Source: Caulobacter vibrioides OR37
GTDB taxonomy: Bacteria; Pseudomonadota; Alphaproteobacteria; Caulobacterales; Caulobacteraceae
Direction: 5' to 3'
Assembly: GCF_000372645.1 (NCBI RefSeq)
Contig: NZ_APMP01000005.1
Location: 62,001 to 126,000, forward strand
DNA length: 64,000 nt
Made by a program: the position numbers and the translations under genes. Position 1 is the first letter of the stretch, and each line of letters opens with the position of its first letter. The notes under the pieces were generated by a model that saw only the letters and a program-made list of their open reading frames with translations, had not been told where the DNA came from and did not search any database. This document shows, one piece after another, positions 1 through 64,000 of this stretch.

Positions 1-457
1 TGGCGGCGCCAAGAAGCGTCCGTACTACTCGATCGTCGTCGCCGACAGCCACTCGCCGCGCGACGGCCGCTTCATCGAGAAGGTCGGCACCTACAACCCG
101 CTGCTCAAGAAGGACGACGCCAACCGCGTCACCCTGAAGGTCGAATCGATCCAGGAGTGGCTCAAGAAGGGCGCCCAGCCGACCGACCGCGTCGCCCGCT
201 TCCTGGCCGCCCAGGGCCTGACCGCCTGGACCCACGGCAACAACCCGGAAAAGGGCAAGCCGGGCAAGAAGGCGCAAGAGCGTCTGGCCGAACGCGCCCA
301 GCGTGAAGAAGAGCGCCGTCAGGCCGAGGAAGACGCCAAGGCCGCCGCCGAGGCTGAAAAGGCCGCCGCCGCCGAAGCCGCCGCCGCGGCTGCCGCGGCT
401 CCGGCCGAGGAAGCTCCGGCCGCCGAGGCTCCGGCCGAAGAAGCCGCCGAAGGCTAA
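1..457 (+). CDS. rpsP: 30S ribosomal protein S16, 5' end outside window
   Basis: Structural protein of the 30S subunit, needed for assembly of the body of the subunit. The frame is open from base 2 and begins [20 protein letters not shown], the conserved S16 core; about nine N-terminal residues lie before the window. The S16 fold ends near the segment [10 protein letters not shown]; after it comes a ~65-residue low-complexity tail rich in Ala, Glu and Pro, a lineage-typical extension rather than a frame error because it stays in frame to a single TAA. It is followed 57 bp later by rimM, the usual partner in ribosome biogenesis. Confidence 0.97.
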
Positions 458-514
458 TCGGAGTATCCGCGCCGCCGGTCCTTCGCGGATCGGCGGCGCG
501 ACTCTGTCCGGACC

Positions 515-1078
515 ATGGCCTCGCCTCCCCAAGACCCTCTGATCCTGGTCGGCCGCGTGGCCGGCGGTTTCGGCGTGCGCGGCGAGGTGCGGATCTCGAC
601 CTATACCGAGGCGCCAATGAACCTGGCCGCCTTCAAGACGCTGAAGCGCCAGGACGGCTCGCCCGCCCTAACCATCGCCTCGGCCCGGCCGACCAAGGAC
701 GGCGTCATCTGCCGCTGTCCCGGCATCGACAGCAAGGAAGCCGCCGACGCCCTGCGCGGCCTTCGCCTCTACGTCCCCCGCTCGGCCCTGCCCGAGCCCG
801 ACGAGGACGAATTCTATCTGACCGACCTGGTGGGGCTTTCCGTTCGCCACATCGCCACGAACGTCCTGCTGGGCCGCGTGAAGAGCGTCCAGAATTTCGG
901 CGCCGGCGACATTCTCGAGATCACCCCGGACCTGGGCGGCCCAACCTGGTATCTGCCGTTCACGCGGGCGGCTGTTCCCGAGGTCAAGATCGGCGAAGGT
1001 CTGATCCTGGCCGACCCGCCCGCCCTGGTGGGAGAGGCCGAGGGACCGGCCGAGGAAGAGCTGGGCGACCGCGACTAA
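515..1078 (+). CDS. rimM: Ribosome maturation factor RimM
   Basis: Assembly factor that binds S19 and helps mature the 3' (head) domain of 16S rRNA. The protein has 187 residues. The N-terminal RimM barrel starts at about residue 8 with LVGRVAGGFGVRGEVRI, the family signature; a PRC-barrel follows from about residue 95 (FYLTDLVGLSV, then GAGDILEI). The Glu/Asp-rich C-terminus is typical. The ATG at 515 is the first start in frame and has only a weak GGA upstream. It sits directly after rpsP as expected, but the usual next gene, trmD, is missing from this position. Confidence 0.96.
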   Translation: MASPPQDPLILVGRVAGGFGVRGEVRISTYTEAPMNLAAFKTLKRQDGSPALTIASARPTKDGVICRCPGIDSKEAADALRGLRLYVPRSALPEPDEDEFYLTDLVGLSVRHIATNVLLGRVKSVQNFGAGDILEITPDLGGPTWYLPFTRAAVPEVKIGEGLILADPPALVGEAEGPAEEELGDRD

Positions 1079-1102
1079 TTCTCCGCGAGGGAGCTACCGG
1101 CG

Positions 1103-1666
1103 ATGTCGGACGGAAAGTGGCGCGTCATCGCTTCGCGCATCGTTCACCAGGATCGCTGGATCCACCTTCGCGCCGACGACTGCGTCACCGACGAAGGCGC
1201 GGTGATCGCACCCTACTATGTTCTGGAATATCCCGACTGGGTCGAGCTGGTGGCCCTGGACGCCAGCAATAACGTCCTGCTGGTCAGGCAGTATCGCCAC
1301 GCGCTGGGCGACATCTCGACCGAGCTTCCGGCCGGCGGCATGGACCCGGGCGAGACCGATCCGGTGGAGGCCGCCCGCCGCGAACTGCTGGAAGAGGCCG
1401 GCTGCGCCGGAACCCTGACCCTGCTGGGCGAGACCCGCCCCAACGCCGGCACTCACACCAACCGCATCCACATCATCCTGGCCCGCGACGTGGTCAAGGT
1501 CGCCGAGCCCAAGGACGATCCGCGCGAGCGCATCGAGACCGTCTGGGTCCCGGCCGCCGAGGCCCTGCGCGTGGCCCTGGCCGGCGAAATGACCGTCGGC
1601 ATGCAGGCCGCTTCGTTGCTGAGGGGCTTGGCGGCCGCGGGGGTGGTGAAGGTGGAGCTGGCTTAG
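1103..1666 (+). CDS. Nudix hydrolase, ADP-ribose pyrophosphatase-like
   Basis: Probable pyrophosphohydrolase of nucleotide sugars or ADP-ribose, cytosolic, Mg-dependent. The protein has 187 residues, the size of the ADP-ribose pyrophosphatase group, with a Nudix box at about residues 78-101 (GGMDPGE, then RRELLEEAG). The spacing between the first Glu and the RE pair is eight residues rather than the textbook seven, which is unusual but leaves every metal-binding Glu in place. A good ribosome-binding site (GAGGGAG) precedes ATG 1103. It has no winged-helix domain, so it is not an NrtR-type regulator. The substrate cannot be read from sequence. Confidence 0.88.
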   Translation: MSDGKWRVIASRIVHQDRWIHLRADDCVTDEGAVIAPYYVLEYPDWVELVALDASNNVLLVRQYRHALGDISTELPAGGMDPGETDPVEAARRELLEEAGCAGTLTLLGETRPNAGTHTNRIHIILARDVVKVAEPKDDPRERIETVWVPAAEALRVALAGEMTVGMQAASLLRGLAAAGVVKVELA

Positions 1667-1762
1667 TCGGCGCGGCGCCGAACCGCTCCGGATGAAGCCG
1701 GGGCCGGGTTTCCGGATAGCGGGAGTTCACGAAGGCTACGATGGGTGGAATTCGGACCTGGC

Positions 1763-2257
1763 CTAAGCTGGGTTAGGAAGGCGGTTGATCCAGATGTCAT
1801 TCTGCCAGTCTGCATATCCGAGCAATTCGCCCTCTGTTCTCTCGTGCTCGACTGACCACTCGCCTTGCAGGCGAAGCTCGATCATGGCGTCGAGACGCCA
1901 CGCTTCATTTGGCGCTGCATAAAGGATCACATGTAAAGGTCGCCGTGCATTTGATGAAATTTCGACATATTCGCGCCTGACGAACATTCCCATTTCAACA
2001 TGCCTGTCGAACATTCTGAGATATCTAAGAACCACGTCCGGGAAGTGACCGTGGCCGTCGGCGAACATCGCCAGTGGCTTTAAACCCCGAAGCATTAGGC
2101 CCAATTCGCGGTTTGTATGGATCGCATAGCCCAGCACCCGTTCACTAAGATGTTCTGGCCTTGGCATTAACGCGGCAACTCCGCCATTCCACTCCACCGT
2201 AGCCGAGCGGCCGTCCATCAGGAATGTCCAACTAGGGCCGAACCCGGTCTCCGACAT
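1763..2257 (-). CDS. Hypothetical protein, low-GC orphan
   Basis: I do not recognise a family. The frame encodes about 164 residues from ATG 2257 (MSETGFGPSWTFLMDG) and has no signal peptide or membrane segment; it looks like a soluble globular protein with many aromatics and a WQNDIWINRL-type C-terminus. The frame stays open upstream to ATG 2320, but that extension would be translated from a REP-like repeat (2275-2397), so I prefer 2257, where GGAGG lies almost against the start. Base composition is clearly lower in GC than all neighbours, with less biased third codon positions, suggesting acquisition by transfer. Confidence 0.6.
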   Translation of the reverse strand: MSETGFGPSWTFLMDGRSATVEWNGGVAALMPRPEHLSERVLGYAIHTNRELGLMLRGLKPLAMFADGHGHFPDVVLRYLRMFDRHVEMGMFVRREYVEISSNARRPLHVILYAAPNEAWRLDAMIELRLQGEWSVEHERTEGELLGYADWQNDIWINRLPNPA

Positions 2258-2274
2258 TCCTCCAGAAGCCCGAC

Positions 2275-2397
2275 CTTCCCGGCAAATGCCGGGATCCAGA
2301 TCGAACCCACGGACGCTCATGGTTCAGTCCTGAGCGAGGTCGCGTTCATTCCAGCCGATCCGGATGAATCTGGGCCCGGGCATTCGCCGGGGAAGTC
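2275..2397. repeat. REP-like intergenic inverted repeat, copy 1
   Basis: Two hairpin-forming arms face each other. The left arm reads CTTCCCGGCAAATGCCGGGA followed by TCCAGATCGAACCCA; the right arm reads GGATGAATCTGGGC followed by CCGGGCATTCGCCGGGGAAG. The same arrangement recurs at 17620-17742, and a single arm recurs at 19406-19429, so this is a dispersed family rather than chance symmetry. Confidence 0.75.
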
Positions 2398-2463
2398 GGT
2401 CTATCTGGAATTTCCAAAGCGCCGCCGGGACTTTAGATTCGCAGCGTCTTCGTCGTCGCGGCC

Positions 2464-3318
2464 CTACTTCCGCAGCCGCATCAGGCATTCCTGCGCGACC
2501 GAGGCCAGCAGCTTGCCGTTCTGGCTGAACATCTGGCCGCGCACCAGGCCGCGGCCGTGCGAAGCGGCGGGGCTGTCCTGGGCGAACAGGGTCCAATTGT
2601 TGAAGTCGAACGGCTGGTGGAACCACATGGCGTGGTCCAGGCTGGCCCCCTGCAGGCCCGGCGTCGACCAGATCAGGCCGTGCGGGCGCAGGGCGCTTTC
2701 CATGAAGGCCATGTCGGAGGCGTAGGCCAAGGCGGCCTGTTGCATCTTGATGTCGTCGCCAAGCGGGGCCTTGGCCCGCATCCAGACATTCTTGACGCCA
2801 GGCTTCTTGACCGGGGCGACCGGGTTCTGCGGATCTTCCCAGCGGATGTCGACCGGACGCGGCCGCGAGGCGATCGCCAGCATCTTCGGCGGGATCTGGT
2901 CGCCCAGGCCTTTCAGGAACTCGACCTCGGTGGGCAGGCCCTCTGGATCGGGCGCGGTCGGCATCTCCGACTGGTGCTCGAAGCCCTCCTCGGGCGTCTG
3001 GAACGAGGCGGCCAGGTTGAAGATCTGCTCGCCGTGCTGGATCGCGGCGACGCGGCGCGTGGTGAAGGTGCCGCCGTCGCGGGCGCGCTCCACCTCGTAG
3101 AGCACCGGTGCGGTGACGTCGCCGGGCCGGATGAAATAGGCGTGCAGCGAGTGGCAAACCCGCTCCGGCACGGTCCTGTAGGCCGCCAGCAGGGCCTGGG
3201 CGATCACCAGCCCGCCGAAGATGCGCGGGAAGCCGTCGTTCGGGCTGATCCCCCGGAACAGGTTCACCTCGATCGGCTCAAGGTCCAGAATGTCGGCGAG
3301 GTTCTCGGTCGTCTGCAT
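2464..3318 (-). CDS. tesB: Acyl-CoA thioesterase II (TesB family)
   Basis: Hydrolyses medium- and long-chain acyl-CoAs to fatty acid and CoA in the cytosol. The protein has 284 residues and a double-hotdog fold. N-terminal signature: LFRGISPNDGFPRIFGG; C-terminal signature: AMWFHQPFDFNNW and FAQDSPAASHGRGLVRG, ending VAQECLMRLRK. The frame is open upstream to 3363, but the start at 3318 (MQTTENLADILDLEPIEVN) matches where TesB proteins begin and avoids overlap with the divergent gene. It is transcribed divergently from the deacetylase-like gene at 3400. Confidence 0.93.
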   Translation of the reverse strand: MQTTENLADILDLEPIEVNLFRGISPNDGFPRIFGGLVIAQALLAAYRTVPERVCHSLHAYFIRPGDVTAPVLYEVERARDGGTFTTRRVAAIQHGEQIFNLAASFQTPEEGFEHQSEMPTAPDPEGLPTEVEFLKGLGDQIPPKMLAIASRPRPVDIRWEDPQNPVAPVKKPGVKNVWMRAKAPLGDDIKMQQAALAYASDMAFMESALRPHGLIWSTPGLQGASLDHAMWFHQPFDFNNWTLFAQDSPAASHGRGLVRGQMFSQNGKLLASVAQECLMRLRK

Positions 3319-3399
3319 GATGCAGTGCGATAAGCTTCCGTGTGCGCTGCCGCAAGTCGTCACCTTGCGTCAGGCGGTCGCGCTCCCCATCGTGGAGCC

Positions 3400-4311
3400 A
3401 TGTCGCGCGCCCCGCCCATCATCCACCACCCCGCCTTTCGCGCCGAAATGCCGGCCGGGCATCGTTTTCCGATGGACAAGTTCTCGCGCCTGGCGACCGT
3501 GCTGGAGGTCGAGGGCGTGCCGGGTCCGGAAGGCTTCGCCAAGCCAGAACCCATCGACGTCCAGACCCTGCTGCTAGCCCATACCGAGGACTATGTCCGG
3601 GGCGTGATCGAGCTGTCCCTGCCCGCCGACGTCGTGCGGCGGATCGGCATGCCCAACACCGACAGCGTCGCGATCCGGGCGCGGGCGGCGACCGGCGGCA
3701 CGCTTCTGGCGGCCCGGCTGGCGCTGGAGGGCGGGATCGCCTGCAACACGGCCGGGGGCAGCCATCACGCCTGCGCCGAGAGCGGGGCGGGCTTTTGCGT
3801 ATTCAACGACGTGGCGGTGGCCGCGCGGCGACTGCTGGCCGAGGGGCGGATCGGCCAAGCTCTGGTCGTCGATCTCGACGTCCACCAGGGCGACGGCACG
3901 GCGCGGATCTTCGAGAACGATCCCAGCGTCTTCACCTTCTCGATGCACGCCGAAAAGAACTTCCCGCATCGCAAGGCCGTCAGCGACCTCGACGTCGAGC
4001 TGGCCGACGCCACGGGCGACGCCGAGTATCTGGCGAAGCTGGCGGACGTCCTGCCGGCGCTGCTCTCCAGCGTCCGGCCGGACATCGTGTTCTTCAATGC
4101 GGGGGTCGATCCCCACGCGGACGACAAGCTGGGCCGACTGTCGCTGACCGACGCGGGTCTGGAGCGACGAGAGGCCTATGTCCTGGGCGCTTGTCTCGAC
4201 AGAGAGATCCCGGTGGTCGGGGTGATCGGCGGCGGCTACGACGCGGATATCGATCGTCTGGCGGCCCGCCACGCCATCCTGCATCGGACGGCCAAGTCTC
4301 TGTATGCCTGA
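3400..4311 (+). CDS. Histone deacetylase superfamily protein (acetoin utilization/AcuC-like)
   Basis: Zn-dependent deacylase fold, 303 residues; in bacteria these act on acetyl-lysine, acetylpolyamines or related amides. Visible motifs: GGSHHA with its tandem His, GFCVFNDVAVAA, the metal-binding LDVHQGDGTA, the second metal Asp in NAGVDPHADD, and GGGY near the C-terminus. The ATG at 3400 is preceded by GTGGAGCC; an earlier in-frame ATG (3340) has no ribosome site and would run into the tesB promoter. The substrate is not predictable. Confidence 0.9.
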   Translation: MSRAPPIIHHPAFRAEMPAGHRFPMDKFSRLATVLEVEGVPGPEGFAKPEPIDVQTLLLAHTEDYVRGVIELSLPADVVRRIGMPNTDSVAIRARAATGGTLLAARLALEGGIACNTAGGSHHACAESGAGFCVFNDVAVAARRLLAEGRIGQALVVDLDVHQGDGTARIFENDPSVFTFSMHAEKNFPHRKAVSDLDVELADATGDAEYLAKLADVLPALLSSVRPDIVFFNAGVDPHADDKLGRLSLTDAGLERREAYVLGACLDREIPVVGVIGGGYDADIDRLAARHAILHRTAKSLYA

Positions 4312-4413
4312 AGGTCTTGTTTTTATTGGTCTTCGGGCGACCTCGGGATCGCCATCTCCGTCGGGCCGGCTCCGGAAACGAGCGGGCCGCGACGGAGGTT
4401 AAGCGGCGATCAC

Positions 4414-4512
4414 TTACAGGCTCGAAGCGAGCGAGCCGGCGATCACGACGAGCGGCAGAACCGCGAGAACGAGCGAGGCGAGGCCGGCGACGGCGTTGGT
4501 CTTCATGGTCAT
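4414..4512 (-). CDS. Small hydrophobic peptide, putative single-pass membrane protein
   Basis: A 32-residue frame beginning MTMKTNAVAGLASLVLAVLP, then a Leu/Val/Ile/Ala-rich stretch to the end; it could span the membrane once or act as an uncleaved signal. A second ATG (4506) would give 30 residues. AGGGA lies 9 nt before ATG 4512, and a -10-like CCTATATC (read on the minus strand) lies at 4568-4575, about 56 nt upstream, so promoter, leader and ribosome site are in order. Not recognised as a known toxin or ribosomal peptide; the function is unknown. Confidence 0.55.
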   Translation of the reverse strand: MTMKTNAVAGLASLVLAVLPLVVIAGSLASSL

Positions 4513-4650
4513 GGTCTTGATCCCTGTTCTTTTCCTCCGGCGCCCCATTTGGCGTCCGGCGATCGGGGATATAGGCGCGACCTTGGCCTATCGCACGTTA
4601 CCTTTGCTTCATTACGCCAATTTAAAGAACGTTACCGCGCTCAATTCGGA

Positions 4651-4824
4651 TTACGAGGGTGTAATTTTTCGTGATCGGCACAGATCAGAACAATATCTGA
4701 CCGTATCCCAATCCTTGACCCACTTCTTCCGCCACGTGAAGGGTCGACCGCAGACCGCGCAGAGCTTCTCGGGCAGGTCGGCCTTGGCCACGGCCTTTCC
4801 GCCCTTCCGCGACGGCTTCACCAT
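4651..4824 (-). CDS. DUF2256 family small zinc-ribbon protein
   Basis: 57 residues starting [14 protein letters not shown]. It has a Cys4 ribbon: [20 protein letters not shown], then YCSDLC. The CxVCGRPFxWRKKW core is the hallmark of DUF2256, a small family often found beside cryptochrome or other genes and of unknown function; the four Cys probably bind zinc. The ATG overlaps the TGA of the thioesterase gene upstream (TGATG), so translation is probably coupled. It is the last gene of a three-gene overlapping operon (5740 down to 4651). Confidence 0.85.
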
Positions 4825-5243
4825 CACTCCTCGCTGGGCGCGACCAGGAACAGGCCGCGCAGAGTCGCGATCGGCGCCGAACGGGTCTCCTGCCAGGCCT
4901 CGACATGGACGTTGGCGATCCGGCGGCCCAGCTTCTTGATGGTCGCGCGGGCGTAGGTGGTCAGCGGCCGACCGGAGCGCAGATATTCGATCGACACATC
5001 GATCGTGCGCGGCTGGCGCTTCATCGGGGCGGCGACCGACAGCTGGGCCAGGGCGGTCATCTCCATGAAGGCCCCCAGCACTCCGCCATGAATGGCGGGC
5101 AGCATCGGATTGCCGACGATGTGCTGGGCGAAGGGCAGGACGGCGGTCATTTCGTCCCCAGCCAGCTCGGCCTTGATCCCGAGAAAGCGGGCGTAGGGGA
5201 TCGACTCCAGCATCGAGACCAGGCGGGTGTCCTCGTCGGCCAT
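4824..5243 (-). CDS. PaaI/hotdog-fold thioesterase
   Basis: 139-residue hotdog protein, presumably an acyl- or aryl-CoA thioesterase. The central helix motif is [20 protein letters not shown], followed by the strand [12 protein letters not shown]; both are typical of PaaI-type enzymes. The start at 5243 ([11 protein letters not shown]) overlaps the stop of the upstream thioesterase gene by TGATG. It is a paralogue of that gene; the pair may form hetero- or homo-tetramers. The actual substrate is unknown. Confidence 0.87.
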
Positions 5244-5740
5244 CAGTCGACCCCTCCGGTCTTGGCGCCCGCGTCGCGCGGCGGCTTGAGGTTGGCGCCC
5301 GGCTTCTTGCCGGCGCTGCTGTCGAGCATGAAGGTCGCCTGGGCGGCGGCCACCGGATCGTTCGGGTCGCGGTCGTAGGCCACGGCCCGGACGAACGCGA
5401 CCGAGCGGGTCAGCTTGTAGCAATGGGCCCGGGCGAAGACGTCCAGTCCCGGCTCGGCGGCGCGCATGTAATCGATGCGCAGGTCCAGAGTGGCGATCGA
5501 CACCCAGGTCGTCAGCGCCGCGTGAACGGCCTGGCCGCTGGCGTGGTCCAGAAGGGTGGTGACCACGCCGCCGGCGATGACGCCCGTCTCCGGATCGCCG
5601 ACGATCTCGGGCCGATAGGGGACCTTCAGGATCGCTGTCGCCTCGCCGATCTCCAGGGTGGAAAAGCCGAGGGCGCGCGCCTGGGGGCTTCCCTCGTTCA
5701 TCGCCGTGGCGATCATTCGCGTCTGTTCGTTGTCGCTCAT
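5243..5740 (-). CDS. PaaI/hotdog-fold thioesterase
   Basis: 165-residue hotdog protein and first gene of a three-gene overlapping operon. The hotdog helix reads [18 protein letters not shown] and the following strand [14 protein letters not shown]. The C-terminal ~25 residues are Lys/Gly/Pro-rich and probably unstructured. ATG 5740 lies only 40 bp from the likely start of the divergent exonuclease gene; a GCTAAGCC element about 15 nt before the ATG resembles a Caulobacter -10, so the mRNA could be nearly leaderless. Confidence 0.87.
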
Positions 5741-5780
5741 GGGGATAGGCTTAGCGCCTCTTGCGTTGTCTTATCCAGAC

Positions 5781-6794
5781 GTGATCAAGCCCGAAGATCT
5801 TCTCTGTCCCCGACCGGGCGGCCTCTACTGCCCGCCGGGCGACTTCTATATCGACCCGGTCCGTCCCGTGGACCGGGCGGTGATCACCCACGGCCATTCG
5901 GACCACGCCCGCGCCGGCCACGGCGTCGCCGTCGCCACGCCGCAAACGCTGGCGATCATGGCGGTCCGCTATGGCGAGGATTTCGCCGGCCGCCGTCAGC
6001 CCGTTCCCTATGGCGAAACCTTCGTTCGCGACGGTGTCGAGGTGACTTTGGTTCCGGCGGGTCATGTGCTGGGCTCGGCCCAGGCGGTCGTGCGCTGGAA
6101 GGGCCTGACCATGGTGGTGTCCGGCGATTACAAGCGCCGACGCGACCCGACCTGCGCGTTGTTCGAGCCCGTCCCTTGCGACGTCTTCATCACCGAAGCG
6201 ACGTTCGGCCTGCCCGTCTTCCGCCACCCCGACGACGCCGGCGAGATCCGCCGCCTGCTGGCCTCTGTCGAACAGTTCCCGGAGCGCTGCCATCTGGTCG
6301 GGGCCTACGCCTTGGGCAAGGCTCAGCGCGTGATCCGGCTGCTGCGCGAGGCGGGCTGGGACAGGCCGATCTTCGTCCACGGCGCGCTGGAGCGGCTGAA
6401 CGCCCTTTACGAAGCGCACGGCGTGGCGCTGGGGCCGCTGGCGCCCGCCACCGCCTCGGGTCCCAAGGACGCCTTCGCCGGCCAGATCATCATCGCGCCG
6501 CCGTCGGCCATGGCCGACCGCTGGTCGCGGCGCTTTCCCGATCCGGTCGACTGCTTCGCCTCGGGCTGGATGCGGGTGCGGGCCCGCGCCCGACAACGGG
6601 GCGTGGAGCTGCCGCTGATCCTGTCGGACCACGCCGACTGGGACGAGCTGACGGGGACCCTGGCCGAGCTGCGCCCTGGCGAGGTGTGGATCACCCATGG
6701 GCGGGAGGAGGCCCTTGAGCGTTGGTGCGCGCTGGAAGGGCTGCCGGCCCGGGCGCTGCGCCTGGTCGGCTATGATGAGGAAGAGGGGGAATAG
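5781..6794 (+). CDS. DNA ligase-associated exonuclease, metallo-beta-lactamase fold
   Basis: Predicted nuclease of the ligase-associated DNA repair set (exonuclease, ATP-dependent ligase, Lhr-type helicase, metallophosphoesterase). 337 residues from GTG 5781. The metal-binding HxHxDH motif is in AVITHGHSDHARAGHG; the beta-CASP region and a late ILSDHADWDEL carry the other ligands, and WITHGREE is near the end. The frame is also open from ATG 5739 (+14 residues), but that start sits inside the ATG of the divergent gene; homologues begin close to KPEDLL, favouring 5781. The cognate ligase is 38 kb away at 44672-46285. Confidence 0.88.
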   Translation: MIKPEDLLCPRPGGLYCPPGDFYIDPVRPVDRAVITHGHSDHARAGHGVAVATPQTLAIMAVRYGEDFAGRRQPVPYGETFVRDGVEVTLVPAGHVLGSAQAVVRWKGLTMVVSGDYKRRRDPTCALFEPVPCDVFITEATFGLPVFRHPDDAGEIRRLLASVEQFPERCHLVGAYALGKAQRVIRLLREAGWDRPIFVHGALERLNALYEAHGVALGPLAPATASGPKDAFAGQIIIAPPSAMADRWSRRFPDPVDCFASGWMRVRARARQRGVELPLILSDHADWDELTGTLAELRPGEVWITHGREEALERWCALEGLPARALRLVGYDEEEGE

Positions 6795-6816
6795 AGCTCG
6801 TTCTCGCTTGATCGGG

Positions 6817-7968
6817 TCAAACGCCCGGAATCTCTCCGACATACCGCGCCCTGGGCCGGATCAGCCGTCCGGTCTGCAGCTGCTCGATGGCGTGAGCCAT
6901 CCAGCCCGCGCTGCGGGCCGTGGCGAACAGGATGAACGGCGCGTCGGGCGGCAGTTTCAAGGTCCGCGCCAAAGACACCAGAGCGAAGTCGATATTGGGC
7001 GGGAGCCCGGTGGCGGTCTCGGTCGTCGTCCTCAGCTCGGCCAGCAGCGCGGGCGCCGTAAAGGCCGACAGCAGCGCCGCCGCGCGCGGGTCGCCGTCCG
7101 GATAGAGCGGATGGCCAAAGCCGGGCATGGCCGCGCCGCGCGCCAGCCGCGCCAACACGGCCTGGGACGGATCGCGACGCTCGGCCTCCTCGACGAAGGC
7201 CTCGACCCGCGCGGCCATGCCGCCGTGCAAGGGTCCGGACAGGGCCGACAGCCCCGCCAAACAGGCCGCTGACAGCGACGCCCCGGTCGAGGCCGCCACC
7301 CGCGCCGCGAAGGTCGAGGCGTTGAGCTCGTGGTCCGCCAGCAGGACCAGGGTCCGGCGGACCAGATCCGCGCCGTCCGCGTCCAGTCCCCAAGCCGCCG
7401 CGAAGCGGAGGTGGGCGGGGCCTTCGCCCGTCAAGCCGGCGGCCGCGTCGACCACCGCCTCCAGCAGGTCGGCGGCCTCCATCGCCAGGGCCAGCGGCGC
7501 GCGCCCCCTGGCCGGCGGCTCGCGGCCGGCGCGAGCGGCCAGGGTCAGGAACAGCCGAGCTCGGGCGCTGTCGGCGGCCGGCGGCTCGGGACGGCGCGAC
7601 GACTTCAGCGCCGCACCGTGACCGCCTCGCAGCAACCGGCCGATATTCTCCAGCGTCAGGCCCTGATCGGCCAACGTCGCCACGTCGCGTCCGCGATACC
7701 AAAGCCGGCCGCCGGCCACGGTGGTGATGGCGGACGGAAGAACGGGCTCACCCCAGGCGATGGCCTCGGCGGCGACATCGGCGGCGCGGCGGCCGCGCGC
7801 CTTCTTCTGGGCCAGGGCGGCGACGTCGGAGGCGCGATAGAGGCTGCGGCGCGGATCGCGCGGGTGCGCGGCGGCCTCGATCCGACCTCGGCTGACATAG
7901 GCGTAGAGCGTCTGCGGCCGGATCCCCAGCCGTTCCAGCACCTGATCCGCTTCCAGCCAGTCCGTCAT
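6817..7968 (-). CDS. Citrate synthase-like protein with N-terminal helix-turn-helix
   Basis: 383 residues. Residues ~3-55 form a MerR/excisionase-like HTH (WLEADQVLERLGIRPQTLYA, then SLYRASDVAAL); residues ~95-375 are a citrate synthase fold with HELNASTF, GPLHGGM, GFGHPLYPDGDPR and NIDFALVSL. Compared with active enzymes, the Arg after GFGH is Pro and the tip loop is short. This architecture suggests a metabolite-sensing regulator or a divergent (methyl)citrate synthase. It is divergent from a second citrate synthase gene across a 75-bp AT-rich, repeat-bearing spacer, a layout fitting autoregulation. Confidence 0.85.
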   Translation of the reverse strand: MTDWLEADQVLERLGIRPQTLYAYVSRGRIEAAAHPRDPRRSLYRASDVAALAQKKARGRRAADVAAEAIAWGEPVLPSAITTVAGGRLWYRGRDVATLADQGLTLENIGRLLRGGHGAALKSSRRPEPPAADSARARLFLTLAARAGREPPARGRAPLALAMEAADLLEAVVDAAAGLTGEGPAHLRFAAAWGLDADGADLVRRTLVLLADHELNASTFAARVAASTGASLSAACLAGLSALSGPLHGGMAARVEAFVEEAERRDPSQAVLARLARGAAMPGFGHPLYPDGDPRAAALLSAFTAPALLAELRTTTETATGLPPNIDFALVSLARTLKLPPDAPFILFATARSAGWMAHAIEQLQTGRLIRPRARYVGEIPGV

Positions 7969-7972
7969 ATAG

Positions 7973-8003
7973 ATTGATTATATTGATCAAGATTGACGAT
8001 CAA
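7973..8003. promoter_or_regulatory. Operator-like cluster between divergent citrate synthase genes
   Basis: AT-rich island in GC-rich surroundings. It holds ATTGAT at 7973 and 7982 and ATTGAC at 7992 (steps of 9 and 10 bp), a perfect palindrome TTGATCAA (7983-7990), and TTGACGATCAA (7993-8003) with 4-bp inverted arms. It is the only intergenic DNA between the two genes, so it must hold both promoters. Binding by the HTH-citrate synthase protein is inference. Confidence 0.5.
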
Positions 8004-8043
8004 GCCTCGCCCGCCTTTTTCTCGGCGCGAAAGGAGACCGCAC

Positions 8044-9129
8044 ATGTCCGATGGTCTTGAGGGCGTCATCGCCGCCCGCACCGTTCTGTCCGATGTCGAC
8101 GGCGCCAAGGGCCGCCTGGTGATCCGAGGCTACGCCGTCGAGGATCTGTCGGGCCGCACCCGCTATGAGGAGGCGGCGCATCTGCTGTTCGACGGCTTCT
8201 TCGAGGACGCGCCCAGCGACCTCGCGCCGGCCCTGGGCCAGGCGCGCGTCCAAGCCTTCCGCGAAGTCGCCGCACTGGACGAAGGTCTGGCGCGGCGCGA
8301 TCCCGTCGAGGCCATGCGCGCCCTGCTGGCCCGCCTGCTCGATGGCGACGACCTGGCGACCGCCCTGCTGCTGATCGCCGCTCCCGCCGTCTTCACGCCC
8401 GCTGTGTTGCGCATGGCCAAGGGCGAGACGCCCGTCGCGCCGGACCCCGCCCTGTCGCACGCCGCCGACATCCTGCGCATGACGCGCGGCGCGCCGGCGA
8501 CCAATGCCGAGGCCGCCGCGCTCGACGCCTATCTGGTCACGGTCTGCGACCACGGCCTGAACGCCTCGACCTTCGCCGCGCGGGTCGTGGCCTCGACCCG
8601 CGCGGGCCTGACCTCGGCGGTGCTGGCGGGTCTTTCGGCGCTGAAGGGTCCGCTGCACGGCGGCGCGCCCGGGCCGGTGATCGAGATGCTGGACGCGATC
8701 GGCGCGCCCGAAAACGCTCGCCCCTGGCTGGAAAAGGCCCTGGCGCGCGGCGACCGGCTGATGGGTTTCGGCCACCGGATCTATCGCGTGCGCGACCCGC
8801 GCGCCGACGCCTTGAAAGCCGCCGTGCGCCGTCTGGCCGCGGCCTCCGGCGGCCTGCCCGGTCGCCTGGCCTTCGCCGAGGCCGTCGAGCAGGCGGCCCT
8901 GCAAATCCTGCGCGAGCACAAGCCCGACCGGCCCCTGGACACCAATGTCGAGTTCTACACGGCGCTCTTGCTGGAGGCGCTGGGCCTGCCGCCGTCCAGC
9001 TTCACGTGCGTCTTCGCCATGGGCCGGGTCTCGGGCTGGATCGCCCACGCCCGCGAGCAACTGGCCGGCGGTCGCCTGATCCGGCCCCAGTCGGTCTATG
9101 TGGGTCCAGAGGCGCGCGCGGCCGCCTAA
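8044..9129 (+). CDS. Citrate synthase / methylcitrate synthase family protein
   Basis: 361 residues with a full-length single citrate synthase domain, condensing acetyl-CoA (or propionyl-CoA) with oxaloacetate. Catalytic His regions are HGLNASTF / GPLHGGAPG and GFGHRIYRVRDPR. The residue equivalent to the catalytic Asp is Glu here (NVEFYTALLLEALG in place of the usual NVDFY). The start at 8044 follows AAAGGAGACC; an upstream in-frame ATG (7993) would read through the divergent operator. It lacks the ~60-residue N-terminal domain of GltA, so it is unlikely to be the main TCA enzyme. Confidence 0.88.
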   Translation: MSDGLEGVIAARTVLSDVDGAKGRLVIRGYAVEDLSGRTRYEEAAHLLFDGFFEDAPSDLAPALGQARVQAFREVAALDEGLARRDPVEAMRALLARLLDGDDLATALLLIAAPAVFTPAVLRMAKGETPVAPDPALSHAADILRMTRGAPATNAEAAALDAYLVTVCDHGLNASTFAARVVASTRAGLTSAVLAGLSALKGPLHGGAPGPVIEMLDAIGAPENARPWLEKALARGDRLMGFGHRIYRVRDPRADALKAAVRRLAAASGGLPGRLAFAEAVEQAALQILREHKPDRPLDTNVEFYTALLLEALGLPPSSFTCVFAMGRVSGWIAHAREQLAGGRLIRPQSVYVGPEARAAA

Positions 9130-9183
9130 AGGCGAGAGTCGTTCGCGCTGGGGTCGGCGCGGTCGCCTTGCTAGAAGGCGGCC

Positions 9184-10113
9184 ATGTCCGCCTCAGCCGT
9201 CTCGCCCGCGATCCGAACCGCCACGCAGCGGGTGGCGATGTTCTCCGTCGCCACCTCGACCTTGCTGATCATCATCAAGGCGATCGCCTGGCAGGCCAGC
9301 AGCTCTATCGCCCTGCTGGCCTCGCTGTCCGACTCGGTCCTCGACCTGATGGCGTCGCTGATCACGCTGTTCGCGGTGCGCTACGCCGCCGAGCCGCCCG
9401 ACGCCGAGCACCGCTTCGGCCACGGCAAGGCCGAGGCCTTTTCCAGCCTGACCCAGGCCGGCCTGGTCTTCGCCTCCGGCGCGTTGATCGGCCGCGAGGC
9501 GATCGCGGCCTTGCTGCATCCGCGCCCGGTCGATCACGGCCTGGCCGGCGTCGCGGTCATGGCGATCTCGATCGTCCTGACCATGATCCTGATCACGGCC
9601 CAGACCCGGGTGCTGAAGGCCAGCGGCTCGATCGCCATCGCCGGCGACCGCGCCCACTACGCCGCCGACCTGGCCGCCAACGCCGTCGCCCTGCTGGGCG
9701 TCGGGGCGGCGACCTGGCTTGGCGTCAACTGGCTGGACGCCGCCGCCGGTCTGGCCGTGGCGCTGTGGCTGATCTGGGGCGCGATCGGCGTGTTCCGCGA
9801 GGCCTCGCACCAGCTGATGGATCGCGAACTGCCCGAGGAAGAGCGCGCGCGCATCGTGGAGCTGGCCACGGCCGACCCGCGCCTTCTGGGCGTCCACCAG
9901 CTGCGCACGCGCGCCTCGGGCCCGTATGTCCATATGCAGATGCACGCCGACCTCGCCGCCGACATCTCGCTGGCCGAGGCGCACCAGATCATGGTCGCCG
10001 CCGAGAACCGCCTGCTGGAGGCGTTTCCGGCCGCCGACATCCTGATCCACCCAGACCCCCGCGGCCTGGCCGAAAAGCACGGCGGGATGTTCGCCGCGGC
10101 CGACGAGGGTTGA
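9184..10113 (+). CDS. Cation diffusion facilitator family transporter (FieF/YiiP type)
   Basis: Inner-membrane divalent metal/proton antiporter, 309 residues, six predicted TM helices in the first ~200 residues then a cytosolic dimerisation domain. The tetrahedral transport site is complete: D50 and D54 in LSDSVLDLMASL, H158 and D162 in HYAADLAANA, the same spacing as YiiP. The HRFGHGKAEAF motif between TM2 and TM3 is also family-typical. Substrate may be Zn, Fe or Cd; the DD-HD set fits Zn/Cd/Fe rather than Mn. Confidence 0.94.
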   Translation: MSASAVSPAIRTATQRVAMFSVATSTLLIIIKAIAWQASSSIALLASLSDSVLDLMASLITLFAVRYAAEPPDAEHRFGHGKAEAFSSLTQAGLVFASGALIGREAIAALLHPRPVDHGLAGVAVMAISIVLTMILITAQTRVLKASGSIAIAGDRAHYAADLAANAVALLGVGAATWLGVNWLDAAAGLAVALWLIWGAIGVFREASHQLMDRELPEEERARIVELATADPRLLGVHQLRTRASGPYVHMQMHADLAADISLAEAHQIMVAAENRLLEAFPAADILIHPDPRGLAEKHGGMFAAADEG

Positions 10114-10146
10114 GTTTTCGCGTCGTCCGGGGTCATAGACCACTGC

Positions 10147-11595
10147 ATGGACGACACCTTGGCTGACCTTCCCCGCGCCTTCGCCGGAAAGACCGTGCTG
10201 GTCCTCGGCGACGTGATGCTGGACCGCTTCATCTACGGCGCGGTCGATCGCATCTCGCCCGAGGCGCCGGTGCCCGTCATCGCCGTCGAGAAGGAAACCG
10301 CCATGCTGGGCGGGGCCGGCAATGTCGCTCGCAATGTCGCCGCCCTCGGCGCCAAGGCGGTGCTGATCGGCTTGGTGGGCCGGGACGACGCCGGCGCGAC
10401 CCTGCGCGGCATGATCGACGCCGAGCACGGCCTCGAAGCCGAGCTGATCGTCGACCCCAAGCGTCGCACGACCGAGAAGGTCCGCTACATCTCGGGCTCG
10501 CATCAAATGCTGCGCGTCGACCGGGAGGATCGGGGCCCTGGCGACAGCGAGGCCCTGCTCGCCGCGTTCCGAGGCCGCCTGGCGTCCGCCGACGTCGTGG
10601 TGCTGTCCGACTACGCCAAAGGCGTGCTGACCCCGGAGGTGACGCGGGGGGCGATCGACGCCGCCCGCGCCGCCGGCAAGCCGGTGATCGTCGACCCCAA
10701 GAGCCGCGATCTCGCCCGCTACGACGGCGCCACCTTGGTCAAACCCAATCGCAAGGAAGCCGCCGAGGCCACCGGCATCATCGACCCGTCGGACGAGGCC
10801 TCGGAGGAAGCCGGCGCGGCGATCCTGGCCATGGCGCCGGCGCTGGAGGCGGCCCTGATCACTCGGGGCGGCGCGGGCATGACCCTCGCCGCGCGCGGCC
10901 AGGCGCCCATCCACCTGCCCGCCACGGCGATCGAAGTGTTCGACGTCTCCGGCGCCGGCGACACCGTGGCCGCGACCCTGGCGCTCGCGGTGGCGGCCGG
11001 CGCCAGCCTGGCCGACGCCGCGCGCCTGGCCAATCTGGCCGGCGGCCTGGTGGTGGCCAAGCTGGGGACCGACGTCGTCACCGCCGCCGAGCTGACCGCC
11101 CGGGCCGGCGCGGCCGAGGGGCCAGCCGAGGTCAAGATCGCCGACCGCGACCACGCCCGGAGCATCGTCGAGGGCTGGCGCGCGCGCGGACTGAAGGTTG
11201 GCTTCACCAACGGTTGCTTCGACCTGCTGCACCCCGGTCACGTCTCGCTGCTCAGCCAGGCCAAGGCCGCCTGCGATCGGCTGATCGTCGGCCTCAACAC
11301 CGACGCCTCGGTCTCCAAGCTGAAGGGCCCGACCCGGCCGGTGCAGAAGGAGCACGGGCGGGCCACGGTGCTGGCGTCGCTATCGTCGGTGGACCTGGTG
11401 GTGCTGTTCGACGAGGACACGCCCCTGGCGCTGATCGAAACCTTCCGTCCCGACGTGCTGGTCAAGGGCGCCGACTATACGGTCGAGACGGTGGTGGGGT
11501 CGGACGTGGTGCTGGGCTACGGCGGCAAGGTGCTGCTGGCCGAACTGAAGCCCGGTCAAAGCACCACCAACCTGATCGCGCGAATGAACAGCTGA
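10147..11595 (+). CDS. hldE: Bifunctional heptose 7-phosphate kinase / heptose 1-phosphate adenylyltransferase
   Basis: Makes ADP-heptose for the LPS inner core: phosphorylates heptose 7-P at C1, then adenylylates heptose 1-P. 482 residues. The N-terminal PfkB-type kinase (about 1-325) shows GDVMLDRF, GGAGNVARNVAALG and GAGDTVAATL; the C-terminal cytidylyltransferase-like domain (about 345-482) shows FTNGCFDLLHPGHVSLL (HxGH) and the late segment LKPGQSTTNLIARM. Both domains look intact. The intermediate phosphatase (gmhB) is at 37911 in this window; gmhA and hldD are not seen here. Confidence 0.97.
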   Translation: MDDTLADLPRAFAGKTVLVLGDVMLDRFIYGAVDRISPEAPVPVIAVEKETAMLGGAGNVARNVAALGAKAVLIGLVGRDDAGATLRGMIDAEHGLEAELIVDPKRRTTEKVRYISGSHQMLRVDREDRGPGDSEALLAAFRGRLASADVVVLSDYAKGVLTPEVTRGAIDAARAAGKPVIVDPKSRDLARYDGATLVKPNRKEAAEATGIIDPSDEASEEAGAAILAMAPALEAALITRGGAGMTLAARGQAPIHLPATAIEVFDVSGAGDTVAATLALAVAAGASLADAARLANLAGGLVVAKLGTDVVTAAELTARAGAAEGPAEVKIADRDHARSIVEGWRARGLKVGFTNGCFDLLHPGHVSLLSQAKAACDRLIVGLNTDASVSKLKGPTRPVQKEHGRATVLASLSSVDLVVLFDEDTPLALIETFRPDVLVKGADYTVETVVGSDVVLGYGGKVLLAELKPGQSTTNLIARMNS

Positions 11596-11639
11596 GACGA
11601 GCGAACCCGGCGGGACAACGCGTGAAAACGCCGCGCAAA

Positions 11640-11657
11640 AGCCTGGTTTTCCAGGCT
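11640..11657. other. Perfect short hairpin in hldE-GST gap
   Basis: AGCCTGG-TTTT-CCAGGCT, a 7-bp stem with a 4-nt loop, lies 45 nt after the hldE stop. No T-run follows on the plus strand (only TTT on the minus), so it is a weak candidate for an attenuator or mRNA 3' stabiliser rather than a proven terminator. Confidence 0.35.
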
Positions 11658-11731
11658 AAACCCCTTCCAGAAATCTCTTGTTAAGCAAAGCGGCGCATCG
11701 CTCTTTCGATGCAGCCTGAGCGCACCTGGGC

Positions 11732-12418
11732 ATGAGCGTCGAACGCACCCTTCACCACTTCCCGCTGGATCCCGCCTCGCGACAGGTGCGCTTGGCGCTG
11801 GGCGAGAAGCGGCTGGCGTTCGCGGAAGCGCCCGTCCGTTACTGGGAGGCGCCGCCCGAGTTCGCGGCCCTGAACCCGTCCGGCCTGCCGCCGGTGCTGG
11901 TCGAGACCCGCAACCAGCGCACCGTGACCGCCTGCGAGACCCGCGCCATCCTCGAGCACATCGAGGAGACCGAGCCGGAGCCGCCGCTGCTGGGCCGCGA
12001 TCCGGCCGAGCGCGCCGAGGCTCGCCGGCTGCTTCAATGGTTCGACCGCAAGTTCGACAACGAGGTGAACGGCTTCCTCCTGCACGAAAAAATGGAGAAG
12101 CGGCTGCTGCGGCTGGGCGCGCCAGACCTGGCGGCGCTGCGCCAAGGCCGCGAAGCCCTGCGGATGCACCTCTCCTATATCGAGAGCCTGCTCCAGACCC
12201 GCGACTGGCTGGCGGGCCGCCGGATGAGCCTGGCCGACTTCGCCGCCGCCGCCCACCTGTCGGTCATCGACTATTTCGGCGACGTGCCGTGGAAGGACTT
12301 CCAGACGGCCAAGACCTGGTACATGAAGCTGAAGTCGAGACCGGCCTTCCGTCCCATCCTGGCCGACCGCTGGCCCGGCCTCGCGCCGGCCGCGCATTAT
12401 GACGACCTCGACTTCTGA
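11732..12418 (+). CDS. Glutathione S-transferase family protein
   Basis: 228 residues: an N-terminal thioredoxin-like domain (about 1-85: LHHFPLDPASRQVRLALGEK, NPSGLPPVLVE, then ACETRAILEHIEE) and an all-helical C-terminal domain with RRMSLADFAAAAHLSVIDYF. This is the standard cytosolic GST layout; the reaction is unassigned. Its last 20 bases overlap the start of queG (ATG 12399), so the two are co-transcribed. Confidence 0.9.
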   Translation: MSVERTLHHFPLDPASRQVRLALGEKRLAFAEAPVRYWEAPPEFAALNPSGLPPVLVETRNQRTVTACETRAILEHIEETEPEPPLLGRDPAERAEARRLLQWFDRKFDNEVNGFLLHEKMEKRLLRLGAPDLAALRQGREALRMHLSYIESLLQTRDWLAGRRMSLADFAAAAHLSVIDYFGDVPWKDFQTAKTWYMKLKSRPAFRPILADRWPGLAPAAHYDDLDF

Positions 12419-13517
12419 GCGTTCCCAAGCCGCGATCAAGGACGAGATCCGCGCCGAGGCCCTGGCGTTAGGGTTTTCGGCCTGCGGCTTCGCCGACGCG
12501 GCGGCGGCCTGGCCGAACGGCGAATGGCTGCGGGAATTCGTCGAGGCCGACCGTCACGGCGCCATGGGCTGGATGGAGGAGACGCTGGAGCGGCGCGCTC
12601 ATCCGACCGCCATGTGGACCGAAGCGAAGTCAGCCGTGGTGCTGGGCGTCAATTATGGGCCCGACATCGACCCGCTGGAGCAGCTTGTCCGCGCTGACCG
12701 CGCGGCCATCTCGGTCTACGCGCAAGGCGACGACTATCACGACGTGATCAAAAAGCGCCTGAAGGTTCTGGCCGGCTGGATGCACCGCCGCTTCGGCCAG
12801 GAGGTAAAGGTGTTCGTCGACACCGCGCCGCTGATGGAAAAGCCGCTGGCCCAGCGGGCGGGGCTTGGCTGGCAGGGCAAGCACACCAACCTCGTCTCGC
12901 GCCCGTTCGGCTCGTGGCTGTTCCTGGGCAGCGTCCTGACCACCCTGGACTTGCCCCCCGACCCGGCCGAGGTCGACCACTGCGGCCGATGCAACGCCTG
13001 CCTCGACATCTGCCCGACCCAGGCCTTCCCCGCCCCCCGCCAGCTGGATGCGCGGCGGTGCATCTCGTACCTGACCATCGAGCTTTCGGGTCCGATCCCG
13101 GCCGAGTTCCGGTCCGCCCTCGGCAACCGGATCTATGGTTGCGACGACTGCCTGGCGGTGTGCCCGTGGAACAAGTTCGCCTCGCTGTCGAGCGAGGCCA
13201 AGCTGCGGGCGCGTTCGGCGCTAAGGCAGCCCGCGCTGGCCGAATTGGCCGGGCTGGACGACGCCGCGTTCCGGGCGCTGTTCTCGAAAAACCCCATCAA
13301 GCGCATCGGGCGCGATCGCTTCGTGCGCAACGTGCTTTACGCCATCGGCAACAGCGGCGAGGCGGCGCTGATGGCCGTGGTCGAGCCGCTCCTCAGCGAC
13401 CCGGCGCCAGTGGTGCGCGGCGCGGCGGTGTGGGCCGCGCGACGGCTGATTGGCGACCGGGCGCTATCGCTGAAGGGCGCCGAGGACCACCCCGAGGTTC
13501 TGGCGGAGTGGAACTAG
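12399..13517 (+). CDS. queG: Epoxyqueuosine reductase QueG
   Basis: Last step of queuosine synthesis: reduces epoxyqueuosine at position 34 of tRNA, using cobalamin and two [4Fe-4S] clusters. 372 residues. Cluster motifs: CGRCNACLDICPTQAF and CDDCLAVCPWNKFA. The QueG-specific segment CISYLTIELSGPIP lies between them and a HEAT-like C-terminus (VRGAAVWAARRLIG) follows. The start overlaps the GST gene upstream, suggesting translational coupling. Confidence 0.97.
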   Translation: MTTSTSERSQAAIKDEIRAEALALGFSACGFADAAAAWPNGEWLREFVEADRHGAMGWMEETLERRAHPTAMWTEAKSAVVLGVNYGPDIDPLEQLVRADRAAISVYAQGDDYHDVIKKRLKVLAGWMHRRFGQEVKVFVDTAPLMEKPLAQRAGLGWQGKHTNLVSRPFGSWLFLGSVLTTLDLPPDPAEVDHCGRCNACLDICPTQAFPAPRQLDARRCISYLTIELSGPIPAEFRSALGNRIYGCDDCLAVCPWNKFASLSSEAKLRARSALRQPALAELAGLDDAAFRALFSKNPIKRIGRDRFVRNVLYAIGNSGEAALMAVVEPLLSDPAPVVRGAAVWAARRLIGDRALSLKGAEDHPEVLAEWN

Positions 13518-13798
13518 GCTTTCTTGGAGGGAAGGAACCGCCGGACGCCAAGCCAAAGGCCAGCGCCCGCCGCCGAGATGCCAGCATTCACGACCAGACA
13601 AACGCCGAGAAGAAAGACGAGGACGCCGATCGCTTGGACGGGACTGCTAGCAGGCGCGCCGTTCATCTTGAAGATGCCCGGCGCAAGGACCGCCCCGATC
13701 AAGCCAAACAAGGTCATCACCACCTGAAAAGTGGCCGCAACGGTAAACGTCACGCCGAACAAAGCGCCGAACGAGGCGGTTCTCAGATACTGCATCAT
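13514..13798 (-). CDS. Hypothetical small membrane protein
   Basis: 94 residues, no family recognised. Two strongly hydrophobic segments (about residues 8-41 and 57-82: FTVAATFQVVMTLFGLIG and IGVLVFLLGVCLVVNAG) separated by a short polar loop, and a basic C-terminus (RRFLPSKKA) that is probably cytoplasmic. Codon use is somewhat less GC-biased than in queG. The stop overlaps that of queG by 3-4 bases, tail to tail. Confidence 0.65.
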   Translation of the reverse strand: MMQYLRTASFGALFGVTFTVAATFQVVMTLFGLIGAVLAPGIFKMNGAPASSPVQAIGVLVFLLGVCLVVNAGISAAGAGLWLGVRRFLPSKKA

Positions 13799-13875
13799 AA
13801 TACCCCACTCCGGCCCGCAGATTGGGGGCGCCGCCTTGGGCTGTCCAGGGGCGTCAAGACGACTAAAAGGCGAAT

Positions 13876-14748
13876 TTAAGCCTTCAGCAGGTCCTCGACC
13901 GCCGCCCGCGCCGCCGCGCCCAGCTCAGGGTGCTGCAACGCCATGGCGACGTTCGCGCGCAGAAGGCCGATCTTGTCGCCGCAGTCATAGGTGACGCCCT
14001 CGTACTCCAGGGCATGGAAGTCCTGATTCTTCAGCAGCTTCAGCATCGAATCAGTCAGCTGGATCTCGTTGCCCGCGCCCTTCTCCTGGCGGGCCAGCAG
14101 GTCGAAGATCTCGGGCTGCAGGATGTAGCGGCCGCTGATGAAGAGGTTCGAGGGCTCCGTCCCCTTCGGCGGCTTCTCGACCATGCCGGTCATGCGGTTC
14201 AGGCGACCGTCCTGGCCGTCCAGAGCGACGATGCCGTACTGGTGGGCCTGGCCTTCCGGGCAGGGCTCGACCACGACGATATTGCCGCCGACCTGGTCAT
14301 AGGCCTCGATCGCCTGGGCCAGGGCGGGCTTTTGGGCGTGCATGACCATGTCGGGCAGCATCACGGCGAACGGCTCGTCGCCGACGATATCGCGGGCGCA
14401 CCAGACGGCGTGACCCAGGCCCAGCGGCGCCATCTGGCGCACGAAGCTCATCTCGCCGGCCTTGGGCAGCTCGGCCCGCAGCTGCTCGAGGATCGCGGTC
14501 TTGCCCTTGGCCTCCAGCTGGGCTTCCAGCTCGATGTGATGATCGAAGTAGTCTTCGATCGCGCCCTTGCCGCGCCCGGTGACGAAGACGAAGTGCTCGA
14601 TGCCGGCCGCGCGGCCTTCCTCGATCACGTAAGAGAGAATCGGCCGGTCGACGACGTTCAGCAGTTCTTTCGGCGTCGTCTTGGTGCCGGGCAATACACG
14701 CGTGCCCAGGCCGGCGACGGGAAGGACGGCTTTACGAACGGGTTTCAT
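13876..14748 (-). CDS. galU: UTP--glucose-1-phosphate uridylyltransferase
   Basis: Makes UDP-glucose for polysaccharide and glycolipid synthesis. 290 residues; nucleotidyltransferase signature GLGTRVLPGTKTTPKELL at the N-terminus, MLPDMVM as the metal/sugar-nucleotide loop, then VEKPPKGTEPSNLFISGRY and AVEDLLKA at the C-terminus. The start at 14748 (MKPVRKAVLPVAG) matches the family. The gene is monocistronic. Confidence 0.97.
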   Translation of the reverse strand: MKPVRKAVLPVAGLGTRVLPGTKTTPKELLNVVDRPILSYVIEEGRAAGIEHFVFVTGRGKGAIEDYFDHHIELEAQLEAKGKTAILEQLRAELPKAGEMSFVRQMAPLGLGHAVWCARDIVGDEPFAVMLPDMVMHAQKPALAQAIEAYDQVGGNIVVVEPCPEGQAHQYGIVALDGQDGRLNRMTGMVEKPPKGTEPSNLFISGRYILQPEIFDLLARQEKGAGNEIQLTDSMLKLLKNQDFHALEYEGVTYDCGDKIGLLRANVAMALQHPELGAAARAAVEDLLKA

Positions 14749-14913
14749 GAGCGGCTCGTCTTTGAGGTCTGGACGCCGTTTCTAGGGGCTGGCGCGGGCG
14801 AAAGCCACCACCGTTCCATGAAAAGCGCGCGCGGTCCGTTAGGGCGGGTTTCGGGAGGTGGACTCCCGCGCGGTCCGTGCTAGCTGGACGGCCTGCTTTC
14901 GTTGAGGTCTTCA

Positions 14914-15411
14914 ATGCACCGTCGCGCCCTGTTCCTGACCCTCGCCGCCATCGGCCTGACCCTGGCCGCCTGCGGTCCCGGCAAGAAGGCCCAGGAAAAC
15001 CAGGCCGCCGCCGACGCCTTCATGGCCAAGAACGCCAAGGAGCCCGGCGTCGTTACCCTGCCCCAGGGCCTGCAGTACAAGGTCGTGCGCGAAGGCCCTC
15101 CGGGCGGCCAGCACCCGACCCCCGCCGACGAGGTCAAGGTTCATTACGAGGGCAAGCTGCTGGACGGCACGGTGTTCGATTCGAGCTATGAGCGCGGCGT
15201 GCCCGCCGTGTTCCCGCTGGACGGGCTGGTGCCGGCCTGGGTCATCGCCCTGCAGCGGATGAAGGCCGGCGACGAATGGATTCTCTACGTCCCGCCGGCC
15301 TTGGGCTACGGCGCCGAGGACAAGGGCCCGATCCCGGCCAACAGCGTGATGATCTTCAAGATCGAGCTGCTGGGCGTGAACCGCATCGGGCCAGGCAAGC
15401 CGAAGGAATAG
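14914..15411 (+). CDS. FKBP-type peptidyl-prolyl isomerase, lipoprotein
   Basis: 165 residues. Signal peptide with lipobox LTLAAC (Cys near residue 23), so the protein is probably lipid-anchored in the periplasm. The FKBP domain occupies the C-terminal ~110 residues: GLQYKVVREG, VKVHYEGKLLDGTVFDSS, WILYVPPALGYG and FKIELLGV. The start at 14914 is preceded by TTGAGGT. Likely assists folding of envelope proteins. Confidence 0.92.
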   Translation: MHRRALFLTLAAIGLTLAACGPGKKAQENQAAADAFMAKNAKEPGVVTLPQGLQYKVVREGPPGGQHPTPADEVKVHYEGKLLDGTVFDSSYERGVPAVFPLDGLVPAWVIALQRMKAGDEWILYVPPALGYGAEDKGPIPANSVMIFKIELLGVNRIGPGKPKE

Positions 15412-15426
15412 GGTCTCCAGTCCGCC

Positions 15427-16629
15427 TCAGACCACCCGAGGCGGATAGCCCTTCTCGCGCAGCGCCTCCATCACCTCCTGGGTGTGTTGCGCGTCGCGGG
15501 TCTCGATCGTGATGTCGAACTCCGCGCCCTTGGCCGGAACGTCGAGGGCCAGGCGGTTGTGGTTCACCTCGATGATATTGGCGCCCATGGTTCCGATGAC
15601 GGAGGCCACGGTCGACAGCAGGCCCGGACGGTCGTCGCCGATGATCCGCAGGGACACCAGGCGCTGGGCGCGGACCAGTTCGCGGGTCAGGACCGAGGCC
15701 AGGAGACGGGTGTCGATATTGCCGCCGCACAGGATCAGGCCGCATTTCTTGCCCCGGAAGCGTTCCGGGTAGGCCAGCAGCGCCGCCAGCGAAGCCGCGC
15801 CGGCCCCTTCGGCGATGGTCTTCTCGACGTTGCAGTACAGCGAGACGGCCTGCTCCAGGTGCGGCTCTTCCAGAAGCAGCACGTCGTCGATCAGCGGCCG
15901 CACCACGCCATAGGTCAGGTCGCCGACCTGCTTGACCGCGACCCCTTCGGCGATGGTCTGGCCGCCGCAATGGGCCGCGACGCCGCGCATTCGGGCGGTG
16001 AAGGACGGATACATGGCCGGCTCGCAGCCGACGATGTGGATCTCGGGCTTCAGCGCCTTGGCCGCGGTGGCCACGCCGCTGATCAGGCCGCCGCCGCCGA
16101 TCGGCACCGGCAGGACTTCGAGGTCCGGCGCGTCTTCCAGCATCTCCAAGGCGATCGTGCCCTGGCCCGCCATGATGTCGTAGTCGTCGAACGGGTGGAC
16201 GAAGGTCAGGCCCTGCTCGTCGCGCAGCTTGCGGGCGTGAGCGTTGGCGTCGTCATAGGTCTCGCCCTCGATGACGACGGTCGCGCCGAAGTCGCGGGTG
16301 TGCTGCACCTTCACGAAAGGCGTGGTCTTGGGCATGACGATGGTGACGGGCACGCCCAGGCGCGCGCCGTGATAGGCCAGCCCCTGAGCGTGGTTGCCGG
16401 CGCTGGCGGCGATGACGCCCTTGGCCTTCTCGGCGTCCGACAACAGCATGAGTTTGTTCAGCGCGCCGCGCTCCTTGTAGGCGGCGGTGAACTGCAGGTT
16501 CTCGAACTTCACCCACACCTCGGCGCCGGTGATCTTCGACAGCGTCTTGGAGTGGCGGCAGGGCGTGCGCTCGATCTGACCCTTCAGGCGGCCGGCGGCG
16601 GCTTGGATGGCGGCGAGGTCGAGGGTCAT
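15427..16629 (-). CDS. ilvA: Threonine ammonia-lyase (threonine dehydratase)
   Basis: PLP enzyme converting threonine to 2-oxobutanoate, the first step to isoleucine. 400 residues. The PLP Lys is in AAYKERGALNK, the phosphate loop in SAGNHAQG and the Gly-rich loop in PIGGGGLISGVA. A single ACT-like regulatory domain fills the last ~75 residues (VSLRIIGDDRPGLLSTVASV). The single ACT makes it the shorter form; allosteric feedback by isoleucine is uncertain. The start at 16629 (MTLDLAAIQAAAG) fits the family. Confidence 0.94.
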   Translation of the reverse strand: MTLDLAAIQAAAGRLKGQIERTPCRHSKTLSKITGAEVWVKFENLQFTAAYKERGALNKLMLLSDAEKAKGVIAASAGNHAQGLAYHGARLGVPVTIVMPKTTPFVKVQHTRDFGATVVIEGETYDDANAHARKLRDEQGLTFVHPFDDYDIMAGQGTIALEMLEDAPDLEVLPVPIGGGGLISGVATAAKALKPEIHIVGCEPAMYPSFTARMRGVAAHCGGQTIAEGVAVKQVGDLTYGVVRPLIDDVLLLEEPHLEQAVSLYCNVEKTIAEGAGAASLAALLAYPERFRGKKCGLILCGGNIDTRLLASVLTRELVRAQRLVSLRIIGDDRPGLLSTVASVIGTMGANIIEVNHNRLALDVPAKGAEFDITIETRDAQHTQEVMEALREKGYPPRVV

Positions 16630-16707
16630 GGGATCAGCACTCAGTCGCGGCGAGGAACGGGCCGTGGTCGGGCGTCTAGCACGGCCAAGCCCTCCGGGCA
16701 CACCCCT

Positions 16708-17607
16708 TTAGGGCGCCGTTTCGAGCAGCGCCTGGATCGCCGCCCAGGCTTCCGGCTCGGTCAGCATCGGGGCGTGGCCGACGCCCGGAACCTCGGCATA
16801 GGCCATGTCGGGCGCGGCGGCCCGCATCCTTTCGGCGATGGCCGGGTCGATCAGATCCGAGATCCCGCCGCGCACCAGAAGCAGCGGCCGGTCCTTCGCC
16901 AGCGCGCGGAACAGCGGATACATGTCCGGCGGAGCCAGGGCCTGGCCGCCCTCCGCCTGGGTCTTGGCGGCGGCCGCGGCGGCCGCCTTGATCGGGGCCG
17001 AGATGTCGGGATCGTAGGCGAGCACGAAGGCGCCGTCCTTTTCATCGAACAGGCGACGGGCGAAGACGTCCCAGTCCTCGGGCCCATAGGCCGGGAAGGC
17101 CGCTTCGTTGATCGCCTTGGCGTAGGCGACGGCCTCGGCCCAGGTCTCGAACCGGCTGGCCATGCCGGTATAGCCGGCGATGCGAGCCAGGCCGACCGGC
17201 GACAACTCGGGCCCGACATCGTTCAGCACGGCGGCGGCGACGGCCTCCGGCTTCAGCGAGGTCAGCACCATGGTGATCAGCCCGCCCATGCTGGTGCCGA
17301 CGAACACCGCGCTGTCGACCCCGGCGGCCTCAAGCAGCGCGACGATGTCGGCCGCGTAGGTCCCCGGGTGATAATTCATCGGGTTCAGGTCGTGCGCCGA
17401 CAGCCCCCGGCCGCGCACATCGACCGCCAGCACCCGGCGCCCCGTGGCGGCGATCCTCGGCGCAAGATCCTCGAAGTCGCGCGCGTTGCGGGTCAGGCCG
17501 TGGATGCAGATCACTGGAAGCTTACGCGCCTCGCCAGCGGCGGCGTAGTCGCGGGCGTGCAGCGGCAGGCCTTCGTGCGAGGTCCAGAAGAAGTCGGTGA
17601 AACTCAT
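16708..17607 (-). CDS. Alpha/beta hydrolase
   Basis: 299-residue alpha/beta hydrolase fold. The oxyanion segment is ICIHGLTRNARDF, the nucleophile elbow GTSMGG (Ser), the acid is likely in DLIDPAIAERM, and the catalytic His is in GVGHAPML. A lid-like insertion of ~80 residues lies between. The start at 17607 (MSFTDFFWTSHEG) is followed upstream by a REP-like element, so upstream extensions are not coding. The substrate cannot be assigned. Confidence 0.9.
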   Translation of the reverse strand: MSFTDFFWTSHEGLPLHARDYAAAGEARKLPVICIHGLTRNARDFEDLAPRIAATGRRVLAVDVRGRGLSAHDLNPMNYHPGTYAADIVALLEAAGVDSAVFVGTSMGGLITMVLTSLKPEAVAAAVLNDVGPELSPVGLARIAGYTGMASRFETWAEAVAYAKAINEAAFPAYGPEDWDVFARRLFDEKDGAFVLAYDPDISAPIKAAAAAAAKTQAEGGQALAPPDMYPLFRALAKDRPLLLVRGGISDLIDPAIAERMRAAAPDMAYAEVPGVGHAPMLTEPEAWAAIQALLETAP

Positions 17608-17619
17608 CACGCACTCCGA

Positions 17620-17742
17620 TTTCCCCGGCGAAGGCCGGGGGCCAGATCGAACCCACCAGACTTGGCGGATTTGGTCGAGACCGATGGCGCGAGAACCCGA
17701 AAGGCGCCGGATGACTCTGGGCCCCGGCCTTCGCCGAGGACG
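17620..17742. repeat. REP-like intergenic inverted repeat, copy 2
   Basis: Left arm TTCCCCGGCGAAGGCCGGGG followed by CCAGATCGAACCCACC; right arm CGGATGACTCTGGG followed by CCCCGGCCTTCGCCGAGG. It fills the gap between the hydrolase start and the rfbC stop. It has the same layout as the element at 2275-2397 with diverged interior sequence. Confidence 0.8.
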
Positions 17743-17750
17743 TCGGGCTC

Positions 17751-18317
17751 TTAAGAGGCTTCGTAGACGAAAGGCGAGTCGATCTCGGCCAACAGCGGCG
17801 CGGCGTTGTCGCGAGCGTTGGCGGTGATCTCCGCCGTCGGAATCGACCAGTCGATTCCAATCGCCGAGTCGCTCCACCTCACCCCGCCCTCGGCCTGGGG
17901 GGCGTAGTAGTCGGTGACCTTGTAGAGCACCTCGCAGGCGTCGGTCAGGGTCACGTAGCCGTGAGCGAAGCCCTTGGGAACCAGCAGCTGCTGACGGTTT
18001 TCGGCCGAGAGCTCGGCGCCAACCCATTGGCCGTAGGTCGGCGAGCCTTTGCGGATATCGACCGCCACGTCGAAGATCGCCCCGACCACGCAGCGCAGCA
18101 GCTTGTCCTGGGCGTGCGGCGGCTTCTGATAGTGAAGGCCGCGCTGGACGCCGCGCGTGGTGGTCCGCACATGGTTGTCCTGTACGAAGGCGGCCTTGAA
18201 CCCCGCTTCCTCCAGCGCCGATTGGCGAAAGGTCTCGGAAAACCAGCCGCGCTCATCGCCATGGCGCGCGGGCGTGATAAGCAGCACTTCGGGGATCGCC
18301 AGCGGCGTGATCTTCAT
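17751..18317 (-). CDS. rfbC: dTDP-4-dehydrorhamnose 3,5-epimerase
   Basis: Third enzyme of dTDP-L-rhamnose synthesis. 188 residues, RmlC cupin: DERGWFSETF, VQDNHVRTTTRGVQRGLHYQ with the catalytic His, VVGAIFDVAVDIRKGSPTYG, and GFAHGYVTLTD with the conserved H-Y. The start at 18317 (MKITPLAIPEV) is family-typical. It is divergent from the GT2 gene with only 36 bp between starts. The other rml genes are 3.5-7 kb downstream on the opposite strand. Confidence 0.96.
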   Translation of the reverse strand: MKITPLAIPEVLLITPARHGDERGWFSETFRQSALEEAGFKAAFVQDNHVRTTTRGVQRGLHYQKPPHAQDKLLRCVVGAIFDVAVDIRKGSPTYGQWVGAELSAENRQQLLVPKGFAHGYVTLTDACEVLYKVTDYYAPQAEGGVRWSDSAIGIDWSIPTAEITANARDNAAPLLAEIDSPFVYEAS

Positions 18318-18353
18318 GACGCGGACTTCGATTTGAGAAACGATCGGCCACCG

Positions 18354-19394
18354 ATGCCGCCTGACGCGACCGAACACAAGAGCGGCTCCGCAAACGCAAA
18401 CGTGGCGGTGAGCGTGATCATCGTCTCCTACCAGAGCGGCCCGACCCTGGCGCCGTGCCTGGAACGGCTGGCGGCCCAGACCTTCCGCGACTTCGAGACG
18501 ATCCTGGTCGACAACGCCTCGACCGACGGCGCGCCCCAGGCGGCGGCCAAGGCCCATCCCTGGGTGGATTTCGTCGAGGCGGGCGTGAACCTCGGCTTCG
18601 CGGCCGGCAACAATTTCGCCGCGCGGCGAGCCAAGGGGCGGTGGCTGGTCCTGCTCAATCCCGACGCCTATGCCGAGCCGGACTGGCTGGAAGAGTTGAT
18701 GGCCGGCGTCGCCCGCCATCCCGAGGTCAAGAGCTTCGCCTCGCTGCAGCTGTCGGCCGATCGGCCGGGCCTGCTGGACGGGGCCGGCGACAATGTCACC
18801 AGCGCGGGCATACCGTTCCGGGGCGGATATGGCCGCCGGACGCCCAAGGCCCTACCCGAGGGCGAGGTGTTCTCGGCGTGCGGCGCGGCCATGCTGATCG
18901 AGCGCGACCTCTTCCTGGCGGTCGGCGGCTTCGACGAGCGGTATTTCTGTTACTGCGAGGACGTCGACCTGGGCTATCGTCTGCGCCTCTATGGTCAGCC
19001 GACCTTGCTTTTGCCCAAGGCGAAGGTCGCCCATGTCGGCTCGGCCAGCACCGGCGTGCGGTCGGATTTCTCGATCTTCCATGGCTCGCGCAACCGGGTC
19101 TGGACCTTCGTCAAGAACACGCCCGGCTGGCTGTTTCCGGTGACCTTGCCGCTGCACGTGGCGGTGACCGCGGGCTTGCTGCTGCTGCACTGGCGACGCG
19201 GCGATGTCGCCCCGGCAATGCGGGGGATCAAGGCGGCGTTGAAGCGCGAGGATCTCGACCAGGTTCTGGCCGACCGCGAGGCGATCCAGGCCCAGCGGAA
19301 GGCTTCGCCCGGCGCGATCCTGCGAGTGATGTCTATCGACCCGGCCGCCTTTATCGGGCGGCGGTTCGTCATCCGGAAGTGGCGCGGGGTCTAA
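18354..19394 (+). CDS. Glycosyltransferase family 2 (rhamnosyltransferase-like)
   Basis: 346 residues. GT-A domain from residue ~18: VAVSVIIVSYQSG, VDNASTDGAP, the metal-binding region LLNPDAYAEPDWL, and the catalytic ED in FCYCEDVDLGYRLRLYG. A hydrophobic stretch near residues 260-285 (FPVTLPLHVAVTAGLLLL) suggests membrane association. Start ATG 18354 (MPPDATEHK) is the nearest in-frame start after the divergent rfbC start. The position beside rfbC suggests transfer of rhamnose or a related sugar to an envelope glycan; the acceptor is unknown. Confidence 0.9.
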   Translation: MPPDATEHKSGSANANVAVSVIIVSYQSGPTLAPCLERLAAQTFRDFETILVDNASTDGAPQAAAKAHPWVDFVEAGVNLGFAAGNNFAARRAKGRWLVLLNPDAYAEPDWLEELMAGVARHPEVKSFASLQLSADRPGLLDGAGDNVTSAGIPFRGGYGRRTPKALPEGEVFSACGAAMLIERDLFLAVGGFDERYFCYCEDVDLGYRLRLYGQPTLLLPKAKVAHVGSASTGVRSDFSIFHGSRNRVWTFVKNTPGWLFPVTLPLHVAVTAGLLLLHWRRGDVAPAMRGIKAALKREDLDQVLADREAIQAQRKASPGAILRVMSIDPAAFIGRRFVIRKWRGV

Positions 19395-19405
19395 CCCCAA
19401 CTCGG

Positions 19406-19429
19406 CTTTTCCCGGCGTTCGCCGGGGAA
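19406..19429. repeat. REP-like half element / hairpin
   Basis: TTTCCCGGCGTTCGCC then GGGGAAA: one arm of the REP-like family seen at 2275 and 17620, forming a strong hairpin. It lies between convergent genes (GT2 and argE), where it could act as a bidirectional stop or 3' stabiliser. Confidence 0.6.
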
Positions 19430-19435
19430 ACGGAC

Positions 19436-20611
19436 CTAGATGGAAAGCTCCTCGATCAGCCGGCGCATGAAGGTCGCGCCGCGCTGCATCTGGCTGATCT
19501 CGACATATTCGTCGGGCTGGTGAGCCTGGTCGATCGAGCCAGGGCCGCAGATCACGGTCGAGAAGCCCGCGCCCTGGAATTGGCCGGCCTCGGCGGCGTA
19601 GGGCACGACGCGCGGCGGGCCGTTGTCGCCGGCCAGCCGGCGCGCGAAGGCCTCGGCGACGCCGTTCTCCTCGGGCGCCAGAGCCGGCGTCAGCGAGCGG
19701 CGCTCGATCTTGACCCCGCCCTCCGGCGCCTTGGCCTTGATCTCGGCGTCCATCCGCGCGGCGGCGGCGAAGACGTCGGTCAGCAGCGCCATCGGATCCT
19801 GCCCGGCCGGCGTGCGCAGATCGAACAGGAAGGCGCACTCGCGGGCCAGGATATTACCAGCCGTGCCGCCATGGATCATGCCGACGGTCAGGCTCGCGCC
19901 CTTGGGCGTAAACGGCGAGGCGGGATCGGCCTCGCGCTCAAGCCTTTCGGAGAGTTCGACCAGCATCGCCATCAGCTTGATGGCGACCATGTTGGCCGAG
20001 ACGCCCAGGTGAGTAAGGCTGGAATGGGCTTCGCGGCCCGTGACCGTGACCGTGAAGGTGGCGATGCCCTTGTGGCCGCGCACGGCGACCATGTCCGTGG
20101 GCTCGCCGACCACGACCAAGGCGGGCTTCGGGACCTCGGCGGCGATCACCGCGATCATGTCCGGCGCGCCCAGGCAGCCGATCTCCTCGTCGTAGGAGAA
20201 GGCCAGGTGCACCGGCCGGGACAGGGTCGCCTTGGCCAGCTCCGGCGCGGCGGCCAGGGCCAGGGCGAGGAACCCCTTCATGTCGCAGGTCCCCCGTCCG
20301 TAAAGCCGGCCGTCGCGCTCGGTCAGGGTCCACGGATCGCTGGACCAAGGCTGACCGTCCACCGGTACGACGTCGGTATGGCCGGACAAGACGATCCCGC
20401 CCTCGACCGCCGGGCCGATGGTGGCCATCAGGTTCGACTTGGTTCCGTCGGCGTTCGGCACCCGGCGAGCGGGCACGCCGAGATCCGCCAGATAGCCCTC
20501 GACCCACTGGATCAGCGCCAGGTTCGAGCCTCGCGAGGTGGTGTCGAACGCCACCAGCTTGGCCAGGAGATCGATCGCGCGGTCGGACAGGACTTCGGAG
20601 GAGGCAGCCAT
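19436..20611 (-). CDS. argE: Acetylornithine deacetylase
   Basis: M20 metallopeptidase-family enzyme releasing ornithine from N-acetylornithine in arginine synthesis. 391 residues. First metal motif VLSGHTDVVPVDG; second RGTCDMKGFLA; catalytic Glu-Glu in FSYDEEIGCLGA; a late His region CGPGSIDQAHQPDEYVE. The dimerisation domain (about 175-290) has GREAHSSL and GMIHGGTAGN. Annotated by motif; other M20 deacylases are possible but the match to ArgE is strong. Confidence 0.93.
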   Translation of the reverse strand: MAASSEVLSDRAIDLLAKLVAFDTTSRGSNLALIQWVEGYLADLGVPARRVPNADGTKSNLMATIGPAVEGGIVLSGHTDVVPVDGQPWSSDPWTLTERDGRLYGRGTCDMKGFLALALAAAPELAKATLSRPVHLAFSYDEEIGCLGAPDMIAVIAAEVPKPALVVVGEPTDMVAVRGHKGIATFTVTVTGREAHSSLTHLGVSANMVAIKLMAMLVELSERLEREADPASPFTPKGASLTVGMIHGGTAGNILARECAFLFDLRTPAGQDPMALLTDVFAAAARMDAEIKAKAPEGGVKIERRSLTPALAPEENGVAEAFARRLAGDNGPPRVVPYAAEAGQFQGAGFSTVICGPGSIDQAHQPDEYVEISQMQRGATFMRRLIEELSI

Positions 20612-20800
20612 GGCGCGAGCCTAGACCCGTTCTCCCCGCGCCGACCACCCCGCCCGCGCCGGTTCGTCGCCATTGATCGCCGATGGGGCACGGTCATGCC
20701 CCGAGGCTGGGTCTCTCGCCGCGCAGCGGGCGATTTCATGCCCGAGCGGCTCGATGAGTCACTTTTCTTCGGCGGCGCGGTTCTCTAGAGGGAGCGGACC

Positions 20801-21643
20801 ATGATCCTGACCCTCTCCTGCCCCGACCAGCGCGGCATCGTCGCCAAGGTCTCCGCCTTCCTGTTCGAGCGCGGCTGCAACATCCTCGACGCTCAGCAGT
20901 TCGACGACCAGGAGACCGGCCAGTTCTTCATGCGCGTCGTGTTCGACGCCGACGGCGCGGACCGCGCGGCTTTGCGCGAGAACTTCGGCGCCCTGGCCGA
21001 ACCGCTGAAGATGAAGTGGACGCTGCGCAATCGCGCCGAGCGCTACCGCGTGCTGCTGCTGGCCAGCAAGTTCGACCACTGCCTGGCCGACCTCGTCTAT
21101 CGCTGGCGCATCGGCGAGCTGCCGATGGATATCACCGGCGTGGTCTCCAACCATCCGGCCGAGACCTACGCCAACGTCGATCTGACGGGCCTCGCCTTCC
21201 ACCACCTCCCGGTGACCAAGGAAACCAAGCTCGAGCAGGAAAGCGATCTCTGGAAGCTGATCCAGGACACCAAGACCGACATCGTCGTGCTGGCGCGCTA
21301 CATGCAGGTGCTGTCGGACGGCTTGTCGGCCAAGCTGCAGGGTCGATGCATCAACATCCACCACTCGTTCCTGCCCGGCTTCAAGGGCGCCAAGCCCTAT
21401 CACCAGGCCCACCAGCGCGGCGTGAAGCTGATCGGCGCGTCGGCCCACTACGTGACCGGCGATCTCGACGAGGGTCCGATCATCGAGCAGGACGTCGAGC
21501 GCATCAGCCACCGCGACACGCCCGAGGACCTGATCCGCAAGGGTCGTGACATAGAGCGTCGCGTCCTGGCCCGCGCCCTGCGCTACCGGCTGGAAGACCG
21601 GGTCCTGCTGAACGGCCGCAAGACGGTGGTGTTCACCGACTAG
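20801..21643 (+). CDS. purU: Formyltetrahydrofolate deformylase
   Basis: Hydrolyses 10-formyl-THF to THF and formate, balancing one-carbon pools. 280 residues: an N-terminal ACT domain (about 1-85, [20 protein letters not shown]) and a C-terminal formyltransferase-like domain with [26 protein letters not shown] and [15 protein letters not shown], which hold the catalytic Asn-His-Asp. Start 20801 follows GAGGGAGCGGACC. Confidence 0.97.
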
Positions 21644-21727
21644 GCGCCCGCTGAAGGACCGAAGGTTGCGCGTACACTAAAAACTGGATACGGGGCTGCT
21701 CTTCGAGAGGCGAGAACGTTCCAGGTC

Positions 21728-22795
21728 ATGTCGCAGCAGGCTCTTCGCGTGATGGTGACCGGCGGGTCCGGCTTCATCGGCTCGGCCGTGTGCCGCCATC
21801 TGGCTGGCCAGAACAACGTCGCCATCCTCAACTACGACAAGCTGACCTACGCCGCCGCCCCGGCCAGCCTGGCCATGCTGGAGGGCCGGAGCGACTACCG
21901 TTTCGTGCGCGGCGACGTCGCCGACGCGGACGCCGTCTCGGCGACGATCAGGGACTTTCGTCCCGACACCATCATGCACCTGGCCGCCGAGAGCCACGTC
22001 GACCGCTCGATCACCGGTCCCGGCGACTTCATCCAGACCAATATCGTCGGCACATATGTGATGCTGCAGGCCGCGCTGGAACACTGGCGGGGCCTGGCGG
22101 GCGAGGCCAAGAACCGCTTCCGCTTTCACCACATCTCGACCGACGAGGTGTTCGGCAGCCTGGGTCCGGACGGCCTGTTCTCCGAGACCACGCCCTACGA
22201 CCCGCGCTCGCCCTATTCGGCGTCCAAGGCCTCGTCGGACCACCTGGTCCGCGCTTGGGGTCACACCTACGGCCTGCCCGTGGTGGTTTCGAACTGCTCG
22301 AACAACTATGGCCCCTATCACTTCCCGGAGAAGCTGATCCCGCTGGTCACGCTGAACGCCCTGGAGGGCAAGCCGCTGCCCGTCTACGGCCAGGGTGACA
22401 ATGTCCGCGACTGGCTGCACGTCGAGGACCACGCCCGCGCCCTGCACCTGATCGCCACCCGGGGCGTCCCCGGCGAGAGCTACAATGTCGGCGGCCGAAA
22501 CGAGCGGACCAACCTGCAGGTCGTCGAGACCATCTGCGACATCCTCGACGAGCTGCGTCCCGCGCCCGGCCTGCGGCGTCGGGACCTGATCACCTTCGTC
22601 GCCGACCGTCCGGGTCATGACGCCCGCTACGCCATCGACGCCACCAAGCTGGAGACGGAACTGGGCTGGAAAGCCGAGGAGACGTTCGACACCGGCCTGC
22701 GCAAGACGGTCCAGTGGTACCTCGACAACGAGGCCTGGTGGTCGCCGCTGCGGGCGCGCTACGCCGGCCAGCGCCTGGGCCTGAAGAGCGCCTGA
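21728..22795 (+). CDS. rfbB: dTDP-glucose 4,6-dehydratase
   Basis: Second step of dTDP-rhamnose synthesis. 355-residue SDR enzyme: NAD loop [22 protein letters not shown] (catalytic Asp-Glu pair), and the [15 protein letters not shown] Tyr/Lys pair, then [19 protein letters not shown]. The stop overlaps the rfbD ATG (TGATG), so the two are translationally coupled. Confidence 0.97.
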
Positions 22796-23655
22796 TGCGG
22801 ATCGCCCTCTTCGGCGCCAACGGGCAGTTGGGCAGCGACCTCGTGGCGCTGGCCGGCCGGCGCGGCCTGGACCTAACGCCCGTGACCCGCGACCGGATCG
22901 ACGCCGCCGACGAGACGGCGAGCTTCGAGGGTCTCGACTTCGACGTCGCCATCAACTGCGTGGCGGTCACTCGCGTCGACGACTGCGAGAAGGATCCGGC
23001 CCCGGCCGTGGCGATCAACGCCCACTTCTCCGGCCGCCTGGCCAAGGCCTGCGCGGCGCGGGGCGCGCGGCTTGTGCAGGTCTCCACCGACTACGTTTAT
23101 GGCGGTCAGGCCGAGCGCGAGCCGCTGTCCGAGACCGTCGGCCGCGCCCCGGTCAATGTCTATGGCGCGACGAAGGCCCTGGGCGAGGACCTGGCCCGGC
23201 TCGAGCACGCCGATGTCGTCGTCGCCCGCGTCGCCTCGCTGTTCGGCGTGGCCGGCGCCAGCGGCAAGGGCGGTAATTTCGTCGAGACGATGATCCGCCT
23301 CGGCAAGGAGCGCGGTCGCCTGACGGTGGTGGATGATCAGGTCATGTCGCCCACCGCCAGCTGGGACGCGGGCGAGGCGATCCTCGATCTGATCGCGGCC
23401 CGGGCGCCGGCCGGCGTCTATCACGTGGTCAATTCCGGCGTCGCCAGCTGGCGCGACTTCGCGGGCGAGATCATCACTCGCGCCGGCGTCCCCGCCGAGG
23501 TCCTTCCGATCCCGACCGCGCGGTTTCCGACGCCCGCCCGTCGCCCGCCCTACAGCGCCCTGTCGAACGCCAAGCTGGAAGCCGCGATCGGGCGACCGAT
23601 GCCGTCCTGGACGGACGCCCTGGCGCGCTATCTGGCGGCCAAGGGTCACGTCTGA
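22795..23655 (+). CDS. rfbD: dTDP-4-dehydrorhamnose reductase
   Basis: Final step to dTDP-L-rhamnose. 286 residues, atypical-SDR fold: LFGANGQLGSDL for NADPH binding, VSTDYVYGG, and VYGATKALGED for the Tyr/Lys pair. It is more divergent from textbook RmlD than the second copy at 38453, but its position in the rfbB-rfbD-rfbA run supports the assignment. It overlaps rfbB by TGATG; a CIR-like repeat separates it from rfbA. Confidence 0.9.
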   Translation: MRIALFGANGQLGSDLVALAGRRGLDLTPVTRDRIDAADETASFEGLDFDVAINCVAVTRVDDCEKDPAPAVAINAHFSGRLAKACAARGARLVQVSTDYVYGGQAEREPLSETVGRAPVNVYGATKALGEDLARLEHADVVVARVASLFGVAGASGKGGNFVETMIRLGKERGRLTVVDDQVMSPTASWDAGEAILDLIAARAPAGVYHVVNSGVASWRDFAGEIITRAGVPAEVLPIPTARFPTPARRPPYSALSNAKLEAAIGRPMPSWTDALARYLAAKGHV

Positions 23656-23732
23656 GCCCCCGCCGCCAAAATTTCTTCGAAATCATCGCGTTGAAGGCCC
23701 GGAAGGGGCTCACATCGGCGGAAATTCCGCTC

Positions 23733-23847
23733 TAGAGCCTTCAGCCTGAAGTCGGAATCGATTTCAGGCGTCAAAAAGGCTCTAAATCAAATGTTTAGAG
23801 CGTGAAATAAGCTGAAACCGGTTCCCACTTTCAGCCTCACGCTCTAG
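23733..23847. repeat. CIR-type intergenic repeat, full copy with CcrM site
   Basis: Two hairpin modules: an outer AGAGCC...GGCTCT enclosing CCTGAA...TTCAGG with GAATC (GANTC, 23755-23759) at its centre; then the linker TAAATCAAATGTTTAGAGC; then GAGCGTGA...TCACGCTC enclosing GCTGAAA...TTTCAGC. It lies between rfbD and rfbA. The organisation matches what is known of Caulobacter CIR repeats (inverted repeats with a CcrM site centred in one of them). Confidence 0.85.
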
Positions 23848-23879
23848 GTTCGCCAAGTCAGGACTGAAGAAGAGACCTA

Positions 23880-24752
23880 ATGAAGGGCATTATCCTCGCC
23901 GGCGGGTCGGGCACGCGACTGCACCCCGTGACCATGGCGATCAGCAAGCAACTGCTGCCGGTCTTCGACAAGCCCATGATTTACTATCCGCTGTCGGTCC
24001 TGATGATGGCCGGCGTGCGCGAGGTGTTGATCATCTCGACCCCGCGCGACCTGCCGCTGTTCCAAGGCCTCCTGGGCGACGGCTCCAAATGGGGCATCGC
24101 TATCACCTACGCCGAGCAGGCCGAGCCGAACGGTCTGGCCGAAGCCTATCGGATCGGCGCGGACTTCGTCGGCAAGGAACCCTCCGTGCTGGTCCTCGGC
24201 GACAACCTGTTCTATGGCGCGGGCCTGGGCCGCATCCTGCAGGGCGCCAAGGAGCGCTCCAAGACCGGCGCCAGCGTCTTCGCCTATTTCGTCAACGATC
24301 CGCAGCGCTACGGCGTCGTCGAGTTCGACGCGGCGGGCAAGGCGGTCTCGATCGAGGAAAAGCCCCAAAAGCCGCGCTCCAACTGGGCGGTCACCGGCCT
24401 CTACATGTACGACAGCCGCGTGGTCGACTTCGCCCGCGACCTCAAGCCCAGCGCGCGCGGCGAACTTGAGATCACCGACATCAACCGCCTCTATCTGGAG
24501 GCTGGCGATCTGTCGGTCGAACGCATGGGCCGGGGCTTCGCCTGGCTGGACACCGGCACCCACGACAGCCTGCTGGAAGCCTCGGAGTTCGTGCGCACGC
24601 TGGAGCACCGTCAGGGCCTGAAGATCGGCTGCGTCGAGGAAGTGGCCCACCAGAACGGCTGGATCTCGACCGAGCACTTGCTGGGCCTGGCCCACGAGCT
24701 GCGGAAGTCCCCCTATGGCGCCTATTTGGAAATGATCGCCTCGCAGGCCTGA
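23880..24752 (+). CDS. rfbA: Glucose-1-phosphate thymidylyltransferase
   Basis: First committed step of dTDP-rhamnose synthesis. 290 residues: [20 protein letters not shown] (nucleotide-binding signature), [28 protein letters not shown] (metal Asp), [17 protein letters not shown], and [14 protein letters not shown]. The length is standard. It is separated from rfbD by a CIR-type repeat, so it may have its own promoter. Confidence 0.98.
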
Positions 24753-24829
24753 CCGACGACCACGACAGGCTGGAAAACGGCTTCGGCGTCGGCGACAGTC
24801 GCGCCGACAAAAGTTCGCCGGGAGGTCAC

Positions 24830-26110
24830 GTGTCCAGGAAGATGATCCACGCCGCCGTGGTCGCGGCGCTGCTGACCGCGCCCGCCGCCCCGGCCCTGGC
24901 GAGGCCGGATCCCGCCCCGGCGTCCCAGTCCGCCTCGGTTTCGATCGACAAAGCGCGGATCGACGCCGCGCTCAAGGCCATGGTCGACAGCGGCCGCGCC
25001 GTCGGCGTCTCGGCCCTGGTGTGGCAGGACGGTCGCGAGCGCTATTTCGGGACCGCCGGCATGGCCGACCGCGAGGCCGGCAAGCCGATGCGCCGCGACA
25101 CCCTGGTGCAGATCTTTTCGATGACTAAGCCGGTCACGGGCGTCGCCCTGATGCAGCTGTGGGAGCAGGGCAAGTTCGGCCTCGACGATCCGCTGTCGCG
25201 CTATCTGCCGGAGTTCGCCGGCGTCCAGGTGATCGACGGCAAGGGCGGCCTGCGCCCGCCCGCGCGCCCGATCGTGATCCGCGACCTCCTGCGCCACACG
25301 GCCGGCTTCTCCTACGGAATGCGCGACACCGCCGCCGACGCGGCCTTCAAGGCGGCCGATCCGCTGGGGCTTCGGAACGACCTGACTGAATTTGGCCGAC
25401 GGCTGGCCAAGGTTCCGCTGATGTACGATCCGGGCGAGCGCTGGAGCTACAGCGCCGCCGTCGACGTCCAGGCCCTGCTGGTCGAGAAGCTCTCGGGCCA
25501 GCCGTTCGAAGCCTATGTGAAGGCCCATATCCTCGATCCGCTGGGCATGAAGGACACCGGCTGGACGCAGCCCGAGTCGGCCTTCTCGCGCCTGGCCGCC
25601 GTCTACAACAAGGGCGCCGACGGCAAGCTCGCCAAGGAAGATCCCGCCGAGACGCGGCGGATGAACTTCGATCCCACGCGGCGCATGACCATGGGCGGAG
25701 CGGGCCTGGTGGCCTCGATCGACGACTATGCGCGCTTCACGCGCATGCTGTTGGGCGGCGGAACCTTGGACGGGGTCCAGATTCTCAGACCTTCGACCGT
25801 GCGCCTGATGGCGACCGATCAGCTGGATCCGCGCGTCACCGACCGCTGGTGGCTGCCAAGCAAGGGCTCGGTCGGCTTCGGCCTCGACTTCGCGGTGCGC
25901 GTGAAGCAGCCCCGGACGGCGGCGGAAAATCGCGGCGCGGTTGGCGAATTCTTCTGGGACGGCCGCGACAGCACCCTGTTCTGGGTCGATCCGGTCAACC
26001 GGCTGACCGCCGTCTTCTTCGTCCAGACCTTCCCGTTCGACGGCACGCTGCATCATGATCTGAGGGCGGCGGTTTACGGCCCGGACTATCTGGGGCCCAA
26101 GGGCGACTAG
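24830..26110 (+). CDS. Secreted serine hydrolase, class C beta-lactamase/esterase family
   Basis: 426 residues. A GTG start at 24830 is set by GGGAGG four bases earlier. A Sec signal peptide ends near PALA-RPD (about residue 24), so it is periplasmic. The active-site SxxK is in IFSMTKPVTG, the Tyr in RWSYSAAVDVQ (YSA rather than YxN), plus LLRHTAGFSYG and PLGMKDTGW. These proteins are usually esterases or DD-peptidase-like, and only some hydrolyse beta-lactams. Confidence 0.92.
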   Translation: MSRKMIHAAVVAALLTAPAAPALARPDPAPASQSASVSIDKARIDAALKAMVDSGRAVGVSALVWQDGRERYFGTAGMADREAGKPMRRDTLVQIFSMTKPVTGVALMQLWEQGKFGLDDPLSRYLPEFAGVQVIDGKGGLRPPARPIVIRDLLRHTAGFSYGMRDTAADAAFKAADPLGLRNDLTEFGRRLAKVPLMYDPGERWSYSAAVDVQALLVEKLSGQPFEAYVKAHILDPLGMKDTGWTQPESAFSRLAAVYNKGADGKLAKEDPAETRRMNFDPTRRMTMGGAGLVASIDDYARFTRMLLGGGTLDGVQILRPSTVRLMATDQLDPRVTDRWWLPSKGSVGFGLDFAVRVKQPRTAAENRGAVGEFFWDGRDSTLFWVDPVNRLTAVFFVQTFPFDGTLHHDLRAAVYGPDYLGPKGD

Positions 26111-26152
26111 TCTCCCTGGCGCGCGCGCGCGAACAGGCTAGTCTCCCCGGCG

Positions 26153-27274
26153 ATGACTCGCGCGCGTCCAAGATTCCTGGAATTCTTCGCCGGCGGCGGC
26201 ATGGCCCGCATCGGCCTCGGCGACGGCTGGACCTGCGCCTTCGCCAACGACTTCGATCCCGTGAAGGCCGCGACCTATCGCGCCAATTTCGCGGACGCCG
26301 AGGGCCATTTCCGTCAGGGCGATGTCTTCGCGCTGGACGCCCAGGACTTGCCGACCGCGGACCTGGCCTGGGCGTCCAGCCCTTGCCAGGATTTCAGCCT
26401 CGCCGGCGCCCGGGCAGGCCTGGCGGGCGGCAAGTCTTCGGCCTTCTTCGGCTTCTGGACGCTGATGAAGGCGCTGTCGGCCGAGGGCCGCGCCCCGCCG
26501 GTGATCGTCATCGAAAACGTCGTAGGCCTCCTGACCTCGCACCATGGCGAGGACTTCACCGCCCTGTGTGGCGCGCTCGGCGATGAAGGCTATCGCTTCG
26601 GCGCGCTGGAGATCGACGCGGCGGCCTTCGCGCCGCAGTCGCGTCCGCGCGTCTTCGTGGTCGCCACCCGCCTGCCGACCGCCGGCCTGGAGGGCGCCAG
26701 CGTATTCCACAGCCGCGCCATTCGCGAAGCGGCCGCGCGACTGCCGCGGGACCTGCACACGCACTGGATCTGGTGGGGCGCGCCCGCGCCGCCCGCGCGC
26801 AACACCGACCTCTCGGCCATGCTGGAACCGGACGCGGCGGTCAGCTGGAATCCGCCGGAGCGCACCGAGGCTCTGCTGGCCCTGATGGCTCCAGCCCACC
26901 GCGAGGCCGTGGAAACGAGGCGAAACGCCGGCGGCCGCGCGGTCGGCGCGGTGTTCCGCCGGATGCGGGGGACCCAGCAACGGGCCGAGGTGCGGTTCGA
27001 CGGCCTCGCCGGCTGCCTGCGCACGCCGCGCGGCGGCTCGTCCCGGCAGACCCTGCTGGTGATCGACGGGGGTCAGGTGCGTTCGCGCCTGCTCACCGCC
27101 CGCGAAGGCGCTCGCCTGATGGGCCTGCCCGACAGCTACCAGCTCCCCGCCTCGCAGACCTCGGGCCTGCAGGTGGTCGGCGACGGCGTCGCGGTTCCGG
27201 CGGTGCGGTGGCTCGCGGAAACGCTCCTGGAGCCGCTCGTCTATAGCAAAACTGCAAGCCTTGCCGCCGAATGA
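26153..27274 (+). CDS. DNA (cytosine-5)-methyltransferase
   Basis: 373 residues with all main m5C motifs in order: I (LEFFAGGGMARIGLG), IV (SSPCQDFSLAG, catalytic Cys), VI (IENVVGLL), VIII (QSRPRVFVVA), IX/X (AREGARLMGLPDSYQ, then VGDGVAVPAVRWL). The target-recognition region is about residues 190-290. No restriction gene is adjacent; a Vsr-type nick repair gene lies one gene downstream, as in dcm-vsr pairs. There is no clear ribosome site before ATG 26153; a GCTAGTCT about 15 nt upstream could be a -10 for a leaderless message. The target site is not readable from sequence. Confidence 0.93.
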   Translation: MTRARPRFLEFFAGGGMARIGLGDGWTCAFANDFDPVKAATYRANFADAEGHFRQGDVFALDAQDLPTADLAWASSPCQDFSLAGARAGLAGGKSSAFFGFWTLMKALSAEGRAPPVIVIENVVGLLTSHHGEDFTALCGALGDEGYRFGALEIDAAAFAPQSRPRVFVVATRLPTAGLEGASVFHSRAIREAAARLPRDLHTHWIWWGAPAPPARNTDLSAMLEPDAAVSWNPPERTEALLALMAPAHREAVETRRNAGGRAVGAVFRRMRGTQQRAEVRFDGLAGCLRTPRGGSSRQTLLVIDGGQVRSRLLTAREGARLMGLPDSYQLPASQTSGLQVVGDGVAVPAVRWLAETLLEPLVYSKTASLAAE

Positions 27275-27339
27275 CCTCCTGACAGCCGGGGGATAGGGGT
27301 CTAGGGTGCGCCGCTTCCCGCAACCTCCGAGGTGTTCCG

Positions 27340-28326
27340 ATGGACGACGCTTCCTCCCTCTATGACGCCGCCCGCTTCAAGCGCGCCGGTCGCGGCAAGA
27401 TCTACGACTCCATCATCGACACGATCGGCGACACGCCGCTGGTGCGCCTGCCGCGCCTGTCGGCCGAGCTGAAGCCGAAGGGCGAGGTTGTCGCCAAGCT
27501 GGAGTTCTTCAACCCGATCGCCTCGGTCAAGGACCGCATCGGCGCGGCGATGATCGAGTCGCTGGAAGCCCAGGGCGTGCTGAAGCCTGGCGCGACCATC
27601 GTCGAACCGACCTCGGGCAATACCGGCATCGCCCTGGCCTTCGTGGCCGCGGCCAAGGGCTACAAGCTGACCCTGGTCATGCCCGAGAGCATGTCGATCG
27701 AGCGCCGCAAGATGCTGCTGCTGCTGGGCGCCAAGCTGGAGCTGACCCCGGCCGAGAAGGGGATGCGCGGCGCCGTCGCCCGCGCCCAGGAACTGGTCGA
27801 GGCCACGCCAGGCGCGGTCATGCCCCAGCAATTCGAGAACAGCGCCAATCCGCTGGTCCACCGCGTGTCCACGGCCGAGGAAATCTGGAACGACACCGCC
27901 GGCGCGGTTGACGCCGTGGTCTCGGGCGTCGGCACCGGCGGCACGATCTCCGGCGTCGGCCAGGTGCTGAAGGCCCGCAAGCCCGGCCTGAAGATGGTCG
28001 CGGTCGAGCCCGAGGCTTCGCCGGTGCTGTCGGGCGGCGCGCCGGGTCCGCACAAGATTCAGGGCATCGGCGCCGGCTTCGTGCCCGGCATCCTGGACCG
28101 GGGCGTGATCGACGACATCGTCCAGGTCAGCAATGACGACGCCTTCGCCATGGCCCGCCGCGCGGCCGCGACCGAGGGCCTGCCGGTCGGCATCAGCTCC
28201 GGCGCGGCCCTGACCGCCGCCTTCGACCTCGCCCTTCGCGACGAGTACGCCGGCAAGCTGATCGTGGCCATCATCCCCAGCTTCGCCGAACGCTATCTGT
28301 CCACCGCCCTGTTCGAGGGGCTGTAG
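27340..28326 (+). CDS. cysK: Cysteine synthase A
   Basis: PLP enzyme making cysteine from O-acetylserine and sulfide. 328 residues; PLP Lys in [14 protein letters not shown], substrate loop [17 protein letters not shown], phosphate loop [10 protein letters not shown], and [10 protein letters not shown]. The C-terminus ends [10 protein letters not shown], typical of CysK. It lies between the methyltransferase and vsr genes and 19 bp before vsr. Confidence 0.97.
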
Positions 28327-28345
28327 GGCCAGCGAGCCGCGCGCC

Positions 28346-28768
28346 TTGACCGACGTCTATGACAAGGCCAAGCGCTCGGCGGTCATGGCGCGGGTCAAGA
28401 GCAAGGACACGACGCCCGAAAGGACCGTGCGGCGTGTCCTGACTCGCCTGGGCGCGCGCTATCGCCTGCACCGTCGGGACCTACCGGGCCATCCCGACAT
28501 CGTCCTGCCGGGGCGCCGGCTGGCGATCTTCGTCCATGGCTGTTTCTGGCACGGCCACGACTGCGCGCGGGGTTCGCGCGTGCCGAAGAATAATCGCGAC
28601 TACTGGCTGGCCAAGGTGGGCCGCAACGTCGCCCGCGACGCGCGCGCGATCGCGGCGCTGGAGACGGACGGCTGGCGGGTCGAGGTGGTCTGGGAGTGCG
28701 ATCTTAAGGACGAGACCGCTCTGACCGCCCGACTCGCGGCGCTCCTAGAGCCTTATTCGCTCGAATGA
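28346..28768 (+). CDS. vsr: Very short patch repair (Vsr) endonuclease
   Basis: Nicks 5' of T in T:G mismatches produced by deamination of 5-methylcytosine. 140 residues from TTG 28346; the family N-terminus DVYDKAKRSAVMARVKSKD supports this non-ATG start over ATG 28385. Catalytic Asp is in LPGHPDIVLPG; the zinc/active-site segment is FVHGCFWHGHDC; also PKNNRDYWLAKVGRNVARD and VVWECDL. The last residues (EPYSLE) and the stop are encoded by the edge of a CIR-type repeat. Confidence 0.95.
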   Translation: MTDVYDKAKRSAVMARVKSKDTTPERTVRRVLTRLGARYRLHRRDLPGHPDIVLPGRRLAIFVHGCFWHGHDCARGSRVPKNNRDYWLAKVGRNVARDARAIAALETDGWRVEVVWECDLKDETALTARLAALLEPYSLE

Positions 28769-28857
28769 AATCATTCGAGCGGAAAATAAGTTTCTAAATC
28801 AAACATTTAGAGCGTGATAACCGCCGAAACCGCTCACACTTTCGCTATCACGCTCTA
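28748..28857. repeat. CIR-type intergenic repeat, CcrM site lost by one base
   Basis: Same two-module layout as 23733-23847. Module 1 is CGCTCGAAT...ATTCGAGCG, but the centre reads AAATC where other copies have GAATC, so GANTC is absent. Linker TCTAAATCAAACATTTAGAGC, then GAGCGTGATA...TATCACGCTC. The first 21 bases are inside vsr and provide its stop. Confidence 0.82.
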
Positions 28858-28878
28858 GCGGCCCCCTGATCCGCGCCC

Positions 28879-29163
28879 TCAAGGCCGGGGGCCGAACGCG
28901 CGCGCCAGGTCGTCGGGACCCACGCCCTCCAGTTCGAGACGCTTCAGCCGAGCGGTCTCGCCGGCCGCCAGACGAATCGCCGAGCGCGGGATCTTCAGGC
29001 TCTTGGCCAGAAAAGCCACCAGGGCGGCGTTGGCCGCCCCGTCGACCGGCGGGCTGGCGACCCGCACCTTCAGATAGGCTCGGCCGTCGGCGTCCAGCGC
29101 CCAGCCGTCGACGCCGTCTCGACCGCCGCGCGGCGTTAGCCGGACGGCCAGGACCTCAGCCAA
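28879..29163 (-). CDS. DUF167 (YggU) family protein
   Basis: 94 residues, YggU fold: LTPRGGRDGVDGW, then YLKVRVASPPVDGAANAALVAF and IPRSAIRLAAGETARLKRLE. The PPVxGxAN motif is diagnostic. Cytosolic, function unknown. It overlaps the upstream yggT gene by 8 bases, the usual yggT-yggU pairing. Confidence 0.93.
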   Translation of the reverse strand: MAEVLAVRLTPRGGRDGVDGWALDADGRAYLKVRVASPPVDGAANAALVAFLAKSLKIPRSAIRLAAGETARLKRLELEGVGPDDLARAFGPRP

Positions 29164-29470
29164 CGAGGCGCAGCAGGGTCCCCTGCAGGGCTGGAAGAAT
29201 GAACATCTGCACGCCGCGCAACAGCAGCAGCACGATGATCGGGCTGATGTCGACGCCGCCGATCGACGGGATGATCCGCCGGAAAGGCCGCAGGATCGGG
29301 TCCGTCACCCGGTCCAGGAAGGTCGCGGCGTTATAAACGAACTGGTTGCGACGGTTGATCACGTCGAACGCGAACAGCCAGCTGAGGATCGCCGAAATGA
29401 CGATCGCCCACCACAGCAGGTCCAGCAGCGCATCGATGATGAAGAAGACGAGATTGATGATGGGGGCCAT
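29156..29470 (-). CDS. YggT family membrane protein
   Basis: 104 residues, four hydrophobic segments with the YggT signature: LWWAIVISAILSWLFAFDV, then DRVTDPILRPFRRIIPSIGG and DISPIIVLLLLRGVQMFI. Family members are linked to osmotic tolerance and division-site proteins. The start at 29470 (MAPIINLVFFII) is preferred; the frame is open further upstream but that part is basic and lacks a ribosome site. Confidence 0.92.
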   Translation of the reverse strand: MAPIINLVFFIIDALLDLLWWAIVISAILSWLFAFDVINRRNQFVYNAATFLDRVTDPILRPFRRIIPSIGGVDISPIIVLLLLRGVQMFILPALQGTLLRLVG

Positions 29471-29583
29471 GGGTTTTCCGTCCGGACGCTCCCGCTTCTT
29501 GCCGCGCCTGGCGGTTGCTGACAAGGCATCGCGATAACCCCGCTTGACGCGCGGCTCCAAGGGCCGTATCTCCGCCGCTCCTT

Positions 29584-29659
29584 GGGGCCGTAGCTCAGAT
29601 GGTAGAGCGCCTCGTTCGCAATGAGGAGGTCAGGGGTTCGATTCCCCTCGGCTCCACCA
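29584..29659 (+). tRNA. tRNA-Ala (anticodon CGC)
   Basis: 76-nt cloverleaf. Acceptor arm GGGGCCG pairs with CGGCTCC and CCA is encoded; D arm GCTC...GAGC; anticodon loop TTCGCAA gives CGC, reading GCG codons, which are abundant here; T arm with GGTTCGATTCC. It stands alone between yggT and the porin gene. I see no integrase or att-like duplication around it. Confidence 0.97.
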
Positions 29660-29827
29660 AGGACCTCCGACAAAATGCGACTGTAGCTGTGACGCCCCGT
29701 CCAGCGCGGCTTCGCGCGGTCTATCGCCACCCTTGGGTTGAACCCGCGACCATGCGCCACAGCCTAGGTTTACCAAATCGACTCTCGTCGCGGAGAGATT
29801 GATCCGGCCCGATCGCATGTCGGGCTG

Positions 29828-31033
29828 ATGGGGGCTGGAATGGGCCAATCGAATCTCGGCCGGGCGATTAATAAGGCGGCGGTTGGTCTTGGCCTGGCCG
29901 CCGGGCTGTTGACCGCCTCGAACCCAGCCTGGGCCGAGGGCGGGTCGGCGCTCAAGCTGTCGGGCGCCTACAGGGCCGATATCGCCGGAACCCTGAGCGG
30001 CGGCCTGGCCAAGCGCGGACGCGTGCTGGACGACCTGCAGATCTTCGGCGACCTGGACCTGGAAAGGGCCGTCGGCTGGAAGAACGCCACCGCCCACTTC
30101 CAGCTGCTGGACAACAGCGGCGGTCGGCCGAACGAAGACACCGGCAGCTTGCAGGGCGTCGACAATATCGAGGTCGCCCGCCAGCGCGCCCGCTTGTTCG
30201 AGGCCTGGGTCGAACAGAGCTTCGGCGAGAAGGCTTCGATGCGCGCCGGGCTCTATGACCTGAACAGCGAATTCTACGCCAACGAAAGCGCCGGCCTGCT
30301 GCTGGCGCCGGCCTTTGGCATCGGCTCGGAGCTGGCGGCGACGGGTCCCAACGGTCCCTCGATCTTTCCCTCGACGGCGCTGGCCGCGCGCCTGCGGGTG
30401 ACGCCGAACCCGCACGTCTATGCCCAGGCCGTCGCGCTGAACGCCCATGCCGGGGTCCTCGGCGATCCCGGCGGCGTCGAGACCTCGTTCGACAACGGCT
30501 TGCTGCTGGTGGCCGAGGCCGGCTGGACCGGAAACGGCAAGATCGCCGCCGGCGTCTGGCGCTACACCCGAAAGCAGGACGACCTGAGACTGACGACGCC
30601 CGACGGCGATCCCGCCCCGGCCACCGCCCAAGGCGCCTATCTGCTGCTGGAACGCGCGCTGACCCGGGGCGACAGGAACGCGCCGCGCCATGCCACCGCC
30701 TTCGCCCGCCTGGGCCTGTCGGACGGCGACACCACCGCCTTCCATGGCGGCTGGCAGGCCGGCGTCCTGGTCAAGCGGGTGTTCGCCGGCCGCCCCGACA
30801 GCGCCTTCTCGATCGGGCTCAACCAAGCCCTGCTGTCGCGCAAATACCGCGACAACGCCCTCGACGACGGTCGACGCCTGAGCGGCTCGGAACGGGCGAT
30901 CGAGGTGACCTATGCCGACAAGATCGGCCCGGTCACGATCCAGCCCGACCTGCAATATGTGAAGGATCCCGGCGGCGACCGGGCGCTCGGCCACGCGCTG
31001 GTGGCCGCCGTCCGGTTCGGGGTGGCCTTCTAG
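29828..31033 (+). CDS. Carbohydrate-selective porin, OprB family
   Basis: Outer-membrane beta-barrel for sugar uptake, about 401 residues. Signal peptide with hydrophobic core VGLGLAAGLLTA and cleavage near AWA-EGG (about residue 36). OprB motifs: LKLSGAYRADIAGTLSGGL, LFEAWVEQSFGEKASMRAGL, YDLNSEFYANESAGL, NGPSIFPSTALAARLRV. The C-terminal strand ends in Phe (VRFGVAF), needed for barrel insertion. ATG 29840 is an alternative start. Confidence 0.92.
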   Translation: MGAGMGQSNLGRAINKAAVGLGLAAGLLTASNPAWAEGGSALKLSGAYRADIAGTLSGGLAKRGRVLDDLQIFGDLDLERAVGWKNATAHFQLLDNSGGRPNEDTGSLQGVDNIEVARQRARLFEAWVEQSFGEKASMRAGLYDLNSEFYANESAGLLLAPAFGIGSELAATGPNGPSIFPSTALAARLRVTPNPHVYAQAVALNAHAGVLGDPGGVETSFDNGLLLVAEAGWTGNGKIAAGVWRYTRKQDDLRLTTPDGDPAPATAQGAYLLLERALTRGDRNAPRHATAFARLGLSDGDTTAFHGGWQAGVLVKRVFAGRPDSAFSIGLNQALLSRKYRDNALDDGRRLSGSERAIEVTYADKIGPVTIQPDLQYVKDPGGDRALGHALVAAVRFGVAF

Positions 31034-31050
31034 ACCACCCCGACGATGGA

Positions 31051-33012
31051 TCAGGCCAGCGCCGCTTCGGCGACGGCTTCGGCGGTGATGCCGAATTCCT
31101 TGTAGAGACGCTCGAACGGCGCCGAGGCGCCGAAGCCCGTCATGCCGACGAACTTGCCGTCCTCGCCGATGAAGCGCTCCCAGCCCATCTTGATGCCGGC
31201 CTCGACGGCCACGCGCACCGGCGCCTTGCCGATGACCGAGGCCTGGTAGGCGGCGTCCTGCTGGGCGAACAGCTCCCAGCAGGGGGTCGAGACGACGCGG
31301 GTCGGCTTGCCCTTGGCCTGCAGGATGTCACGCGCGGCGACGGCGACGCCGACTTCCGTGCCCGAGGCGAAGATCGTCACCTGAGCCTCGCCGCCCTCGG
31401 CCGCCAGCAGCTCATAAGCGCCCTTGGCCGACAGGTCGCCGCCTTGCGTGCGGACGTGCGGCGTCTTCTGGCGCGACAGGGTCATGACCGACGGCGTCCG
31501 CTGTTGCCGCAGAGCGACCTTCCAGCACTCGGCGGCTTCGACCGCGTCGGCGGGACGGAAGACCAGGAGGTTCGGGATGGCGCGCAGGGAGGCGACGTGC
31601 TCGACCGGCTGGTGGGTCGGGCCGTCCTCGCCCAGGCCGATGGAGTCGTGGGTCATCACGTGGATGACGCGGGCCTCCATCAGGGCGCCTAGGCGAATCG
31701 CCGCGCGGCTGTAGTCGGCGAAGGCCAGGAAGGTGCCCGAATAGGGAATCACGCCGCCATGCAGCGCCATGCCGTTCATGGCCGCCGCCATGCCGAACTC
31801 GCGGACGCCATAATGGACGTAGCGGCCGTTATAGCCCGGCGCATCGAAGGCGCCCATGCCCTTGACCAGGGTGTTGTTCGAGCCGGTCAGGTCGGCCGAG
31901 CCGCCGATCATCTCGGGGATCGCCGGAATCAGGTGATCCAAGGCCGAACCCGAGTGGACGCGCGTGGCGTTGGCCGGCTTGGTCTCCACGGCCTTGGCGA
32001 TGTGGGCGTCCAGCGCCTCGAAGGCGTTAGCCGGCAGCTCGCCCGCCATGGCGCGCTTGAAGTCGCTGGCGTGGATCGAGACGGCGAGCTTGCCTTCCCA
32101 GGCCTTGCGAACCTTGGCGCCGCGACGGCCGACGCTCTTCCAGGCCTTGGCGATGTCGTCCGGCACGGTGAACGGCGCGGCGTCCCAGCCCATGGCTTCG
32201 CGCGCGGCTTTGATCTGGTCGTCGAACAGGGTGTAGCCGTGGCTGTGGGGGTCGCCTTCCTTGGGACCGGCGCCCTTCGAGATCAGCGTCTTGCACGCGA
32301 TCATGGTCGGACGGTCTTGGCGTGTCGCCCAACGCAGGGCGGCGGCGATCTTGCCGTGGTCGTGGCCGTCGACGACCTTGACCGCCCAGCCGGCGGCCTT
32401 GAAGCGGGCGACTTGGTCGCCGGTCTCGGCGATCGTGGCCTCGCCGTCGATCGTGGTGTTGTTGTCGTCGAACAGCACCGTCAGCTTCGAGAGCTTCAGG
32501 CGGCCGGCGAGGCTGATGGCCTCGTGGCTGACGCCTTCCATCAGGCAGCCGTCGCCGGCGATCACCCAGGTGCGGTGGTCCACCAGCTCATGGCCGAAAC
32601 GGGCGGCCAGGTGGGCCTCGGCCATCGCCATGCCGACGGCCGTGGCCAGGCCCTGGCCGAGCGGACCGGTCGTGGTCTCGACGCCGGGCGTGTGATGGAC
32701 TTCCGGGTGGCCAGGGGTCAGCGAACCCCACTGACGGAAGTTCTCGATCTCCTTCATCGTCACGGCCTTGAAGCCGGTCAGGTGAAGCAGCGAATAGAGC
32801 AGCATCGAGCCGTGGCCGGCCGACAGCACGAAACGGTCGCGATCGGGCCAGGTGGGCTGAGACGCGTCGAACTTCAGGAACTTGCTCCACAGCACGGTCG
32901 CGACGTCGGCCATGCCCATCGGCATGCCTTGGTGACCGGACTTGGCCTTGTGGACCGCGTCCATCGAAAGGACGCGGATCGCGTCGGCCATCTTGATGGG
33001 CGAAACGGGCAT
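31051..33012 (-). CDS. tkt: Transketolase
   Basis: TPP enzyme of the pentose phosphate pathway, 653 residues. N-terminal substrate segments SGHQGMPMGMADV and SAGHGSMLLYSLLHL; TPP motif GDGCLMEG...N (AGDGCLMEGVSHE); pyrimidine domain TFLAFADYSRAAIRLGAL and THDSIGLGEDGPTHQPVEH; C-terminal domain CWELFAQQD. The start at 33012 (MPVSPIKMADAIRV) matches the family; a longer frame to 33066 is unlikely. Divergent from nadE. Confidence 0.97.
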   Translation of the reverse strand: MPVSPIKMADAIRVLSMDAVHKAKSGHQGMPMGMADVATVLWSKFLKFDASQPTWPDRDRFVLSAGHGSMLLYSLLHLTGFKAVTMKEIENFRQWGSLTPGHPEVHHTPGVETTTGPLGQGLATAVGMAMAEAHLAARFGHELVDHRTWVIAGDGCLMEGVSHEAISLAGRLKLSKLTVLFDDNNTTIDGEATIAETGDQVARFKAAGWAVKVVDGHDHGKIAAALRWATRQDRPTMIACKTLISKGAGPKEGDPHSHGYTLFDDQIKAAREAMGWDAAPFTVPDDIAKAWKSVGRRGAKVRKAWEGKLAVSIHASDFKRAMAGELPANAFEALDAHIAKAVETKPANATRVHSGSALDHLIPAIPEMIGGSADLTGSNNTLVKGMGAFDAPGYNGRYVHYGVREFGMAAAMNGMALHGGVIPYSGTFLAFADYSRAAIRLGALMEARVIHVMTHDSIGLGEDGPTHQPVEHVASLRAIPNLLVFRPADAVEAAECWKVALRQQRTPSVMTLSRQKTPHVRTQGGDLSAKGAYELLAAEGGEAQVTIFASGTEVGVAVAARDILQAKGKPTRVVSTPCWELFAQQDAAYQASVIGKAPVRVAVEAGIKMGWERFIGEDGKFVGMTGFGASAPFERLYKEFGITAEAVAEAALA

Positions 33013-33172
33013 GGAAGTTCCGTCTTGTCTTTGTTTTGCAGGGCTGCGCGAGGGGCGCAGTCGCATGGGAACCCGGAGGGGTCAACCCGCGACACGGCTA
33101 GAAACCAGGCGCCAAGGGGCGGTCGTGGACGCTATGCAACATCGTCCGCCGGCGTTATAGCTAGGCAAAGAC

Positions 33173-33193
33173 TTATGCTCACTTTAAGCATAA
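33173..33193. promoter_or_regulatory. 21-bp interrupted palindrome upstream of nadE
   Basis: TTATGCT-N7-AGCATAA, perfect 7-bp arms, ending 3 bp before the GGAAGG ribosome site of nadE and within the tkt-nadE divergent gap. It could be an operator or an mRNA hairpin controlling initiation at the TTG start. The AT-rich arms stand out against the local GC content. Confidence 0.5.
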
Positions 33194-33209
33194 CTGGAAG
33201 GCGCCACGC

Positions 33210-35249
<2,040 letters not shown>

Positions 35250-35326
35250 AAACTCTTCGTTCCCGCGCGCTTTGGCTTTAAGCACCCTTTGCAATGACCC
35301 TCTATCAGGAGGGCAAGTCTTGAAGT

Positions 35327-36652
35327 GTGTGGGGACATCACTTGGCTTCGATCTATCCGGTGATCCTGTGCGGCGGTTCGGGCACACGTCTGTGGCCGGC
35401 GTCGCGCAGCGACCAGCCCAAGCAGTTCCTGAAACTTGTCGGCGAGCGCTCCTCGTTCCAGGAGACCGTGCTGCGGGTGAAGGACATTCCCGGCGTCGCC
35501 GAGATCGTCATCGTCACCGGCGAGGCCATGGTCGATTTCGTCGCCCAGCAGACCGCCGAGATCGGCGCGCCGGTGACCATCCTGGTCGAACCCGAGGCCC
35601 GCGACAGCGCCCCGGCCGTGGCGGCGGCGGCGGCCTATGTCGAGCGCCAGGACCCCGACGGCGTCGTGCTGATGCTGGCCGCCGACCACCACATCGCCCA
35701 GCCCGAGATCTTCGGCGAGGCGGCTCTGACCGCCGCCCGGGCCGCCGAACACGACCTCATCGTCACCTTCGGCGTGCAGCCCACCGTGCCGGCCACCGGC
35801 TTTGGCTATATCCGCCCCGGCGAGGCGCTGCTCGACGGTTCGGTGCGAGCGGTCGCCGCGTTCGTCGAAAAGCCGGACCAGGAGACCGCCGAGCGGTACC
35901 TGCTGGAAGGCTACCTCTGGAACAGCGGCAACTTCGCCTTCAAGGCCGCCACGCTGCTGGGCGAGTTCGAGGCGTTCGAGCCTACGGTGGCCGCGGCCGC
36001 CAAGGCCTGTGTCGCCGGGCTCTCGCTGGAGGCTGGCGTCGGGCGCCTGAGCCGCGAGGCCTTCGGCCAGGCCAAGAAGATCTCGCTCGACTATGCGGTG
36101 ATGGAGCGCACCACGAGAGCCGCCGTCGCGCCCGCCGCCTTCGCCTGGTCGGACCTGGGGGCCTGGGACGCCATTTGGGAGGCCTCGGTCCGCGACCACC
36201 ATGGCAACGCCCAGGACGGCGACGTCGACCTGCACAAGGCTTCCGGCGTGCTGGTGCGGACGACGGGCCCCTATGTCGGCGTGATCGGCGTCAGCGACAT
36301 CGTCGTCGTGGCCGAGCCCGACGCGGTGCTGGTCTGCCACCGCAAGGACAGCCAAGCCGTGAAGACCCTGGTCGATGGACTGAAGGCCAAGGGCCGTTCG
36401 ATCGCCTCGCGCAAGAGCATCTCGCCTAGCGGCGCGGAAACCTTGGTCTCGACCGAGGCCTTCGACGTCGAACTGCGCCGCGCGCCGGCCGGCGCGACGA
36501 TCACCCTCTTCGCCTCCACCGTGCAGGTTCTGGAAGGCGTTCTGGAGATGGCCGGCGACGTCCATGCCGCCGGCGCGATCATCGCGCTCGAAGGCGAGGC
36601 CCAGGCCCGCGCGAAGGGCGCGGCGACCCTGCTGGTCACCAAGCCGCGTTAG
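35327..36652 (+). CDS. manC: Mannose-1-phosphate guanylyltransferase
   Basis: Makes GDP-mannose for LPS/EPS sugars. 441 residues. N-terminal GT-A nucleotidyltransferase (about 8-285): VILCGGSGTRLWPASR, QPKQFLKLVG, VLMLAADHHI, EKPDQETAERYLLEGYLWNSG and FAWSDLGAWDAIWE. The C-terminal ~90 residues look like a shortened cupin without the usual phosphomannose isomerase HxHxxE motif, so isomerase activity is doubtful. GTG 35327 is chosen from AGGAGGG upstream (13-nt spacing); TTG 35342 is the alternative. Confidence 0.92.
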   Translation: MWGHHLASIYPVILCGGSGTRLWPASRSDQPKQFLKLVGERSSFQETVLRVKDIPGVAEIVIVTGEAMVDFVAQQTAEIGAPVTILVEPEARDSAPAVAAAAAYVERQDPDGVVLMLAADHHIAQPEIFGEAALTAARAAEHDLIVTFGVQPTVPATGFGYIRPGEALLDGSVRAVAAFVEKPDQETAERYLLEGYLWNSGNFAFKAATLLGEFEAFEPTVAAAAKACVAGLSLEAGVGRLSREAFGQAKKISLDYAVMERTTRAAVAPAAFAWSDLGAWDAIWEASVRDHHGNAQDGDVDLHKASGVLVRTTGPYVGVIGVSDIVVVAEPDAVLVCHRKDSQAVKTLVDGLKAKGRSIASRKSISPSGAETLVSTEAFDVELRRAPAGATITLFASTVQVLEGVLEMAGDVHAAGAIIALEGEAQARAKGAATLLVTKPR

Positions 36653-37809
36653 GTCCGGCCCGCCTCGATAGCGCGGTCCATTTCCAGGATACCGAGGACG
36701 ATGTGATAGAAGGAGCTGGCGGGCGCCGGCTCCTCCACGAAGGTCTCGTCGGGCAAGTACTTGTCGCGCCACAGGCCGGGGACCGGGGTGCGCAGATAGG
36801 CCAGCAGGCCCTCGGCCGCGGCGGCGGCCATGTCCCAATAGCGAGGCTCGCCGGTCAGTTCGGCGGCCAGCACGGCGGCCTTGATGCGCTCGGTCTGCGG
36901 CCACAGGCGCGCGCTGGCGTCGTGGATCGAGAAGTCGTCCAGCAAGGCGTTGATCGCCACGCCGCGCGCCAAATCGGTTCCGTGGGTCTCGGCGGCGTCG
37001 ATCATCTTCAGCGCGGCGGCCTCGGCGTCCGCCCGTCCCGCCAGCTTGCTCCAGCGCAGCAGCAGCCACCCCCACTCGAACTGATGGCCCGGTTCGCAGA
37101 TCCGTCCCTCGACGCCCGGCGCGGGGTTCCAGTCAAGATCGAAGAACTCGCGAATCTGGCCGCTCTGGCCATGGATGAATCTGGAAAGCGCGAGTTGGGC
37201 GATCTCGTCGGCCAGGGCGCGCCAGGCCGGGTCCGCGTCGATCTCGTTCCAGGCCAGCATGGCCTCGAACAGGTGCATGTGCGGGTTCGACTGCAGCGGC
37301 GCGGTCGGCGGGTTTGTCTGGTGAAAGCCCGCCATCGGGTGCTTGCGCTCGGCGACCAGCTTGTCGCGCACCGCCACGGCGATGGCGCGGACCTCGTCGG
37401 CGCGGGCCGGCGCCGCCTTGGCCGCCGCCGCCAGGGCGAACAGGGCGAAAGCTTGGTCATAGAGGTCGGCGGTCTCGTCCAGGCTCTCGCCGTTCGGCCC
37501 AACGAGGGCGCGGAAGAGCCCATCCGGGCGACGATATCGCGCGAGGTAGAACGACAAACCGTGCTCCACGGCTTCGCGCCAGGGCCCGTTCCAGCCTAGA
37601 TCGCCAGCGATGGCGAAGGAGTAGATCTGGCGCGGCAGAACCCGGCCGCGGCGCGGACCATCGACCGGCGCGCCCTCCTGGTCGAGCTTCTCGAAGAACC
37701 CGCCCTTCGCGTGGTCCGCCCCCGCGCGCCACCAAAGCGGATAGGCCGCTTCGGTCGCCCAGGTCTTGAGACGGTCGCGCAGGCGGGCGGCGTCGGCGAA
37801 GGCGTTCAT
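36649..37809 (-). CDS. AGE-family sugar isomerase/epimerase (N-acylglucosamine 2-epimerase-like)
   Basis: 386 residues, alpha/alpha-barrel of the N-acylglucosamine 2-epimerase / mannose isomerase family: RVLPRQIYSFAIAGDLGW, LYDQAFALFALAAAAKA, SNPHMHLFEAMLAWNEI, EPGHQFEWGWLLLRWSK (catalytic His), and FYHIVLGILEMD. Convergent overlap with the manC stop suggests a shared pathway; it could supply mannose-6-P in place of the missing cupin isomerase. The start at 37809 follows GGAGCTTCCG. Confidence 0.9.
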   Translation of the reverse strand: MNAFADAARLRDRLKTWATEAAYPLWWRAGADHAKGGFFEKLDQEGAPVDGPRRGRVLPRQIYSFAIAGDLGWNGPWREAVEHGLSFYLARYRRPDGLFRALVGPNGESLDETADLYDQAFALFALAAAAKAAPARADEVRAIAVAVRDKLVAERKHPMAGFHQTNPPTAPLQSNPHMHLFEAMLAWNEIDADPAWRALADEIAQLALSRFIHGQSGQIREFFDLDWNPAPGVEGRICEPGHQFEWGWLLLRWSKLAGRADAEAAALKMIDAAETHGTDLARGVAINALLDDFSIHDASARLWPQTERIKAAVLAAELTGEPRYWDMAAAAAEGLLAYLRTPVPGLWRDKYLPDETFVEEPAPASSFYHIVLGILEMDRAIEAGRT

Positions 37810-37910
37810 CGGAAGCTCCAGCGAGATGCACGTCTTTCTAGGCGAGGTCGTGGCCCAAGGCCAAGACAGCGGCATGGCGTTTCGGCGACGGCCGGGGTAG
37901 TGGTCCGACC

Positions 37911-38456
37911 ATGATCAGCGCCCTCGATCTTCCGCCGCTGAAGGCCGTGTTCCTGGACCGCGACGGGGTCCTGAACATCGACCACGGCTATGTCTCCGAT
38001 CCGGCCAAGCTGGACTGGATCGACGGCGCCCGCGAGGCGGTGGCGGCCATGACCCGGGCGGGCCTGAAGGTGCTGGTGGTCACCAACCAGTCGGGCATCG
38101 GCCGGGGCTATTTCGACGAACCGGCCATGGACCGCTTCCACGCCGCCATGCAGGCGCAACTGGACGCGCTGGGAGGGCGTATCGACGCCTTCTATCACTC
38201 GCCGTTTCACGAGACCGCGATCATCGAAGCCTACCGCGTCGCAGACCATCCAGACCGTAAACCCAATCCCGGCATGATCCTGCGGGGCTTGGCCGACTGG
38301 AACCTGACGCCACTGGAGACCGTGATCATCGGCGATCGCGATATCGACGTCGAAGCCGGCGCGCGGGCGGGCGTACCGGGCTATCTGTTCCCGGGCGGCG
38401 ATCTGAGGGCCTTTGTCAGCCAGGTGCTGGGCGAGCGCGTTGCGGCGCTGAGATGA
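37911..38456 (+). CDS. gmhB: HAD-IIIA phosphatase, heptose bisphosphate phosphatase-like
   Basis: Predicted to dephosphorylate heptose 1,7-bisphosphate for ADP-heptose synthesis. 181 residues: HAD motif I FLDRDGVLNIDHGY, motif II VVTNQSGIGRGYF, motif III RKPNPGM, motif IV IIGDRDIDVEAG. The Cys/His zinc loop of classical GmhB is replaced (YHSPFHE, then ADHPDRKP); the protein has no cysteine at all, so it cannot bind zinc the usual way. A related HAD-IIIA substrate is possible. It overlaps the next gene by 4 bases (ATGA). Confidence 0.82.
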   Translation: MISALDLPPLKAVFLDRDGVLNIDHGYVSDPAKLDWIDGAREAVAAMTRAGLKVLVVTNQSGIGRGYFDEPAMDRFHAAMQAQLDALGGRIDAFYHSPFHETAIIEAYRVADHPDRKPNPGMILRGLADWNLTPLETVIIGDRDIDVEAGARAGVPGYLFPGGDLRAFVSQVLGERVAALR

Positions 38457-39340
38457 AGATCCTGCTGCTGGGCAAGACCGGCCAGGTCGCCACGGCGTTT
38501 CAGGCCGCCGCGCGCGGACGGGAAGACGTCGAGGTGATCGCGCTTTCCCGCGCCGATCTCGACCTGGAGAACACCGACGCTATCCGCGCCGCGATCCTGG
38601 GCGCCGACTGCGATCTCGTGCTCAACGCCGCCGCCTTCACCCAGGTGGACCGAGCCGAGACGCTTGCCGGAGAGGCCTTCGCGGTCAACGCTCGCGCTCC
38701 CGGCGAGATGGCGCGGGCGTGCGCCGAGCGCGACTTGCCGCTCGTGCATCTATCGACCGACGCGGTGTTCGACGGCCTGACCGACCGGCCCTATGTCGAG
38801 ACCGACGCGCCTTCACCGATCAATGTCTATGGCCGCTCGAAGCTGGCCGGCGAGCAAGCGGTCCTCGCCCATGCCCGGACCGTGGCGCTGCGAGTCTCGT
38901 GGGTCTTCTCCCGGCATGGCCGCAACTATGTCAGCTTCATGCTGCGCCTGGCCCGCGAGCGGGAGGTGCTGAAGGTCGTCGCCGACCAGTTCGGGACGCC
39001 GACCGACGGCGAGGCCCTGGCCGCGTTTCTGCTGGCGACCGCGCCGCGTTGGGCCGCCGCGCCGGCCGAAGACCCGGCGTTCGGCCTGTTCCACTTCGCC
39101 AACGCCGACGAGACCAGCCGCTTCGACTTCGCCAAGGCCGCGATCGATCGCGATCCGCTGACCCGCGCGCGACTGGAGCCGACCACCCAGGCCGCCTTCG
39201 CCGAGCCCGCGCCCCGGCCGCCCCGCTCGCCTTTGGATACGGGCAAGCTGCGCGCCCTGTTCGGCTTCACGCCGGAACCGTGGCGCCCAGCGGTCGAACG
39301 GACCGCCGATCGCCTCGTGACCACCGGTTTGGCCGGCTAA
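38453..39340 (+). CDS. rfbD: dTDP-4-dehydrorhamnose reductase (second copy)
   Basis: 295 residues, closer to textbook RmlD than the copy at 22795: LLGKTGQVATAF, STDAVFDGLTDRPYVETDAP, NVYGRSKLAGEQA (Tyr/Lys), VSWVFSRHGRNYVSFMLRLA, VVADQFGTPTDGEALA. It lies in a gmhB-rfbD pair (ATGA overlap) away from rfbB/A/C. It may provide the same activity or act on another dTDP-4-keto sugar. Confidence 0.88.
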   Translation: MKILLLGKTGQVATAFQAAARGREDVEVIALSRADLDLENTDAIRAAILGADCDLVLNAAAFTQVDRAETLAGEAFAVNARAPGEMARACAERDLPLVHLSTDAVFDGLTDRPYVETDAPSPINVYGRSKLAGEQAVLAHARTVALRVSWVFSRHGRNYVSFMLRLAREREVLKVVADQFGTPTDGEALAAFLLATAPRWAAAPAEDPAFGLFHFANADETSRFDFAKAAIDRDPLTRARLEPTTQAAFAEPAPRPPRSPLDTGKLRALFGFTPEPWRPAVERTADRLVTTGLAG

Positions 39341-39411
39341 GCGCTGGCGCCAAAGAGCGGCGCGCGGTACACCCACGCCCGACTTCTCCATAGACGCGAC
39401 GTGACCGACCC

Positions 39412-40065
39412 ATGCAGATCTTCCTCGACAGCACCGACACCAAGGTCATCGCCGACCTGGCCTCGACCGGTCTGGTGGATGGCGTGACCACCAATCCGAC
39501 CCTGATCGCCAAGTCGGGCCGGCCGATGCTGGAGGTGATCGCCGAGATCTGCGACCTCGTCCCGGGTCCGATCAGCGCCGAGGTGGCCGCCACCACCGCC
39601 GAGGCCATGATCGCCGAAGGCAAGAAGCTGGCCGCCATCGCCCCGAACGTGGTGGTGAAGATCCCGCTGACCCGCGATGGCCTGATCGCCTGCGCCGCCT
39701 TCGCCGACGAAGAGATCAAGACCAACGTCACCCTGTGTTTCTCCGCGACCCAGGCCCTGCTGGCCGCCAAGGCCGGGGCGACCTTCGTCTCGCCGTTCAT
39801 CGGCCGTCTGGACGACTACGGCTTCGACGGCATGGACCTGATCCGCGACATCCGCGCGATCTACGACAACTACGGCTATGAGACCGAAATCCTCGCGGCC
39901 TCGGTGCGCAACGCCGGCCACGTGAAGGAAGCCGCGATCGTGGGCGCCGACGTCGTCACCATCCCGCCGGCCGTGTTCGGCGATCTCTACAAGCACCCGC
40001 TGACCGACAAGGGCCTGGAGCAGTTCCTGAAGGACTGGGCCTCGACCGGCCAGTCGATCCTGTAG
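39412..40065 (+). CDS. tal: Transaldolase / fructose-6-phosphate aldolase family
   Basis: 217-residue short-form (MipB/TalC) transaldolase, decameric class I aldolase. [29 protein letters not shown], Schiff-base Lys in [23 protein letters not shown], and [19 protein letters not shown]. Short forms can be transaldolases (subfamily 3B) or Fsa; with tkt in the same window, a pentose-phosphate transaldolase is the more likely role. Confidence 0.94.
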
Positions 40066-40131
40066 GGCCGCGCGAGCGAGGGCGTGCCGAAGGAGGCTCG
40101 CCCGAAGCGCGAATAGGTGATCACAGTTTAT

Positions 40132-40164
40132 TTCGCTAAAGCGAAGCTGGTTCGCAAACGCGAA
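40132..40164. promoter_or_regulatory. Tandem 14-bp palindromes upstream of small gene
   Basis: TTCGCTAAAGCGAA (40132-40145) and TTCGCAAACGCGAA (40151-40164), both TTCGC-N4-GCGAA, 19 bp apart start to start (just under two helical turns). Such paired symmetric sites are typical of dimeric repressor operators; alternatively each can form a 5-6 bp RNA hairpin in the leader. Confidence 0.5.
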
Positions 40165-40206
40165 CTCATGCGTTACAGCTTGGTCCGTCCACAGAGGGCC
40201 AAGCCG

Positions 40207-40440
40207 ATGGTTCCGAACGCCGCAGAAACCGAGGTCCGCCTGGCCGGTCCCGAAGAGGCCGACCGTTTCTCGCGTTTCCTGCAGGGCTTTCTCTCGGCCA
40301 ACGGCTTCCCGTTCGTGATCGTGCACGACACGCCCGAGCTTCTGGGCCAGCTTCGCAAGGTGGTGTTCGAGGACGCCGGCCTGAGCCACAAGTTCGCCAG
40401 CGAGTGGCTGAACCAAAGAGGCACGGCCGGCAGCGCCTAG
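40207..40440 (+). CDS. Hypothetical small protein
   Basis: About 77 residues from ATG 40207 (MVPNAAETEVRLAGPEEADR), supported by AGAGG 10 bases upstream; in-frame starts at 40117 and 40168 are possible but the former would include the tandem palindromes. Soluble, no Cys, slightly acidic, with SRFLQGFLSANGFPFVIVHD and LSHKFASEWLNQRG. No family recognised. The stop codon lies at the edge of a CIR-type repeat. Confidence 0.6.
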   Translation: MVPNAAETEVRLAGPEEADRFSRFLQGFLSANGFPFVIVHDTPELLGQLRKVVFEDAGLSHKFASEWLNQRGTAGSA

Positions 40441-40509
40441 AACGTGAGGCTGAAAGTGGGAACCGGTTTCAGCTTATCTCACGCTCTAAACATTTGATTT
40501 AGAGCCTTT
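40438..40509. repeat. CIR-type intergenic repeat, module 2 only
   Basis: Nearly exact reverse complement of 23779-23847: TAGAACGTGAGGCTGAAAG, GGGAACCGGTTTCAGC, CTCACGCTCT, then AAACATTTGATTTAGAGCC. Module 1 with the CcrM site is missing. It provides the TAG of the small gene upstream and ends five bases before the mscS-family stop. Confidence 0.82.
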
Positions 40510-40514
40510 AGCGG

Positions 40515-41501
40515 TCAGGCCTTCGGCCGAGCTCGAGGCGACGCCGGCGCCGATTTCCGAGCCCGACGCGTCTTGATCAGATTCAGCAGGTGGTGCTCGC
40601 CCTCGCCCGGCATGGCTGGCGAGGGATCCTTGGCCTTGGTCGGGCGCGGCGGCGGCAGGTCGTCGCGCGAGGGGTCCTCCGTCAGAAGATGCGCGGCCAG
40701 CATCAGGTCGGTCTTGACCGGGCCAAAGTCGGCGGACGCGGTCCAGGCGCGGATCGCGGCCTGGGCGTAGGCCTCCGACAGGTCGGTCACCTCGATCATC
40801 ACCGCCGGTTCCTTGCGGATGCGCGGATCATTCTCGGCCCGTTCGCGCAGCCGCTTGAGCACGGCGACCAGATCGGTTTTCAGCGGAACCTTGAACAGCA
40901 CGTCGGCCCGACGATGCCGATGGGTCGAATAGTTCAGGATGACGTCGCCGAACACCTTGCTGTTGGGGATCATCACCTTGACGTTGTCGAACGTGGCGAT
41001 CTCGGTGAACAGCAGGTCCAGCGACTTGACCGTGCCCTGGCGGGTCGAGGTCTCGATGACATCGCCGACGCGATAGGGGCGGAACAGCAGGATCATCATC
41101 CCGGCCGCGACGTTCGAAAGCGCGCCCTGCAGCGCCAGGCCGATGGCCAGCGAGGCCGCGCCCAGCACCGCGATGATCGAGGTGGCCTGCACGCCGAGCT
41201 GCTGCAGCACCGCCACCAGGCCCATGGCGATGACGGCGTAGCGCGCCAGAGAGGCGCTGAAGCTCTCCAAGGTGGGATCGGGCGCGTTGCGATGCACGCG
41301 CGCCAGCGTGCGACGCATGAACCGCGCGGCCCAGCCGGCGAGCCAGAAGGTCAGGACCAGGATCAGGCCCGCCACCACCAGATTCACCGCGAGCTTGCCC
41401 AACCAGTCGAGGAAGTGCCCGAGCATGGTTTCATCGGCCTTGATCTTGGCGATGGACGGCAAGGCGGCGTCCGGCGGGATGACGCTGGGTTTGGTCTGCA
41501 T
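40515..41501 (-). CDS. Mechanosensitive ion channel (MscS family)
   Basis: 328 residues, inner membrane. TM segments about 36-58, 84-104 and the pore helix about 110-138 (AVLGAASLAIGLALQGALSN, the Ala/Gly-packed MscS TM3). The cytosolic beta domain starts RPYRVGDVIET, followed by IPNSKVFGDVILNYS. The basic, Pro-rich C-terminal ~50 residues are probably disordered. Gates on membrane tension for osmotic protection. Confidence 0.95.
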   Translation of the reverse strand: MQTKPSVIPPDAALPSIAKIKADETMLGHFLDWLGKLAVNLVVAGLILVLTFWLAGWAARFMRRTLARVHRNAPDPTLESFSASLARYAVIAMGLVAVLQQLGVQATSIIAVLGAASLAIGLALQGALSNVAAGMMILLFRPYRVGDVIETSTRQGTVKSLDLLFTEIATFDNVKVMIPNSKVFGDVILNYSTHRHRRADVLFKVPLKTDLVAVLKRLRERAENDPRIRKEPAVMIEVTDLSEAYAQAAIRAWTASADFGPVKTDLMLAAHLLTEDPSRDDLPPPRPTKAKDPSPAMPGEGEHHLLNLIKTRRARKSAPASPRARPKA

Positions 41502-41641
41502 GAAAGCCTCGATTGGCGCCCCCGCGCCGTTCGGTCAACGGCGGCGACGCGGCCATGGTTCCGCTTGCCCCGTCTGGGGGAAACAGTCGGTTACATCAAT
41601 TGGCTCGAATTCGTCATGAACGCCCACTAGAGCGTGGCGCC

Positions 41642-42808
41642 ATGACCATGCCCTTCATCGACCTCGCCGCGCAGCAGCGCCGAATCCGCGACAAGATCGA
41701 CGCCGCCATAGCCAAGGTTTTGGACAGCGGCGCCTATGTCATGGGCCCGCAGGTTCGAGAGTTCGAAGCCAAGCTGGCGGCGTTCGGCCAAGCCAAGCTG
41801 GCCCTGTCCTGCGCCAATGGCACCGACGCCATCGCCCTGCCGCTGATGGCCTGGGACATCGGTCCGGGCGACGCTGTATTCTGCCCGTCCTTCACCTTCG
41901 CCGCGACGCCCGAGGTCGCGCCCTGGGTCGGCGCCACGCCGGTGTTCGTCGACATCCTGCCCGACACCTTCAACCTCGACCCCGCCAAGCTGGACGCCGC
42001 CATCGCCGGGGTGAAGGCCGAGGGCAAACTGACCCCGAAGGTCGTGATCGCGGTCGACCTGTTTGGCCAGCCCGCCGACTATCCGGCGATCAAGGCCATC
42101 TGCGATCGCGAGGGCCTGAAGCTGATCGCCGACAGCGCCCAAGGCTTCGGCTGCACGTTGAACGGCCATCATCCGCTGCATTGGGCCGATGTCGCCACCA
42201 CCAGCTTCTTCCCGGCCAAGCCTTTGGGCGGCTATGGCGACGGCGGGGCGGTGCTGACCAATGATCAGACCCTTTGGGACCTGATGGACAGCTATCGCGT
42301 TCACGGCAAGGCGGTCGGCCCGGACCTGCAAGGCCGGACCTTCGACCACGACCCGAAATACCTGAACACCCGCATCGGGATGAACTCGCGCCTGGACACC
42401 CTGCAGGCGGCGATCCTGATCGAGAAGCTGGCGATTTTCGCCGAGGAAATCGACCTGCGCCAAGTCGTCGCCCAGCGCTATGCCGAGGGCCTGAAGGGCG
42501 CGGTGATCGCGACTCCGACGGTGATCGACGGCGGCGTTTCGGTGTGGGCGCAGTATGTCATCGAGCACCAGAACCGCGACGGCCTGGCCGCGCATCTCAA
42601 GGCCCAAGGCATTCCGACGGCGGTCTATTATCCCGTGCCGATGCACGCCCAGGCGCCCTATGCCGGCTATCCGCGCGGCGCGGGCGGTCTGCCCGTGACC
42701 GAGGCCAAGGCCCAGACGGTGCTGGCCCTGCCGATGCACCCCTACCTGACCGAAGCCGACCAGGCGCGGATCATCGACGCCATTCGCGCTTTCGCGGACA
42801 GGCTTTAG
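41642..42808 (+). CDS. DegT/DnrJ/EryC1/StrS family sugar aminotransferase
   Basis: PLP transaminase making amino-deoxy sugars for LPS or polysaccharide. 388 residues: FIDLAAQQRRIRDKI, SCANGTDAIALPLMAWDIGP, SFTFAATPEV, DSAQGFGC, PLP Lys in FFPAKPLGGYGDGGA, and MNSRLDTLQAAIL. It resembles WbpE/PglE-type enzymes using UDP-linked keto sugars, but the exact substrate is not certain. Start 41642 (MTMPFIDLAAQ). Its TAG stop is the first base of a CIR-type repeat. Confidence 0.93.
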   Translation: MTMPFIDLAAQQRRIRDKIDAAIAKVLDSGAYVMGPQVREFEAKLAAFGQAKLALSCANGTDAIALPLMAWDIGPGDAVFCPSFTFAATPEVAPWVGATPVFVDILPDTFNLDPAKLDAAIAGVKAEGKLTPKVVIAVDLFGQPADYPAIKAICDREGLKLIADSAQGFGCTLNGHHPLHWADVATTSFFPAKPLGGYGDGGAVLTNDQTLWDLMDSYRVHGKAVGPDLQGRTFDHDPKYLNTRIGMNSRLDTLQAAILIEKLAIFAEEIDLRQVVAQRYAEGLKGAVIATPTVIDGGVSVWAQYVIEHQNRDGLAAHLKAQGIPTAVYYPVPMHAQAPYAGYPRGAGGLPVTEAKAQTVLALPMHPYLTEADQARIIDAIRAFADRL

Positions 42809-42872
42809 ATACAAATGTTTAGAGCGCGTTCGAGCGGTTTAACCCCACACACTTAAACCTAACGCGCTCTAA
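42805..42872. repeat. CIR-type intergenic repeat between convergent stops
   Basis: TTTAGATACAAATGTTTAGAGC linker then GCGTTCGAGCGGTTTAA...TTAAACCTAACGCGCTCT. It runs exactly from the TAG of the aminotransferase to the TAG of the histidine kinase on the other strand, so it supplies both stop codons. No GANTC. Confidence 0.8.
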
Positions 42873-44626
42873 CCCGCTCGCGCGCGGTCCAGGGCCGCGT
42901 AGAGCGCCGCGATGTCGAGCGGCTTGGCCAGCCAGTCGGTCATGCCCGCGGCCCGGCAAGCCTCGACCTCATCGGCGGCCACGCCGGCGCTGAAGCCGAT
43001 GACGGGAATGTCGTGGTTGCGGCCCTTGCCGGCCCGCAGGCGTCGGGTGGCCTCGCGGCCGTCCAACCCCGGCATGTTGACGTCCATCAGCACCACGTCG
43101 AAGGCCTGCGCCTCGAGCCGCTCCAGGGCTTCGTTTCCGTCGGGCGCGGTGGTGAGCGTCACGCCGAGGGGCTCCAGCACCAGCGCCAACGTCCGGCGAT
43201 TGATCTCGTGATCGTCCACGGCCAGGACGCGCAGGTCGCCGACCGACGGCGCCAGGGCCGGACCCTCATCCGCCGAGCGCGGCGCGGCCTCTTCCCGCCC
43301 GATGGGCAAAACCAGGGTCAGGCGAAACACCGCGCCCCGGGCGGCGGCCGGACAGGCCTCCAGATCACCGCCCATCAGGCGCGCCAGCTGCCGGCTCACC
43401 GTCAGCCCAAGGCCGGTGCCGCCATAGGTCCGCGCTGTTTCCTGGGAGGCCTGGGCGTAGGGCGTGAAGAGCCGGTCCATGGCCTCGGGGCTGATTCCGG
43501 GACCGTTGTCCTCGACTTCGATGACGACGCGAACCTTGGCGTCGCCGACGGTCTCGCCGGTCAGTCGGACCTCGATCACGCCCCGCTCGGTAAACTTGAT
43601 GGCGTTGGACAGCAGGTTGTTGAGGATCTGACGCAGGCGGAATGGATCGCCGCGCACCCAGATCGACGGCTGTTCGCCGGGAGGATCGCGTAGGGCCAGG
43701 CCCTTGGCCTTGACGTTGGCGGTCCAGAAGCGCGTCGCGTCCCGGATGGCCCCCAGCACGTCGAAATCGCGCTCTTCCAGGCTCATGGCGCGGGCCTCGA
43801 TCTTGGCCTGGTCGAGCATGTCGGTCAGCAGACCGGTCATCAGCTGTCCGGCGTCGAAGATCAGGTTGGCCGTCGCCTGGGTCTGGACGGGACTGGCGCC
43901 GCCGCGGATCAGCTGGGCGCCGGCGACGATGGCGGACAGCGGCGTTCGCAGCTCGTGGCTGACGATAGCCGCCATGGCGGTGCGTTCCGACAGCGCCTCT
44001 TCGGTCTGCACGCGCCGCCGGTCGGCTTCCTCGCGGGCCGCGAACAGGGCGCGACGCTGGTGGTGCATACGCATCCAGATCGTGTGCAGCGCCAGGATCA
44101 TGAAGCCCACCGACACGGCGAGAATGGCCCCCTGGCCGCGCGTCGCCTGCGGCATCAGAAACGGCGTCGCCGCCAGGCCGATCGCGTAGGGGGTGAAGCC
44201 CAGATAAAATAGCGGACGGCTGTCGACTCCCGAGACGACGTTGTTCAGCGCGCCCCCGATCAGCACCATCACGGCCAGGGCCATCAGCGGCGGCTGGCCG
44301 CTTCGCCAAAAGATCAGCGCCGCGCCGGCGTGAACGACGGCCATCGACAACATCGACGCCAACATCAGGACGACCCGCGCCGCCAGATGATGCTTGGGCA
44401 ACCCGCCCTTGGCGAAAGGCCGAACCGCCACGAACTCCAGCGCCTGGACCGACAGGCTCGCGGTCAGCCACAGCGGGATCAGGTCTAGGCGTCCGATAAG
44501 ACCCAGCGCCCAGCTCAGCAGAACCGTCAGTCCGACGCGCGAATAGGCCTGGCGGTAGCGCTCCTTCGCATTGATCCGCAGGTGCGGAAGCAAGACGGCC
44601 AACACGGACGGTAAGGACGCACTCAT
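42869..44626 (-). CDS. Hybrid sensor histidine kinase/response regulator
   Basis: 585 residues. Five or six TM segments in residues ~30-190, then a coiled linker, HisKA with H224 in IVSHELRTPLSAI, HATPase (NLLSNAIKFTERG, DNGPGIS, GGTGLGLTVSRQL), and a C-terminal receiver (AVDDHEINRR, phospho-Asp in VLMDVNMPGLDG, Lys in WLAKPLD). The periplasmic loops are short, so the signal is probably membrane-embedded. Start 44626 follows AAGGAAGAGG. No cognate regulator is adjacent. Confidence 0.94.
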   Translation of the reverse strand: MSASLPSVLAVLLPHLRINAKERYRQAYSRVGLTVLLSWALGLIGRLDLIPLWLTASLSVQALEFVAVRPFAKGGLPKHHLAARVVLMLASMLSMAVVHAGAALIFWRSGQPPLMALAVMVLIGGALNNVVSGVDSRPLFYLGFTPYAIGLAATPFLMPQATRGQGAILAVSVGFMILALHTIWMRMHHQRRALFAAREEADRRRVQTEEALSERTAMAAIVSHELRTPLSAIVAGAQLIRGGASPVQTQATANLIFDAGQLMTGLLTDMLDQAKIEARAMSLEERDFDVLGAIRDATRFWTANVKAKGLALRDPPGEQPSIWVRGDPFRLRQILNNLLSNAIKFTERGVIEVRLTGETVGDAKVRVVIEVEDNGPGISPEAMDRLFTPYAQASQETARTYGGTGLGLTVSRQLARLMGGDLEACPAAARGAVFRLTLVLPIGREEAAPRSADEGPALAPSVGDLRVLAVDDHEINRRTLALVLEPLGVTLTTAPDGNEALERLEAQAFDVVLMDVNMPGLDGREATRRLRAGKGRNHDIPVIGFSAGVAADEVEACRAAGMTDWLAKPLDIAALYAALDRARAG

Positions 44627-44671
44627 CGCCTCTTCCTTAGGCCGGACAGGCAAAGGAGACGTGAACATCGC

Positions 44672-46285
44672 TCAAGCGTCCAGCATCGCTTCCAGCGTCT
44701 TGAGCTCGTCGGCCTCGCGCGCCGGCTTGTCCCAACGAATGCGGTGGATGCGCGGAAAGCGCATGGCTACGCCCGACTTGTGCCGAGTCGAGCGCTGCAG
44801 GCCTTCGAAAGCCACCTCGAACACCAGGCCGAAATCCTGGTCGGCGCGAACCGAGCGCACCGGGCCGAAACGCTCCGCCGTATGGTCGCGAACGAACTTG
44901 TCGATCCGTTTGAGCTCCTCGTCGGTGAAGCCGAAATAGGCCTTGCCGACCGGCGTCAGGCTCCGCCGCCCTTGCTCGTCCTCGCGCCAGACGCCGAAGG
45001 TGTAGTCGGAATAGAAGCTGGATCGTTTGCCATGACCGCGCTGGGCGTACATCAGCACCGCGTCGATCAGCCGCGGGTCGCGCTTCCATTTGAACCACGG
45101 ACCCTTCGGGCGGCCGGGCTCGTAGACGCTGTCGCGGCGCTTCAGCATCAAGCCCTCCGAAAGGCGGGCGTCGCCCTCGGGCGGTTCCAGGCGCAGGGCG
45201 GCCAGTTCCTCCCAGCTGTCGAAGGGCTGCAGGGGCGAGAGGTCGATGCGCGGCGCCGTCAGCCGGCCCACGAACGCCTCGAGCCGTGATCGGCGCTCGA
45301 CGAAGGGAAGGCCTCGAAGATCGACCTCGCCGTCCAGCAGCAGGTCATAGGCCCGGACGCCGGCGGGAAAAGTGGCCAGTTGCTTGGCGTCGACGGTCTT
45401 GCGGTTCAGCCGTTGCTGCAGGTCGCCGAACGGGGCCAGGGCGCCGTCGCGCAGCACCAGGAGCTCGCCGTCGATCGCTCCCTCGAAGTCCATCGCCTCG
45501 ACGACGTCCGGAAAGGCGGCCGAGATGTCGTCGCCGGTGCGGCTGTAGAGCCGCCGCTCGCCCCGCTCGGACACCGCTTGAACGCGGATGCCGTCCCACT
45601 TCCATTCGGCGACATAGTCGGCCGGATCCAGCTTGGCGAAATCGACGGCCTCGTCGATCGGCTGGGCCAGCATCACGGGCCGGAACCGCCCGGGGGCGTC
45701 GGACGAAGGGCGTTCGGAACGACCTTCAAGCCAGGCGAAGAGATCGCCATAGGGCGGTTCGAGGGCGTGCCAGACCTCCTCGATCTCGCCGATCTCGACA
45801 CCGCCGAACTGGGCGCAGGCCTGCTTGGCCAGGCGGGAGGAAACGCCAACCCGGAGCCCGCCGGTCATCAGTTTCAGCAGCGCCCAGCGCCCGTCCGGAT
45901 CCAGGGCGTCCAGCCAGCCCTCGATCAGACGCGGGACCTCGGCGCGCGACGCCGAACGCAGAGCCTCGACCACCTCGGACAGCTCCGGCGGCCGATTGGC
46001 GCCTGGCCTCGACGGCCAGACCAGGGCGACGGTCTCCGCCAGATCGCCGACATAGTCGTAGGACCAGGCGAACAGTTGGGCGTCCATCCGCGCCTCGACC
46101 GCCTTGCGAATGAAGGCTGGCTTGGCGGCGTTGAACGACAGCGCGCCGGTCAGCGCCGCCAGGGCATAGCCGCGATCGGGGTCCGGCGTCTGGCGCAGGT
46201 GGTCCCCGATCAAGGTCAGCTTGGCGTTGCGCGACGTGGTCAGGGACAGCCGGTCGAGCAGATGGGCGAAGGCGCGCATGGACAT
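44672..46285 (-). CDS. ATP-dependent DNA ligase, ligase-associated repair type
   Basis: 537 residues, the size and layout of the bacterial ATP-dependent ligase family that co-occurs with an MBL exonuclease and Lhr-type helicase. N-terminal helical DNA-binding domain (about 1-190, LTLIGDHLRQTPDPDRGYAL), adenylation domain with motif I EWKWDGIRVQ (Lys), VIDGELLVLRDG-like motif III (AIDGELLVLRDG), SEGLMLKRRDSVYEPGR (motif IV/V), OB domain FKWKRDPRLIDAVLMYAQRG. ATG 46279 is an alternative start. The partner exonuclease is at 5781. Confidence 0.95.
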   Translation of the reverse strand: MSMRAFAHLLDRLSLTTSRNAKLTLIGDHLRQTPDPDRGYALAALTGALSFNAAKPAFIRKAVEARMDAQLFAWSYDYVGDLAETVALVWPSRPGANRPPELSEVVEALRSASRAEVPRLIEGWLDALDPDGRWALLKLMTGGLRVGVSSRLAKQACAQFGGVEIGEIEEVWHALEPPYGDLFAWLEGRSERPSSDAPGRFRPVMLAQPIDEAVDFAKLDPADYVAEWKWDGIRVQAVSERGERRLYSRTGDDISAAFPDVVEAMDFEGAIDGELLVLRDGALAPFGDLQQRLNRKTVDAKQLATFPAGVRAYDLLLDGEVDLRGLPFVERRSRLEAFVGRLTAPRIDLSPLQPFDSWEELAALRLEPPEGDARLSEGLMLKRRDSVYEPGRPKGPWFKWKRDPRLIDAVLMYAQRGHGKRSSFYSDYTFGVWREDEQGRRSLTPVGKAYFGFTDEELKRIDKFVRDHTAERFGPVRSVRADQDFGLVFEVAFEGLQRSTRHKSGVAMRFPRIHRIRWDKPAREADELKTLEAMLDA

Positions 46286-46401
46286 GGAATGTCGAGCGAT
46301 CTCCTTTCGTTCAGCCGCTTCATAACGGGCGGACCCGACCTCTCGCGCAAGTCGCTTGTCGATGCTAGATTAAAACAGATGTTTGAATTCGCGAGGCGGT
46401 C

Positions 46402-46836
46402 ATGGACCAGGCGCTGCCCGAAGGTTTCTCGCCCCACGTCCGCAAGAGCCCCCTGACGGATCCGTGGGAGCCGCTTTACGCCAAGCCGGGCGCGGACCGG
46501 CTGATCCTGGGCGTCCGCGTGCGGCCCGAGCACTGCAATTCGCGGAACATGCCGCACGGCGGCTTTCTGGCCGCGATGGCCGACAACGCCATGGGCCTAT
46601 CGCTGGGCGTGAGCCTGGCCGGGGACGGGCGAGAATCCGCCGGGCTCGTCACCGTCTCGCTGACGCTGGACTATCTGGGGTCGGCCAAGCTGGGCCAATG
46701 GCTCGAGTTCGACACCGATTTCGTCAAGCTGGGCCGCTCGATCTGCTTCGCCGAAGCGACGGTGCGCGCCGATGGCCAGCCGATCGCCCGCGCTCGGGCG
46801 ACGTTCAAGGTCCAGGCGGCGAAGGCGGCGGCGTGA
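46402..46836 (+). CDS. PaaI family hotdog thioesterase
   Basis: 144 residues, hotdog fold: NSRNMPHGGFLAAMADNAMG is the substrate helix, then LVTVSLTLDYLGSAKLGQWL. A third hotdog thioesterase in the window, not closely alike to the 4824/5243 pair. Monocistronic; substrate unknown. Confidence 0.88.
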   Translation: MDQALPEGFSPHVRKSPLTDPWEPLYAKPGADRLILGVRVRPEHCNSRNMPHGGFLAAMADNAMGLSLGVSLAGDGRESAGLVTVSLTLDYLGSAKLGQWLEFDTDFVKLGRSICFAEATVRADGQPIARARATFKVQAAKAAA

Positions 46837-46840
46837 AACG

Positions 46841-46875
46841 AAAACCTCGCCCCTCGACTGGCTCGGGGCGAGGTT
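46841..46875 (-). terminator. Intrinsic terminator, probably for gltB
   Basis: AACCTCGCCCC...GGGGCGAGGTT, an 11-bp stem at 46843-46853/46865-46875; on the minus strand it is followed by TTTTCGTTT. It lies 145 bp past the gltB stop, just beyond a CIR repeat, and next to the stop of the convergent thioesterase gene. Confidence 0.6.
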
Positions 46876-46905
46876 CCTAGACGCGGCCGGAGGGCGACCC
46901 TACGC

Positions 46906-47019
46906 CTAGAGCGCGTTAGGTTTAAGTGTGAGCGGTTAAACCGCTCGAACGCGCTCTAAATATCTGAATTTAGAGTCTGTTTATCCGCTTCAAATGATTC
47001 CATTTGAAGCGGACAGGCT

Positions 47020-47022
<3 letters not shown>
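46906..47022. repeat. CIR-type intergenic repeat, full copy with CcrM site
   Basis: CTAGAGCGCGTTAGGTTTAA...TTAAACCGCTCGAACGCGCTCT, the linker AAATATCTGAATTTAGAG, then the second module CCGCTTCAAAT-GATTC-CATTTGAAGCGG with the CcrM site GATTC at 46996-47000, closing with GACAGGCTCTA. Its last bases give gltB its TAG stop. Confidence 0.85.
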
Positions 47023-51543
<4,521 letters not shown>

Positions 51544-51562
51544 GGGTCTTCGGTCCTCTTTC

Positions 51563-53011
51563 CTATTCCGCCGCGATCAGCGCGGGCGCGCCGATCTTGG
51601 CGCGCAGGTAACGGTCGATGGCGTCGGCCGCGTCGCGGCCGTCCTTGATCGCCCAGACGACCAGGGACGCGCCGCGCACGATGTCGCCGGCGGCGAACAC
51701 GCCGTCGAGATTGGTCATCTGGTCGCGGACATCGGCCTTGACCGTGCCCCAGCGGGTGACTTTCAGGTCCGGCGCCGACCAGGCCTCCGGCAGGTTCTCG
51801 GGCTCGAAGCCCAAGGCCTTGACAACCAGCTGGGCCGGGCGATCGAAGTCGCCGCCGGGGATCTCCTCGGGGCTCTGGCGGCCAGAGGCGTCCGGCGCGC
51901 CCAGGCGCATCCGGATCGCGCGGACGCCCGAGACCGCCTCGGCTTCGCCCGAAAGAGCGCGCGGCGCGGCCAGCCATTCGAAGGTGACGCCCTCTTCCTC
52001 GGCGTTGGCGACCTCGCGCATCGAGCCGGGCATGTTGGCCTTGTCGCGGCGATAGAGGCAGGTGACCGACTTGGCGCCCTGGCGGATGGCCGTGCGCACG
52101 CAGTCCATGGCGGTGTCGCCGCCGCCGACCACGACCACGTCCTTGCCCTCGGCGTTCAGTTCGCCCGATTCGAAGGCCGGCACGGCGTCGCCCAGGTTCA
52201 GGCGGTTGGAGGCGATCAGATAGTCCAGCGCCGGCACGACGCCCTTGCTGCCGCCGCCCGGCACGGTCAGGTCGCGCGCCGCGTAGACGCCGACCGCGAT
52301 CAGCACCGCGTCATGCCGGGCCCGCAAGTCTTCCAGCGTCGCGTCCTTGCCGACCTCGAAGCCCAGCTTGAACACGACGCCCCCAGCGGCCAGGCGCCGG
52401 GTGCGGCGCTCGACGACGTCCTTCTCCAGCTTGAAGCCGGGAATGCCGTAGATCAGCAGGCCGCCGGCGCGGTCGTGGCGGTCATAGACGGTGACCTCAT
52501 AGCCGGCCTCGCGCAGCTTCTCGGCGGCGGCCAAGCCGGCGGGTCCCGCGCCGACGATGCCGACCGACTGGCCGCGCGGCTCGCCGGCGACCAGCGGCTT
52601 CACCCAGCCGTTCTCCCAGGCCTTGTCGGTGAGGTAGCGTTCGACCGAACCGATCGTCACCGTGCCGTGACCAGACTGCTCTATGACGCAGTTGCCCTCG
52701 CAAAGGCGGTCCTGGGGGCAGATCCTGCCGCAGACCTCCGGCATCGAATTGGTCGCCTGAGACAGGGCGTAGGCTTCTTCCAGGCGGCCCTCGGCCGTCA
52801 TCCGCAGCCAGTCGGGGATGTTGTTGTGCAGCGGGCAGTGGGTCTGGCAGAACGGCACGCCGCACTGCGAGCAGCGCGAAGCCTGCTCGGTCGCCTTGGC
52901 GTCGATGAAGTCGGCATAGATCTCGTGGAAGTCGCCCGCGCGCTGGTCCGCCGCGCGCTTCTCGGGCGTCTTGCGGGCCACCGTCGTGAATTTCAGCATC
53001 CGCTCGGCCAT
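51563..53011 (-). CDS. gltD: Glutamate synthase small subunit
   Basis: 482 residues, FAD- and NADPH-binding electron-input subunit. N-terminal cysteine clusters CSQCGVPFCQTHCPL and CGRICPQDRLCEGNC; FAD site VGIVGAGPAGLAAAEKLRE; NADPH site VVVVGGGDTAMDCVRTA; late GVFAAGDIVRGASLVVWAI. First gene of gltD-gltB; the promoter lies in the 229-bp gap shared with uppP. Confidence 0.98.
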   Translation of the reverse strand: MAERMLKFTTVARKTPEKRAADQRAGDFHEIYADFIDAKATEQASRCSQCGVPFCQTHCPLHNNIPDWLRMTAEGRLEEAYALSQATNSMPEVCGRICPQDRLCEGNCVIEQSGHGTVTIGSVERYLTDKAWENGWVKPLVAGEPRGQSVGIVGAGPAGLAAAEKLREAGYEVTVYDRHDRAGGLLIYGIPGFKLEKDVVERRTRRLAAGGVVFKLGFEVGKDATLEDLRARHDAVLIAVGVYAARDLTVPGGGSKGVVPALDYLIASNRLNLGDAVPAFESGELNAEGKDVVVVGGGDTAMDCVRTAIRQGAKSVTCLYRRDKANMPGSMREVANAEEEGVTFEWLAAPRALSGEAEAVSGVRAIRMRLGAPDASGRQSPEEIPGGDFDRPAQLVVKALGFEPENLPEAWSAPDLKVTRWGTVKADVRDQMTNLDGVFAAGDIVRGASLVVWAIKDGRDAADAIDRYLRAKIGAPALIAAE

Positions 53012-53094
53012 GCGACGTTCCTCGGCGCTCCCAAAGGAGAAAAATTGCTCAAGCAGGGCTCATACGGACTCTTTGGGGCAAGAAGAATGCGTTG

Positions 53095-53187
53095 GTCAAA
53101 TTTATAGACTTATATATGGCCTCCACCAAGCCAACCATTGAGAACGAGTCGCAAGACGGGGTCGAAATAGTCAAATTTGTGGATTTA
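53095..53187. promoter_or_regulatory. Imperfect direct repeats in gltD-uppP divergent promoter region
   Basis: GTCAAATTTATAGACTTA (53095-53112) and GTCAAATTTGTGGATTTA (53170-53187) match at 15 of 18 bases and start 75 bp apart, about seven helical turns. They sit in the AT-rich part of the shared promoter region. Paired sites at this spacing fit looping or cooperative binding by a regulator such as an Lrp-type protein (known to control gltBD in enterics); this is inference. Confidence 0.4.
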
Positions 53188-53240
53188 CGACCTGTTTACC
53201 GTGTCAGGCGCACGCCAGCACGGGGTATGGAGCCGAGAAA

Positions 53241-54053
53241 ATGCCGGATTGGTTGAACGCCATCATTCTGGGTCTGGTCGAAGGGCTGACGGAGTTCATT
53301 CCCGTCTCCTCCACCGGCCACCTGCTGCTGACCAAGGAACTGATGGGCCTGAAGGATCCGTCCTGGGACACCTTCATCGTGCTGATCCAGCTGGGCGCGA
53401 TCCTGGCGGTCGTGGCGCTGTATTTTCACCGCCTCTGGAACGTGCTGATCGGCTTGCCGACCCGACCCGAAGCGCGCCGCTTCGCGCTCAGCGTGCTCAT
53501 CGCGGTAATCCCGGCCTTCATCGCGGGGCTTTTGCTGCACGACATCATCAAGTCGTTCCTGTTCGAAAGCCCGCTGATCATCTGCTGGTCGCTGCTGGTC
53601 GGGGGGATCATCCTGCTGGTCGTCGACAAGACGGCCCCGCCGGCCGTCGATCACGACGCCATGGCCCTGCCGTTGCACAAGGTGCTGATCGTCGGCCTGT
53701 TCCAATGCCTGTCGCTGGTGCCCGGCGTCTCGCGCTCGGGCTCGACCATCGTCGGCTCGATGCTGTTCGGCATCGAGCGCCGCGCCGCCGCCGAGTTCAG
53801 CTTCTTCATGGCCATCCCGATCATGGTCGGGGCCTTCGCCCTGGACGTCTACAAGAACCGCCACGCCTTCGACGCGGGCCATATCAGCCTGGTGGCGATT
53901 GGCTTCGTCGTCTCGTTCCTGTCTGGTCTGGTGGTCGTCAAGTACATGCTGGACTTCGTCAGCAAGCGCGGCTTCGGTCCGTTCGCCTGGTGGCGGATCG
54001 CGGTCGGCGTCGCCGGCCTGGCCCTGATGTACACCCACCATTGGCCGGTTTAG
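53241..54053 (+). CDS. uppP: Undecaprenyl-diphosphatase
   Basis: Integral membrane enzyme (BacA type) recycling the lipid carrier for peptidoglycan and polysaccharide synthesis. 270 residues, eight or so TM helices. Signature EGLTEFIPVSSTGHLLL and the second motif PGVSRSGSTI with catalytic Arg. Start ATG 53241 (MPDWLNAIILGLVEG) fits the family. Confidence 0.97.
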   Translation: MPDWLNAIILGLVEGLTEFIPVSSTGHLLLTKELMGLKDPSWDTFIVLIQLGAILAVVALYFHRLWNVLIGLPTRPEARRFALSVLIAVIPAFIAGLLLHDIIKSFLFESPLIICWSLLVGGIILLVVDKTAPPAVDHDAMALPLHKVLIVGLFQCLSLVPGVSRSGSTIVGSMLFGIERRAAAEFSFFMAIPIMVGAFALDVYKNRHAFDAGHISLVAIGFVVSFLSGLVVVKYMLDFVSKRGFGPFAWWRIAVGVAGLALMYTHHWPV

Positions 54054-54586
54054 AGCAGCGGATACTCCCTTTCCAGCCGGTAGACGGAGCCCGCGCTCGT
54101 CTGCCAGCTGGAATAGAGACCGAACCGGTCGACATGGAAGGTGGGCGACCGCAGCAGGTTATGGGTCTGGATCCAGGCTCCCACCTCGGGGACGGCCGGC
54201 TTCTTCAGATAGGCCAAGGTCACGTGGGGCGTGTAGACTCGAGTTTCTGGCTTGAGACCCGCCGCGCGCGCCGCGCTCTCGTGGGCCTTCTGAAGCCGGC
54301 GCAGCGGCGCGCTGTCCTCCACCCCCGCCCAGACGGCGTGGATGTCGGCGCCCTCGCCGAAATGCCCAACCCTCGCCAATTCCAGATCGAAGGCCGGGGC
54401 CGAAATCTCCGCCAACGCCTCGTCCAAGTCGTCGGCCGCGGGCTCCTGAACATCGCCGACGAACCGCAGGGTGATGTGGAACGCCTCCAACGGCCGCCAG
54501 CGCGCGCCCTCGATCCCGTGCTGACGCGGCAGCAGGCCCTGGCCGATCTCCGGCGGAATGGCGATGGCGGTGAAAAGGCGGATCAT
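54050..54586 (-). CDS. thpR: RNA 2',3'-cyclic phosphodiesterase
   Basis: 178 residues, 2H phosphoesterase (LigT/ThpR): two HxTx motifs FHITLRFVGD and HVTLAYLKK. N-terminus RLFTAIAIPPEIGQGL is typical. Opens 2',3'-cyclic phosphate RNA ends. The stop overlaps that of uppP, tail to tail. Confidence 0.93.
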   Translation of the reverse strand: MIRLFTAIAIPPEIGQGLLPRQHGIEGARWRPLEAFHITLRFVGDVQEPAADDLDEALAEISAPAFDLELARVGHFGEGADIHAVWAGVEDSAPLRRLQKAHESAARAAGLKPETRVYTPHVTLAYLKKPAVPEVGAWIQTHNLLRSPTFHVDRFGLYSSWQTSAGSVYRLEREYPLL

Positions 54587-54600
54587 GCCGACTTGAACGC

Positions 54601-55653
54601 CTATGGGCAGGGATTGGGGTGGCGGGCGTGGATCGCGTTGACGGCCGTCTCCAGCTCGTCGGTCCAGTTGAGGTCGAAGGCGTCGATGTCGGTCTTCAAC
54701 TGAGCCATCGAGGTGGCGCCGATGATCGTGGCCGTCACGAACGGGCGCGCGTCGCAGAACTTCAGGGCCAGCTGGGCCGGGTCGAGGCCGTTCGCCTTGG
54801 CCAGATCGACATAGGCGCGGAAGGCTTCCAGCGCGCCGGGCCCCTCGTAGCGCTGCATCCGGTTGTAGAGCGCCTTGCGCGAGCCCTCGGGGGCGGCGCC
54901 GTCCAGGTACTTTCCGGTCAGCTGCCCCTGGGCCAGCGGCGAATAGGCCAGCAGACCCACCTGCTCGCGCATGGCGATTTCAGCCAGCCCGTATTCGAAG
55001 GTGCGGTTGGCCAGGTGATAGGCGTTCTGGATCGAGGCGATGCGCGGCAGACCCCGGGTTTCGCTCTCGGACAGGAAGCGCATCACGCCCCACGGGAACT
55101 CGTTCGAAACGCCGACATGGCGGATCGAGCCCTTCTTCACGTGGGCGTCCAGCGCCTCCAGGATATCGCCGAACCGTTCGTAATCCTGCTCGTAGTCCTT
55201 GAAGACTTGGCCGCCGAACACCCGCACCGGCCGGTCGGGCCAGTGCAGTTGATAGAGGTCCAGATAGTCGGTCTTCAGTCGCTTCAGCGAACCCTCGACG
55301 GCCTCGTCGATCTGGGCGCGGGTCTGGCGGGTCGTCGCCCCATCCTTGCGCATCCAGGTCAGGCCGCCGAAAGCCGAGCCGCGTCCAGCGACCTTGGAGG
55401 CCAACACGATCTCATGCCGCTTGCCGGTCTTTTCCAGCCACGTGCCGATATAGGACTCCGTCCGTCCCTGGGTCTCCGGATTGGGCGGGCTGGAATACAT
55501 TTCCGCCGTGTCCCAGAACGTCACCCCGCGCGACAGCGCGTAGTCCATCTGCTCGTGGGCCTCGGCCTCGCTGTTCTGCGATCCCCAGGTCATGGTCCCC
55601 AGGCAGCAACGCGACACGGACACGTCCGTGCGACCCAGCTTGGCGTATTCCAT
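54601..55653 (-). CDS. Aldo/keto reductase (Tas-like)
   Basis: 350 residues, NADPH-dependent TIM-barrel reductase. N-terminus MEYAKLGRTDVSVSRCCLGT; catalytic Asp/Tyr in FWDTAEMYSSPP, Lys in VLASKVAG, His in DLYQLHWPDRP; cofactor segment TIIGATSMAQLKTDI. The Tas-type NPETQGRTE insert is present. The start at 55653 is supported by GAGGGGACG; the upstream open frame is not typical coding sequence. Physiological substrate unknown. Confidence 0.93.
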   Translation of the reverse strand: MEYAKLGRTDVSVSRCCLGTMTWGSQNSEAEAHEQMDYALSRGVTFWDTAEMYSSPPNPETQGRTESYIGTWLEKTGKRHEIVLASKVAGRGSAFGGLTWMRKDGATTRQTRAQIDEAVEGSLKRLKTDYLDLYQLHWPDRPVRVFGGQVFKDYEQDYERFGDILEALDAHVKKGSIRHVGVSNEFPWGVMRFLSESETRGLPRIASIQNAYHLANRTFEYGLAEIAMREQVGLLAYSPLAQGQLTGKYLDGAAPEGSRKALYNRMQRYEGPGALEAFRAYVDLAKANGLDPAQLALKFCDARPFVTATIIGATSMAQLKTDIDAFDLNWTDELETAVNAIHARHPNPCP

Positions 55654-55844
55654 CGACGTCCCCTCGTGCTCTTTGGCAAGCTTTGTAAGGGCGGCGGATA
55701 GCTCCCCGCAAGCCGGGGCGAACAGGCGTTCGTTTTGACGAATGCATACCATGAACACTTTTTCGCCAGGGATTGCGCGCACGCTCGCGACAACCGATAT
55801 TCAGGACGCGTCCATGGTGGACGCCTAGCTCAAGGGCTTATTCG

Positions 55845-56594
55845 ATGAACGACTTCAACCGCGGCTATGCGCGCTCGATCCCGGCGGATCGCGCCGACAT
55901 GTCGGTTGACGCCGGCCTGCGCAAATTCATGCTCGGCGTCTACAACAAGGTGGCGCTGGGTCTCGTCCTGTCCGGGGCCTTGGCCTACGTGACCTCGTCG
56001 GTCCCGGCCGTGCGCGACCTGATGTTTATCACTCAGGGCGGCGTTCTGGTCGGCCTGACCCCGCTGTACATGGTCGTGGCCTTCGCGCCGATCGTGCTGC
56101 TGCTGATCGCCGGTTTCGCCCTGCGGAACCCGACGCCTCAGACGGCGGGCGCGCTCTATTGGACGATCGTCACCCTGATCGGCGCCTCGCTGGGCACGGT
56201 CTTCCTGCGCTACACGGGCGAGTCGGTCGCTTCGACCTTCTTCGTGACGGCGGCGGCGTTCGGCGGCCTCAGCCTGGTGGGCTACACGACCAAGAAGGAC
56301 CTGACCGGCTTCGGCAGCTTCCTGATCATGGGCGTGTGGGGCCTGCTGATCGCCTCGATCGTCAACATGTTCCTGCACAGCGGGACGCTGATGTTCATGG
56401 TCAACATCCTGGGCGTGCTGATCTTCGCGGGTCTGATCGCCTACGACACCCAGCGCCTGAAGATGACCTACTACGCCATCGGCGGCGACACCGTCGCCCA
56501 GGGCGTGGCCACCAACTTCGGCGCGCTGCAGCTGTACATCAACTTCATCAACCTCTTCCAATTCCTGCTCAGCATCATGGGCAATCGCCGCTAG
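55845..56594 (+). CDS. Bax inhibitor-1/YccA family membrane protein
   Basis: 249 residues, seven hydrophobic segments; the BI-1 signature is in the last third: SFLIMGVWGLLIASIVNMFL and IFAGLIAYDTQRLKMTYYA (TM6 with the conserved Asp), then NFGALQLYINFINLFQFLLS. Proposed calcium/proton-linked channel; acts on membrane-protein quality control with FtsH in E. coli homologues. Its TAG stop begins a CIR-type repeat. Confidence 0.95.
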   Translation: MNDFNRGYARSIPADRADMSVDAGLRKFMLGVYNKVALGLVLSGALAYVTSSVPAVRDLMFITQGGVLVGLTPLYMVVAFAPIVLLLIAGFALRNPTPQTAGALYWTIVTLIGASLGTVFLRYTGESVASTFFVTAAAFGGLSLVGYTTKKDLTGFGSFLIMGVWGLLIASIVNMFLHSGTLMFMVNILGVLIFAGLIAYDTQRLKMTYYAIGGDTVAQGVATNFGALQLYINFINLFQFLLSIMGNRR

Positions 56595-56662
56595 AGCCCT
56601 TTCCGATCTGATTGATCCCATCAGATCGGATAAAAATGGCGTTAAATCAAAAGTTTAGAGCC
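56592..56662. repeat. CIR-type intergenic repeat, CcrM site lost
   Basis: TAGAGCC...; first module CCGATCTGAT-TGATCCC-ATCAGATCGG, whose centre has GATCC where other copies have GATTC; then the linker TTAAATCAAAAGTTTAGAGCC. The second module is missing. It provides the stop of the BI-1 gene. Confidence 0.75.
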
Positions 56663-56683
56663 AGTCGAGGTTCGCGACGACGG

Positions 56684-56714
56684 AGCCCCGGTGGGAAACC
56701 ACCGGGGCTTTTTC
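56684..56714 (+). terminator. Rho-independent terminator after the Bax-inhibitor gene
   Basis: AGCCCCGGTGG-GAAAC-CACCGGGGCT style hairpin (arms 56684-56694 and 56699-56709, GC-rich, tetraloop GAAA) followed by CTTTTTC. The strongest canonical terminator in the window; it ends the transcript that began at 55845. Confidence 0.85.
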
Positions 56715-56779
56715 TTCGCCGACGTCTCGACGCGGCGGATGCGCGAGCCCAGATTGGAGCCCTGGGGACTGACGAGGAC

Positions 56780-57100
56780 ATGATGCTGATCGAGACCCTG
56801 GCCCTGCTCGCCGCCGCCGCGCCCGCCGTCGAGGCGCCGCCAACCCTTCCGATGCTATCCTTGCGCCCTGAGCTATCGAAGCCGATCTCACCGGTTCCGC
56901 TGCGCTACGCCCAAGCCCCAGCGCCCTTGCCGCGCGGCGTGGCTCGCACGGCCATCGAGCGGAGCGCCGGCGGCGTCTCGGGCGGCGTTGGCGTTCTGTG
57001 CGGCATTCAGCCCAGCGCCGACGACAGCGGCCTGGGCAAGGCGCGGGGCTATAACACCGAGGGCCGTTTCGTCGGGGCCAAGCTGGGGTTCTCGTTCTAG
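56780..57100 (+). CDS. Hypothetical small, probably exported protein
   Basis: 106 residues from ATG 56780 (or 56783): MMLIETLALLAAAAPAVEAP looks like a signal peptide, followed by a Pro/Ala-rich stretch and a Gly-rich end (SAGGVSGGVGVLCGI, then GRFVGAKLGFSF). No family recognised. GAGG lies just before the start. It follows a strong terminator, so it has its own transcription unit. Its TAG overlaps a CIR fragment. Confidence 0.5.
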   Translation: MMLIETLALLAAAAPAVEAPPTLPMLSLRPELSKPISPVPLRYAQAPAPLPRGVARTAIERSAGGVSGGVGVLCGIQPSADDSGLGKARGYNTEGRFVGAKLGFSF

Positions 57101-57129
57101 AGCGCGTCAAATTCAGCTTGAGCGTCTAG
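57097..57129. repeat. CIR-derived fragment between convergent genes
   Basis: CTAGAGCGCGTCAAATTC...CTTGAGCGTCTAG keeps only the outer ends of a CIR module. It supplies the TAG of the upstream gene and the CTA (TAG on the minus strand) of the DUF2794 gene. Confidence 0.5.
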
Positions 57130-57461
57130 TCGACGACCGAGAACTTGCCCTTCTCGAACACCCGCAGCACCTGAGTCAGCTCGTGGCCGCGCTTTAGGAT
57201 CTGGCCGCCCTGGCCGATCACCGCCCAGGCGCCCTGCTTTCGCGCCAAGGCCGGACGCTTCTCGACACGATAGAGCGGCGCCTCCGCCGCGTGCCGGAAG
57301 ATGGAAAACACCGCGCTATCCGAAAGTCCGGCGATGCCGTAGTCGCGCCATTCCCCGGCCGCGACCATTCGGCCGTAGAGCCGCATCAGCTGGTCCAGCT
57401 CGCGACGCTCGAAAAAGACGACGCCCCCGACCGGAGGCGTGGGCTGGGTGTCCAGGGCCAT
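57126..57461 (-). CDS. DUF2794 family protein
   Basis: 111 residues, alphaproteobacterial family of unknown function. Conserved core FERRELDQLMRLYGRMVAAG, EWRDYGI, then AVFSIFRHAAEAPLYRVEKRP and LRVFEKGKFSVVD. Soluble, single domain. The start at 57461 faces the small RNA locus. Confidence 0.92.
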   Translation of the reverse strand: MALDTQPTPPVGGVVFFERRELDQLMRLYGRMVAAGEWRDYGIAGLSDSAVFSIFRHAAEAPLYRVEKRPALARKQGAWAVIGQGGQILKRGHELTQVLRVFEKGKFSVVD

Positions 57462-57641
57462 GCGTCGAATCTAGTCCCAAATCGGACGATTGGAACAGCG
57501 CGCACCGAGATTGGGGCCAGGATGCGTCGATCCGTGTCCCCGCGGTCACGGGGATCAGAAATGACACGCGCCGGCAATGGTCGCCCCGAAACGACCTTAT
57601 TTCGGTCCTTCGCCCGCCTGTTTAGGGGTCGATAAAACCAA

Positions 57642-57784
57642 TGTCGGCTGATCGGACACCCTGTGGTCCAGGATCCTGAACAGCCCCCCCAGCCCCCCAG
57701 ATCGCGGGCCGGTCAGCCGACAAACTCCATATCCCCTCCCCTAAGAGGCCCGCGCGGATTTCCCCCCACCGCGCGGGCTTTTTC
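57642..57784 (+). ncRNA. Candidate small RNA 1 with C-rich loop (tandem unit 1)
   Basis: A 14-nt arm TGTCGGCTGATCGG (57642-57655) pairs almost perfectly with CCGGTCAGCCGACA (57709-57722). The enclosed loop has the C-rich stretch CAGCCCCCCCAGCCCCCC (57681-57698). A terminator follows: GCCCGCGCGG / CCGCGCGGGC (57748-57757, 57769-57778) with loop ATTTCCCCCCA and five T. Upstream, GATAAAAC (57631-57638) matches the Caulobacter -10 consensus GCTANAWC at 7 of 8. No coding frame fits. Could correspond to a known Caulobacter sRNA named for a nearby locus (I recall a CC3664 family in Rfam; not checked). Confidence 0.65.
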
Positions 57785-57896
57785 GTTGGCGCGAAGAATG
57801 GGAAGCAACGGCCAAGCCGCCGTATCTTGGCCATGACCCGCCCCGAAACGACCTCGGTTTGGTCGATCCCTCGCCCGGTTGCGGGTCGATAACAAC

Positions 57897-58018
57897 AGTG
57901 TCGACGAAGACGGACCGGGCTCCTGTCCAGCCCCCCCAGCCCGCCCGGTCACGGACGTCATCGCCGACATGCGAAAGGAACCCGCACGGCCTCCCCCCTC
58001 CCGCCGTGCGGGTTTTTG
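57897..58018 (+). ncRNA. Candidate small RNA 2 with C-rich loop (tandem unit 2)
   Basis: Second copy, 257 bp after unit 1. Nested pairings TGTCG/CGACA (57899-57903, 57964-57968), GACG/CGTC (57909-57912, 57956-57959) and GACCGGG/CCCGGTC (57913-57919, 57944-57950) present a loop with CCAGCCCCCCCAGCCCG (57928-57944). Terminator CCCGCACGGC / GCCGTGCGGG (57981-57990, 58003-58012) with loop CTCCCCCCTCCC and five T. Stem sequences differ from unit 1 while pairing and the C-rich loop are kept, which argues for selection on structure. The C-rich loops could pair with G-rich ribosome sites (inference). Confidence 0.65.
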
Positions 58019-58070
58019 CATGTCTGGAGCATCGCGCGGCTCGCTCTGACGAGGCGCTGGCCCGGAAAGC

Positions 58071-58841
58071 CTAATGTTCGACGGGCGGCGCCAGGACGCC
58101 CAGGATCCGGCCGCCCTTAGCGCCCTGCAACAGGATGACGGTCGAGAGGTCGGCGTCCGAAGCCGCCGGCAGCCGATAGAGCTTGGGCTTGCCCGCCCAG
58201 GGCCCCAGCCTGACCAGTTCACGCACCACGTTGCGGTGGACCAGGGTCTGACCCTTATTGTCGCCGCGCTTGACGGCGATGTCCTGCTCGCGCGGATCGT
58301 ATCGCACCAGCCAGACCTCGGCCCCGCCGCGCGGAACCGCGCCCGCGCCCACCGCGACGCGGTTGACGCCCAGCCGCTGCATGTCCGGCGCCTTGAGCGG
58401 CGTCTTGGCGGTGGACTTGATCAGATCCTCGACGGCCTCGGCCTTGGTCCCCGAAGCCTGGACGCGGCCGCCTACCACCATCTGAGGCGTCGGCACGTCG
58501 CGCAGGGCGAACTTCTTGGCGTAGGCGCGTTGGCGTTCGGCGAAGATCGGCTTGGCGAAGGTGTCCTTCCAGCCGAGATAGTCCCAGTAGTCCACCGAAT
58601 AGGTCAGGGCCAGCACGCCGTCGCGCTGGGCCAAATCCGCCGCCAACTGATTGGCCTTGCCGCAGGACGAGCAGCCCTGGGCCGTGAACAGCTCGACCAC
58701 CACCGGCGCCCTGGCGTGGGCCGGAACGACCTTCGCGGCCGCGCCCTTGGACGCCATTCCCTTCGCGGGTTGGGCCCAGGCGGCGGGAACCGTGACGCCG
58801 GACAGGGCCAGGCAAAGCAGGGAGAGGACGGCCTTACGCAT
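58071..58841 (-). CDS. DUF1223 family secreted thioredoxin-like protein
   Basis: 256 residues. Signal peptide ending AAWA-QPA (about residue 23). Thioredoxin-like fold with VVELFTAQGCSSCGKANQLA (CxxC), SVDYWDYLGWKDTFAKP, and the cis-Pro region TPQMVVGGRVQASG. Alphaproteobacterial periplasmic family, probable disulfide or redox role, not demonstrated. Confidence 0.92.
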   Translation of the reverse strand: MRKAVLSLLCLALSGVTVPAAWAQPAKGMASKGAAAKVVPAHARAPVVVELFTAQGCSSCGKANQLAADLAQRDGVLALTYSVDYWDYLGWKDTFAKPIFAERQRAYAKKFALRDVPTPQMVVGGRVQASGTKAEAVEDLIKSTAKTPLKAPDMQRLGVNRVAVGAGAVPRGGAEVWLVRYDPREQDIAVKRGDNKGQTLVHRNVVRELVRLGPWAGKPKLYRLPAASDADLSTVILLQGAKGGRILGVLAPPVEH

Positions 58842-58950
58842 TGCGGGTCACTTAAGCCAAGAACGCTCCAGATAGCCGTTCACGAGGCCGTGAAGGGCGA
58901 TGGTCCGTAGGAGAAAACGGCGCGACATCGTTGTCAGCCGCTTTCGGAAT

Positions 58951-58986
58951 GAAAACGGCCGGCTCCGCGAGGAAGCCGGCCGCCTT
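58951..58986 (-). terminator. Intrinsic terminator for acnA
   Basis: Arms CGGCCGGCT (58956-58964) and AGCCGGCCG (58974-58982). On the minus strand the hairpin is followed by GTTTTC; it lies about 25 bp past the acnA stop, the right place to end its transcript. Confidence 0.65.
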
Positions 58987-59009
58987 TGTTTGGCGTCTGA
59001 CGCCCGCGC

Positions 59010-61697
<2,688 letters not shown>

Positions 61698-61880
61698 TAT
61701 GGGGATTCCTTCTCTGTCCACGGTCGCCCGAAAACCACTCCCGGGATCACGCGCTGATCGAAGGGGACACACAGGTTCCGCCTCCGCGCCGCGTACCACC
61801 CAAAACGACTGGAGGGGGACGACCGCGCGCTTCTTAGCGCCGCTGGAAAGCAACGTCCATGTCGCGCGCGGGGTCTTGGC

Positions 61881-62495
61881 GTGTTGAGAGCTGTTCTCAT
61901 TCAGGAACTCGCCATTTCGCGCGGCGAGCGGCGGCTGTTCTCGGGCCTGAATCTGACCTTGCGGGCGGGCGAGGCGGCGGTCCTGGTCGGACGCAACGGC
62001 GCCGGCAAGACCAGCCTGCTGCGCGCGGTCGCCGGCCTGCTGCGCCCGGCCGAGGGGTCGATCGCCTTCGAGACCGCTGAGGGGCCGATCGAGGCCGACA
62101 CGGCGCGCGCCGAGCAGTTGCACATGCTGGGCCACCAGGACGGTCTGAAGTCCAGCCGCACGGCCTGGGAGGAACTGCGCTTCCAGACCCTGTGGACGGG
62201 TGGGACCGAAGAGTCCGCCCGCGCGGCCGCCCAGCGCTTCGATCTGCCGCGCCTGCTGGACCTGGAGGTCCGCCGGCTGTCGGCCGGGCAGCGGCGGCGC
62301 CTCGCCCTGGCGCGACTGGCCGCCAGCCCCCGATCGCTGTGGTTGCTGGACGAGCCCATGGCCCCGCTGGACGCGGCTCAGCGCGAGGCGTTCGGCGCGG
62401 TGATGGCCGAGCATCTGGCCGCTGGCGGGATGATCCTGGCCTCGGTGCACGATCCCTTGCCGATCCCCGCAAGGTCCGTGGAGATCGGCCAATGA
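61881..62495 (+). CDS. ccmA: Cytochrome c biogenesis heme exporter ATPase CcmA
   Basis: 204-residue ABC ATPase of the CcmABCD complex that releases heme-loaded CcmE. Walker [16 protein letters not shown], signature [14 protein letters not shown], Walker [17 protein letters not shown] start at 61881 is followed directly by a possible TTG; both give the same product within one residue. The stop overlaps the ccmB start (ATGA). Confidence 0.94.
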
Positions 62496-63157
62496 AGGCG
62501 TTCGGCGTTCTTCTCCGGCGCGAGCTGGCCCTGGCCTGGGGACGGGGCGGCGGCCCGCTGCTGGCCCTGACTTTCTATGCCTGCGTCGTCGTGCTGCTGC
62601 CGATGGCGTCCGGCCGCGCGCCCGAGCGCCTGGCCGCCATCGCGCCGGGCATCGCCTGGCTCGCCCTGGCCCTGGCCGCTCTTCTGTCGCTTGAGCGCCT
62701 GTTCGAGCGCGATTACGAGGACGGAACCTTGGACCTGCTGGCCCTGGGTCCGGCGCCGCTCGAGGCCGTCGCCGTGGCCAAGTGCCTGGCGCAATGGCTG
62801 GCGAGCGGCGCGCCCTTGGCCCTGGCGGCGCCCGTCGCGGCCCTGATGCTGGGCGCCGAGCCGAAGGTCATGCCGCTGCTGGTGCTATGCGCCCTGGCCG
62901 GCGGTCTCGCCTTCGCCTTCCTGGGCGGGCTGGGCGCGGCTCTGGCCCTGGGCAGCAAGCGCGGCGGCCTGCTGGTGGCGGTGATCGTCCTGCCGTTGTT
63001 CGCCCCGCCGGTGATCTTCGGCGCCGGAGCGCTGGACGGCTACGGCGCCGGTCTGCCGTGGACCGGCGGCCTGCTGCTGCTGCTGGCCTATTGCGTCGGC
63101 GCGGTGGCGCTGTCGCCGCTGGCCATGGCGGCGGCCTGCCGCAACGCGTTGGATTAG
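62492..63157 (+). CDS. ccmB: Heme exporter permease CcmB
   Basis: 221 residues, six TM segments, membrane partner of CcmA. N-terminus [20 protein letters not shown], cytosolic [20 protein letters not shown] and late [11 protein letters not shown] are family-typical. ATGA overlap with ccmA. The expected ccmC does not follow; the next gene is a convergent transporter. Confidence 0.94.
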
Positions 63158-63170
63158 GGTCCGGCGAGCT

Positions 63171-64000
63171 CTACGGCGTCGGGGCGACGGTCGCCTGGAG
63201 CTCGCCCGGCGCGGCGTGCTTTTCGCCCAGCACGACCGCCAGGCTGCCGCCGATGATCAGACAGCCGCCGGCCAGCAAGAACGGCGTCAGACGATCGCCG
63301 AACAGCAGCACGCCGCAGGCCGCGCCGATCAACGGCTCGATGTTGATGAACACTCCGGCGCTGGCCGCGCCGACCCGCGCCGCGCCGAACTGCCAGGCGG
63401 CCGTGGCCAGCAAGGTGGCCAGAACGCCCTGGGCCAGGATTCCGGCCCAGACCGGCGCGCTGAGGCTCAACTTCGGCGGGCCGTGCATCAGGAAGGCGAT
63501 CGGCAGGACGGCGGCGGCGGCCACGATGATCGACACCGCCGGAATGGCCATGGCGTTCGGCGCCTTGGGCGCCTTCCGCAGAACCAACAGCCAAGCCAGG
63601 AACAGGAAGAGGGCGCCGATCGACAGGGCCACGCCCAGCGGGCTGCTGGCGCCGTCCGGCTTGCCGGCGATCAGGGCGGCGCCCAAGGTGGCCGCGGCAA
63701 CCCCGGCCCAGGAAGCCGGCGTGACCTTCTCGCCCAACACCTTGGCGCTGACGGCGATCAAGGCCGGCATCGCCCCGACCAGCAGGGCAGCGACCGTGAC
63801 GCTGACATGGGCCAGCCCCTCGAACTGGACCATGAAGGCGACGCCATAGAGCCCGCCGGACAGCAGCACGACCGGAGACTTGAACAGCGCGCGGACCTCT
63901 GGCGCGCGCAGGGCGAACGGCGCGGCGGCGAGCGCGGCGACGATGAACCGCAACAGCACCATGTGGGCCGCGTCGGTCTCGGTCAGGATCAGCTTGCCGG
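63171..64000 (-). CDS. EamA/DMT family transporter, 5' end beyond window
   Basis: At least 276 residues are visible and the frame is open to the window end (GKLILTETDAAHMVLLRF), so the true start lies beyond 64000. Ten-TM drug/metabolite transporter with two EamA repeats: first ending GAALIAGKP, second with GVLATLLATAAWQFGAARVG and FINIEPLIGAACGVLLFGD. Inner-membrane exporter of metabolites; substrate unknown. Confidence 0.93.
   Translation of the reverse strand, partial: GKLILTETDAAHMVLLRFIVAALAAAPFALRAPEVRALFKSPVVLLSGGLYGVAFMVQFEGLAHVSVTVAALLVGAMPALIAVSAKVLGEKVTPASWAGVAAATLGAALIAGKPDGASSPLGVALSIGALFLFLAWLLVLRKAPKAPNAMAIPAVSIIVAAAAVLPIAFLMHGPPKLSLSAPVWAGILAQGVLATLLATAAWQFGAARVGAASAGVFINIEPLIGAACGVLLFGDRLTPFLLAGGCLIIGGSLAVVLGEKHAAPGELQATVAPTP

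Follow-up and report, generated by a model that had tools for sequence, protein, structure and literature searches.

The gap between the DUF2794 and DUF1223 genes of Caulobacter vibrioides OR37 contains two small RNA genes in tandem, a catalogued sRNA (RF01530, CC3664) and an unrecorded sister, which are best explained as members of one old alphaproteobacterial family whose genes usually lie beside DUF2794. The two genes, the conservation of their structure and loop, their shared promoter motif, their gene context, and their kinship with RF01530 were established by computation on a window of 64,000 nucleotides (the whole stretch of DNA analyzed) and on related genomes.

Both units lie head to tail on the plus strand (window positions 57588 to 58018), 257 nt apart. 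The gap is bounded on one side by the DUF2794 gene (57126 to 57461, minus strand; Pfam PF10984, 4.5e-41), a conserved neighbor that is divergent from the RNAs, and on the opposite flank by the DUF1223 gene (58071 to 58841, minus strand; Pfam PF06764, 3.8e-58). From 5' to 3', each unit consists of an upstream block (57588 to 57638 and 57845 to 57896), a long hairpin, a short linker, and a terminator. The long hairpin of unit 1 (57643 to 57784) spans 57643 to 57721, with arms at 57643 to 57655 and 57709 to 57721, and carries the C-rich loop motif CAGCCCCCCCAGCCC at its tip (57681 to 57695); a pyrimidine linker that is unpaired in the fold, TATCCCCTCCCC with its CCUCC core (57730 to 57741), is followed by an intrinsic terminator with a six-C loop (57743 to 57783, inverted repeat I2). 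In unit 2 (57900 to 58018), the long hairpin (57900 to 57968) again shows CAGCCCCCCCAGCCC at its tip (57928 to 57942), and the intrinsic terminator (57976 to 58017, inverted repeat I3) has the loop CTCCCCCCTCCC (57991 to 58002). The two units thus share one loop string, as a sequence-only reading of this DNA had said, and the head-to-tail spacing of about 257 bp given there corresponds to two direct repeats: the promoter parts recur at 257 nt (57582 to 57646 and 57839 to 57903, 77%) and the loop parts at 247 nt (57665 to 57722 and 57912 to 57969, 72%).

The fold of unit 1 reaches -69.6 kcal/mol (z, -6.99) and that of unit 2 -57.4 kcal/mol (z, -4.68), with none of 200 shuffled sequences as good in either case. 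Together with the repeats and the covariation described below, this bears out the earlier claim of two tandem, structure-conserved RNA units. The terminator hairpins have loops of 11 and 12 nt, each with six consecutive C, and end in five T, as that reading had described; their stems, given there as 10 bp, comprise 15 pairs in the fold when pairs with the T run are included. A simple terminator scan covering loops of 3 to 8 nt picked up part of the unit 2 terminator and one other site (2 versus 0.8 in shuffles), and did not pick up the terminator of unit 1. The region was absent from the plasmid collection.

Membership in RF01530 is defined by a covariance-model score of at least 60 bits. Unit 1 scored 122.3 bits (model positions 1 to 136, window 57643 to 57779) and shares hairpin, loop, and terminator with CC3664, in keeping with the earlier suspicion that one unit was a Caulobacter sRNA already known under the name of a nearby locus. 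Unit 2 scored 33.3 bits, which is outside the family by the Rfam rule; by structure, loop, and position it is a diverged paralog of unit 1. We trained a hairpin model (R1) on 65 sequences, the two window units included, and it recovered both from the 4.43-Mb genome at our family threshold (a C-rich-loop hairpin with whole-genome E of at most 0.001): unit 1 with an E value of 3.9e-15 and unit 2 with 47.4 bits and an E value of 2.3e-6. Since the third-best match has an E value of only 0.32, the genome has two copies and none further at that level. Unit 1 is therefore already known as a sequence family, while unit 2 has no Rfam match at the cut-off, in line with the suggestion in that reading that the pairing of two copies might be undescribed, and is a newly recognized member. 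Among 14 named control genomes, RF01530 matched only in C. vibrioides. Matches to RF03819, RF00512, RF00616, and RF02342 fell far under their cut-offs and were taken as chance; the sole other match at gathering level in the window is a tRNA gene (29584 to 29656). We found no open-licence paper on the function of CC3664/unit 1 or on the tandem pair.

Each unit is preceded by a promoter-like element on the plus strand (GAAACGACCTTATTTCGGTC, 57588 to 57607, and GAAACGACCTCGGTTTGGTC, 57845 to 57864). The 20-nt motif GAAAYGACCTTNNTTYGGYC, which is the consensus, with variation, of 72 unit 1 upstream regions and has related blocks ahead of other copies, occurs at two sites in the 4.43-Mb genome when up to two mismatches are allowed, one ahead of each unit, and its reversed control occurs at none. 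Both sites end 35 nt ahead of the presumed +1, for which the starts of the Rfam model were taken. Putative -10-like elements follow on the same strand at 57630 to 57638 (CGATAAAAC) and 57887 to 57896 (CGATAACAAC), and blocks similar to CGATAAAAC are present in many upstream regions; a sigma-70 scan gave no match (0.0 expected). The shared motif suggests a private regulator common to both units, and the 20-nt block is likely the site for such a dedicated regulator.

Within the genus, RF01530 matched in 73 of 75 genomes at an E value of 0.1, and in 72 genomes a copy lies in the gap adjoining DUF2794 or DUF1223; among the remaining three, G033 has its copy elsewhere and G036 and G061 have none. 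Further RF01530 copies in the same gap number 39, in 38 genomes, of which 4 score over the cut-off. Counting by motif in the 72 syntenic gaps gave two copies in 44 and one in 27, with the single copy of one gap missed; the pair is therefore not strain-specific. In a tree of the DUF2794 protein (71 rows), one clade (support, 99/96) comprises 43 rows, of which 42 show two copies; the lone exception, L028, ends at a contig edge. Two-copy gaps outside this clade (G051 and G004, the latter with three RF01530 copies in the gap) sit on long branches of a tree that has few columns. The tandem arrangement, which the sequence-only reading called unusual, is hence what is normally found in one Caulobacter clade, and tandem copies also occur at L071 and, in another order, at L316 (see below). 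L071 (positions 1157 to 1817; G050, Caulobacter) carries three tandem copies, with neither DUF2794 nor DUF1223 found there, and at L072 to L081 we observed dispersed hairpins, mostly of about 75 to 80 nt, with the same loop and often without an evident terminator.

That the stem arms differ between the units and yet stay paired had also been claimed, and alignments support it. For unit 1 (71 sequences; L028 was omitted as incomplete), 13 of 21 pairs show changes on both sides, 99.0% of the cells are paired versus 91.7% after shuffling, and the number of cells changed on both sides (94, versus 18.2 in shuffles) was reached by none of 500 shuffles; pairing was lost when the partner was slid. For unit 2, in 13 close relatives, two-sided changes affect 7 of the 33 pairs of both hairpins and 97.2% of the cells are paired versus 93.1%; on four of five measures the real alignment scored above all 500 shuffles, and the fifth, further pair types, showed no excess (431 of 500). 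Arms that drift without keeping their pairing were found in neither unit. Covariation was also seen for 9 of 15 pairs in a mixed set of 65 sequences (1 of 500 shuffles as high) and for 12 of 15 pairs in a set of 33, in which 31 loci from the order were joined to the window's own two units; the alignment of that set was fitted to the model and is hence biased in its favor.

The loop itself hardly changes. CTGAACAGCCCCC is identical in all 71 aligned unit 1 sequences, and the mean unpaired probability of the central C run exceeds 0.7 in 71 of 72 unit 1 sequences and 37 of 39 further copies. Unit 2 retains a loop of the form CAG-C6/7-AGCCC in all 13 close relatives, 10 of which have the exact string of the window, together with its hairpin, its terminator stem, and a recognizable promoter block. 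In some clades the loop of the second copy is altered, to TTGCCCCCCAGCC in one and to CAGCCCCTCCAGCC in another. The 3' parts contain a CCUCC core in 62 of 72 unit 1 sequences, where shuffles give 20.3, and in 34 of the 39 further copies, where they give 9.7; this enrichment fits anti-Shine-Dalgarno use. The likeness to CCUCC-loop sRNAs drawn by the sequence-only reading therefore holds for most 3' parts, but not for the central loop, which is CAGCCCCCCCAGCCC; CCTCCTCCC occurs in neither unit. As for coding potential, a conserved start ATG was not found among these sequences (17 of 72 and 9 of 39, two positions counted), so a short frame from the ATG at 57641 was rejected, and a long antisense frame (57713 to 58222) was taken as spurious.

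Beyond the genus, R1 matched in 195 of 298 Caulobacterales genomes and, in a sample of the class, in 4 of 289 genomes, all four within the order, so that the model is specific. R1 is evidently too narrow, since it drew a blank outside the order and relatives nevertheless turned up there by way of the locus and of RF02355. The exact 24-mer around the loop was found in at least 120 genome stretches; the named records among the matches listed belong to Caulobacter, Phenylobacterium, Brevundimonas, Peiella, and Caulobacteraceae/Caulobacterales, and the others are metagenome-assembled genomes labeled only by class, by phylum, or as bacterium. In 93 of these 120 matches listed, DUF2794 is divergent and lies 146 to 293 nt from the loop core, and in one it lies 1.4 kb off; it was not found in the other 26, 7 of which have less than 0.7 kb of sequence on that side, nor at some further loci of the order. 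DUF2794 is thus a frequent fixed neighbor of the family. Twenty loci from the order had no Rfam match at gathering level; at loci L248 to L268, the loop pattern is present in all 21 and mostly unpaired in 20. The Rfam entry RF01530 accordingly represents a small part of a family that spans the order, and probably the class, and whose loop is nearly invariant.

In the class sample, 63 of 115 genomes carry DUF2794, 61 of them outside the order, with 62 matches there, of which 28 were inspected as loci (L307 to L334). CCCCCAGCCC, or a longer form of it, lies within 0.7 kb upstream of DUF2794 in six of the 28 (L309, L310, L311, L312, L319, and L320), L311 and L312 being of one genus. The L319 contig may stem from contamination, since its hairpin nearly matches the one at L297, a member of the order, and DUF2794 occurs twice in its genome. 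Near variants of the loop occur in strong hairpins at L316 and L321; a strong hairpin with GCCCCCACCC at L315 was not counted, and at the rest of the 28 loci no C-rich hairpin was recognized confidently within 0.7 kb upstream of DUF2794. At L316, which belongs to a different order of Alphaproteobacteria, two hairpins with the loop GTAGCCCCCAAGCCC stand in tandem beside DUF2794 (positions 1036 to 1328), which is an independent tandem pair. A second model, R2, whose training drew on the same genera, gave in 40 DUF2794-bearing genomes three best matches with E values of 1.4e-8, 3.6e-4, and 0.0016 at 0.2, 0.3, and 0.9 kb from DUF2794; its weaker matches lie mostly away from DUF2794.

A link to a second Rfam family emerged from the same locus. 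The L311 hairpin matched RF02355 (BjrC174, of Bradyrhizobiaceae) weakly, with 30.8 bits against a cut-off of 45. In 385 genomes searched with RF02355 at an E value of 0.01, six matched, one of them (G714, locus L343) over the cut-off, and a weak match was seen in the C. vibrioides control. L343 (positions 1 to 3194) has the order DUF2794, RNA, DUF1223, acn, as in the window, and its RNA is a long hairpin with the loop CTCAGCCCCCAGCCCCCC, 0.35 kb from DUF2794, followed by a terminator-like hairpin and a T run; the same locus and the same kind of loop are thus found together in the one genome that scores over the cut-off. DUF2794 lies beside the RNA in five of the six RF02355 loci, including four of the five weaker matches (two being L311 and L312 again), and was not found beside it at L344. 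BjrC174 resembles the window RNA in locus, architecture, and kind of loop and differs from it in stem sequence and length. As the window scores only 16.1 bits against RF02355, and so falls outside that family by its cut-off of 45, it is from locus, architecture, and loop that kinship is argued. Because the DUF2794/DUF1223/acn arrangement and the kind of loop are the same, the entries RF01530 and RF02355 probably describe a single family, with homology deduced from these three features. The position of BjrC174 between DUF2794 and DUF1223/acn would suggest merging the two Rfam families, a link on which we found nothing in open-licence papers. BjrC174 is described in PMC4842269 as an abundant sRNA whose transcription start site had the highest promoter activity among the tested sites without a mapped promoter.

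Several known RNAs share individual features with the two units. The 6C RNA of Actinobacteria has two hairpins whose loops contain runs of six or more C; its model (RF01066) scores 24.2 here, against a cut-off of 47. The alpha-r14/NfeR1 cuckoo RNAs of Rhizobiales are, like the units, hairpins with a C-rich loop, described as having diverged stems and an ultraconserved loop that is taken as anti-Shine-Dalgarno (PMC3927594, PMC10746234), and the loop of NfeR1 from Sinorhizobium meliloti is reported to pair with G-rich mRNA regions (PMC10746234). Their loop motif CCUCCUCCC, however, is in neither unit (the sole match in the window is at 6703 to 6711, minus strand), and the scores are low: 26.5 and 25 for RF02344 (cut-off, 58.8) and 27.5 for RF02342 (ar7; cut-off, 60). 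In Caulobacter crescentus, the C-rich 5' loop of GsrN pairs with a G tract of the katG leader according to PMC5869019, and the CCCC loop of CcnA (CCNA_R0094) is described as contacting GGGG in mRNA leaders (PMC8959179). GsrN is ccna_R0081 and has a sigma-T promoter, whereas GGAAC-N15-17-CGTT is near neither unit (its sole window match is at 41537 to 41562, minus strand); CcnA is transcribed from the replication origin, a different locus, by the accounts in PMC8959179 and PMC4287350. SisA-D, CrfA, and CcnA were rejected as identities, being placed at other loci in the literature. The C. crescentus copy may be among CCNA_R0090 to CCNA_R0092. For CCNA_R0092, a 23-fold cell-cycle change (PMC3829707) and an internal transcription start site (PMC8224329) are reported, and we regard it as a lead only; CCNA_R0090 to CCNA_R0092 are absent from a table of Hfq-enriched sRNAs in PMC11005374, which counts against the antisense reading given below.

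What these RNAs do can be approached from the loop. On balance, we lean toward a trans-acting antisense RNA whose C-rich loop acts on G-rich translation-initiation regions by short, many-target pairing. Promoter, hairpin, and terminator would have been duplicated together to give the two small RNA genes; in both, a long covarying hairpin would display a nearly invariant single-stranded loop (core, GCCCCCCAGCCCC), in Caulobacter usually followed by a pyrimidine tract or a terminator loop with CCUCC. Short stretches of the C-rich loop, and possibly of the CCUCC tract, would pair with G-rich leaders or ribosome-binding sites in numerous mRNAs and alter how these are translated; having a second copy would add dose or, in clades with a changed loop, another target set. 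Transcription at this locus, equal regulation of the copies, pairing with mRNA, and the sign of regulation are what we infer. In the genome, GGGGGGCTGTT has 3 sites, one of them the RNA itself, versus 4 for its control, and GGGGGGCTG has 46, including three within the RNA genes, versus 26 for its reversed control, a weak excess that could stem from coding bias. Inspection of 32 loci with such sites (covering 30 of the 46 GGGGGGCTG sites) revealed no convincing target set; a MoaD-like leader and an ABC-transporter leader were among the candidates and are not claimed as targets. The 12-nt loop complement GGGGCTGGGGGG is present in 54 of 60 genomes of the order and exactly once in 37. In 29 of these 37 the single site is the RNA gene itself (16 R1 places and 13 inspected hairpins), in G079 it is chance, and 7 are unclassified; of 20 such places inspected, mostly in genomes without an R1 match, 16 are hairpins of the same kind and 4 are chance (L291, L296, L300, and L304). 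With 37 of 60 genomes lacking a second perfect complement, we see no sign of a conserved long target. Such a target would be expected from an invariant 13-nt core, and the failure to see one counts against pairing as such; the same observation led us to rank short, many-target pairing first and a protein ligand second.

The second-ranked reading, possible but in our estimation rather improbable, is that of a protein-binding or decoy RNA, in which a conserved RNA-binding protein (Rho, a protein with a KH or S1 domain, or the DUF2794 protein) would recognize the C-rich loop, much as CsrB-type RNAs titrate CsrA. It would account for a loop that is kept across the order as the stems change freely, agrees with the lack of an evident long complement, and has in its favor that DUF2794 adjoins the RNA in the genus, in 93 of the 120 24-mer matches listed, at many loci of the order, and in some other orders. 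However, linkage by itself is no proof of binding, and the neighbor was not found in 26 of those matches (7 with less than 0.7 kb on that side), at some loci of the order, or at L344. The predicted structure of the DUF2794 protein, an alpha/beta fold with a mean pLDDT of 87.4, has no clear match among solved structures either: the best Foldseek E value was 0.25 and the best Z score 7.3, frataxin-like hits had Z scores of about 5 to 6, below the tool's own trust level, and a profile search found nothing significant. A full-text search of open-licence papers turned up the name DUF2794 in a single paper. Of a similar, marginally lower plausibility is the broader idea that RF01530 and RF02355 are the ends of one Alphaproteobacteria-wide, DUF2794-linked family, in which the core GCCCCCCAGCCCC would be kept for docking one conserved partner, be it a protein or the translation machinery, and not changing mRNAs, and the tandem Caulobacter copies would be an expansion of dose or specificity.

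That unit 2 is a functionless, decaying duplicate seems improbable to us: most second copies do score lower against RF01530, and loops such as TTGCCCCCCAGCC have changed in some clades, but its hairpin, loop, terminator stem, and promoter block are kept in the 13 close relatives, and two copies persist in 42 of the 43 clade genomes. Least probable is that the neighborhood is a regulatory region shared with DUF2794 and that the RNA acts mainly in cis on that gene, a reading to which the divergent position at 146 to 293 nt would lend itself, because the RNA points away from the DUF2794 gene without overlapping it, unit 2 shows promoter motif and hairpin copied together as one module at a distance from DUF2794, and L071 to L081, where DUF2794 was not found, carry dispersed copies.

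A catalogued sRNA of Caulobacter thus gains an unrecorded tandem sister. The main gain lies in the wide family to which both belong and in its probable link to BjrC174; Caulobacter and Bradyrhizobium both serve as laboratory organisms. Loop conservation of such a degree usually means a core role.
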